From Phorcus lineatus (taxonomy: Eukaryota; Mollusca; Gastropoda; Trochida; Trochidae): a stretch of 64,000 nucleotides of DNA. The translations under genes were made by a program, and so were the position numbers. This document shows, piece by piece, positions 1 through 64,000 of this stretch (position 1 is the first letter of the stretch; the number at the start of each line of letters is the position of its first letter). The notes beneath the pieces were generated by a model. It made no database searches and was not told where the DNA came from. It saw only the letters and a list, made by a program, of their open reading frames with translations. Location: NCBI GenBank assembly GCA_921293015.1, contig OV121084.1:25110946-25174945 (forward strand). The letters are read 5' to 3'.

Positions 1-197
1 TTTCAACTTTTGACTTCTCTTCCGAGAATGATAGGTTCCACGGGCCTATCCGTCGGGACGGCCGTAGTCAACGAGCACCCGGCCCCTTGTCTTTAGTTCA
101 CTGGAAGGAACTCATGCCATCCCGACATATATAGCAAATTATTTAAAACATCGGAATGCTACCAAACTTTTTTTTCAAAAATGAGTTTCCTCGACCA

Positions 198-495
198 ACA
201 AAAATTTGGCAGAAAAAAACACATACCTGCTGGCGGTGCCCGACGAAAGTCCGCTGAAATTTTTTTTCTCGAACACGAACATTTTCGTTGGACACATTTT
301 CTCATGACCTGATGGCGGTGCCCGGCGAAAGATCCCCGACATATTGTGTCTCAACCACAAACATTTTCGTTGGACAACTTTGCCTTGACCTGATGGCGGT
401 TCCCGACGGCATCCCCGACATACTGTGTCTCAACCACAACATTTTTGTTGGACAATTTTCCCATGAACTGATGGCGGTGCCCGACGCAAAAATCC
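198..495. repeat. Tandem repeat, ~80-bp unit, about 3.7 copies
   Basis: The block ACATTTTCGTTGGACA recurs at about 279, 360 and 440 (the last with one T more), each followed by a form of CTGATGGCGGTGCCCGACG. A more diverged copy lies at about 227. The period is about 80 bp. Short open frames across it are by-products of the repeat and I see no gene. Confidence 0.8.
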
Positions 496-639
496 CCTAA
501 CTCAAAAAAGACATCAATAACGCTATGAATGTAAATCCAAAAGTTTTTTTCCCTTCAACTTTCATGGTTTATAAAACTCTATAATTGAACACTAAAGAAA
601 CAGGGTTTCCTTCATAATTTTTTTTACTTATTACATTTA

Positions 640-1690
640 TTTATAACATTTTAGCGGTGCTTGTTGAGTCTTTATTTCTATGAGCGCATAAACAAATTGT
701 ATATCAAATTGAAGAGAATTTTCTGCTCTTTACGCTGATACCAAACGTTGTTGAGCGCGCCACTTGGTTACAGAAATACGAAATGCGAAACTTGCCAAAT
801 TTGCGGCACTTCTTGTGCCTTTATTTTTGTGTGCGCTGGTATGATCAATATATTGAAATGAAGAACAACGTTCCGTCTTTATTTAGACGTAATATTTATC
901 AAAATCCGCCAAGTGGTATAGAAAATATCGAGTGCCAAAAAAGGTACATGAAAATCGAACTTTAGATCACATGAAAAGAACCCTTTGTGCGGCGCTTGCT
1001 GCATCGTCGTTTGTTTTAGCGCATGTACATTTTATATATCACTTTGTAGACAATTTATTCCTCTTGATAATGATATAAATGGTTTTGAAATGTGTCATTT
1101 GTACACGGGGATATAAAGTGCCAAAGTTTCCCTATTTGCGTCACTAACGGAATTGCGAAGTGCGAAAGTTGTTCTTTTTACGGCACTTGTTGAGTCTTTA
1201 TTTATTTGCGCGCATAATAATTGATATAGGGAATTAGAGACAATTCATTTGTCTTTATAGTGATGTAAAATTCAACAAAATCTTTTTCACGGTGTAAAAG
1301 AAATTCATTGTGAAAGAAAGGCACATGAAAATCGCGCTTCAGATCACATGATAAGAAAGTCGGCAAAATTACCTTTTTGTGCGGCGCTTGCTGTATCTTT
1401 ATGAATTGTTGCGCATGTACACATTTTACATGGAATTAAAGACAATCTTTTTCTCTATCTTGTGATATAAAAAATGTCAAAATATGTTGAGCACATCATG
1501 AGAAAATTGGTGTGACAAAACAGTGTAAAACTAAAAATATATAAAAATCACCTTTTTTGCGGCACATGCGGTATCTTTATTTCACGAGGCGCACATATGT
1601 TTTTTACATCGAATTAAAGACATTTTTTTTCTCTTTCAAATGATCCCACCTATATTGAAATCCGCCCAAGGGTTCAGAACATAGGGCGTG
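640..1690. repeat. Degenerate satellite-like array, ~150-200-bp unit, six copies
   Basis: Variants of TGCGGCRCTTGYTGTATCTT followed by a GCGCAT-like word recur at about 652, 803, 988, 1174, 1377 and 1557. Each is followed by ACATTTTA..GAATTAAAGACAAT and then CTCTTT..TGATATAAA. Spacing is 151-203 bp. The copies are too diverged to be a young satellite. No coding potential is visible. Confidence 0.7.
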
Positions 1691-2258
1691 CGATAGGAAG
1701 GCGTGCATAGGGTCAAAATGCACGCGTCTCAGTAAACGATAGCATGCGCGGGTCGGTAAGCTCGTGCGAGAGGGTAGAAAGTGCCCACAGGCTATTAGCA
1801 CGTGCGGCGGGGAGTGGGGAAAAATTGAGTGATTTTAACGTTTATTTTCGGTACGATAAACATTATCAATACTCTCATAACTTTCGGAGCATGTTCGCGC
1901 ATTATTTAGAACACCAACGAAACAAAACACGGTTGCTTAGCGACAGCTGGAACGAAAATACAAGCGTTGAACTGAGACTACTGCTAGGCAATAAATTTCC
2001 GGGCCCCGCTACCGAGACCCGCGGTCATAATTAGTTAGCGTGAGAAAAATAGAGTGTGCTACTCGCATCCCGCTAAGAGGACTTGCGGGCAAAGCTAATT
2101 TCATCCCGGAATATTCCGGGACCCGTATCTTAAGGGTTAATGTTAAAAAAATATATGTCAATTTCCTTTACAGAATGTCCATAAAGTTAGTCTTCTTTCA
2201 TTCATCAACCCAACTTCTGGAATACCAATCAAGGCAGTTCAGAGTGTCAGTGAAGGGT
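1691..2258. other. Non-coding spacer
   Basis: I recognise no gene here. It is locally more GC-rich than its surroundings and contains an 18-bp perfect palindrome (TCCCGGAATATTCCGGGA, 2104-2121). Short open frames on the plus strand have no recognisable similarity. Confidence 0.5.
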
Positions 2259-2530
2259 CATCCTGCTACATCAGCATATTTGTCTCCGCCCAGCTCCATT
2301 ATATACCCTGATATCCTTCGGCCTAAAACAGTCGTATCGCTAAATATAGCAAGCCAATGAAATGACTCGCATTCAGCAATAGCGGCACAACCCAGATGAA
2401 AATTCAAACAAATGTAGGCTATAAATAGCCATGAGTAACCAGCCGTAAGGGATAAGAGTGTTTTAGGCCGAAGGATATCAGGGTATATGATGGAGCTAGG
2501 CGGAGACAAATACGCTGATGTAGCAGGATG
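2259..2530. repeat. Foldback element with 72-bp inverted arms
   Basis: 2259-2330 is the reverse complement of 2459-2530 with about three mismatches, enclosing a 128-bp loop. The near identity implies recent origin or conversion. It could be a small non-autonomous inverted-repeat transposon. I see no target-site duplication. It lies just upstream of the first recognised exon of the sulphur transporter gene. Confidence 0.85.
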
Positions 2531-2681
2531 GTCAAGGGTTTTATATCACTTCTTTATTTCAAATGAATTAATTTCTCTGATGAATGATATGACAGTTATC
2601 AGAGGCAGATGCAGTAATTGTGAACCAAACCACTGTGACATATCTGCCACTGCAACTCATTCAAGTGTGTCAATTTTACAG

Positions 2682-4697
2682 ACGGCAGACGCCCTGACGT
2701 CCTGGCCCCCCTTCCTCTCTGGAGTTGTCATCGGGTTGCTGCAGATACCGCTCGTCATCTTCCTTCACGATACACTCGGTAACGTCTCTTCACTCCTACA
2801 GCCAACGCCAAAATGGTTTTGAAATTATGCTGTTTGTTTTTAATTATGTTCAATTAGTTACAATATGAAGTTTTTAAGTGATGGCCGATTTTGATCATCC
2901 CGAATGATGATGACCCAATTACATGCCAAGAGAGAATGACCTAATATCCTTTGATCCAACCCCTATTCCCTCTCTTCCAGTGTTTATCGTCAGAGCATTT
3001 CAGGTTGCTTCACTGTATTTTTAGTTATGTAAAGTGTTAGTTAGTAAAAGTGTAATTGTTCTGAAAACCTTAAAAGTTGTAATCCTAGCAAGATTACCCG
3101 TAAGCCTACAGTGTACATGTATAGTATAGTGCACTGTCATGCTGTTGTTCAACAGGAAATCAGTCAGCTTTATTTTGAAGTTTCTATTTCCATCTGATGA
3201 AAGATTTTATCAATTTAATGTCCATGCCCAACAGAATATTATCTAATATGTTGTTATTAAATTTTTAAAAAATGGGAGTTCCCATATTTTGATATCTGTA
3301 ACGTCATAAATAAAAACTTTGCAAAATGACTGAAGTGAAAGCAAATTGTATGTAAAGTACTGTTTTCGTTTGGCAAATACCACAACAGCATTTGATTTGT
3401 AACATTCCTGTAAGACACTTCCTCATGTAGTAATTTGTGTGTATCTGCATCAGGGGGAAGCAGTGGGTACTGTACGGTGATGTCACAGGCGCTGGGAAGG
3501 AAGATTCAGTACCTAGCCAAGTTCAGATCTGGGCTTGCAAACTGGTGGCAGGTATTTTGGCCTTGATTCAGAAAATTACATATTATCAGTGGGATCTTAA
3601 TGAGGGGACACGACAAAAGAGATCACAAAGCTTTATAACACCAGATTAATAGTAGATATAACGTTGCCCTCTTGATGTAATTGGCTTAACATCTTAAAAT
3701 TTGTCATTTCATAATATGCTTTTCTAGGGAAGTTTACTGGTGTGTAATTTTGGTTGATTAGTCAGAGCTGTTCTATTACCAGTGTACTAAAGATAAGCCC
3801 TTCAGAAATGTTTTGTCATATATTGGAGTTGAATAAAAAAACAACATACATATATATATATATATATATTTTATTTTCATTTTGAATCTAAATATTTATT
3901 TTGGGAAATGACAATAGATGTACAAGGGCTATATTCAGGGTTATATATATATTCCAGAATTATTATCTTTGTATATGAAAGTAACAATACCATATTGTTA
4001 ATATCTGTATTGTATTGCCTTATGTATATTTGCAGGTTTTGTTCATGGCTTCAGCCATTGGAGGAGCATACTTGGCATCGTCCAATCAGATTTCTCCACC
4101 AGGTGTCAGTGCGAGTGCAGGATTCCTTGGTGGCTTAGCCATGGTGTTTGGGGCTCGACTAGCTGCAGGTTGTACAAGGTAACTAACACTCTCTTTTATT
4201 CTTAAGGAATATATTATACAGTAATGGAATCTTTTCTTAAATAGATAAATCTCTAAATTTTATTTTAACCTATTTGATTCTACATCAGCTGTTAGTTGTT
4301 ATATTCTAGACAGAAAGTTAAGAATTCATTAAGGATTCATTATCGATTCAAATGATATCTAGTATTAAATATTTAGATGATCCCTAACTTTTTTTGTTCA
4401 GTATACTTTGCGACTTAAACCTTGAGTTAATTGTTCATGTGTTTGCAAAAATTCATCTGAGGCTTTTTAAATTTTATTTCCCATCTGTAGTTGTTGAAAT
4501 ATGAAGCCGCAACAATAATTTGGTTTTGATTATGATTTCTAAATGGATTCATCGAAATTATAACTTAATCTGATCAATGTTTCAGTGGACATGGTTTATC
4601 TGGTATGGGACTTCTCTCTCTCCACTCTCTGGCCTGTGTTCCAGCCATGTTCGCCGGTGGAATGCTCACAAAAGTGGTCCTAGATGCGATGTCATAG
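2682..4697 (+). CDS. YeeE/YedE-family sulphur-compound transporter, C-terminal half (partial)
   Basis: Four exons in continuous phase encode the end of a polytopic membrane protein: 2682-2778, 3454-3551, 4036-4178 and 4586-4697 (stop TAG). The first gives a hydrophobic helix ending HDTLG. It joins across the intron to GGSSGY, making the family's DTLGGSS-type loop. The second ends ANWWQ. The fourth junction creates AGCTSGHGLSG, the conserved Cys-containing motif of sulphur transport (YeeE/YedE, TsuA-like) proteins, in which that cysteine handles thiosulfate in characterised bacterial members. About 149 residues are seen, whereas the family usually has two similar halves, so the N-terminal half should lie upstream, probably outside the window. 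The substrate in this animal is inferred, not shown. An AATAAA follows only 10 bp after the stop. Confidence 0.87.
3841..3872. repeat. (TA)n microsatellite in a transporter intron
   Basis: A short run of alternating TA lies between the second and third recognised exons of the YeeE/YedE-type gene. It is simple sequence with no further role visible. Confidence 0.9.
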
Positions 4698-4706
4698 ACA
4701 CTGGTT

Positions 4707-4712
4707 AATAAA
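4707..4712 (+). terminator. Candidate poly(A) signal of the transporter gene
   Basis: AATAAA begins 10 bp after the TAG stop. If used, the 3' UTR would be only about 30 bp, which is unusually short. Further downstream signals may be the real ones. Confidence 0.4.
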
Positions 4713-6157
4713 AACAAACATCTACAACCTACCTCCATCAGTTTGGTGCATGAGATCTTATAGAGATGGCTTGGCTGTGGACAAGAACATACCTGAGGAA
4801 ATAGGAAATAAGTTTTAGCAATGTTAAGCAAGTTTTGGGGATTTTGCTTGAGTATTATTACTGTTGCGGAGCAGGAGGTACAGGTATTAGATATTGTCCA
4901 GCCACACTCTATCGCTCTTCGCTATAACCAAAGGGAAAAAATGCGTCCCGGCCAGTGCATGACTACCTCTTATCCGATGCAGTCAATCGTTAATTGCGCG
5001 TTTCCACAAATGTTACTATGTATAACGTTGGGTGAAATTCCATGTGACTTTTGCGAGAATTGTGTGCTGAGGCAGTTTGTATGAAAGTGGAAAGGGGCAC
5101 TGAGGCCTGAAATTCAGGGTTTAAGGTTTGAAGGTATGGATTGTTTTGAACATTATTTCATCCTTAGGATAAAAGACTTTGGAAGTGATGAAATGTTTGC
5201 CTTACCAAGATGAGACTATCACTTGAGATGCTAAAGGATTCTGTATACACATTTAATACAATTAATACAATTTAAGTTCTTTCCTCTTGACCAAAATGGC
5301 CAAATCAGTTAGGGCATGGTCTGTGTGGCCCTTGAATTAGAATCCCGATCAGGAAGGAGTCTGTACACATGGTTTCAGCTTTCTAGGCCTTTTGCTTGTA
5401 CAGAACAAATGAAAAATGGGGTTTTAGCACATGGTTCTTGTGGCCCTTAGGTCACAAATGCATAAATTAAAAACTTTCTTTCAGGCCAGATAAGCTAAGA
5501 ACTTTTTGGTATCACAGCTGATACCCGGTACATGTTTTTATGTTAAGATTCAAAACTTTTGTAATTTTGGTCACAATTGTCAAGCAATATCATAATAGTA
5601 AGTTGTAGGCTGTCTATCGCTGTAGCATTAGTCCAGTCAGGGTCAATACGTACCCATTTTAATACTCATACTTTCCGACTGACATTGAAATGTATGAGAT
5701 TTGACTCTTGATGTAGTAAGTGGCAACCTCTTTTTATTAGGAAGGCTTTCTGGCTCTTATATTACACATTATATCTACTATATAATGACTCGATAGCCTC
5801 ATGTATTAACTTATTTCATTTTTTTTTTAAAATCTGTGTTGAAATTTGGGCATTATAACCATTGCCAAATAAACTTCATCATCATTTAAACATGTTCATG
5901 TTTAGTAAAGAAATTAGTGTTTGTTCAGAAGTTTTTTTCTGTAAAAGGGTTTGTTTTGATTTACAGAGAAGAATTTTTTAAACTTAAATTCATGTTCTTG
6001 TCATTCCAAAAATGTTTGAATTTTTATAATATTCCGATTCTAAAGGAGTATTAATATTCATGATTCCTTTGAGCATTAAAATGTTCCTACATTTTTCATT
6101 GACATGTTATTATTGTTTCATGTAGTGGTATTATCAGAGTGCAAACAAGCACATATA
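4713..6157. other. Gene-free stretch
   Basis: AT-rich sequence that is probably 3' UTR or intergenic. An 87-codon open frame at 4821-5084 has no recognisable family and no splice context that would support it. I see nothing else in this stretch. Confidence 0.5.
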
Positions 6158-6515
6158 TAGAGAATACTAAACGACGTCCCGTTTAATAACATATTTATGA
6201 AACGAGTGTGTGGTTTGGTATTTAACGAGCGAAAGCGAGTAAGATACCAATACCATTCACGAGTTTCATAAAAATGTAACTATACAGGACTGAGTTTAGT
6301 GTTTTATTTATTACATTTATTATATCAAAGAAAAATCATGAAAATCGCCGGGATAACCATTGTCGCTGCGCCACAAACATTGTGACGTCATGCTTAACGA
6401 TTGTGACATCATGTGACATCAATCAACACGGATGTTATTACACAATGATTAATAACTTTGTATATTTACTAAACGGCGGTATCTTCAACGGGAGAGTACT
6501 AAATATGGTAATGCA
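6158..6515. mobile_element. Foldback element, copy B (intergenic)
   Basis: The element starts TAGAGAATACTAAACGAC, nearly identical to the start of the copy near 47.55 kb. It then forms a long imperfect hairpin (about 6166-6301) around the centre ACGAGCGAAAGCGAGT (6224-6240). TGACGTCA lies at 6383-6390, followed by two TGACATCA-type variants and a block near 6430-6500 that also resembles the 47.8 kb copy. No protein is encoded. I read it as a non-autonomous inverted-repeat element. Confidence 0.7.
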
Positions 6516-9500
6516 ACACTACACAGGATATCAAGACTTTTTCATTTGGTTTCTTTCTCATTACAACACAAGCTCCCTTTAGTGTACTTCATGCCAATAG
6601 GGATAAGTTAAATTGAGACATTGTCACATATTCAACAAGACACGGTCACCAACATTCCCAGCCAAATTACTTCTCACTTTACCCAACTATATTTTCAAAA
6701 ATGCCCTAAAAAGTTTCTGAGAAAAGCTGTCCTCTAGAAGATACCACCAGACTAAGTGCAAATAACAGAACAAGGGCAATATAAGGGCAAAAATAATTGC
6801 ATGCTTCTCATTTTCAAATTTGATCATGGTATTGAATCTATTGATATCCTAAAGCAAGTTTCTCGTGCACGATATGTAGAACGCTGATTGGATGCAGTCA
6901 AAGTTAGTTGTGCAATTAGCGACGCCGTTTCAAAATTTATCATACTCTTCAGATCACAGTTAACAAGACTTCATATCATCATCAATGAAATTCTTTTTCT
7001 GTTTCTCCTTACAGTTAAACTTAATCATTAAAAGAATACATAAAACAATTGCATAGGCAAAGATTTATTTTCATGGAAGTCTTTTGACGACATATGTAAA
7101 ATGTATACATGTATATGAATCTAAAATGATCATTTAAGATTTTCAAATAGCAGTTTTTGTTCAAAATGATTAAATTCAAGTACCATTATTTATAACATTC
7201 TCATGTGACAAAATCATCTTGCCTATCAGCAAAATTATTTCATTGTTACAGAAATTCAATTCTTAATGTCCCGTACATTTAAATATAAATTAAAATTTTA
7301 AGGTACAACATAAGTATGATTGATAACTTCCAGAAGAAAGAAATGAGGATACTACATAAGATTACAAATGAGTGAAAACACATCACATAAATGAAGGGGT
7401 TTAACTATAAAATAATGGGGCATACCATTCCAAAACCCAGTTTTTTCTGATACTTATTATCAGTGTAAACTAAAATTTAACATTGTAAAAGCTTTGACCT
7501 TGATACAGTGTTGTCCTGTAATTTAAAAAATCCTGTTACAAAATCTACATCAATATTGTTTCAACCATTCAATCATCAACTATATAGGCTTAATATACCA
7601 ATTACTATAAACAAATTGTGAAATAAAATGCTTCACCAAAAATTGTCACCCAGGTAGTATATAAAACACTATCATGGCTGAGTTTGTTAAATTTAAAACT
7701 GATGCTAGGCCATAAAAGAAAAATCAGATTTTGGTTGAATTACATCATCATGGCTTTTCTCTTTTGGCCATATGAATGAAATAATTTCATGCTTGTTATT
7801 AGGTGTAAATTGTTTTCCTGAATAAAGTTTAGTGCTCATATTGTCTGACAAAATTTTTGCCCCCCACATTATCAAAGGATTGAAGATTTTTAAAATATGC
7901 AAGTCTTGGTTTACTAACGAATTATTCTAGTGCAGAAAGACAGGGTTTATAGTAGCTCTGAGAGTATGCGATCGTACAATTTCGTAGATATTTTCATGAT
8001 CATGATCAGGTATGAATGATTTTATATGAGAATGGGTGCTGCCTTGTATCAGGGACTAAATCTTTCCCACGTAAGGTCTTAACAAAATTATTCTTATCGC
8101 TCTATATGTATTTCTGTGGATGAAGTTTTTGTAATTTTCCAACATACAACAATATACATGAATTCAAGTAACTAACTAGAAGTTAGTTGTCTTCTTAGGA
8201 TGGTACTCATTCATTAGTAATACAACATGTTGGATGTGGAGCTTATGAAAATGCACTTTAAAACAAATAAGGACAAATAAAAGCTGAATAAAAGGTTCAT
8301 AGATTGACAATAATACTGAATTGTTCTTGATTACAGAACTGTGATGGAAATAATATGAGTGAACAAATACAAATTTCACTTTTGGAATTGAGCTACAGGA
8401 AATGAGTGAGTGAAATATTGTTTGACGCTAGGGCAATATTTCAGGAAATGAAAAGGCTATGACAGAAATGGCATGTTTTTCTTAAAATGAGAATCCTAAG
8501 TGTATTTTTATGAAAATAAATTTCATAGGAAGATTCTGTTGTATACATATAATGCCAGGTTAAAGCATGACATCATAATCCACTTGAAACATGTTATCTG
8601 GGGTAATATTTTGTTGGTGCTGAATAATTCATAATTCTATTGGGCAAAGTGTGCATACACTTCAAAAGAAAACATTGAGAAATGAAGGCTTTCATCATCC
8701 TTGGAAAGCCATGCTGAGACACGATCAGCCATTGCTAATCACATTCTTTCACATAATCAAAAAAAACCCCAGCCAGGTTCCAGACCGAGACCCAATAGAT
8801 CGCTCTCTTAAAGGTTGAAATGAGCATTGGTCCTCTAGCCCATACCGTGTTTGGATGGTCAAATAGGCAAACTAACAGTCCATAGGAGTAACTAAGTTTA
8901 TAGACTACTAGTGAAGGTATTACCAACCAAGCTGAAATGTGCACTAATAAGGTTGTTTTCTATCCCTGCTTTTGGTTGAACTGATAAACACAGGGAAGAC
9001 TTAAGAACAATATGTACAATTCATTGTGCACCATTCAGTAATTATTTTTTTTAACATAGGATTTGTATTTCATGCAGATGTTCATTTCCTGTCACCCGTT
9101 TATTCCCCATTCCCTTATCAATCACAGCCCTAGAAAGTTGTACCAGAAAGCAATGGTCACTCTCTCTGTCAGATTGACAGTAAGATTTACAGGTAGCTCG
9201 CACCCTAAATGCAAAGTGTGCAAATTTAATACACATTCAACAACTATTTTAATACAATACTAAGCTTGCTCCACAATTCAAGTCAGAAAACTATTATTGG
9301 TATATTTGTGAAATTATTTCAAATTATCATGTAGTTTGCAAAATGATCCTATAAAAATAATCTGCTTATTGTATGAGCAGTGACAAAGGAAACCACATAG
9401 GAATATAGATATATATAAAGAATTGTACAAATTCAGAGAAAATCTCTTCACAATTGACACAATGCATTTAATTTTGTGACAATTTGGTAGAATTACAAAC

Positions 9501-9974
9501 AAATAAACCTTAATGTATTTGGTTGAGTTAGAGCCATCCAAATATTTCTCATTGAAAGAAAAGTGAATACATTATCAAAGAATCACAAAAAATTTCTTAA
9601 TTTGAAAGCTTTATCAATGAATTAAATTGCATCAAGTCTAATAAATAGACCATAACTTCAGTTGCCTGTTTGCTGATAAAAATATTCTTGTCGAAGTGTT
9701 GGTTTCAATTAAAGTTGAGCTAACGAGGTATTTCAACTGATACCCTAACCATAGTGAAGCCTAGAGTATCTTCACCTCTGAGGTGCGTACATAAAGTAAA
9801 AGATATGTAAGATAAAGGGGCAAATTGTTCTTAAGGTTAATTTAGATGATGTAAGTTGAAAACCACTGTTGTGGGCGAATAGAATAAGTAATGATATTCT
9901 CGCTAAGCTTATGCAAAAAATCACTCTTCTATAGTACAAAAAGTTACAGTCACAGGATCACTTTGGCAAGGTAA
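6516..9974. other. Gene-free AT-rich stretch
   Basis: About 3.4 kb with only short, composition-driven open frames on both strands. I recognise no exon, RNA gene or clear repeat family in it. It lies between the 3' ends of the transporter gene (+) and GPATCH2 (-), as expected for a convergent intergenic region. Confidence 0.55.
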
Positions 9975-10100
9975 CTAAACTGAACTAATTATTCTTTATG
10001 AAGAGTTTATCACTTACACCAACCGTTCCTGTCCTGTCTGAAATCATTTTCATTTTTATGCCCGTTTTACAGTTGAGGGTGACGCTGCTTATCGGCGCCA
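9975..10100. repeat. Dispersed repeat, paired with 42148-42285
   Basis: GAACTAATTATTCT, then ATCACTTAC, then GCCCGTTTTACAGTT occur in the same order and similar spacing at about 9985-10075 and 42155-42265. The flanks are different. It is a diverged two-copy dispersed element of unknown class. Confidence 0.55.
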
Positions 10101-10829
10101 GCCGTTTCAGCTTGAAGGGTACAAAATTTTGTTAAAATACTTGAGTTCTTCAATGGAATTTTCCAGGTTTATAATAGCTGCCATCATCAAAGCCAGGTCT
10201 CCTGATTTGAATAATGAACTGACGATAAAGGTAAAAATACTTGGTATTTGTGCATAAAAGTGACCAGTCAATCAGCATATATCTTAACATTGCCATCAAT
10301 TGCTTTTTTGGTTTTTCTTAAATCTGAAAATTGACACTTTCAAACTGGTTTATTTTCTACACATTTACATATATATACTTGTATATATCAATATTTGATG
10401 CCTGATCGGTTTTATTCAAGCATCAATAAAACATTCCTAAAATAAATCTTCATAAATCAATGTATAAGATGTATGTGATGATGAAATATTCAAAACAAAT
10501 TATGAAAGACGACATTGCAGAATGACGTGATCAATAATGAAATATGCCTAAAAAGGTATTTTTAGGTCTTGAACTAAAATAATGACACATTTGAAATTTA
10601 TGATAAAAATTTGAAATTAGGTCTTGACTTGGAACAATTGGATGATGACACATTCTCAACTCACTTACAAAATATTATGATGCAACAGTGATGAAAAAGT
10701 TCTTAATTCCACATAATCAATAAATCTTTAATGACACTAAGTAATGTCTTTCCAGATTTTATCCAGAAATATAGGATTTAAGGGGTTATCTCCCTTTACT
10801 GGTTCAAAATGGGGTAACCAAACACTACA

Positions 10830-11220
10830 AAAGGCTATGCTTGATTCGTTTAAGCATTATACCCGGGGCATGGAACCGGCGTACGCCGGGTCAGTAACAA
10901 ATCAGTAAGTTGAATCAAGTATGATGGCATACACACAGGAAGCAGTCATCATACCTCAGACTATTTTCAAAATACGTTTTATCTATATGATATGAATATT
11001 TTTCAAAAATTTTGAAATATGACTTAAATTGTCACTTTCAAGTTATGGATGGTTTTGAATAATTATACATATTGCCAATTTAATAATTTTGAGTTGTTAT
11101 TTAAAAAAATGATGATGACTATAAAATAGAAAATATTTGTCCGCCATTATATGCCGCTTATGTCATTTCCGGCGGCGTATCAGCGATAGTTTGCCGGTAT
11201 ACCCATCAAGCATAGCCTTT
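10830..11220. mobile_element. Candidate short inverted-repeat element
   Basis: AAAGGCTATGCTTGAT (10830-10845) and its exact reverse complement (11205-11220) bound 391 bp. Both ends are GC-richer than the AT-rich interior, with CCGG-type words just inside each end. I found no target-site duplication, so transposition is an inference. Confidence 0.5.
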
Positions 11221-11909
11221 GTGGCAATATTGACAAACTGAAGTGTCACAATAATATTTCTTACTTTTAAGAAATGGGTGCGCTGATGACCATTCATTGC
11301 CAAAACTATTTTTGATTCCCTCCTGTAAGTTGAGATTGGGATGAAACTATCTATTTGGTAAAGAAATTGGCTATTTACTTCATTTAAATTGTTAATGGAC
11401 AATTTTGACGATAACAAACTCATTTCTTGTCTCAATCTCAATCTCTTATTAAGAAAATATAATAAGCGATTGCGTCATAAGGAACTGATCTTCATACTCC
11501 TAACACAATTATAATGATCTTCTTAAAAGATATCATTAAAAATGCTTCAGTCCATTATTTATATGGTAGTTGTTTGTTTCTTAAGAAATGAACTATGGTC
11601 GTTAGAACATCCATATCCCCTAACATCAATAGTTCTCATGCAACCTATGATCGCTGAAGCAATGCCACAAGCACACAACAGATGTGATCTTGAACATATT
11701 GTATGCCTATTGTGTAGATCATTATATAAGATGGCATAGTCTCATTGAATAAAAATAACCTTAGCTAAGGTTTACCTAAACTCTAAGTCTTTAACATAAT
11801 ACTAAGAACATCCAATCACCGTAAGGTGAAAGTTTGCCGTAATCTCTTATCCCTCCCCATCTAACGAGCTGAATGACCCAGTGAGGATGAGGACATCCAT
11901 CAGGCTGGT
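11221..11909 (-). other. Probable GPATCH2 3' UTR and flank
   Basis: AT-rich sequence directly downstream, on the minus strand, of the GPATCH2 stop codon. No open frame here is convincing and I could not identify a clear poly(A) signal. Confidence 0.45.
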
Positions 11910-18001
<6,092 letters not shown>

Positions 18002-18837
18002 CTGCTTAAAACCTGTATGAGATCCTAAAACAGATTCCAAGATTGTGGAAATGGTACAGCTTTGTGAAAAGGCTCCTCATTCTTTAATATGCATTTCTGG
18101 ACATGAAAAATATTAAATGAAATTATTCTTGGCAATGATATGGATTAATATTTTTAGATGAATATTGTAGGAATCCTTGTGTTCAAAACTGACCTACATT
18201 AGAACAAAGCTATCTCAAGTCTTCACACATGATCAGGGGCTATTATATACCAAGAAAATAACGTAAGTAAAAAAAATGGAATGATATACCAATATGTCAT
18301 ACAAGATAACAGTATCAAGTCAAGTGAGAGGTTATCAACTGCATCCCGAATTAACTAAGACAATCAGTTCTTTCAATGTAGACTCATCCTGTTGCTATTC
18401 TTAGTAATCATGCAATAACTGAATAGAATTTCTCAACAGAAATTTATGTGACATGGCCTATCCATGTACCATGTATATTTTCCCGAAATTTTGACACGTT
18501 TATCATTTTGTGATAACTGGTCCCCCAGTTACTAGATTTAATCATCAGATATGGTTGAAAATAATATTTGTTAAGCCATAAATTAAGCTCAGTCATCATT
18601 AAAATATGTTAATGTCATAACTTTCAACATGATAGATTACATATTAAAATCTAAACATGAATTAATATCTCGATATCACTGTTAATTTAATATTTTCCTA
18701 GCACTGAGCATGCCGTGTTGGCCTACAATCTACATCAATATTGACAAGTGAATGAAATTAGGCCACTCCAGACTGATAAGCATGTGTGGCAACGACTGTC
18801 CCACTGAAAGATATTTAGTTAATGTTAAGATACTTAC

Positions 18838-18950
18838 GGTATACATAATTAAAATGAACATAAATTCAATGTTCGATTTCATCCCTAATTATAACAATCA
18901 TTGTCGAAAGATTTTGACAATGAACTTAGACACATGCACGCCATGATTGT
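18838..18950 (-). other. Candidate GPATCH2 5' UTR exon
   Basis: On the minus strand a clean donor (TACC then GTAAGT) ends this segment at 18838, just downstream of the divergent promoter. A frame opened by its first ATG stops before the donor, so it would be untranslated and spliced to the acceptor at 18002. No transcript evidence is available. Confidence 0.4.
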
Positions 18951-18954
18951 TTTG

Positions 18955-19066
18955 GTAGAAAATCTCGCGAGAAGTATTATGATCACGTGACGATGTGAGA
19001 ATCACGTGATCGTCATCGTTTGTTTATATTCATCACTCGCACTCGCGATCGCAACAAGAAAGGAAC
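18955..19066. promoter_or_regulatory. Divergent promoter: TCTCGCGAGA and two TCACGTGA sites
   Basis: TCTCGCGAGA (18963-18972) is the palindromic element found in many animal bidirectional CpG promoters and bound by BANP in mammals. TCACGTGA occurs at 18983-18990 and 19002-19009, the second within ATCACGTGAT. These are palindromic E-boxes of the USF/MITF/TFE type. The block lies between GPATCH2 (-) and the gene starting at 19067 (+), with no TATA box seen. Factor binding is an inference from the motifs. Confidence 0.7.
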
Positions 19067-22000
19067 ATGGATCCAGCTAACTTCGCCAAGAACTGCTTCA
19101 CATACAGCAAACAGAGGTAAGAGAAATCATTTTTATTAGACCAATTAACTATACCCTCAGACGTATAACTATTACTGTGTTGATTTTGCTCATCAGTCAA
19201 AAACACTGACTGTTGCTAGTGGCAACTATAAATGCCAACTTTAAATAACCATTTTGATAGCCAATAATTACTAAAATCTGAAAACGACCTAATGCATTCT
19301 TTTCGTTTCTTTAATATTTTTACTTGAATATAAATAAAGTAATCTCGAAATGATTTGCATTTGATTCGAAGTTATCACTCATTTCATGGTACTTGACCCC
19401 AGCCTTCTAAGTAAGTGCTTATCACTTGTATAAGCTGAGTGCATTTTAGGCCTATATATTGCTGTTCTCTTGTCTATAATGGGGGTTTATGAAAAAAAAA
19501 GTTTCAGTAATTTTGCAACTTTTGATTTTCAGAGGCCATTTATTATGGCTAAGGTTAATAAAAGTGTCTGTCTGTGTTAATTTTGCAAGTAAGGGTTTAT
19601 ATGAACGAACATATTCTGCATAATCAAGGTAAGACTCCTTCTATCCCAACAGAGGTTATTTCTATTCATTTATGACTGAGCTATTTCTGTGGGGAGAGAT
19701 ACGTACGTCTACCGTATTTCCTCGAATAGACGCCCCCGGCGTCTATTTTTTCAGACCCCTTTTACCCCTGGCGTGTATTCGAGACCCGGCGTCTAATCGA
19801 GGCCGGCCTCTATTCATTTTATTGTAGGAACTTTCGTCCAGAGGGAGAATACATTATTTGCATTCAACTACGGGAGCATTAATGAATCAACTTATGACCC
19901 GGCGTGTATTCGAGACCCGGCGTCTATTCGAGACCCGGCGTGTATTTACTTAAAACAGCCATACCCCCGGCCTCTATTCGAGACCCGGCGTCTATTCGAG
20001 GAAATACGGTATTTGAATCCCCAGAGCTCAATCCAATGATATTATATGCTAGCTGTAGCAGGGTCAAAAAGGGACAGTTCGTGTAATTTAAACAGTCAAG
20101 TTTATTAATAGTTTCAGGACGATGTTTTTAAAGGATTTTATCTTAGAGACTTTCCGTTTCCATGGTTACCATTTGCCTAGTTCGATGAGGCTTTATTATG
20201 GTAACGAAAATCAACATTTAAAAATCCAAATGAAGGTTTCTGTAGTTGATGATATCATAAACAAATTTTGCCTTTCATGATTTCAGAAAGAATTTATCAC
20301 GGTTCGTCACTGCTTTTTAAAATGATGTTTTCTATTTGATTTCCATGATACCTATGTTTGGTTTTGGCTTATTTGCCGTGACTTCATTGGCAAGGGTCCG
20401 ATTGTGTATCCCTGTAATTTTCAAAACGACAAATGAAATGAAATTACTATATCCCACATCCGGCAATTAATTTTGAAAACTGTTTTATTCCTAGTAATTG
20501 TTTACAGCGGTTTGCAGATATTTACAACAGTATTCTACAGTCCCAGACTGTTAGCTTTTTTAAGGCTAGCTTGCATTTCATGACATGATTTGGATTTCGG
20601 GAAAGTTAGACAAGGATAGCCCTCAGTTCGTTTTTATTTTCAATCTAACCTCAATATTTTAGTCTATGATAAAAGCATCAAAGGTCAAAGGTATGTTAGC
20701 GGTGAAGAATATTGAGTTGCTACTATTGCTTGTAGTGATGACTTCGTAATTTTGATTTTTTAAAAAAATTGTTTACCTGAGCTTTTGCCAAAACACCATG
20801 TGAATAAACTTCTTCTGTCCAGTCATAATCAACCTTGAGAGTACCTATAACGAAAGTTCTTTGTTTGGTAAATTGTTTTTCAAATTGTATTCCTCGGTAT
20901 CGGATTTGTTAAATATTAACCATTTAAAATACAGTGTAATCAGTAAAGTAATGATAAGGCGAGGATATTTTCCTTCTTGATATCCGTTTGAAACGAGGCA
21001 TATATGGTCACTGAGTACTCAACAGTCCATAAGACAGCTGGACTCGACGGTCGAGCGCGCATTTCTTGGCTGACCTTCTATTACATTTTGCTCAACATGC
21101 AGTTGATGCGACTGTCGTATCAAAGGACGCCGTATTTTTCATGCTGTCACTGAATAATGCCATCTCGTAGATCAGGAATACATATTCTAATAGCTGAATA
21201 TAAGCACTTAAAGGAGACTTTAAAGGGTTTTTTTAGCACGTTTTATTACGTAAATAAAACATCTCACAAGACGGAGAAGAAATGTTAAACAAAAACCTTA
21301 ATCTATTTCCCTACTTTGAAATAATAAAGATGTTTACACTAAAGCGGCAGACAGCAGTTTGGTTTTTCATGGGTGACACAGTTTTCTACTATAACTGCAT
21401 TATTATTTTATGGGATGTTTGACCCTCTGAAGTGACGAGATATCGTAGTTTATGCGGATTTAATGCAACTTTTTAGTCGATACTTCCGGTCTTTTAGAAT
21501 TATCTTTATAACCTGAATATGTACATATTTGTTAAATAACGTACGAGGTAGATTGCCTGAGTGCGGATAGTTAGTAATATCGAGAGATGTGCATTATCTG
21601 TGCATTCGGTTTATATTGGAAATATTGGTGTGCACTAGTGCCTTCAATTAAAAGCCAGGATTCTATCTATTTTTAAACTGTATACACAATAGGCATCATT
21701 TCGAGTCAGGCGTCTTTTTCGTATTAAGGTTTTTGGAAGTTTAAAAGGAAGGAAAGATCAATTGAGAATTAAAAAAGTCATTTTACCCTGCGTTTGAATG
21801 AGGCAGGCGTGTATTTTCCCCCCAGAAAGCTCTCTGAAAGGACATGCTTATATTCAAGGCAGACGACTAATTAAGGATTTGTGGTGTGAGACTTTCTGAA
21901 TGACTCAAAGTTAACCTGTTTCTCAAATCACACCGAGATACCCTACGTGACATGGTTGACGTTTAACTTGCATGGTATGTTAATTTTAGGGTCCCAGACT

Positions 22001-22921
22001 TCTCTCGGCTTCACCCAATGGTCCCTCGGCTCTACACGCAGGAGTGGAAAACCGACATGCGCAGTAGGGAGCTTCTCGTAAAGGTAAGTTAGAATGGTTA
22101 AATGTTCCTGCATATGAAACTGAGAAAATTGTCAAAAGTAACTTCTTGTTTTAGGAAATCTATCTCTTATATGGACATTATCTGTAAATGCCTTTGCGTC
22201 AATTTTGGCCTAAAATTAGCGAATATTCTTTCCATATATAAATTTCCCTCAATTTCTATCTATATTTCAATGCCTACATGAATTATGTAATGATGACCTC
22301 AGTATTTTCAAAACTCAACTATTACAGGAATAGTTCAAATGAACAGGTGAAGATTTCAACCAAATGCTATTTTATCATTGTGACTTTACTTTTTTGTTCC
22401 TTTTGGAATGTGTCCATCGATATTTTCTTCATTCCACAAGCGTTACTTTTCCCCCATTTTTCAATTCTTCAGTCAAAATGAAAATATTGTAAAATGTTGA
22501 AATTACCGTTCAGAGAATTTTACAACTTAAACAGACATAATAAGTGGCTGTTATGAAACTGAACAATAAAGCCGTGTATATTTTACGAGAGCTTCACGTG
22601 GTTATATATGACCTACAAAGAGTAAAAAATGAAGACATGAAGACATCTATATAATGTCAGCAAAACGCAAAGTGTACCAACGAATTATTTTATGTCTTTC
22701 AGAACGCTGAGCTTGGCGGCGTACCTCACTTTGAGCATGACGAAAAGTTGTTCCAAGAGAAACGAGAACAGATGGCGTACAACGTGGAGGTACGGAATCG
22801 AGTGGAGACCAAATGCCCTATGCCAGACAGGGCCTCACTAATCCGACCAAACTTCCACCACGAGGCCTCCAGACATCAGTCATCGCTCATGTACAGGACA
22901 GACAACAAGGACCTCGCTTGA
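19067..22921 (+). CDS. Small protein of unknown function, 120 aa
   Basis: Three exons with good splice sites join in phase: 19067-19116, 21990-22083 and 22703-22921 (stop TGA). The protein begins MDPANFAKNCFTYSKQR and continues VPDFSRLHPMVPRLYTQEWK, then NAELGGVPHFEHDEKLFQEK. It ends RASLIRPNFHHEASRHQ..MYRTDNKDLA. It is hydrophilic, with no signal peptide or membrane segment, and has short basic and acidic stretches. I do not recognise the family. The size and style recall small ciliary or sperm microtubule proteins, but that is only an impression. It shares a head-to-head promoter with GPATCH2. The start has an AACATGG context and is the first ATG after the promoter. Confidence 0.8.
19712..20009. 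mobile_element. MITE with TA target site, copy 1
   Basis: Both ends carry CCGTATTTCCTCGAATAGAC in inverted orientation, flanked by TA on each side. The 298-bp interior is built of repeated ATTCGAGACCCGGCGT units of about 17 bp. No protein is encoded. The TA flanks fit a Tc1/mariner-type non-autonomous element. It sits in intron 1 of the 120-aa gene. A second copy lies at 46765-46998. Confidence 0.85.
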
Positions 22922-24290
22922 TTCGAATGGTCTTCATTTGAGCCAGTGACTTATGACAGTCATTTGTTCGAACCCAGTTTATTCCAAATCAACATCACAG
23001 TATTATGTGTTTTCACTTTCAATTTCATGAATTCAAATGATTTCATATGGTTTAAAAGACATTTAAAATCTTATTATGAACTTGATTTTGGGGGGTAAGA
23101 TTGAACTTTAGGCCTACCAGTGAATTGTTTTTGTTTCATGATATTTACAATATTTTGATTATTGTGTGTTTTACAAGTGTTTTATTCAGCTTTAACGGCA
23201 AAACAGTATAATTACATTTACAATCATGGTTTGATTAGCATGTCAATGTACCAGAAAGTATTCTATCATTCTTGCAATCGAATGTTATTTCAGTATTAAT
23301 TTTCAATATTATATTTACAATCGTATATTCCAGAGTCAAAATCATGTTAAGCATTTCAAGCTGTCTCTATTTACTATTTGTGCCATTGCTGATGTATACG
23401 ATTGGCATGTATCAACTTGATGTGGCCCGTAAGCCAGGCGTTTTATTTTCACAGCTTGCCATTTCGTTCTCTGTAAGTCTAAAAATATAGATATAATAAA
23501 TTACCTAGACTTTGTTTGGGTCACACAAAAGACCTTTATTAGGCGTAGAATTTTAGTTTGAATATTTCAAATATAGAGATTCCGATTTTGCAAAACCATC
23601 TTGAACCAGGAATCCACAATAATGTTTTCATTTGCGTGAAGGTATGCTGCCAAAATGGTTTCTGTGGTACCAAATTCTCCGATTTGAGAATCACTGAACG
23701 GTTCACTAAGCATTTTCTCAAATGAACCCATCATAAGAAAAGGTGATCTACGGAGTGAAGCGACAGTCTTCATCTTGGACCTTTGAGACAAACTTTTACA
23801 TACATATATTATTACGTGTAATTAGTAATGGTAATCTGTGTTTATTATAGATTATCTATATTCATAAATAACTTTCACAAATATTTTATTTCTGAAGTAC
23901 TGTAAGGAAAACGTTTATGTTGCAGCGGTTTACACTAAACTGGCTACAATGCATTATATTCTATTACATTTTATTTTTTGTTTGATGCGTCTTTGTTGTG
24001 TGTGTGTTGTTTTAGCAGCTTTATGCTTGCAGATTATGTTTTTACATGTTTGTTATTAAACATTCGACATTGGTCGTGTGCTTTTCTTTGCTACCCTCAC
24101 CATGACTGGAGGTTATGGAACAAGAATCGGACTGTCAAATAACAAGTTTTACACAAACATTTCCCAGTTTCTTTCGTGGTAATCGAAATATCACAGGTTC
24201 TCTAACCAGTGCATCAACAACCGTTTATATAAGCACCAGCCTCAACTGATCACTAGCGCCGTATACATGTAAATGCAACAACCTGTTGCT
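22922..24290. other. 3' UTR and intergenic stretch
   Basis: AT-rich sequence after the 120-aa gene. A minus-strand open frame of 74 codons (23791-23567) has no recognisable family or splice partners. I see no RNA gene here. Confidence 0.5.
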
Positions 24291-24292
24291 AG

Positions 24293-24420
24293 TATCAAGG
24301 TTTCACCGCAATGCATAGCCACAATGTTGTTGCGGGCTTTCTCCCTGCAATAATACTAACCGCGATATAAGTGAAATACTCTTGAAAGCGGCGTTAAACA
24401 CCATATCACCTCACCTCACC
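24293..24420 (+). mobile_element. Truncated SINE copy
   Basis: It contains TTTCACCGCAATGCATAGCC, CTTTCTCCCTGCAATAATAC and CTTGAAAGCGGCGTTAAACA, followed by a CACCTCACCTCACC tail. This is the 3' domain of the element at 12467-12779, without its tRNA-like head. Confidence 0.88.
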
Positions 24421-24578
24421 TCTGAAGGGTGTCTCTCTCTATCTGTTTTAACTCTTCTCACAATGTTCGTTTTACAGGTAGATCATTTGGACATTTTTTT
24501 GACAGGATCTGTCACAGCTTTCTCACCAACTTATAATATCGACAACACGGCATCAAAGGTAATATAAAGACCGAGACC

Positions 24579-24726
24579 TTCCTTGCCAATAAATCTCAAG
24601 CCGTACTTTTCAGCGAAGAAACATATGATCCCAATGAATGTAGAGTCAGGCGTACCCCAAGGATCGGTACTTGGTCCAAGCTTATTTTACTTCATCAACG
24701 ACATACCACAATACACGCAATCATGA
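24579..24726 (+). mobile_element. LINE reverse transcriptase fragment
   Basis: One frame reads FLANKSQAVLFSEETYDPNE and an adjacent frame reads SGVPQGSVLGPSLFYFINDI. Together these are the thumb-side and SGVPQGS..LGP motifs of a Jockey/CR1-type reverse transcriptase. A frameshift lies near 24650 and a TGA follows at 24724. It is a short dead remnant just after a SINE fragment. Confidence 0.8.
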
Positions 24727-25904
24727 GTAATGTGTTTTGGCTCATTAATAAGAAACTGTGAAGGATCGTATTAATGCTAACTCAGATAGTTAGTTTAAGA
24801 ACTAGACCTTGCGTATCTTCAAATGGCAAAAACAATCAATGTGTTGATAGTGGCTATCATTCTCTCCTAACAAAGGTAGCTCAAATTATATCCTCCTTTG
24901 CTATTAACCTCTGTTTTAATTTGAGCACTTTCTGAAGTTCTGTCAGATTACATTTTAACGGCAAAGAATTGCATTGCAAATCATCTACCGAATTTCAGCC
25001 AATGAAAATACTCCTTGCATGGAAAGCTTGCTTTTTGGTGGCAAGGTCTTTGACATAATTCAGTTGCCGTACTGTAAACGTGACCGTGCTTTGTCAAAAA
25101 CACCCTTGAGAGCAGATCACAGTGGAACAGATTCTAGTTTTACCGAGGAACACCGTATGCGTTTTTATAACGAACTTTTCCACCCTCCAATCAGACGTCT
25201 CCATTCTTGTCCAGAAAGTGCTCGAATTCTAACAGCCGTTGGCTGCGGAGGATACGACTTGAGCTACTTCTGTTGGGAGAGAAAGGGTAGCCATTGTATG
25301 ACAGAAACAGTTGTCTGTGGTTTTGTAGATATAATTTATTAACGTTTCACTCCAGTCTAAATTTTAGCGAAGAATTTTCTTTGTCATAATCCCAATATCC
25401 AATCTCTTTAATCCCATGGTCATGTGCCATTCTCAATCTGATTAAAGCCTTGCTGCATCACCTCGACCTTTTTACTTTGATTCCAACTCATCTTCATAGT
25501 CCTATCGGAAATCTATAAACCATTCCCACGCGACCTCTGCTATGAAGGAGCAGTTTCTGGGCTAGATTTCAGTCTTTAAAATAAGCTAGCAGGCCAAATT
25601 CGTAGCAATTTAAAGGCAAAATCACAGCAAATTCTCAATTCTCACCAGTTAACGTTACCATTTGAAAAAAATCGCCTATATTTTATGCAATTATTGTATG
25701 GTGTCATAGTCTCAAAAGTCATGTATAAACATATGTTCAGTATGAGACATTATAGAGAACATTAATTTGGGGGCCTAATATTCAGCTTTACAAGTAAACG
25801 CCCTACTCGACTAGCTAGCTAAGACTTATCCGACAAAGAAATGCTTTAAATCCCACTGAGAAAGAGTGCATTATAAATGTATGTTGTCACATATGACTGC
25901 ACAA
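24727..25904. other. Intergenic stretch
   Basis: A plus-strand open frame of 122 codons (24974-25342) is Cys-containing but matches nothing I know and lacks splice context. The rest appears empty. TMX1 promoter sequence probably begins toward the 3' end. Confidence 0.45.
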
Positions 25905-26064
25905 AGTAAATACAAGAAATCGCTCAACCAAACCAGGAGGAGCCTGTGACTTAACGCCACATCGCCAAATCGAATGCGCAAGCGCAAAGTGTCCCAGGCG
26001 GGCGGAACAAATTTTCAGGGGAGGCAACTTTTGATGAACACCTGTCGCCTCAGAAGTCGGCATC

Positions 26065-29000
26065 ATGGAAGGAACGAAAGCGTTGTTGATTGTGTCGCTG
26101 TGTTTATGGAGTTGTGTTCATGGCAGAGAATCGGATAAACCTGTTGAATTGACAGAGGACAACTGGACGGAAATGCTTGAAGGAGAATGGATGGTTGAGT
26201 TGTAAGTTTGAACAGGAAGTTCATGAACGGCGTTCAGGGAGATGTGTCAAGTGTCTCCTAATTTCGTTATATGATAAGAGATGGTTGACACGTAGCTTTG
26301 ATTTAAGAAAATGCATTCTTTTTTTGATTGAGTAGGATGAGTAACTGACTCATTCATCATGTTCATTTCTTGGCCAGAAATGTTCATGAATTTCATTTAT
26401 GACCAATTTTATAACCACAAGTCAACACAAGAATTTAAAATGCAGAGGTGCATTAACTTCAACTGGCAACTCTCATGTATTCAGTTTAATTTTCACTTTG
26501 ACATAAATAACATAACAACAATTTTATCAACAAGTATTTGTGAAAATGTTCAACTTCTGGTTGTCGGGTGGTCTACAGAGATTTATTTATCCAGACCTAC
26601 AACTGCAGCTAAATCTGATGAAAACCAGGTCTTGAAATATCCCAGGACACTGACTTACAAAATGATTATTCTTGCCTGAAATAACACCGAAAAGTCAACA
26701 ACTTGCCTCATAAAATTTTCATTTTAGTACTTCAGTGGCCTGATGTTTTGACACAGTTCTTTGACTTACTAGTAAAGACAACTGTTACTACAAAGTTTTG
26801 TTCAACCCATGGTTCATGATAGTCAAATAGTAGACCAAAAGTAAAATTTAAATTTTGTACTGTCTTAAATTAGCCTGCCATGGAGAAAGGCACATCTTAC
26901 GCCTTGCAGGGGATGTTGGCTAAAACACTTATTGTCATAATGTCTAACTATTCTGACACTTAAAAAAGGTCTTTTTGTCAATACAACCAAAGTACTTTAA
27001 ATAATAATTGTTCCTTAGAAGCTCTCAACTTTTAAGATTTGTTTTTCAGCATGGCGCCTTGGTGTCCGGCCTGTCGATCGTTCAAGGAAACTTGGGAGAC
27101 TTTTGCCAAGTGGGGCAAGGATCTGGATGTAGGTGTGGGAGTTGTAGACGTTACCGATAATCCAGGTATGCTCTCCCCTGATGTTAAAGGGCCATTGAGT
27201 ATGTTAGTGTTTCTAATACAACATTTTTTCAAAAACGCCTAAAAATTATATCAATTGGTAGATAATTGTTTCAGCTACAACATGATATGTGACAAATAGT
27301 ATATGTACAAAGACAAGTCAGTGTAATTATATTTCACCGTGTGCGTGTGCTACTGAATTATGATGTCATTACGCGGATTTTCCTTTCCTGTGTACTACGT
27401 AGCTTGGGTTTTAGTGATGAGAAATAAACAAATACAATTTCTTTTTTCAAAATATTATAAACACTTGAAATTCGTGAAAAGAAATAACCATAATTTTGTT
27501 TACACAAAAAGATGACAAAAACTTGCAAAACAAAAAAGGATGATGTTGTTAATTTAATATTAAACACATATTCACAGTACATATGCAAATTAAAAAGATC
27601 CTTGTTCCGTCGAAGACTGAGAAATTATAATAAATTCAGTTGTTAAAAGATGGATATATGCTAATTACCTCGCCTTGCTCTATGGAAATCAAAAAGTTTT
27701 TAAGAGTTACTTCGCTATCACCTTGATCATGATGTATGTAAATGAAAACAACGAACAATGGGCGCGCTCAATATGAATAGTCAAGTAACCTGCCCATGCT
27801 AAAATGAATCAAACTCAAAGTAAAGCCAGTTTGACTTTAAAATAAATCAAATATTTGTCTCCCTTCTGGTCTATCCTCGTTTTAACTGTTTCCTGCTTCT
27901 CTTTTACGCCCCCACATGGTTATCTTTGTTTAAAGGATGGGAGCCAACTACGACCACAATGCTTTGCGCAAAAAAATAATAAAGTCGATCTATTTATAGA
28001 CACGGGAACCACCATTACTAATTAGTTAGATTTCTCGGCTTATTTGGGGTAGAAACAATTGGCGAAAAATTATGTAAAAATCTTTCAACGAGATGGATTT
28101 TTGGCACTATTTTCTAATTTGTATCAACATACTTTGTGGTCCTTTAAGGAGAAATATTGATTACCTTTATTAGCAGAAGTTGAAATCCAGGTTATATTTT
28201 TTGTGAATTTATGCTATTCATGTTCATTAATACTAAAAAAAAGTTCAACTCAAGTGCTTTGAATTAACAGTATTCTTCCTGCATTTATATCATAAGTACT
28301 GAAATTTCCTTGCTGTTGGTTTCCAAAATGTGAGTTCCTATCGTGCCATCTTGTTAACCATCTATCACACTTGCTTGAACAATATATACTCTTTAATTTG
28401 TATTCTGTATTAATCCACTGCAGAAATAGGATGTTAGTCAGTGTTTGATCTAGCTAATAATTTGATGACTGCCGTGATGGGCACTGTTCAATTAGGATTG
28501 GAATATATTAGCCATTTTGTGCATATTTACATTTTTCTTTGCCATTTGACCTTTTTTCAAAAAACTATACTATTTATTTTCTCTAACAAAATGCCCAGTA
28601 TTATTCAAAGTTATAATACACTTGTCCAGTATTCCATTGCCAATGGAAAGGATCCTTTGTTGTAAGAAGAAGGTACTGCAGAACTGAAGGGCCAGTTAAA
28701 ATTTAAAAAAGGACATGATTTTGTTGTATATTGCTAGATGGAAATGTTTTTTGACTTAGTTTCACAAATAAATTTGTCATAAGTGCTACTCTTCTGATTA
28801 TGATAACAAGGACACTTTAAGCTGTAGTGACAAATTGACATCAAGTTTGTTCAATCCTCACAGGAGTATAACAGATACAAGGTAGAAACTGATTCAATGT
28901 GTGATCTGTTGCAGGTTTGAGTGGTCGCTTCTTTGTAACAGCTCTACCCTCCATCTACTAGTGAGTGGTGTATTTTTCGCTGATTACCTGTTGCAGCAAA

Positions 29001-32000
29001 TAGATAGCTTGCCGATGACCAGTGGTCAAAATAGTACCAGTACCTGTCAATGTTTGGATTGTTTGTGCCAATCTATATTTTGTATTACTAATTAACTACC
29101 AATTGAATGGCACTTATACATTACTTGTGACCTAGACCATATGATTTGTCACCTGGGCCAATATATGAAAACTGGGCCAGTACAGGAAACGCAGAGCCAA
29201 TATATGACAAACTTGGCCATCATCAGTTATAACAGTTCAACAATCTCATTGATAATTTTGATTTGATGAAAATGACCTCTTTTTGTGCAGGTAAGATACA
29301 ACAAAGTTATTTGATAAAATCATTAATGTCTTGATCCTTTTCATTGCCTGTATAAGAAAGTATCATTGATTAACTTTCAGTGTGCGTGATGGCATATTCC
29401 GCCAGTACCATGGTTCTAGAAAAGAGACGGATCTTGTGAGCTTTATTGACGAGAAGAGATGGCAAGACATCGAGCCTGTGTCCTGGTGGTTTACTCCTAA
29501 CTCTATACAGTATGTTTGTAAAAAATAAAAATGACATTTCATTACTTCTCCTCCAACCATAAAATGCATGCTGCACTTCAGATTGGATGGGGGGAGGGGG
29601 GTTGTCAAGATTAAATGCACTGAATTTCATCCCCTCTGTACAAGCAGTGTTGTTCCCAGGTGATTCACTGAGGAGGTAGTTTTGTTTTTTTCTGGGACCC
29701 TTTGCAAAATGGTAGAAATTCACCAAGTTTTGAGCGGCACTAAGCCAAAATGGTGGGCAGAATTCTAAAGAGGGAAACAACATTGTAAAATATGTCAACT
29801 TCCCACATTATTTTAACTTTGGGTTACAGTGATTCTTGTAAAGTCTGAAATGTCCTTGTTGATTAAATATTCATTCGTCTTATCAGTCCAGAAATGGTCA
29901 ATGAAGCATTGATATACTTTATGTGAAAGCGCAACCATGCTTCTTCTTCCCAGCCTTTTCTCCCCTCAAAGTAGAAGTCGTTTTATAAAAATATTTGATC
30001 GAAATCTGCATGTAGTTACCACTCGCAATTTTAGAAAATTCTTTCCTTTCTGGTTTTGATAAAATACTAATAAACCAAACCATGGATTGTGTTTTTGTTC
30101 AATACCTGTTGAAATGAATTTCTCTTTTTCATTAAGTAACTGGTTTTAATTTCATCACCTGTCCATAAATATAGAATATATTAAGCTGCAATGCATTTGA
30201 TAAAAATTACCCAAAACTCAACTATACCCTATCTTTTTAGGATGGCAACTGTGGGACTGTTTTTCAAAGCTGCAATGGTTATAAGGGTAAGAAGAGTTAA
30301 TGTAAAACACTCACACTTTTAGTATGTTGTTAATCTTAAAGCAACCAACACAAATTAAGAAAAAGTGTAACACATACTTGTAATGAAAAGAAAACACCTA
30401 TTTTATTGTGTTTGAGTAAATTATCATGTACTTTTTTTTTTTGTTTCTCTTGTATGATGTAGAAAACACTTATTTTATGGTGTTTGAGTAAATTATCATG
30501 TACTTTTAATTTTGTTTCTGTTGTATGATGTCTAGTATTTAATTTTTTTTATCGAACACAAATTTTATGTGTTGTATGATGTTAAATGATCATTTTAAAA
30601 AAAAGTTTTTGAAAACATGTTGCTTCTCGTACTGACAGAGGCTTTTTTTTTAAATGATTTTTTTAAGTCCTTCTACAACATGATGACCACAGAATATGGA
30701 ATACCAGAATGGGGCTGCTACTTGATCTTTGCTGTTCTCACTATAATCACTGGGCTTCTACTCGGCTTGGTGAGCATGAAGTGTTTATGGAATATACAGT
30801 CATCAACACAATTTGAGAGCTGAACTAAAAGAATGCCATGGGGGGTGCTCTTTACGAAAACGTGTGAACATTTTATAATAGATTTTTGTATATATTTTCT
30901 TCGATATGAAGCAGATATCAGTAAGTAAAGTTGATATCAATTCTTAAAATTTTTCGAAACAAGTCCCCAAGAAATTAAACTCAAACCCTCAGATTCTGGC
31001 AACAGATGGCAGCACTGACTGTACCAACAACGTACCCACTCAGCTAGAAAAACTTTATTTCCTGAATGTGACTTTATATCCTTCATTATGAAACATAATT
31101 TTATCAAAACTACTTGATGTTGGTATAAACCTGTTTCAAAGAATTTGATCATCCACATAAACTTGTCATTATTTCATAAGTTAACTTTTAAACTATGTTT
31201 TCCCTTGGATGATTAAGGAAAACTTTCATGTCAGTTGAACATTAAGAGAAATGAAGTACCTAATTAAACTTGTATTCCCTTTGTCAGATGATTGTTTGCT
31301 GTTGTGACATCATGTTTCCCCCTAAGTACCAGACCATCGAGATGCGACAACCCCCCCAGAGGGACGATTCTGGCAAGAGGGAGGACAAGGTATGCATGAA
31401 CGATTACAAACTTAAGCTTGAGTAATGGATCAAAATCTTAAAGGAGATGTGAGTTTGTATTAGGAAGAAACTACTTTTTAAACCTATTTACATCTTTTTC
31501 TCAATAATAAAGAGCACTAGAAAGCTGAAATCTTGGGTGAAGACCCCTTGTCATGGGAATTATAATTAGAGTGTTTTATTATATGGTCCCTAATAATCTT
31601 AAAATCTTGGTGCAAATAACTGATCTTATGTTCCAATAGGGACAACCTATTATATTTGGACCAATAACATTTTAGTCACGGGTACACCTGATTATAATGT
31701 TGATTGAGTCCGATTCCAAAATGGTTATTTCGATTGTAAGTGGCCCTTGGATTTGTTATTTAACTTGATGCAGGGTCTGATGCTCCAATGGAGACACATT
31801 TGCTCAGAAACTTTGACAACTAGGAATGTTAAATCGAGGGTACCGATAGCCTTGATGATGATGTAAATTTTAGGGGAATGAAATTAAAGATGTTGGTAGT
31901 CCTGAAGATATTCTTGATCAAGTTTGAAAACTGTTGCCAAAATAGTATTTCATACTGACTTATGGCCCTTAGCCGATAGCAGATTGTAGGAGTATGTGAG

Positions 32001-32173
32001 CCATGCTCACTTGTATCTTATATTATATAAAGTCTCATTACCATAGGAGCAAGCGTCTACCACTGTTTCTTTTGCAGGGAGATGAATCTGACATCTTGGA
32101 CGACACAAAGCAGAGCGAAGGAGGGGAAGAGGAATCCACCACACGGAAACGACGCCCTAAGAAAGCTGAATGA
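26065..32173 (+). CDS. TMX1: Thioredoxin-related transmembrane protein 1
   Basis: Eight exons join in phase to 257 residues (human 280): 26065-26201, 27050-27165, 28915-28960, 29381-29509, 30241-30286, 30668-30769, 31288-31389 and 32078-32173. Residues 1-20 are a signal peptide. The thioredoxin domain carries APWCPAC (Cys51/Cys54), the CPAC active site of TMX1, which reduces and isomerises disulfides of membrane-bound clients in the ER. GLSGRFFVTALPSIYY matches the cis-proline loop of the human protein. A single membrane helix (about LIFAVLTIITGLLLGLMIV) is followed by CCCD, matching the human juxtamembrane cysteines that are palmitoylated. The acidic tail ends KRRPKKAE, so KKAE fits a KKXX ER-retrieval signal. 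Met replaces the usual Tyr before APWC. The first ATG after the upstream stop-rich region is used. Confidence 0.96.
30387..30535. repeat. Tandem duplication, ~75-bp unit, in a TMX1 intron
   Basis: AAAACACCTATTTTATTGTG followed by TTTGAGTAAATTATCATGTA and TTTGTTTCTCTTGTATGATG is repeated directly after itself with few changes. A weaker third partial copy (TTTTATGTGTTGTATGATGT) follows at about 30563. It lies in the intron before the membrane-helix exon. Confidence 0.85.
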
Positions 32174-34249
32174 TCACTGATGTCATTTTTGCAATAATGG
32201 ATGTACTGGAGAGGATGATGTGTGATAGGTTTCATCAGTTCGTGAGGTGCTCTGTGATGAATGAACTGAAGGATGAATGAGAGGGGAATGAATGTTGAAT
32301 GATGCTGAATGATGTTAATGTGTGATTGAGTTAATTTGTTCAAATTCTATTATATGATGGAAAATATTTTCATGATCAGGGTCCAGGAAATGGAAAATGA
32401 ATGTGAATGTGATATGATTTTTAAGAGTGCTTTTTAAAAATAATTTTGGACGAGTGTTTTTTAATCATTATTAAGATTGAATAATAGCAATGTATAGCAT
32501 TTATATAGCAAAATACCAATAAATATATCTAAGGCGCTTAATTTTTATAAGTCACTAAGATTGTGTGAGAGCTATATGTTGTTACAAATATTCATTTTAC
32601 AGTAACCAAAAGCATGACCTTTTGTAGGTATTTCTTCATCAGGATTTATAAGATGAGACCTTCAGTTAATGGGAGTGTCAACAATATACAGAAAATTTCA
32701 AGTATATACTAAACATTTTTGGGGGTAACATGAAATAAAATTTCAATGACAATGTCGGATTTGTAAACAAAGTAATGTTAAAGCTTTGTAATAGTTTTAT
32801 AAAGCATTTTTACTTTCTTGTGTGTTTTATAGTGTTTGTTACATAAAAGAGGCAAACATTTAGAGGTGTGTGAGAATGTTAACTGGTCTTAAAATTTAAA
32901 AACAGTTTTGTTTTTGTACATCATTTTTGGAGGTGTAAATTATATTTTGATTTGTGTTTTCTTGAAAAATGCACACATGTATAGAATAATTCATAATTGA
33001 TTAGATATCAAAGTATACAAAAGCAATTTAGTCTTTTTTTAGAAGCAAGACAATTTCATTGCACTTCGTGATTGCACTACAGAATGCTTTGTAGAAATAT
33101 TTAGAAGGTTAAGGAGGCGTCTTTTAATTCATTATGCTGTTTAAATGCAAACTTTCTAATTTCGTTACAAGTTGACTTACTATGTATGTTATTTTTGTTG
33201 TTGAATTTAAGCATTTTCATGACATGTTAAAATTATCAACAGACTAACATAACATAGTCCATTCAATTAGAACTAATCATGTAACATCTGTAGTTAAATT
33301 CACTGCTTTTGCTGGTTTCTCAGTAACTGTAGCATTGAAACTTTTCAATATAAATCACTAGTCTATGCTTCTATACAATATAACTTAAACTTGTTTGATG
33401 TGTAAGGTATAGTTGTTTCCTTTGACTTGTGTGTTAAACAACTCTTGCAAGAATAATTTTCATCAATTGAGTTTTTGCTGACTTCTTACCCAAAGGTTTT
33501 TATAAGTTTCATACTATCTGAACTGCAAATTCATAATTTTGTCAAATTAGGGAATGAGTATTAAGTGCAAACCATGGCCTGTGAAGCATCACTTACAGCA
33601 AGTAAAAGTGAACTGATTCAACTATGCGGTTTTATTAGACAATTCCATAAAAACTCAATTTGTGGAAATCAATCATTTGTCGTTAAAAAACTTATAAACA
33701 TGAAGATTAAAGAAAATTTCAAATCGTAGCAGAGAAGATTTCCTGGCTGTGTGGAAAGAGTTTCAAGAAAATGTCTTCTTGAATTAATTATTAATTAATT
33801 ATTGAAATTGAAAATTGGGGACAAATTAGTGAGAAAGACAAGATGACGAAACTGTTTAATTTCTGAAAACAAACTATGTATGTTTGGAGATTGTCAATTT
33901 ATGTAATAACATCGAAGCTGTATTTTTCCACTGATATAATTTATTTTTCCATACTATGTCAACGAACACACTATTTTTTTTTTATGTTGAGTGTTTTAGC
34001 TTGTTCATTTTACAAATTTGATTTTCAAGTGTTCAAGTTTTTTTCCAAGTAGATGCTTATGCTTCCATGGAATTAATTGATTTGTATATTTCATTACTCT
34101 TTCCTGAATGCATCCCAACTTTGTAAATAAATGTTTATGCACAGTTTTATTTTCATTTCCAATTTTAAAAACAAAAAGAGTATTTTTGCACATTTTAACT
34201 TTATACTCTTAATCATTCCTATAGTTCTCTGTATGACCATATCTTTCGA
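32174..34249 (+). other. TMX1 3' UTR and downstream sequence
   Basis: AT-rich with no credible open frame. The first 130 bp after the stop is a GAATGAATG-like simple repeat. An AATAAA near 32518 and others further on are possible poly(A) signals. I cannot say where the transcript ends. Confidence 0.5.
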
Positions 34250-34385
34250 TGCTCGCAGGTTTCACTGCAATGCATAGCCACAATGGTTTTGCCGGCTTTC
34301 TCCCTGCAATAATACTAGCAGCCTCGATATAAGTGAAATAATCTTGAAAGCGGCGTTAAACAACAGCTCACCTCACCTCACCTCT
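34250..34385 (+). mobile_element. Truncated SINE copy
   Basis: It runs from GCAGGTTTCACTGCAATGCA through CTCCCTGCAATAATACTAGC to CTTGAAAGCGGCGTTAAACA and a CACCTCACCTCACCTC tail. This is the 3' domain only of the family described at 12467-12779. Confidence 0.88.
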
Positions 34386-34566
34386 TTCATGAGGTAGTAT
34401 TTTTTTGAACACTTAAGGATATGGATCATAAAGACATAGAAAAATGTACAAAAAGTTATTTTTGTTATTCTCTGCTGAATTATGGACGGTGGAATATGCA
34501 TTCAGGAACAAGTACATTTAAAAATTGCAACCCCTTACATTGGGGAATGACATAGACACAGTTCAA

Positions 34567-34597
34567 TAATCTTGACCTTGACCTTGACCTTGACCAG
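34567..34597. repeat. (TTGACC)n microsatellite
   Basis: Five direct copies of a 6-bp unit (CTTGAC), lying between two SINE fragments. Confidence 0.9.
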
Positions 34598-34962
34598 CTT
34601 CCATTTTCATGGTCAGCACAACTCTTTTAACTCATCATTAATGCATTATATGAACAACTTGTGGAAAATTGTTTCTGTTAGTTTCATTTCACAAGGGTTT
34701 GGAATAGAAGTCTACAATGTCTATGCAAATTCTGTTCTTTGACGTGCTTTGAAGGTGGCATTTTGAATTGGTAAATATAATTTATTTATCAATATCATCT
34801 TTGATTCCAGTGTAGATATGACTTGCTTTTTTCTAACCACAGTGAAAACTTTCACTAATACTTGCATTTTACTGACCTACCATACCACACTTCATTCTCA
34901 AAGAACTTACATGTGTAACTGCTCGACTTGTTGAATGCTTGCTTTTACTGCTATTATATGTA

Positions 34963-34968
34963 AATAAA
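34963..34968 (+). terminator. Candidate distal poly(A) signal
   Basis: AATAAA is followed by a T-rich and GT-containing stretch, as at real cleavage sites. If it belongs to TMX1 the 3' UTR would be about 2.8 kb and include a SINE fragment. This is uncertain. Confidence 0.3.
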
Positions 34969-35164
34969 GAGTTTTGTATTTTACGCTCTTCTTTTCTTTA
35001 TCCTTTTCAGTTCCAAAGCAAACAACACTTTCATCCATGAATGAGGTGAATCACACGGCAAGCACATAGTCGAGGCAATGAATTAATTCACAAAACGGTT
35101 TATCGCTTGTATGTTAATGGCGAAATGTCTCATGAAGCTGTAGGGTTTGGTCGCAAAATTCATT

Positions 35165-35345
35165 GAATTACACCGTAGTGCCACCCATGGCATGCTAGTT
35201 CCAGTCGATGCACGCAGATTTCACCGCAATGCATAGCCACAATAGTGTTGCGGACTTCCTCCCTGCAATAATGCTAGTAGCCTTGATGTAGGTGAAATTC
35301 TCTTGAAAACGGTGTTAAACCCCGAATCGTCTCGCCCCACGTGAA
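35165..35345 (+). mobile_element. Truncated, diverged SINE copy
   Basis: It contains CCCATGGCATGCTAGTTCCA, TTTCACCGCAATGCATAGCC, CTCCCTGCAATAATGCTAGT and CTTGAAAACGGTGTTAAACC. It extends further 5' than the neighbouring fragments but lacks the tRNA-like head. More substitutions than the other copies suggest it is older. Confidence 0.85.
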
Positions 35346-36161
35346 GATCGTGCAACGCAGAACGAAAAAGCCTTTATCGCACGTGAAGCTCGTGCACTCA
35401 CTAATGTTAAGTGCGGGTCTACTCACAGTGGACCAATTCATGACACACATTTGCGTGTGAAGGGATAGATTACACGCCCCACTTCCATATATACCCTATT
35501 TCGGTCATGATAATCTTTACAGTCTAAATGTGATAGAGACTGTTATTACTATATAGTAAATATTGCAACTAGCACATAGCCATTAGAACATTTGGTGTTT
35601 TCCATGAACTGCATACAGCAAGCGCAAAAAAACGACCATCTTTTTCTGTTGTACTAAGGAGAAATGATTAAAAATGCCAAAGGAGTCTTTTGTTTAGACC
35701 AATATGTTACAACACGTTGATGTCATTTAAACACTATTTTATTGCCAGACAACATGTAGTACACAACAAATTTGAATAAATACAAACTATAACGAAAACG
35801 GATAAGCAAACGGGCTAAGGCAGCCTATATAAATGCTTCTCCTAATACAATCAACAAATAAGGCTGTAAGTACATTTATGGAAATACATTTTACGCATGT
35901 AAAAAAAAACCAATTTAATTGCACAAGTACAACAGTCTATCATTCATATCTATTTTAAAACCGAACTTGAGATCGAAGACAAAGAAAATGAAGTTGAGAC
36001 GGGAAACTAAGAAAACCGGTTAGTTCGATTTATTTAATGATAAACTGATTAAATTTTAGTTTCGTTTCGCTCTGTGACATCGTCGCCGCTTAGAATAGTT
36101 TGTAAGCTAATACCATTTATAAAAAAAAGTATTTGTTTAATCTGAATATATCATATAGAGT
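35346..36161. other. Gene-free stretch
   Basis: It contains two copies of CACGTGAAGMTCGTGCA near 35337-35398, part of a quasi-repeat also seen near 47.03 kb. I recognise no gene. Confidence 0.45.
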
Positions 36162-36407
36162 TCATCGATGGAAGTGGTAAAAAGAGTCCTCCCGAGTGTT
36201 TCCACAGACACGATTTTCTGACAAGCCTCGATCAAACAAATGAGAACTGAAGTCGCTGCAACCTAGGCGCAAACGACAGAGAAGAATTTGACTTCGCCTC
36301 GGGCCATTAGATGTATATTTTTTATAAGTTGGAGATAAGATTTTGTGGAATGAAACACACTTCTTAAACTGTGTCAGTGACCTAACATTTCTAATATTTG
36401 TATCCAA
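36162..36407 (-). mobile_element. LINE 3'-end coding fragment
   Basis: An 81-codon minus-strand frame reads NGPRRSQILLCRLRLGCSDF, then SSHLFDRGLSENRVCG. This resembles the C-terminal block of molluscan Jockey/CR1-type LINE polyproteins: a basic start, then RLRLGCSDLN.HL..R and a CxCG-type site. The usual zinc-binding end is incomplete. No reverse transcriptase core is visible beside it, so it is an isolated remnant. Confidence 0.7.
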
Positions 36408-37639
36408 CGAGTCTTATACAGTAGATGGGAGAAAAGAGTTATTAAATGAGACAACACGCTGATGTCACAAGGAGTCAAATTCCATTTTCTGATCAAGAAA
36501 TTAGCATTGACATGTACTCCGTAACGTTGTGTAAAATACTTTTGTTATAATGAACGAATTCCTTACTTATTTTGAAAAAATTCCCTTTGACTGTATTCTT
36601 TTATGTTAAATCTTTAAACTGTAAAATTCACTGCTATCGTGACATTAATCAGCCACTTCCTAACAATATCCACGCGTTCGTCCCAGTGAACCGATTACTC
36701 TCAGCATCAACAGGATGTATACAAAACAATAACTTTCGATATATTTACTCTTTTCTAACTTTTAGCTATATGCCTATTTATCAAAACAACCAGCAATAAC
36801 ACCAGAGGGATAGATAGGCAGATAATTGTTCATCATGCATTACGCCCTGCTTCTGGTCCGGATGTCATCGCGAACTAAACTGAAGTTTAGATTCTCTGAA
36901 CGATAAAATTGAGATAAAGTAACTCTTACAATATTGATATACTGATGACTATGAACTTAATGGAATTGACGCATTCAAGCCCCTACTTAGGATAATGGAA
37001 ATTCGTGTCGATCAAGAAATTAAAATGGCCTATTCCACCAGGACATCATAACGTGTTCGCCGGCATGTAATATATGGAGTGAAAACATGCACTAAGGTTA
37101 TAAGGGCGCGCGGCACTTGCTGTGATCGCAACGATCAGGAGGTTGTAGACTTTCGTTTGGCTGCTCTTCTTATAGCTTCTTTCAAGACTTTGACCGAATC
37201 CTTAAATTGAACATTTCGGAGATAAACCTTTTGTGTTTTTAAGTTTTTGTGATTCAAACGCAGATTCGATACCCGTTGATATTATTTGGAGCCGAATCCT
37301 TCTTTCTTCGATAATTCCTCATAAACAGATAACATCTGAATTCTCCACAGCTCAAGAATCTTCTTAAGCAAACTACTCAATTTTTACTTTATCCGATTAA
37401 GCATTACGAATTATAAAAATAAGTTTACTAAATTACCAATTCCCCTCAACTGAGTACTATGACTCACCTGGCTGAATTATCAAAGGTTATTGCCTGTCAG
37501 ACTTTTACTGAATACAGCAAAGCATACTGCTAAAAAAATTTTTTAAAAACCCTCCCAGGAGCAACTACTCATTACTTAAGAAAACTACTGATTTCTGACG
37601 CGAATCTTGCTCTGCTTAATTACCATCATGTAAATTAGC
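36408..37639. other. Gene-free stretch
   Basis: AT-rich, with short random frames only. I see no exon, RNA gene or repeat that I can support. Confidence 0.45.
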
Positions 37640-38300
37640 AATGAACATCTTTTTCGGAGACGGCTACGCAATGATAAGAGGCTGAACAACTGAATCCTCA
37701 ATACTCAACTGTTCCATTCTCTACAGTAGACGGTTACTGAAACCGCTGCAGCAGACTGTCGTTGCAGTATCTTAGGCAGACTTCTACTTAATCCTCAGCA
37801 GAATGCTGTTGAAACCTCTTCAATGGTTTTCCACTGTATCCACCTCAGAAGATTTATTGAATATTCAGCAGGCTATTGGTGAACCGCCTTTAATAGACCT
37901 CTATTGAATCTTCCTCAGCCATCTTCCCACGCATGGCCTACACATGCGCCAGCCCACATGACTTGCCGCGTTTCCCCAACTTTTCTGTGCTTGTCGTCCA
38001 GGCTTCTCGGATCGCGATTGTCCAATGAGAAATTATATGTGAATTCCAACTTTTCGCCGAAGAGGGCGCTACACTCAAAACACGACTTTTGATCGGTTGA
38101 CGGCAAGGTTTAAATTTATTACTAGTGATAGAGACTGGTGCATATCAAAGTCATGAGGGGGAAATGTCCTCAGCAGAATACTCTTGACTCATTAGCAAAC
38201 TATTGTTGAGTTAACTTCAGCATATTTCTACAGATTCCTCCTCAACAGACTTATAATGAATCCTCCTTGCCAAAATGACGCCGAGTCCTCCGCAGACTGA
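37640..38300. repeat. Degenerate short-unit array interrupted by an insertion
   Basis: Words like CCTCAGCAGA, ACTGAATCCTC and CTGTTGAAACC recur every 30-40 bp at 37680-37918 and again at 38165-38310. Between them, 37919-38158 has a different, GC-richer composition and none of these words, so it looks inserted into the array. Confidence 0.55.
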
Positions 38301-38625
38301 ATCCTCATCACTGCACTTCAAGAGCAGTAGTTACCTAATCCTATCTCTTAAAGTCATAGGAGTCTTACTTTGGCAAATCAATTTTTAATGTACGCCAGGC
38401 AAATAGTTCATCATTCAGATCAATATTTGCTCTGACGTTTGCAACAACTTTCAGAACTTTGCCTGCATATTAGATCTCAATACCGAAATTCAAAACACCC
38501 TACCTATCGCCGTTGTCGTACGCAAAAGTCATGACGTAGGACACATGGAATATCCCAGCTGAATATGTAATGACAATATCTCATGCTGACCTTTTTAAAA
38601 TACAGAGAGAACATCAAAAGGCTGA

Positions 38626-39051
38626 TTGATCTTCCTTGTTTTCTACATTTTACTTTGCAAATCATTCTACTGCGCCATTGTTCTCAATCTTATTCGCTCA
38701 GTATATAATGTTACATATGCTCAAAGAGTTGATATCAAAGCCCTAGCGAGATTTGATATCGTCCACTACCCGAATGAGGCGGGTCATGGGTGGAAGGTAT
38801 ATCGACTGGACGGAGTGTTACGGTTGTCCCAAGACCACCGGACTAGACGGGAGGACATCGATGACATTAGAAAGGGGAAGGAATTCCACCTCAGGGAGGG
38901 AATTTATGCTGATTTTGCAGAACTCATTATGTACGGAAAAGGTAAACAACATGGATACGTCATAACAGATGCATCTTCTGTTTGTCCAGGGATCATATAC
39001 GATCCCTGGTTTGCCTTACCAAACCACGTTTTTAGAACCAGAGTTGAATGA
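38626..39051 (+). CDS. Unrecognised open frame, 141 codons
   Basis: The frame opens with a hydrophobic stretch (MIFLVFYILLCKSFYCA) resembling a signal peptide. It continues VDIKALARFDIVHYPNEAGH, then GKEFHLREGIYADFAELIMY, and ends HVFRTRVE. The 3' two thirds has codon-like composition, unlike its AT-rich surroundings. I do not know the family. It could be a small single-exon gene, or one exon whose acceptor lies near 38725. It is not part of the sulfotransferase remnant downstream as far as I can tell. Confidence 0.4.
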   Translation: MIFLVFYILLCKSFYCAIVLNLIRSVYNVTYAQRVDIKALARFDIVHYPNEAGHGWKVYRLDGVLRLSQDHRTRREDIDDIRKGKEFHLREGIYADFAELIMYGKGKQHGYVITDASSVCPGIIYDPWFALPNHVFRTRVE

Positions 39052-39258
39052 GGAACTCAAGCAATACACTTAGTTGTTGTCTATCTAGCAGATGAAACCG
39101 CTTCATGATTTGTCCATGAAATGTTTAATAGACAACTTAAAACATTCATGATATGTTCTATGCAAGTATTAATTCGTTGATTTTAGATTTTGAAAAAGTA
39201 TATTTTTATTTATGATGTTGCAACAAAGCTGTCCTTCGACATTCTTTTCAATTCCAAG

Positions 39259-39898
39259 GGAGTCATATTTTGATTATGTAAAAGATTGGAAAGTTATAGA
39301 GAAAATACACGCCGATTTTCCAATACTCCACATATTATACGAATATATAAAAATGGTAAGCTATGAAAATCTTGTTGAAACAAGCCATTTGATGCATTTT
39401 TTATATGTTCATCTTTAATTTATGTAATTAACGATTTTATATTCATTAGGTTTATTTAAAAAAACCTGACACATGCGCGAACAGGAAACTAAGATCTCTA
39501 TAACAATTGTTTTCGTTTTACGTGGAGTGTAAAATGATGAAAGTTGTGAATGGATTTGTAAAACCTGACACTTTACCCTGTCTTACGTAGCAGTATGTTC
39601 CCTAAAAGACTTGCCGTCTCATATAGGCTAGGTACGTTGTCGACGTTATATGTCGCCATACACATGCGATTTTCAATCATAAGAATTATGCAAATTATTT
39701 GTTGTACCTTCACTCCCGATCTTAGTCTTGTGTAATCTTTACTACATATACTACACTTGTGATACTTGCGACTTTTGTATTCCAGGTCAGATCGGAGATT
39801 TGAGGAATTGGTTGACAGTGGCTCAGAACGAGGCTTTTGATGACGTCATAAGAAATGGAGAACACATGGAGATAGAGTTTACATTTTCAGGGTTTTAA
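39259..39898 (+). pseudogene. Cytosolic sulfotransferase remnant (two exons)
   Basis: 39259-39355 encodes ESYFDYVKDWKVIEKIHADF followed by PILHILYEYIKM, with a GTAAG donor. This matches the SULT segment G.YFDHVK.W, which precedes the ILYLFYEDMK strand. 39785-39898 follows an acceptor and encodes QIGDLRNWLTVAQNEAF, then DDVIRN..FTFSGF and a stop, matching the C-terminal GDWKN.FTVAQNE.FD motif. The exon that should link them, with the RKG and 3'-phosphate-binding region, and all 5' exons including the PAPS P-loop are not found nearby. I therefore read a decayed host gene copy rather than a working enzyme. Confidence 0.65.
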
Positions 39899-40265
39899 GC
39901 CAACAATATACATTCGTGTTTATAGAAGGAGCACAAGCAATAAGTTTCAAATTATGAAGACCACCACCGTTTATACTAGCAACGATTTGAAAATCAACTG
40001 AATGTTTTACCAATTTCAGATTTTATTGGTGTATTAATAAACTTGAATATTTTCCGAAAAAAGACTAGATTGTACTTTCTATTATGAGTTCGTGATTGTT
40101 CGTAAGTTCAACTTTTGTTGCACTGTTAAATGTGTCACAAAATTGTTTCGATTGACTGTTTAACCCAGATTATTTGAGATTTTCACGGGTACCTTGATTG
40201 GCTGAGACAGGTCTTTTCTGATGTAATTAAGGTTCTAAAATGTTGTTTTTGGCACAGTTTGCAAA

Positions 40266-40607
40266 ATGATAGTGACGGCCATTGGAAACTGTAGAGACAC
40301 TAGGAAAGATGATGTTCCTACATACCGCTGTGTGGGGATTGAGGTGTCAGCTTCTGTCAATGAAGAACGAGAGTATGAACTTGAGGGACAGGTCCTCCCT
40401 GCTGGATCAATGGCATTCCTACAGGATGAGGAGGACTGTGTCTCGTCATCAACTCGGGAACACAAGACGATAACTGCTTCAATGTCCGTTAATTTAGAGC
40501 CCCTAATTGTAACAGCTGCCGGAAGATTTCTACTTCGTGGTTCCATATCGTATGTCATAGATGAGAGTGATAATGTGTGCTGCCTCATCCTTCAGTTCTG
40601 GTCTTGA
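40266..40607 (+). CDS. Unrecognised open frame, 113 codons
   Basis: It begins MIVTAIGNCRDTRKDDVPTY and continues EVSASVNEEREYELEGQVLP. It ends SYVIDESDNVCCLILQFWS. The start context (AAAATGA) is acceptable and the base composition is more balanced than the flanks. I know no family. Its 3' half is the first unit of a tandem duplication whose second copy is open only in pieces, which suggests either a decayed gene or an exon of one. The antisense frame over the same bases looks like a shadow. Confidence 0.4.
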   Translation: MIVTAIGNCRDTRKDDVPTYRCVGIEVSASVNEEREYELEGQVLPAGSMAFLQDEEDCVSSSTREHKTITASMSVNLEPLIVTAAGRFLLRGSISYVIDESDNVCCLILQFWS

Positions 40608-40787
40608 TCGTCATCAACTCGGGAACACAAGACGATAACTGCTTCAAATGTTTTCTGTTTCCGTTAATTTAGAGTTCCTTAATTGTAACAGCTGCCGGAA
40701 GATATCTAGGTCTTGGTCCCATGCCCTGTATGTCAAAGATGAGACTGATGATGTGTTCTGCCTCGTCCTTCAGTTCTGGTCTTGATC
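40444..40787. repeat. Head-to-tail tandem duplication, ~165-bp unit
   Basis: 40444-40608 and 40609-40787 both start CGTCATCAACTCGGGAACAC and end CAGTTCTGGTCTTGAT. The second copy carries a short insertion (ATGTTTTCTG region) and scattered substitutions. The junction is exact, with no spacer. Confidence 0.92.
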
Positions 40788-41345
40788 CATTTCAGGGCTA
40801 TACAATCTTATACTAGCATCGTTATCAGCCTTGATTTGTTTCTGCGATGTGTTTATAGAATTCTCAAAATATCAGTACATTGTTTCTTCAATTAATTCAA
40901 TGAACCAACCATAGTCAATGTGTTAAAGACAACTTTATTATAAATAAATGGTAAAACGAACGAAAACGTTTGGTAGACGATAGGAAAATAAAATAAATGG
41001 AAAATGTTTGATTCGATGGTTTGCTTTGACAATTTAAATAAATAAATTCAAATACAGATACTTGACGTAATCTCTATTCAGCGACAACAATGAATGCAAG
41101 ACTGAAAAAGTGACATTTTTTTCTATGTTGTAACATAGTTTGGGTTACATCTCAGAATGCTTCGTCCATATTTTTTTTTTATTTCGTCCCAGGTTCTCTT
41201 AGTGCCATGTTGTGGTGTAGAAGATGGGTATATGAAGGCGAGGAGTTATACTGGTGTCACCTGAAAACGGTAAAAACTTCAATAGTTGAGCATGACCCCT
41301 ATCGATAAATGATATTGGCCCAGTAAAATGGTGTACAATGAAGAT
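40788..41345. other. Spacer and 3' end of the minus-strand gene
   Basis: It includes the inferred last exon of the minus-strand gene (about 41160-41260), with TTTATT at 41178-41183, which is AATAAA on the minus strand. The rest is AT-rich and empty. Confidence 0.45.
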
Positions 41346-44300
41346 CAGTCGAAATTTAGTTTGGAAGAAAAAGTTAAAACTTAGTTTGTGAGAAAAGGTC
41401 GAAACTAAGTATGGAAGATATAGTAAACACTAAATTTGAAAGAAAGAATCGAAACTAAATTTGGGAGAAATAGTAGAAACTAAATTAGGTTAGAAGAAAT
41501 AGACGAAAATAACTTTTGAAGAAGGAGTCAAAACTAATTTTGGGAGAAATAATCGAAACTTAGTTTGGGAGAAATAGTCGAAACTCTATTTAAAAGAAAT
41601 AGTTAAAACTTTGATTGTTTCCATGTTCCTAATTATAGGGTTCTGACGGTAAATCATATTTCAATTCAAACGGTCGTGAAGTAAATATTATCACTATATC
41701 CGAATAATTTGTACGTTCACAATTATCTTCATGGATTCGCATTAACATCTGAAAAAATATATAAAGAAACCAAAATATGCACAAATTATCTAGACAATGG
41801 CTTATCAAGCCTGTAGCTTTATATATATATATTTATTTCTTGATGCCAAAGAGACCAAACGTGAAACTCTTCAAGCAGTTTTGAAATCAACATTAGATAG
41901 TCGTCAACTGATTAGCTGGAATAAATAACTATCAATTCGAATTTAATTATGTACTGCACATATCAATAAAGTTCACATAAGGTTCAACGATGAATCTGAA
42001 AAAGACGCCACAAATAGAAACGGTATGACGATGAGTTTATCATTTATCATCGATTCAATAGTTTAAGATATCTGACTGAAATGTTTTAAAGAGCGTAAAA
42101 GCCATCATGATACTGTAATCGAAGGTTTAAGTTGATGTTTTACAAATCAACTCAATTGAACTAATTATTCTCACCGAATAAATGATTAATCACTTACTTG
42201 AATACATAAATTTTTCCTGTAGCGATTGTAAAGATTTTCAATTCATAGCCCGTTTTACAGTTTAGATGAAGCCGATTAACGGCCGACAAGCAAATCAAGT
42301 GCATCCCGTTACAGTCGTATCGCCTGTGCGAAATATTGAGATCGTGTACACGTCGTTACTTCAGAAGAATGCAAAGCATGAGCTTTTCATTACAAATTTC
42401 AGCTGGGAAATTTCGTATGTACTACTTCACCACATTTGCGAATGTGTTATGGCTTTTCGCACGCTAATGGCTAACGAAAGGGCTCTTTGAAATTTGATAT
42501 TGAGGGCTGGAATTCATGCAGAGGTCTGAAATGTTTGCAAACGTCTGGGAAAAGATAGATTTGATTTGTGAACTATTTGCGTGGCGGGCCTTAAAAGTGA
42601 AGCAATGACATTAAATGATTATATATATTCCCAAACCAGATTGCACAGTGTACGTACCTATCCTGATCTAAGGTTCCTGAGGCTTTTTCGGACACCAGTG
42701 AAAGGAACGATTTGACGAGGAGTCGACACTTGTCCCGGGACATCGTGAGAGCGTCTGGGAACGACACGAGTCTGGCATCATTCTCCAGTATCTTCAGTCG
42801 GTCCAAGAATTCGGACTCCGACTCAAACAACCGGAATGGAACGAGCCCATATATCGAACTGAAGCTGAGATCTGTTGTTGAATTCACGTATTGAAGGATA
42901 TGCCTGGTAAGCTGTGAGTTGTGGCGGTTGGCCTTGGTGACCTTGCCCCGCTCAGAAGTCAAGGTCAAAACCATAAAAGGCTCTCTGGGAGAGAAAATGC
43001 AAAAGTCACAAAGCACCCGTATCGGCGTGGGTTTGGTACGGGAGTTCTGATCCACTTGTACACGTAGGTTGCGCGCGGCTATAACGACACAGCACTTCCG
43101 GTCTGGTATCGCTCTTAGACTGCTCACAATGCTTGGTTGAAACTCTTCGAGATACTCTTTCACATTGTTTGGGTATATCTGGAAGTCTGAAAGAAAAATA
43201 ACACCACTTTATCAATTAAGTGTAATTGCCACGATACATTGAGTAAAGATTAATAGGTGATTAAAGACAAACATATTCACTACTTAAAAACCGTGCTTGT
43301 ACATTAGATACAGCCAGATGAACTTAAAGCAGTTGTATCAGTCGACTTATCTCACTTGTCATTTCCATAATGATAAAAATCAGCCCTTCCCTGAGATGCG
43401 ATTTAACATAAAATGGTAACTTTATAAAATTGTTATTTGATAGAATTATTCTTTACCAAGTGTTCTGTATATAAACCGAAAATACCGATCGCTTACCGAT
43501 CGCTTGTATTGGACCGGCTACACCTGAGTCAATACATCGGTCAACAGGTTGCTCTACTCAAACAGAAAGATTTGAATAATGGTAGCAAAGAGGACCACAT
43601 TAAAGTCTTCAGAGTTTTTCATTACGCCATGTTTAGCATCCTTACTGTAATGTTACGTACGGGTATACGCTCTTGGTTCCTACACTGTCTAGATATGGAC
43701 ACTTGTACGCTATCATGGTATACGCTCTTGTACGCCCACGGTAATTGCCTGTACCATCAGGTGGATCATCCGCAATCTATGCATGACATACGTGACGTTG
43801 CTGGACGTTTTGAAAAAAGCTTTAACATATCTAAGCTCAAGCCACGCAACCCACGTATTACCATTCCGTGAACTAAACGCAAACTGTGCACGAAGCGTAA
43901 AACTGTCAATGCAAAATAAGTAGCAACAGTTAAAAGCTCGCAATGCTAAGGTCAACCAAATATATTTCTAAAACATGAACATTTACACATTGTGGGCCCT
44001 CATCGCTTCCGCGATACTGAAAACAATGTTACGTTACGGAACTGTCATCCATAACGGTGTTTATTTGTTCCTCTCTGGTGTTCACAGTCTACTCACTGTA
44101 TCGGTGCCATCAATCACTAAAACCGTTAAAAAAAAGAGAGAATATAACTCTATTATATTTCCAATTTTTATAGAAATACATTTTGTAACGCTTTTGAGTA
44201 TATGTTCGTACAGCTTTAATTAATTTACTCGATACTCCAACTTTATCGATTTTTTTTATTGATAAAAAAACATGAAATTAGTCTTATGGTCTTATTATGG

Positions 44301-46516
44301 TATAAGTTTGATGTGTATATATATATCGTCTGAAACCTGTCTCCTTATATTTGCTTTTCTAATTTCTATCTCCATCTGTCTCTCTATGTGTCACTGTGTT
44401 TGTGTCAGTTTGTATGTGTCTGTATCTCTGTTGTTCATTTTTACCCGCTTGGCTAACTAAATCATGAACGCATCCACTCAAGATCCCCTATACTTGAACT
44501 TACAGGGACTGTCCGACTGTGTAGTCAACACTTTGAGAATTTCTTCCTCTTCCTCTGGGCATAACTTTCCTTCTGGTATGTCGATCCCGTGATCTGAAAT
44601 CAGTGTCAGAACTAGTGTCATTACACAACCATTTCTACTTAAAACTATATGTACAGCTAGTTTTTATCTAAAATCTATTTTCTGTTATCTATTTTCCTTT
44701 TATAGGGTATTTCCAATAGGTCATACGGAACGCCTTTTGTCTGAAGTCTTTATAGAATGGACAATATACACAGCTGATATAAAGACTTATCATCCAAAAC
44801 TCTGTTCCACAGGAGATATCGCTTGTGGAAGATCAAGCGATATCTCCTAGGAGATATCTTTTAGGCAGTAGATTTTGAACAATGCCCCTCTGACGTCAAG
44901 TATATGACATCACAGTTGTTTTACATCATCAAGTAATGACATCACAATGCTATGACGTCATAAACACTACGACGTCACAATGCTATGACATCACCGCACT
45001 TGGAGTCTTAGGGCAGCAGGGTGTTCAGTAATATTCATTTGTCAATCAAATGTAATGAAAAATGATTTTGGATGATAAATAGAATCTCACCCTCGTGTCT
45101 TCTGATATCAAATATATCAACACTCGTTGATAAAAGTAAAATATCCTCGGCAAGCCTCGAATATTTGTAACTTTTATCAACTCGTGTTGATATATTTGAT
45201 ATCAAAAGACACTTGGGTGAGATTCTCTATTTAGCGTGAGAACTATACATGTAAATATACCATTTTTGCATTCATTTTTGTTACTAGATTCAATCATAGT
45301 TGATTGGATATAAATGAGGACGGTATCCTCAATGCAAAGACCCGCACATTTGTAACAAAGGTTAAGTTGGAAAATGACCAAAGGAGGCTCTTTGGGAAGA
45401 GAAGGAAGAAATATATGACGTACAAAAGAAACGAAAACAATTCAAAATGTGTAAGACATTAATATATTTGTAAACAATAGTGTATATCCCACCATCCACC
45501 CACAACTGCTGTTTATTATAACGTTTTGTTTATTTTGGCATTTGGCCTTTGAATAAAGAACTTGAACTTGAAAAAATTAATATCTTAGGCAATGTGTCAA
45601 ATATTCAACCATATGAAAGAAGGTAGCGATTTTATGTGAAAAGTGATGTCAACCACATAAGGAAGATTTTGCATTGTTGAAATTTCCTGCTTTTTCATTT
45701 GCATATTCAAATACGTCGAATAAAGTAGTCGTTACTACATTGATGGATATTCTGTGCAAAGAAGGAAAGTGAAATTTTTTAGGGGGAATTCTATATGAGG
45801 ACAGAAAGTGAAAGGGAAAATGTCGTTAGTTCGTCCGTGCAAACAAAAGTCCTCCATGAGTCGCATAACGCATGTGTGAAACAATACATTTTACCGTATC
45901 AGAAAATTTCTAGAAAATGACAGAATGATTTAAAGGGGCACAGCGTATAAGGTTGGAGTCAAATATGTCAAATTTCATAAAAGGTGTCATTCTATCGACA
46001 AGCAGTGGTTGGTTCGTAAAATCACCGTCTTATGCTTGTCAGCTCAGTATACCGACAATAAACAGGTTAAAGTTGTTTATTTTCGCTCTATATAAACAAC
46101 ATAATAATAATTATGAAACATACTCTTTGTCACTCTAAAGATGAGTGTCTAGAATGCATGATAATGACTCTGAAACAATACAAGACATAACAAACAATTC
46201 TAATCGGAACAAATAGATAAATGTAAGCGAAAATGAGATATTTAGAAAATGAATGGCTAATGCATTTTCTGTATCAACCGCAATATGAATCGTAGAGGCA
46301 TATTAACATAATAATGAAATGATTTATTTCACGAAAATATAACGAATGCACAACAAACATTTTTTTCAAAGTTTTACCTAGATTATACGCATCCTCTTTC
46401 TCGTCCGAACTCGACTGATACTTGAAAAGAGAACATACAATCTCCCCGTCCGACAAGTAGCCGCCTGAAGCACTGGAACTGCTAGAACTTGTAGATGAGT
46501 CGGATTCATTCTCCAT
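41257..46516 (-). CDS. Unrecognised gene, about 253 aa, Ser-rich acidic N-terminus
   Basis: Minus-strand exons 46516-46378, 44593-44504 and 43186-42658 join in phase. A final exon at 41260 would complete an Arg codon and give an immediate TGA, with AATAAA about 75 bp further on. The protein starts MENESDSSTSSSSSSASGGY and has an acidic PEEEEEILKVL. It then has a ~175-residue globular part: YPNNVKEYLEEFQPSIVSSL, PREPFMVLTLTSERGKVTK, QLTRHILQYVNST, RLFESESEFLDRLKILEND and CRLLVKSFLSLVSEKASG. No signal peptide or membrane helix is seen. I do not recognise the family. The ATG at 46516 directly follows a CAG, so an upstream 5' UTR exon is possible. The last exon is an inference; the first three are well supported by phase. 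Confidence 0.62.
41346..41620. repeat. Tandem repeat, ~28-30-bp unit, about nine copies
   Basis: Degenerate copies of TCGAAACTAAATTTGGGAGA followed by AATAG repeat through the segment. It lies in the last intron of the minus-strand gene. Confidence 0.88.
42148..42285. repeat. Dispersed repeat, partner of 9975-10100
   Basis: It shares GAACTAATTATTCT, ATCACTTAC and GCCCGTTTTACAGTT, in order, with the copy at 9975-10100. The class is unknown. Confidence 0.55.
43200..44500. other. Intron of the minus-strand gene
   Basis: Plus-strand open frames at 43437-43871 and 43975-44223 have no recognisable family. A CT-rich, low-complexity stretch covers 44340-44420. I see no further exon. Confidence 0.45.
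44811..44848. repeat. Perfect short hairpin, 15-bp arms, 8-nt loop
   Basis: AGGAGATATCGCTTG at 44811-44825 is exactly complementary to 44834-44848. A partial third copy, AGGAGATATC, follows at 44849. It lies in the first intron of the minus-strand gene, beside the TGACGTCA cluster. Confidence 0.9.
44887..45235. mobile_element. Foldback element, copy E, with six TGACGTCA-like sites
   Basis: TGACGTCA or one-base variants lie at 44891, 44905, 44937, 44953, 44970 and 44986. Beside them 45078-45233 forms a hairpin with arms of about 68 bp. The left end is ATAGAATCTCACCC and the right end GGGTGAGATTCTCTAT. The arms contain TGATATCAAATATATCAACA on both sides. No protein is encoded. Overall plan and ends match the other foldbacks in this window. 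It lies in an intron. Confidence 0.7.
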
Positions 46517-46764
46517 CTGCCGGAGAGAAACAATTCAGATCTTTATTTCAGTTATCTTCGTTTTAGAATGATTACTTACATCCGAACTTCACAATGTCTT
46601 GTTATGCGAACCAACATCCAGCATAGTTATTTAACAACGTGGAAATATCACAGAGCAGAAATTGATGATTGAAAATAACCTTTTTTTACGAAACTTACAC
46701 CCCCATGCTACAATGAAACGATAAACAAAATCAATAAGTGCCATTGAATTGCGAACAGGGAGTA
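46517..46764. other. 5' flank of the minus-strand gene
   Basis: AT-rich, with no TATA box, CpG cluster or recognisable promoter motif. Confidence 0.35.
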
Positions 46765-46998
46765 CCGTATTTCCTCGAATAGACTCCCCCGGCGTCTATT
46801 TTTTCAGACCCCCCCTTTATCCCCGACGTGTATTCGAGACCCGGCGTCTATTCATTTTTAGTAGGAAATTTCGTCCAGGTCACAACCTCAAAAAATAGCA
46901 TTCAGCTACGGGGGCTTTAATCAATCTATCATATCACCCGGCGTGTTTTCGAGACCCGGCGTCTGTTCGAGGCCCGGCATCTATTCGAGGAAATACGG
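46765..46998. mobile_element. MITE with TA target site, copy 2
   Basis: It has the same CCGTATTTCCTCGAATAGAC ends and internal ATTCGAGACCCGGCGT units as the copy at 19712-20009, flanked by TA. It is shorter (234 bp), mainly because it has fewer internal repeat units. Confidence 0.88.
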
Positions 46999-47551
46999 TA
47001 CATGAATAGTGCCAATTGCACGTGCAAATCGTGAAAATTTACAACAGCACGTGCATTTTGTGGAGAGCAACAAGACCACGTGAAATTCTTGAATATAAAT
47101 AATTGCCCTTGAGGTTTGTGAAGAGCAAAAGCACAAGCAATTCGTGAAAAGTATCAGGTGAAAGCGCAGTGAAAATTTACAGGTTACAAAAAAAATTGAA
47201 TCCAGGTAACCGGTTCAGTCGCGATACAGCGGGCCAATTTCACAAGGCAGGAGGCACTAAGCAGAAATAGATAATACAAAGAGCAGGTCGATTATAGAAT
47301 ATTTGATAAGCACGATGACGCATGTTAATTAAACTGTGACACATTATTGCTTTAATCTAAGGCGTGTCCCTATCTTAAGACTTTAAATTACACGTTTCAA
47401 GGAAAGGATGAACTGCGTTTTCAATGTGATTGAGCAAACGTAATTAAAGATTTCTGGATATTAATTGCAAGCATATCGAGTATATCTATATTGTCATAGT
47501 AGAAATTATACGTATCAGGCGAAAAGTCCATGCTGCCAATTTAGGTGTGAT
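46999..47551. other. Spacer with a CACGTG quasi-repeat
   Basis: GCACGTG- and CACGTGAA-type words, each followed by TCGTGAA, TTTGTGGA or TTCTTGAA, recur about every 35-40 bp at 47017-47150. No gene is seen. Confidence 0.45.
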
Positions 47552-47880
47552 AAATAGAGGATACTAAACGACCTTCCATTTAATACTATTTTTATTAAAA
47601 GAGTTAATGATTAAGTATGAAACGAGCGAAAGCGAGTTTGATACCAAATCATTAACGAGTTTAATAAAAATAATATTAAATGGAAGGAAGTTTATTATTC
47701 TGTTTATTCTTGACCTCAGTAATCAAGCATTATTACCGAAAGTGTACTGAACGAAGCATTTCCACGTCGGTGCCAAGATTGTGACGTCACAACCACACAA
47801 TATTATGACGTCATACGGGGAGCGGTATTACACTAGTTTAATATCGCCGTATAAATATTACACTGCGGTGTCTTACACGG
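47552..47880. mobile_element. Foldback element, copy A
   Basis: It opens AAATAGAGGATACTAAACGA. A hairpin with arms of about 57 bp spans 47572-47687 around AACGAGCGAAAGCGAGTTTG. TGACGTCA follows at 47782-47789 and 47806-47813, and then a GCGGTATTAC..CGCCGTATAA block resembling that of the copy at 6.16 kb. No coding capacity is seen. Confidence 0.72.
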
Positions 47881-48885
47881 GCGAGTGATAACCTTTTTTT
47901 CCTTTGAGTAAAAAAATCAATTTGCCTAGTGTAACCGAACTTGGAATGTTCGTATAAAGATTGTCTTGCGATAAGTAACTTTTGTTTTCCTTTTCATCAC
48001 CTCCTAAAAAAAAAACCCTGGCTACAATGTCTAATATTGTTTGTTTATTGATATTCCTCACGTTTGGATCGTATATGTAAACAACACAATCGTAAACTAT
48101 CTTACTGGATATTGAAGGGCTTAAGATAACTATCCTTTTAAAATATTTTAAAAACAGTGGTTCGAGCCCCTGTTTTAATCAAAAGTGACACAAATGAAAT
48201 GTTCGATATTGTAGGATAACGCAAAACAACTGTTTTAAAATAAACAATATATTATATGACAAAAAATAGACTGAGCTATTTCATTACTTTCTATGTCACG
48301 ATGAATAAAACCCAATTGAGTATATTGAAGATAATATGATAAGTATAACCTACCGAAAATCGCGCACGTTGTATTCCGACACATAAAGGTCTTTGTTCTC
48401 AGCCAGTCGAAAGCAGCTAATAACACACATTTTACACAATGGTACAATACCCATACTGCACCAATCATGAACGTTAAATTTTGTCATTATTCTCAGAATC
48501 ATATGATATAAATTTCATTTTCAGATGAGAGAGATTTATCAGTTTAAGATGAAAATGGACGTTAACAAACCTGTTGCTTTGTTGGGGTCGACCATGTGTA
48601 TCGAAAACATGTTTACATCCGTAAAGGGGTTCAATCTATTTTTAGAACGACAGGCAATAGGAGTTATTGCGTCGTCCTGCACAATAAATCTGGACCTTAT
48701 TTAGGCTTTGAGGTATGTATAAACCAAAACAACCAGTCAGTAATATGATTTTGTTAAATGAGATATCTAGACTGTATTCAAGACTAACTACAACTCAATG
48801 CCCAGAGATGATTGTAATTACCGCCCGGTATACAGTACTGAATGACCCCTAAGGACGCGTAGTTTAAACTTATGCACACCCAACA
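47881..48885. other. Gene-free stretch
   Basis: Short frames only. A plus-strand run at about 48570-48700 reads LERQAIGVIASSC, faintly like a receptor N-terminal domain, but it meets a stop and lacks a donor, so I do not call it. Confidence 0.4.
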
Positions 48886-48887
48886 AA

Positions 48888-49107
48888 GGTGAGGTTCAGG
48901 TAAGTTCGTATTTAACGCCGCTTTCAAGAGTATTTCACTAAAATCGCGGCTGCTAGTGTTATTGCAGGGAGAGAGTCCGCAACACCATTGATTGTGACTA
49001 TGCATTGCGGTGAAACCTGCATGCTAGCATCGGCTGGAACTAGCATGGATGGTACTGCTCTGAAGTTCAGTCTAGCAGTGCACCCAAACCTTACTGCGTG
49101 TAGAACC
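48888..49107 (-). mobile_element. SINE copy lacking its tRNA-like head
   Basis: On the plus strand it runs from AAGGTGAGGTTCAGG through TTTAACGCCGCTTTCAAGAG, TATGCATTGCGGTGAAACCT and CATCGGCTGGAACTAGCATG to TTACTGCGTGTAGAACC. This is about two thirds of the family unit, in minus orientation. It matches 12467-12779 closely up to the point where the head should begin. Confidence 0.88.
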
Positions 49108-52100
49108 CCAAAAAAGTAAACTGCAACAAATTTTCTTCATTTCTAATTAATTTGATAATAAATGACCACGGTTTTAGTCTAATTATCATTCGAAAGGTTA
49201 AAAGAGCTTAACAACATTCCTTATTTAGTACATGGGAGAGCGATCGGATGGTAATGTCCTGTATGAAAAACAAATTGTAACCCTTTGTCATTTTCTCCCA
49301 AAATATAGGAACTAAAAATAATTTCATTTGACACAATGTCTCTTCGGATGGTTTGGATTTACATTCTGGACACGTTGGTAAAGTAATATGCAGGATTGTG
49401 ACAAAAATAAACAATTTACTATTAGTAAATCTTAAATCATATTTTACGTTTTAGCGTAATGTGTAATTTTCCATAGACCTTTTGGGGACATTTATTACAT
49501 TTACGTTTTCAATGCACAATACTGTGTATTTTAAACTATACTTTAGTGGTGGTTTTACTTAACCAAAACTTTGCATACCTAAAGTATGTTCACTTGCAAC
49601 TAAATCGTCCTGCAAATATCATGTAAAATGGGTTCAGTTTGGACGTCAATAAAATTTCAGCAAAACTGACAAAAGATCCCCCATTGTCCATATATGAACC
49701 TTTGCAGGGATCGACTGAAATTGACATTTTGAAATAGACAGAAGTGGTCATATTTTCGAAAATTAGATTTCGTTTAATTTTGAACAAAATGTTCCATATC
49801 GACTCTCTGAATAAAAACAGCACATTCACACTGACTAAGGAATAAACATAACTAATTTTTAAAAAAACAGTTGATAACATATAAAGGATTTTGTAGATAA
49901 AAATAGAAATAAATGTTTTCGAACGTTTGACCCCTGGTCACTTCACTGACCTGCCAAAACTGTTACGGTTAATTGTGGGGTATGATAAACATTTGCATCA
50001 AAGAAGAATGGATCTGCACATATGTATTGAAAAATCAACGTTATTCGTTCCTTTTACCCAAATTACATGATATTAACTCTATAGACGCCACACTTTCGCT
50101 AATGATTTTGTTTTGTCTGCACTAAGCTGGTGTCCGGACGTGCGATCAATGTGAATGCTTTCAGGCAAAAGAAAACCACTAATAGAAAGAGTTCGAACCC
50201 GGAAAGTATTATTTCCCCAACTCTTATTCCTCTGAACACGGTCTTCTTTGATCAGACAGTGCGCCCAAGTAAGCAACATCAGTTAAACGATTCCAAGCGG
50301 AACTAACTTCCGTTGATCGAGACAACTGAGTATGAATCGCTATACAAATAAATCCCTTTCGTTGTATGTCGTTTCATTATCAGTATTGTTTTAAATGTTA
50401 TTCGAAAACAATATCTTGAATAAAGAATATAAAAATTTCATTGAAGATATAGAAAAGTAAAAGAATTCTATTCATAAGTATTCTGGCAACTACCAACTGT
50501 TTAAACAAAAACTAAATCACCAGAAAAAAACAATTTGGCCAATTGCATGCAAATTTCAACCTTAAAGATTGGGACTTCACATCGGTGAACAATTATTTTA
50601 CTGATACGTTACGTCAGTTTTTCTGAGACATTAATCCATATCCAACCATCGTTTGCCAAATGTGATAAGAAAGAAGATAATTATGATGCCTGTTACAATT
50701 CCGTAAAGGTTTATTGCAAATATAAGGTTTAGCCTTTTCAAACACGATGAACGTGATACGTCTTCTCATTTTCAACTTACATCCAGATTCTTATGCCAAT
50801 ATCCTTATTAGATGGTCGCTTCATTGGCTATGTGTATTGGCTCCAGACAATGTGCAAATATACGAAGAATTTGCCTCAGAATTCTTATCGATCTGAATGA
50901 TTGATATGTTAACAGTTTTATGACACCTAATGTATATTTTGTATCAGAATTCTTCTACGGGGCCATTTTTGTGCAAAATCATAACAACATACATTTTTTC
51001 TCATATCGGAAGTTTGAGAAATAATGTTTTAAGTCAAACATACTTTGTACATATAAAGTCCGACGTTTTCAGCGATCCAGCCCTTTGTGTTATTTAAGAA
51101 ATAATGAACAAACATGCTATGGATAGGAATTTCCTCTTCATAAATCAAACTTTTATAAATAAATGTTCGTTTGAAATTATGTTTTTTAATAGCAAACCAG
51201 AGTTTCCACAAATACGTAATGATATGTACTTAATTTATGAAAGAGGACTATATAGGTCTACTTTACAAAATAACATATGAATTAACGGCGTGTCACTGTA
51301 TCCATCGCGTGCGTCATTAAATTGCGTCCTCTTACCGTAATGCGAATCATGCCATTTTTGATGAGCTGTTACTATGGCAGTGGAATACACGGAAATCGTA
51401 CACGTGAGACTCTCGAGTTAATAAAGGGAGGGGAGATGTAGATCTATCAACGGTCACCAAATCAAAAGACTATACATTTTTTTTTCTTTCGAAAAGATAA
51501 GTTTAAAAATTCATTATAGGCAACATCGCCTGTTGAGATTACATTTCCTGACATATCGATTGTAAATGTGTTTGATTAGGTATTCATGTCGTACAGTTAT
51601 ACATAACAAACAACTTGAAATCAATGATTTATGCTCTTTGTTGCATACTTTGTGTTGAGTAAACAATTGACATTTAAAAAAGCCTTTTGATGTTAATATT
51701 TCGGTCGATTTATTCTTTGACCTTGAATATGTACTCCGATCTTGACCTTCCTGTGTTCGATTGGATAATGGTTGGTAATTAGACCTAGTAAGATTTTCTC
51801 AAGTGTGGAATTAGTAGTTATTCTTGCTTGGGGTATTTGGTTAGGAAAAAAAGGTTAATAAATTGATACTCGATGGTTCTTTCACTGAGTGAACACAACG
51901 GCTGATCAAACAGTCTTGACCAACAGGAAAGTGGGCCAGGGAAATAGTGAACCAACATCACGGCCGGCGAAGAGAGAGTTAATATGGTACTGCATTCATG
52001 TTTTTTCTCTTTCACCTATTGGAATTCCGATGATGATGAAACTACCTCATGGAAATTTGAGCATTTTACCTAAAGGTAAAACAAGAGTTTATTTGCAGCT

Positions 52101-52539
52101 TAATATCTTTACTTTTCGATCCAAGCACACTTTCTTGGAATATATTGTAGAATGACTTCTCTTTATATTGAATGGTAATTTTTTAAATACGAGGAGAGCT
52201 AATGAATATAACGAACCAACCATAAATATCCTTGCTTTAGTTGCAAATTTGTTTTTAGATAAAATAACATTACCTTTTCGTCTTGGTCAATTTGATTTGC
52301 GTTAGATTTGTAGGAGTGGAGAGTTTTACCAAGATGTAATTCCAGAAACGTAAGATGAAAGGCACTTTGAATTAAATGTTATGTCTAAGAATTTTTGCCT
52401 AACGAAATGCCTACAATACTAAATGACTGATTATCAAAGAAAAATAAAATGAGGCTTTTTGGCGTATTAGAGATAGATACCGTTTAGATAGTTAACAAAT
52501 GTATTGGATCATACTGCCTACATTAGTACGAATTTGTGT
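49108..52539. other. Long gene-free stretch upstream of the glutamate receptor exons
   Basis: About 3.4 kb with random short frames. The receptor's signal peptide and first N-terminal-domain exons should lie somewhere between here and the preceding region, but I could not identify them. Confidence 0.45.
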
Positions 52540-52720
52540 AATTTTTCTGGTCGAGTCCCTCTCTAGATTCGAACCCGCACCGTCAGATTCAGAACATACT
52601 AGCAGCTTTCCTTGTTGGTTAGCTGCTGGTATGGCCAATGATGGCGTCGTTGCCTGACTCTTACAGTGAGGGTTCGAATCCTGCAAGGGACTCGACCCGA
52701 AAAGTTCCAGAATTGGTACT
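52540..52720. repeat. Inverted pair of tRNA-like (SINE-head) sequences
   Basis: TCGAGTCCCTCTCTAGATTC is followed by GAACCCGCAC on the left, and GTGAGGGTTCGAATCCTGCA by AGGGACTCGA on the right. Each contains a GGTTCGAATC B-box, on opposite strands. An A-box-like TGGCCAATGATGG lies upstream of the right one. I read two tRNA-derived heads facing each other, not functional tRNA genes. Confidence 0.6.
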
Positions 52721-54465
52721 ATTGCAGAAGTTGAAGTGTGCTCTATCAATGTTGATATGGATATACTTATGAATAATAATATCTGTAAAGTCGTAAAATC
52801 ACTTAAATTGTTCTAGCCACATTTAGAAATTAAATACACAGACAAGAAATATCTTTTTGTGAACATATTTGACATATCGAAGTATATACCTTGATATATA
52901 ACTTGATTATTTAAACCTCCCAGAATTTCTTGAAAAACGTGCTCCATCTTCAGGTTTAATGTCATGAATGTATCTAACCATTGGTGGAGATGTCCGTTCT
53001 GAGTGACTTTCATACATCACATATAGTGACAAACTCGGTAATTTAATAAATAGAACGGCTTAGAGAGGAGGATGTCGGTTTAGGAGATCTATTGTTAGAT
53101 TTTACGTTTGCAGAATGTACTTTGTAAAAGGATGAGATATTTTGATAATCAAGTCCTTTACATTTTTATTTTTTTCCAGTGATGTTATAATAGGCTTTTC
53201 TACTGAAAAAGGTTGAAAGCTATTAATTAATTTGCTGATCTATATCTGTTTAATGCAAGTTGTGAAATACAGCATAAGTAAATTTCTCATTAAAGCAATG
53301 AGTACATTTTTATTGATAAGATGTGAATATGTGCAAGGTTAAAAAGTAAGACCGATACTCAGTGGTTATGTAAAGGATCAGAGGGTTAATCCTACACAAC
53401 GAGTGCTTGTATTGATGAGCCACTTGTATGTACATTGTATATTCTTGTACTATCTCAATATTCGTCCTAAGGGGAATTATTTCGATTTCCTTGACACTCA
53501 AATATTGAGAAATCACTTATATTTACATAAGGATGTTAATAGAATTCTATTTTTCTTCCCTTATGTCAAGTAACCTCTGATTTGGCAAATCCAGTTCATT
53601 CACCAGAATGATTAGAAGAATAAGTCGGTGGATATTTACTTTATACTCCGGCTTCTTGATTTGTAAGTATATTATAATTTCTACACAAATAATGATACCT
53701 ATAACACAGAAGACATTTGTGAATTGAAATAAATTTTGAATTTTTATCATCTCAGTTGGCCTTATATCAAAAGAAATGTGTTTATCAAGATTTGTTAAAA
53801 TTTAATAACATCTATTTTATGATCAAAGAGTGTTCAAATATTTGGAAAAGAGGAACGTTATTTAAGGAAGATATTTTTCTAATCATCGTCCCAAGTCATT
53901 TCATAAGTAACATATAAATACGCTAGTTTGCAGTTAAATAATGACGTCATAGCATTTGTGCTTGTGATGTCACCATTAGTCGAAATTGTCAGTGGTGTAT
54001 CGATATTCTATATGATTTCTTTAAGATGAACACTATGCATAATCTCATAAACTTGATATCATCTTTAAAATATAATTTTGAATGATAGTAAGATTATCAA
54101 TCTCCAAAAACAAAAAAATGTAGTCTCCCTAACCAAGTACTAGAATCTACTTTTGAAGATTTGCTTTGACGATGCTTACACGCAGCATGATTTTAACTTT
54201 GAAGTTAATTCTGTTACAAAGTAGCTTACAATTGACAAAATTAAGCTAGCAACAATTTTGAATTTTTAAGGTTAGCCGTATAATTCAAATCAATCTTGAA
54301 AGAAACCAAAAAAGACAAGCAAACAAAACAGAAGTCAGATACACTATACAAACGTCAGATTCACTATACAAACATTATCAAGATCTATTAGGTATGTTTA
54401 CATTTTCAGTTGTAATGTTTCATTATAAACTAGTTAAAGCGGAATATGCGTGTCAGTTGTTACAG
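52721..54465. other. Gene-free stretch
   Basis: AT-rich with no supported exon. A TGACGTCA with a TGATGTCA variant lies near 53942-53980, reminiscent of the foldback family, but I see no long hairpin beside it. Confidence 0.4.
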
Positions 54466-57400
54466 GCCAGTTGAACAAGACAGCGCCTCTCCCTTCTACA
54501 GTCGATGAACTTCTTTTCCATCTCGGGTGGAAATCGCTTGTAATTTTTGAAGGTGCATCGAAAGGTACAAGAATATCGACCATTTGAATTCAATAATACA
54601 TTCACTTTTGAACCATTATCTGAAAATTTTTAATGTGGTTTTCAACATTTTGTTTGAGTCACATACGTCAAATGCTATTAATGGTGTTATTTTACCGACT
54701 CGTTTTGGATGTTGTTTAAAATCATAACATTAATGCTAATAAATTAAATCGGTTCGTTAAAGTGACAAAAGCAATGCGTGACGACGGTAAAACAATCTAA
54801 AATAAACGAAACACCGTAGTGAGCAATCTGATAGATGTTCCTGTTTATTTACTGTCATGTAATTAATTTTTTTAGTAAAAATTGTTCGTATTTCTTTGTT
54901 TTATCCAAGAGATCATCTTTAGCGATACCATCAAGGCCCAGAGATACACCACAGACAACGCGGACATGCCATCAGTTCTTCAGGGTATCCACGATACCTT
55001 CTCTCCAGATATCAACATCGTAATCTACGGAACTACAAGTCAAGTACTGCATGTTATCGATCAGGTACCACAAATAATATTTCTTCTCAAGCGGTATGGC
55101 GTTCATACATTTATAAGACGTTTTAAAAAATACATGAAAATAGAGAAATTAGAATATTCATTTTTCAGGGAAATAATGAAATTATCGTATTGAATATCTG
55201 CTTTTTATAGCTAACTCATACCTATTTTAATCAATTGTCTTCTGATAGAGGTCTGATAATTGCAATCAAGGAATAAAATCCTTCAAAAACAAGTTTGAAA
55301 ATTTAAACAAGAAGAGAAATAATATCATTTAGTCTTTTAGATACAAAGTTGAACATTTATATTTCATGTATAGATAAGCAGTTTTTTTCTTACAAGTGTT
55401 GTCGATTGTTAGTTACCAAACTGAGGTTGGTTCGAATCACCAACCCTGTAAAAAAGGATAAGAACATGTATTATGATAGCACTAGTAATCCCATATATAT
55501 TAACGTTACAAGCTACTTGTATGTTTACAGCTTGGACAAACAAGAAAGTATGAGTGTCGCTTTGTTGTTTCAGATTGACATATTTGACTTAAAAACAAAC
55601 GGAAGAACGGACTACAGACATTGGTCCCGTATACTGGTGATAACAAACAATATAACTGAAACGCGTAACGCAAGCATCAGCCATCTTTGTCACGTGACTG
55701 TTGCTATTCCTGGAAAAGATTTTCAGGTAAGCAACTACATCTGTCATTACATCACTACTCATTGTAGTAATTAGTAAATTCCTCTTGCAAACGTCTCAAA
55801 TTTATTTCAAAGAAGTTACTGATTTATATACATATATCATATGCTGAAAACGACGACATTTTGAATACAGAATGAAAAATAAAATGATTAAAATGTCCTG
55901 TTTATACTTGCATTTAAATCAACAGTTCAGTTCCTAATACCACGCCGAACGATATAAGAATTATGATAAAATGTCTGAAATTCACTCGTATTATCATTCT
56001 CTTCCCACAGTCAAGAAAAGAAAATCAAGTCAGAAAATTCTAATGTGACTTCTGTTTGAATGCGGATGCAAAAACATGGGATAGGTATCACTTGCAAAAC
56101 AATCAAACCAGAAGTATTCTCAATGGATGTAGTGTGTCAGATACTATGTGTGGCAAATTTTGGTCATAATTATGGGAATCGTTCCGAAAAGGGCTCGTAT
56201 TAAAAAAAAGGTTAAGTCAGGATTTCATGACTTGAGTTACATTTTTACCTCTGTAGAGAGAGAAAGCATATGATTAACCAATCACATAGCGACCAAGATG
56301 CAGTTCAGAAGTCCGTCGAATTGGCATCAGACCTGGATCTAACGATATCTCATGATCTTTTTATGATATATAGAGGATATTTAATTAAGTTTGTCAAATA
56401 CGATGTTTATCTCATCGAGTGGTGGGGTTGGAGCTGATATTTTCACGGGTGAAAATATCAATTTCAACCCAACCACGAGATGAGATAAACATTGTATTTG
56501 ACAAACTTAATAAAATATTCTATTTTTTATATAAATTCTTTCTAATTTTGTTAAATTTTAGTGTCTATTATGTCTATAAACATTTCTTAACCCTAAAAGT
56601 AGTCCCGGCACAAAGAGGCCCTGGAAGGTTCACCAGCAGTGACGATATATTATATCGCTACTGTCACCAGTGACGATATATTATATCGCTACTGTGACCA
56701 CATACAAGGTTTATTTCACTGATAAATCCCAGTATTTCATTGCTTATTATATAATAAACCTTTATATCTTGTACAATAGTTTAGTTATGATATCAATTCA
56801 AGCATATATATATTTCAGGCAAGTGGTTGTATCAAAACGCTGTATACATTGCACATTCATCCACATGGACGAGTGCTCTCCCTTGTCTCAGGGACGGGTC
56901 CCGGGTCTGTAGAAGACAAAGTGTTCCCAAACATCAAATACGGGTACAACAATAGACACATCGTCGTCGCAACAATAGAGGTAGGCTTGATTGGTAATGA
57001 AAATAAATATGAAAATTGTATATTTAATCGTAGTGAAATATTCCTCATCATTCAGAAAAAAACACTGATAAATTTCAATTTAATCAAGCGTATATGGGAG
57101 CTAGGGCATACCTTATGTTCCTTATGTACCAATTATTTGTACATTTCAGTTTTGAGACTGTACAGTCGGGCATCGATATTTCTATATTCCGCTTTCAATT
57201 TGCATGAAGTCGCGTATCTATGCCACAAAGAGTACTGCACGAGCATTTAATGTACATTTCAACGTTCCGCTCGTGCAGCACGATTTTCTTGCAGCGAGGC
57301 AGGGCTAAAAAAGATCAAACCACCAAAGGGTTTATCCAACCTGTATGTCGGTTCGTCCGCCCGCCCGTAAACATTTCGTTTTCGTAGGTTAACTTAATTA

Positions 57401-60400
57401 AAACGGTCATAAAACATGCCGAAACTTTGCTCGGTAACATGAAAGTGATGCCTTTTGATATTTTCAAATACTGACCTTGTTCCGTCTCTATGGAAACAAG
57501 GTGACTTTTAACTTTTACACGAGTAGCTACAAGGTTCGGAAAGACAACTTTGAATTTGTTGATGTCAAGGAACCGATTTTTGCCAGCATCTATCTATGAG
57601 AGACGTTTGAAAACGGTTTACATAATCGATTCTCTTCTGAATATCTTTGCAGACGTTCCCGTATGTTGTAAAACAGAATATAAGTGGTGATATCTCCTTT
57701 GTTGGATATGCTTTCGATATATGGCGGACAGTAGCAGCAAGATTGAATATCAGGTAGTTATCTCAATTTGATAATCTTTTATGTGTTGGGCTGAGATGAA
57801 AAAATAATGATAACCTTTCACAAAACGTTTTTTCTCCGGGTATCTGTGTAATGAGCATATGATATTCTAAAAAGATTGATATATTCTCATTTCCTAAAAA
57901 ATATGTGTACCCTAAATAGAAGATATTTCGATCTAAAACATCCTCTCCCTGACGGTATATCAGCGATTCATATTTTTTCCAGTGTTCTCTAAGGGAACAT
58001 TCAACGACCAGTTACCATTTTGAAAATGTGGCAATAACCATTACTTAAACGTTTTTTTTCAGTTCATGTAACTATGAATATTTTCTCAAACATTTTTGTT
58101 GCACAGCTATACCATTACTGAAGGGAAAACATGGGGCGTGTATAGAAACGGAAGTTGGAATGGAATAGTTGCTCAGCTCATAAAAAAGGTATTTTATTCC
58201 AAAAGTGTGTAAGCAATATTTTCTAATTTATGGTAATATCTTTCTTGAAGTTCTTTCGGCCCAGCTTGATGTATATCATTTATTGATTTCTCAATTCAGA
58301 TTACCACTCTTAAAGCCAATGGTTAGACTTTTACCACTCTTATTAAGCCAATGGTTAGACTTTTACCACTCTTATTAAAGCCAATGGTTAGACTTTTACC
58401 ACTCTTATTAAAGCCAATGGTTAGACTTTTATCACTCTTATTAAATCCAAAGGTTAGACTTTTACCACTCTTATTAAGCCAATGGTTAGACTTTTACCAC
58501 TCTTAAAGCCAATGGTTAGAATTTTACCACTCTTATTAAAGCCAATGGTTAGACTTTTACCACTCTTATTAAAGCCAATGGTTAGACTTTTGATCAGACC
58601 AGTGGTGAATCCAGAGGGAATGAGGAGGGGATGTTTCAAGGGATTTAAACAACCCACACCCACCTCCTGGTTTTTTTTGCACGTGAAAAGAGTGAACTCC
58701 CTTATCCCCTACCCCTTCATCCCTCGAGGACCTAGCACGGCCACGACATACATGGACAGATGGAGTCAAATGCACGATCATACGTTATATTCCTTCACAG
58801 GAGGTTGACGTGAGTGTTTGTGATCTCACGGTGTTTTACGAGAGGGCTCGAGATGTAGATTTTCTCTTCCCGAGTATAATGGTGGATGCCGGAGATGTTT
58901 TGTACAAGCGTCAGTCAGATGCAACCAACACCTTTCTGTTGCTCCTTCAACCTCTTAGACCGGAAGTGCTTTTTATCTACATGGCAATCTGTTTGGCGAC
59001 TGGAGTTATCTACCTTGCCATGACTCGATATTTGGACCCGGAAAGGAAACCTCCGCAAGGTTTATATGAACAGATCCTGACACTCTGTCACGTTCTCGGT
59101 GATTTTCTCGGAACAACTATTAGACATGGTGAGTTCTGTATTGATGCAGATGTATGTTGTATTAATTCCCATAAAAGGGTTTTTGGCTCAAATGTGAAGA
59201 TTTATTCACAGGCGCCAGACTCTAAATTTACAATATCATGTACGTATATGTAGCTAACATAACATAAACAAGGTCTGACAGAATCGATTCTGCAATAGGA
59301 CCGGACATGCGAACTGGGATATGTCTACGAAGTTTACAGAGGGTAACCGAGCCAGGAAAGCATTTCCGGTCCTATTGCAGACACGACTCTGTCACTAGTG
59401 TCAGACCTTGTTTATGTTATATAGCTACATGTACATATACTTACATGATATTGTAAATTCAGAGTCTTGTGCCTGTGGATGGATAACCTTAGAGATATCA
59501 ATTGACTTTCTTATTGAATTTCTTCTAAAGTTGAAGCATAAATAAAAACAGTTATATTAACTTGATTGCCATTTGAGAATACCTTTCCAAAAATTTTGAT
59601 ATTTGATATGAATTCTACTGGGTCCGAACCTTGGTAGAGTTCGTAATTTTGCGTAATTATTGAACCTTAGCTTCCTTTCGAAGTATGTAGTAAATAGCAA
59701 CCTCCGCTGAGGTTGATATAGAAATGAACGCGCGAGCGGTAGCGAGCGTGTTCATTTTTATATCAACCGAGGGCGGAGGTTGCTATTTGCCTTACACATC
59801 GTGGTTAAGAAATGAAATTATTTTATTAAAAAAATAATTAAGTAGTATATAATGACCGGGTGACGAGCGATTATGGCAAAAGAATTCAAGAGGGTGTTAG
59901 CTCGAGATGAGTTTTTTTTGCTATAACGCGAGGCTAAATATTTGATTCTAATGATTAGAAATTGACATAACCTTACACCTATATATTTTCATTTATATAT
60001 ACATATACATTTATATATATACCAGGGGGATAACAGTACAGACATGACACAACAAAATGAACAGTCCCACCCAGGGATCCTCGTTAGCTCAAATGGTAAA
60101 GGCGTTACTCGCCAGCAGAGAGGTCCCGTGTTCGAATCCCACTTTCGCTAATGTAGAGTCTTATATACTGAATTTGTAAAACTATCAAAATTTTACAAGT
60201 CTAATCGTTTGTGTAGGTTGAACATCTCATAACACCCACCTGCGTATGGTACATAGCCTTCAACTAAAAACAAAGGACATTATAACCGATTTGAATGATA
60301 TGTGATAGTGCCCTAGGGCGATATGGAGAAACAACCGATGATTACGTCATAAGAGGTTGATATGAGAATGAACCAATGTTAAAAGAGTGGGAACATATCA

Positions 60401-62789
60401 CACCTAGGTGTGTAAGTTAAAGATTGCCAACCTTGACAACAGCTTTGAGCAAAAACGTACTCTGAAATTCTGAATGAATTGACAATAAGCTCCTACCTTC
60501 ATTGAAATTACGAATTCGATTATAGGAGTCTTTTTTAATATAATATGATATAATATAATATAATTTAATATTATAAGGCCCTTGATACGTTGTTTTCATT
60601 ACTAGAGTTAAGAACACCGACAACTACCCAATCAGGTCGAGTATTGCTGGTGTCATGGTGGCTGCTGGTCTTGCTTGTCACTACAGCGTACGGCGCCAAC
60701 TTGATTGCGACACTGTCTTCACAGTCCGGACTGTCCAAACTGACCAGTATAGACGAGTTGGTGGACAGTGATTATATAGTTGGAATTGTTGCAAATACGT
60801 CAACGTTTAACCGAATACAGGTGAAAATATTAGATTCTTTGATATGATTATGTTTGTATGACTGCCATCTACTTTTGATCTTGTACAATTAAATCTTATG
60901 AAATTACGATCTAATGACTGCACACCCCAAAACTAAAAATAATGTGCTGCTATTGTTTGTTCATCTTTCAAGTTGATGTCCAAACCGTATTTCATTAAAG
61001 TCTCATTGGCACCTTAGAAACATGTTCATCGGCGGTTTTCCACATGGATGGCGATTTTAAAGAAGAACATCTTTCAATATTACCGATCAAATAGAACAAA
61101 CAAACACAGTCTTATAATTATGAAAAATTTATTTTTATGAAATTAGGTTTGAATTAAATAGTATTGTTTTGGCGTTTGTAATCCGAAGTATTGATGACTC
61201 ACGTTCGCAAATTGCTTTTAAAAAGATTACCGTGAAAGTATTCGGAAGACCTAATATAGACATTTATTTCAGAATTCCGATCAGCCAAAAATAAAGAGGT
61301 TATTCAACAAAATAGATCGTACAAGGCGCGAAGATCCAAGTATCTTAGTGAAGGACATAGGAAGACAGCTGGAGCGTGTGAAACAGGGTGGTTACGCCAT
61401 GGTTATGCAAAGAGCACCAACAGATCGCGCTATGAACGAGGACTGTCATCTGGCAAGGATAGGGGAACATCTCGTGCTCTCTGAAGAACATATTGCAATG
61501 GCCGTTCCCAAACATTCACCGCTCAGGGGCAGTATGCAGAACGTGTAAGTTGGTATAGATGGAGTGTAATGTTATAGCTTGATATGTAGTTCTAGTTGAA
61601 AAACGAAAACCCGATGGTTGAGAGATATCATGTCGGCGATTTTTATTTGAAGTGAAGGTGACCGGAACAAATGCGCAAGGAACATCTAGCCTTTATTTGC
61701 AGGTTGTAAATGATCTTTTTCTATATTCATGATCGATTTTGTACATATCTTTGAGATACAAATATAAACGCCAATTAGAATTTTGAATAAGTGCCATTTA
61801 AACCTGGAGGTCTTACGATGTACTTACACTGTTAAAATTTGAAAATTTCGTACTTAATAAGAAAACTGAAAATAAACTTACGACCATTCAATAAAAAAAG
61901 AGCATTGGGAATGTGTGTTGACCATGTTTATGTAACGCTTTTGGCTTAACCTATACAAAAATAATATACAAATAAATCGAGTAGAAAGCTACTATTTTTT
62001 TCTAATGATGAGTCAGATGTTTTTATTTGTCGTAAATAACAGTCTGATTAGAATCGACCGTGTTTCGAAGAATAAAAGTTTTCAAATAATGACTGTAGCG
62101 GATTCGATCTTGCTCTATCAGGGACTCTCCAAGGTCTGAAAGCAGCCTACTTGCTCGCACGTGCTGACACCAGTTTAGCGCATATAAAACCTAGTTATTA
62201 GCGGACAAATCAAGTCATCCTGTTTAAAATGAAGATAGCGGCGATCAAGTTACTTGCCCCTAGTTACTTATACCGAAGGCTTTTGCCGGAGTCATTGTGA
62301 CCAATTGAGATTGCGTCACAACGTGCAAGCTACGAAGGTGCTTTCAGACCGTTGTGGAGAGGAAAACCCCCAAATAGAGAACATTGTAAGTCGAATCCCG
62401 CTTTATCAACATCTCTTATGACTGAAGAAAAAGTCGTACGAGTTTTAACGCTTATTGTTGAATATATCCCTTACAAAATTATTTTTTAAGATCATGGCGA
62501 ATATATGAAAAATGATAGTTGATCACATGAACAAAGGTGAAATGTGAATTTGAAGCGCACTTAAAATATTTGCAGAATGTACGACCTAAGGGAGAGTGGA
62601 GTGATGGACCTACTATGGAGGAGATGGACACGTGTGCCCGGAAGTGTCCCGTGTCTGGAGAACAAGCACCTTCAGGCCCCCATCTCCCTGTCCCAGGTGT
62701 GGGGGTACTTGCTAATAGTTCTAGCGGGGGCTGGAGGGGCAGCCTTAGTACTCATACTCGAGTGTCTGTGCAGAAGGCGACGGAAGTGA
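54466..62789 (+). CDS. Ionotropic glutamate receptor-like protein, ten 3' exons
   Basis: Exons in continuous phase: 54466-54564, 54910-55064, 55574-55726, 56819-56980, 57653-57753, 58107-58188, 58801-59128, 60606-60820, 61273-61544 and 62576-62789 (TGA). They encode 592 residues. Order: end of the N-terminal domain (DELLFHLGWKSLVI); ligand-binding S1 (GSWNGIVAQLI, VDVSVCDLTVFYERARDVDF); TM1 (VLFIYMAICLATGVIYLAM); pore loop; TM3 (SWWLLVLLVTTAYGANLIAT, cf. SYTANLAA); S2 (GGYAMVMQRAP, DCHLARIG); TM4; and a short RRRRK tail. The S1 arginine that grips the ligand carboxylate is kept. The S2 glutamate that binds the amino group is Gln, and Pro and Thr contacts in S1 are Asp and Phe, so the ligand may not be glutamate. 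The Q/R-site position is Arg. The signal peptide and first exons are not found. Confidence 0.92.
56368..56522. mobile_element. Foldback element, copy D, in a receptor intron
   Basis: ATATAGAGGATATTTAATTA opens an inverted repeat with arms of about 72 bp (56375-56519). It shares AAGTTTGTCAAATAC and GTTTATCTCAT on both sides, and its centre is TTTTCACGGGTGAAAA. It ends AATATTCTATTTTTT. No coding capacity. Its left end matches copies A and B. Confidence 0.75.
56637..56695. repeat. Direct repeat of a palindromic 28-mer
   Basis: CAGTGACGATATATTATATC followed by GCTACTGT occurs at 56637-56664 and again at 56668-56695. Each contains the odd-centred palindrome CGATATATTATATCG. It lies in the intron before the exon at 56819. 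Confidence 0.9.
58301..58591. repeat. Minisatellite, 30-33-bp unit, nine copies
   Basis: Units of the form TTACCACTCTTATTAAAGCC followed by AATGGTTAGACTT repeat nine times, with three length classes (30, 32, 33 bp) set by the TTA/TTATTA/TTATTAA step. It is intronic, between receptor exons 58107-58188 and 58801-59128. Long frames through it on both strands are repeat artefacts. Confidence 0.95.
59203..59484. mobile_element. Foldback element, copy F, in the pore-loop intron
   Basis: The left arm (59203-59313) and right arm (59353-59484) are reverse complements over about 105 bp with small gaps. They share CTGCAATAGGACCGG, AACATAAACAAGGTCTGACA, TTTACAATATCATGTA and a CACAGGC-type end. It starts 75 bp after the exon encoding the pore loop. 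Its ends do not obviously carry AATAGAG, so it may be a separate family. Confidence 0.8.
59692..59788. mobile_element. Foldback element, copy C, in the pore-loop intron
   Basis: AAATAGCAACCTCCGC at the left pairs with GCGGAGGTTGCTATTT at the right, and arms of about 42 bp surround the centre GCGAGCGGTAGCGAGCG. The centre matches the GAGCGAAAGCGAG of copies A and B except for two central bases. Two foldbacks thus lie in one 1.5-kb intron. Confidence 0.8.
60079..60152 (+). repeat. tRNA-like sequence, probably a SINE head or tRNA pseudogene
   Basis: TTAGCTCAAATGGTAAAGGC resembles an A box and D arm, and GTGTTCGAATCCCAC a B box. The acceptor and T stems do not pair well, so it is unlikely to be a working tRNA. 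It lies in the receptor pore-loop intron. Confidence 0.5.
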
Positions 62790-63160
62790 CGTCAGAAGTA
62801 TTTGATCTTCACTTGATGGAATGTCTGTGATGTCGACAACGCAATTGACGCCATGGCCATTGGATCTTCACAATTCTTAGTGTCTGTGTAGAAGCAATTT
62901 AACGCAAAGACGACATAGCTTATGGAATTATACATTCTGAAGTGTCTGTGTAGAAGCAATTTGATGACGACATAGCTTTTGGATCTTCACACTCTTAAGT
63001 TTCTGACTAGAAGCAATTTAACTCAAATGACGACATAGCTTATCGATCTTTACATTCTTAGTGTCTGTGTAGAAGAAAGTTAATGCAATTGACGACAGGG
63101 CCATTTGATCTTCATATTCTGTCGGATCTTCACATCGTAAAGTGTCTTTTCAACCTTCTG
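62762..63160. repeat. ~60-bp tandem array overlapping the receptor's coding end
   Basis: GTGTCTGTGTAGAAG or close variants begin at 62762, 62821, 62880, 62942, 63000 and 63061, with a partial at 63142. Each is followed by GACGACATAGC- and TTTGGATCTTCACA-type blocks. The first unit, GTGTCTGTGCAGAAG, lies inside the last exon and encodes part of ECLCRRRRK. The array therefore runs from the coding end into the 3' UTR. Confidence 0.9.
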
Positions 63161-64000
63161 ATATGAATTCGAAAACGAAATGACGAACATTGTATAGTGA
63201 ATTGAAATGGTTGATTGTTATGTTAAATTAGCAAAATGTCGCATTGTAGATGATAAACCAGAGTAGTTTAAATTTGCCCGAAAAAGACGTCAATGAACCG
63301 TTACTTTTACAGTTGGTAAAACGATGATTGAAAGAGAGTTGCGATTTGAGTTTCCAGAACAAGTAAAATTTTCGAATCTTTTGTTAATAATTTGTAAACA
63401 AGTAAAGTCAGGAGGTTTTGCAACATCGAGTTTGCAAGCTAGTTACTTGGCCGAGTTGAGCTGTGACAAGTAACAAGGGATAGTGTAGTCGCACTTAATT
63501 GATTGGCAGTGGGAAAATGACATTATGACATATCAAAAATTTAGTATCATAATCGAAGCTTCAGAACAACGAAAAATATGAAATTTACGTGAGTGATCAT
63601 CTGTTCATGTACACACGGAGTTTTAAACTTAAGTTAAACCATATGTATATTTCAATTCAATTGAAAGCTGCACTCAAAATGCCTATATGGTTACCTCTCT
63701 TAGACGTAAATAAGAACGTTTATAAAGGTTCCAATGGACCTTTATATTCAACCATCAGTGGTCTATGAACCTGCGTTGATAGGCAGTTGGAGTATCTTTG
63801 AGCAGAACAATTGGTATGGTTGCATGTAAGCGCCCATTAATTATTAAATATTTGTCCATTGGAAGCGTACATACACAAAATGACACAAACTGCTTGTATG
63901 TAAAACAATTTGATCTATATTTTTGCGTTCGGTAAGCCTACGTCGATTAATTTGCTTTTAGCACTGACGTACGTTCAGAAAATGACTTCTCACCAGAGAT
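63161..64000. other. Downstream flank
   Basis: 3' UTR or intergenic. AT-rich, with no open frame, RNA gene or repeat that I can support. Confidence 0.45.

Follow-up and report, generated by a model that had tools for sequence, protein, structure and literature searches.

In the available text of Kojima and Jurka (2011, PMC3212892), animal Cryptons are elements for which no terminal repeats are reported and whose non-autonomous forms are abundant. Their movement is inferred there by analogy with bacterial tyrosine recombinase (YR) elements, and their boundaries are described as hard to define. DIRS1, which also uses a YR, is portrayed in the available parts of PMC3266345 as carrying an internal complementary region, the inverse of its joined ends, with a 3-bp junction and no duplication. 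The attC sites of integrons, as outlined in PMC2727003 and PMC3053210, provide a precedent for structural recognition by an integrase.

The foldback elements considered here lie in a window of 64,000 nucleotides from Phorcus lineatus (contig OV121084.1, positions 25,110,946 to 25,174,945), which is the whole stretch of DNA analysed. They are best explained, with a probability of about 0.78, as non-autonomous elements that are moved by Crypton-type YRs encoded elsewhere. They resemble the CryptonA group, as outlined in PMC3212892, in their link to a YR with a DUF3504-like domain and in the predominance of non-autonomous over autonomous forms. Unlike the animal Cryptons of 2011, with no terminal repeats reported in that text, they have a terminal hairpin, an internal inverted copy of the junction, a 3-bp core, and spaced, opposed CGAG words (CGAG facing CGAG across the palindrome). 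An internal complementary region with a short junction is shared with DIRS1 as described in PMC3266345. Here, however, that region is fused to the terminal hairpin, the non-autonomous forms measure 340–730 bp, and neither RT nor RNase H was found in the YR proteins scanned (from units of 2.3–3.8 kb, in which the scan covered some of the frames). The likeness to attC sites, on the same cited outlines, lies in imperfect palindromes of variable sequence, in a structure conserved at a YR site, and in head-to-tail arrays. In contrast to attC sites, the present elements are eukaryotic, have longer stems, carry opposed CGAG rather than extrahelical bases, and are accompanied by no integration platform that could be seen; their use of a folded strand is proposed. 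Lastly, the HINE elements of PMC7492417, among them Cg_HINE of oysters, are described there as making no duplication and as having a palindrome at one end together with the inverted repeat of the other end, as is the case here. The partner of two of the present families (D and E) is nevertheless a YR element by end homology, and families A, B, and D have no tandem satellite core. Within the literature covered (open-licence titles and abstract openings, plus the available text of PMC3212892), no Crypton terminal hairpin is named, and the internal junction copy and the spacing of opposed CGAG are equally absent.

Five such elements occur in the window, one for each of the families A to E; L-numbers denote loci fetched from the same genome. 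The elements are approximately 340–730 bp long, and their terminal hairpins span 110–170 nt. The family A element extends from 6158 to 6503 on the plus strand, with ends set by 28 fetched copies. Its hairpin (6158–6306, plus) holds opposed CGAG pairs at 6203–6206/6260–6263 and 6226–6229/6236–6239, the internal inverted copy of the head-to-tail junction is at 6302–6316 (plus), and a TGACGTCA site, to which no strand is assigned, lies within the tail at 6383–6390. The family D element is on the minus strand at 44787–45233, with its hairpin at 45078–45233 (minus) and TGACGTCA at 44891 and 44953; two of its opposed CGAG pairs are intact and one has decayed (CAAG opposite CGAG). Family B (47555–47891, plus; hairpin 47555–47703, plus) has TGACGTCA at 47782 and 47806, and one of its opposed CGAG pairs has decayed in the window copy. 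Family C lies at 56371–56757 (plus; hairpin 56371–56525, plus), and relative to the 30-copy consensus its window copy has lost the centre of the hairpin. In the C tail, at 56620–56700, a unit around CAGTGACGATATATTATATCGCTACTG that is itself palindromic is present twice in direct orientation. The family E element runs from 59684 to 60414 (plus), the latter end being approximate, and its hairpin (59687–59800, plus) has the centre CGAG-CGGTAG-CGAG.

A first-pass annotation of this DNA had proposed a dispersed foldback family with shared ends, a shared centre, and arms that differ between copies yet stay complementary. A dispersed, multi-copy set of this kind was indeed found, with the centre common to three copies and the arms complementary in all five. 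The end word TAGAG(A/G)AT is common to four copies, at 6158 (plus), 45233 (minus, reading down), 47555 (plus), and 56371 (plus). The copy that had been placed at 44.89 kb in fact occupies 44787–45233 on the minus strand. The centre GAGCG-N2-AGCGAG recurs, as annotated, in the copies at 6.16, 47.55, and 59.69 kb. The last of these (E) is without the TAGAG end; it opens at 59684 with TATGTAGTAAATAG and finishes near 60414. The annotation also noted TGACGTCA palindromes beside three hairpins, and the copies at 6.16, 44.8–45.2, and 47.55 kb do bear such sites, five of the ten in the window. They are absent from the 56.37 kb copy (C). Such sites are present at the Crypton loci L090, L096, L103, and L104, and no site occurs at L089, L098, L099, or L101. 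The opposed CGAG pairs, the internal junction copy, and the spacing described below go beyond that annotation.

Searches of the genome (958 Mb, 74 contigs) showed that every copy is repetitive. The best 40 candidates were scored out of 2951 for the 6.16 kb copy, 1898 for the 47.55 kb copy, and 652 for the 56.37 kb copy, and the best 40 out of 3129 and 260 first-look candidates for 44.7–45.3 kb and 59.6–59.9 kb, respectively. The best 40 of the 3129 places found with family D, the window copy included, are 97–100% identical to the window copy, and this family looks the youngest of the set.

The plan of the elements was established from aligned copies of families A (n = 28), B (n = 29), and C (n = 30). 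A core, ANA, is followed by a hairpin that opens with TAGAG, then by an internal inverted copy of the head-to-tail junction, and finally by a tail that ends in the junction's other half. The 3' edge of the hairpin is CCTCTA-like and is directly followed by TTTATTA and a few family-specific bases, while the final word of the tail is the inverse of the TTTATTA word (..TAATAA). Consequently, the internal point CCTCTA-TTTATTA is the reverse complement of a junction TAATAAA-TAGAGG, and this junction is found between adjoining elements at L003 and L084. Across the genome, the A/B-type junction pattern has 86 matches at no more than one mismatch, 24 of them exact, against none for a backward control; some of the 86 may be plain host sites. 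In the 5' flank, A occupies position -1 in 66/66 copies and position -3 in 63/66, and T occupies position -4 in 51/66, counting only copies in which both ends match the exact search words (27 of A, 22 of B, and 17 of C, from 28, 30, and 30 loci).

Target-site duplications, which the annotation had suggested looking for, were not seen. At three sites where an element is nested within a B tail (L030, L010, and L025), which concern families B and F5 and not D or E, the host sequence runs on unduplicated on both sides, and the inserts at L010 and L025 occupy the same host position. At L003, three element families (A, G, and H) form a head-to-tail run that is preceded by another TAATAAA end, an arrangement that resembles a cassette array. 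Head-to-tail units are compatible with a circular intermediate, although they do not prove one.

Autonomous partners were sought with YR domains, taking the best 150 of 895 places for PF00589 and the best 150 of 693 for PF12012. Units at L089 (3783 bp) and L090 (3454 bp) are arranged head-to-tail, and in each a long palindrome accompanies the YR reading frame. Pfam identifies DUF3504, QRICH1, and Phage_integrase in L089, L090, and L096, and DUF3504 in L098 and L099; no RT domain was found in these five YR proteins. The L089 unit has one open reading frame of at least 120 aa, and the L090 unit has three, of which the YR frame alone was scanned. Residues R..H..R..Y, which we take to be the YR catalytic set, can be read by eye in L089, L096, and L102, and in L090 the tyrosine stretch follows a non-coding gap. 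A second, shorter palindrome with opposed CGAG lies within the L090 Crypton unit, at 3860, and the tail of E contains a partial palindrome that is related to it and matches L056.

Hairpins with opposed CGAG stand beside five autonomous YR families, namely L089, L090, L101 (adjoining L096), L098/L099, and L104. The L101 hairpin is tied to the L096 gene by position, 2–3 kb apart, and is repeated beside other copies of that gene. In L090 copies at other places, the breakpoint falls at the hairpin's outer edge (query 1 to ~160 or ~157 to 241), and the same holds for copies of L089 (query ~66 to 301 or 1 to ~70). The tandem Crypton at L098/L099 has both ends in common with D. When the window copy of D is compared with L099, only the two ends align, at 95% identity over 178 nt and 91% over 76 nt, and further alignment is confined to the expected inverted self-match of the hairpin. 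Both ends of E likewise align with one L090 unit, at 70% over 155 columns and 69% over 122, and the alignments extend out to the unit's first and penultimate bases. These matches to YR-encoding elements mark D and E as non-autonomous Cryptons, D being a deletion derivative of the L098/L099 element and E having both ends homologous to the L090 element. Judged from sequence, this identity is close to certain. The earlier remark that no named family with this plan was known is not supported; two of the five copies derive from YR-encoding Cryptons.

For the other three families, no autonomous partner with A, B, or C ends was found among L093–L096, L098–L100, L103, and L104, and what these families have is a Crypton-like plan, end word, and internal spacing. 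On the strength of the shared plan, a Crypton-derived identity is likely for A–C, and for the families taken together it is very likely. Five DUF3504 loci (L093, L094, L095, L100, and L103) have no long palindrome in the stretches fetched, which for L100 covers the distance between two neighbouring DUF3504 hits. The hairpin is therefore either not universal or located outside those stretches.

The opposed CGAG words were examined in a sample of 352,755 bp from 102 sequences, which is enriched for foldback families because most of the sequences were fetched with them. Self-symmetric palindromes with 80 or more aligned nt number 186 in this sample and fall into 31 clusters. CGAG stands opposite CGAG in nine clusters and does not in the remaining 22, and no other tetramer opposes itself as often among the cluster representatives (15 pairs, followed by CTAC with four). 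One palindrome with TAAA-TAG ends (L043_297) has no CGAG pair. A shuffle test used the first suitable member of each cluster and dropped six of the 31 clusters (all palindromes above 300 aligned nt); it gave 13 opposed CGAG pairs in 25 clusters, whereas 2000 column shuffles averaged 0.03 pairs and never exceeded 1. Within one strand, CGAG facing CGAG forms two G.A mismatches, flanked by a C-G pair on one side and a G-C pair on the other. In families with mapped ends, it is the strand starting at the cut that carries CGAG, and the opposite strand would have CTCG facing CTCG. DNA fold energies favour the CGAG strand in 11 of 12 hairpins, by 0.8–5.9 kcal/mol, with L014 reversed by 3.3; the difference between strands is small.

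Counted in nucleotides from the cut, the CGAG sites lie at 45 and 68 in A and B, 45 and 75 in C, 45 and 72 in F5, and 14, 45, and 70 in D (as seen in L099). They lie at 14 in G, 46 and 65 in H, 14 and 69 in L089 and L101, and, by eye, 12 and 69 in L014. With related families grouped and ends mapped, 12 of 14 sites fall at 12–14, 44–46, or 68–70 nt from the cut; 20,000 random placements, scored by the same maximised statistic, never attained this value. This test omits one-sided sites (G at 45 and L014 at 44), the degenerate site near 14 in A and B, the 72 site of F5 (the pair being represented by the 75 of C), and L090/E, L104, and L056, which have another geometry or unmapped ends. If the groups are of common ancestry, the spacing is conserved rather than convergent. 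Nor is it rigid, as the last site lies at 75 in C, 72 in F5, and 65 in H, and the 45 site is missing from L089 and L101. The ends of L090 (49) and E (46) are of another geometry and have different spacing.

The complementarity of the arms had been attributed to either conversion between arms or selection for a hairpin, and the pattern of changes narrows this choice. Within families, changes affect one side of the stem 40 times in A, 57 times in B, and 102 times in C, while two-sided changes number 0, 0, and 3, compared with 0.43, 0, and 2.63 expected. Since nearly all of these changes are one-sided, copies, once integrated, simply decay and undergo no conversion. When related families are compared, in a count that takes in broken pairs, two-sided changes are frequent. 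From A to B there are nine two-sided Watson-Crick changes, five one-sided, and one two-sided broken; from L089 to L101, ten, one, and none; and from C to F5, 12 (plus one G-U), eight, and two. The L090 to E comparison is a weak case, in which one-sided (six) and broken (three) changes exceed the compensated ones (three, plus one G-U). Counted in the reverse direction, the two-sided and one-sided changes are 9/8 for B to A, 11/8 for F5 to C, 10/1 for L101 to L089, and 4/10 for E to L090. Pairing is thus maintained in the replicating lineage, and it seems to be the shape of the hairpin rather than its sequence that is conserved at the ends.

These features can be joined in a model of Crypton movement. 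The element would leave either in circular form or as a single strand. In a single strand, both ends could pair with the internal junction copy, so that the one strand would again contain a YR site in double-stranded form. The YR would then recognise the folded shape, made up of the junction and the G.A steps at approximately 14, 45, and 69 nt, and the same shape would also distinguish the two strands. Recombination would take place between the 3-bp ANA core and either an ATAWA-like target or the end of an element already in place, which would produce arrays, and circular junctions would be of the TAATAAATAGAG and GATGATAAATAGAG types, carrying the ANA core. Recognition of the folded strand by the YR stands a little short of an even chance. 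A fuller version can be put forward only tentatively: a eukaryotic YR may read a folded single strand as an integron integrase does with the bottom strand of attC in its folded form, with the CGAG steps (at ~14, 45, and 69 nt) serving both as a ruler independent of sequence and as a marker of the strand, and with passengers assembled into cassette-like arrays.

Several other explanations would account for parts of the same evidence. The YR might act on ordinary duplex ends, in which case the palindrome would be a by-product, for example of an inverted site duplication, and the opposed CGAG words would be protein-binding sites fixed in orientation. YRs usually bind paired duplex sites, according to the available text of PMC3212892, and a polar CGAG binding site would equally leave direct-oriented CGAG inside a palindrome. 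Duplex binding alone has no need, however, of arms that co-vary between families along most of the stem, and this explanation is doubtful, if a serious contender. The hairpin might instead work as RNA, with the G.A steps and GAAA/CUUG-type caps serving folding, export, or escape from small-RNA processing. The stems are very stable, and centres such as CGAAAG and GCTTGC look like stable tetraloops, to which we liken them. Such a role is nevertheless unlikely, given that the hairpin adjoins the cut end in all families with mapped ends, that the spacing is counted from the cut, and that the window has no Rfam match at gathering scores.

The elements could also be read backwards, as non-autonomous Helentron/Helitron2-type elements (HINE). 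The parts then come in the same order, with a 5' word, an inverted copy near the 3' end, a terminal stem-loop, and no duplication; oyster HINE are described in the available text of PMC7492417 as having a subterminal repeat and a 3' palindrome, inserting at TT, and making no duplication. Helitron_like_N matches are also present in the genome (53 scored). D and E, on the other hand, have both ends in common with YR elements, which makes a HINE identity very improbable, although for A–C it is weakened by the plan alone. The Helitron lead, a RepHel search of the genome, was dropped once D and E had matched Cryptons; 20 of the 53 listed Helitron_like_N matches are on contig C25. A MITE of a DDE transposase was also set aside, as the elements are without terminal inverted repeats at both ends and target duplication. 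A DIRS lead was abandoned as well: at the DIRS-like loci L091 (2500–2770) and L092 (2485–2742), very long palindromes follow the YR frame, and these are without opposed CGAG.

If the Crypton reading is correct, hairpin ends may reveal how Cryptons move. The mechanism becomes testable now that the ends are mapped and the 3-bp core, the internal copy of the junction, and the ruler-like hairpin are defined, and opposed CGAG counted from the cut offers a signature by which Crypton passengers can be recognised instead of being classed as unknown foldbacks. Cryptons would also be linked to DIRS1 through a common device; should a YR indeed act on a folded strand, the internal junctions of DIRS1 and the ends of Cryptons would be one and the same device.

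The window contains further features of separate interest. Nested inverted repeats (arms of 49 and 35 nt) lie at 59204–59480, just upstream of element E, and an inverted repeat at 2259–2530 has 83-nt arms that are 93% complementary and 106 nt apart; both are without opposed CGAG. Box words like those of tRNAs occur as an inverted pair at 52534–52712 and again inside element E (~60080–60150). ARAGORN reports no tRNA gene at the box words of 52.5 kb or of element E, and they are possibly pieces of a tRNA-derived SINE. On the minus strand, at 14774–15154, there is a reading frame with a GIY-YIG catalytic domain, which we presume may be part of a Penelope-like element.
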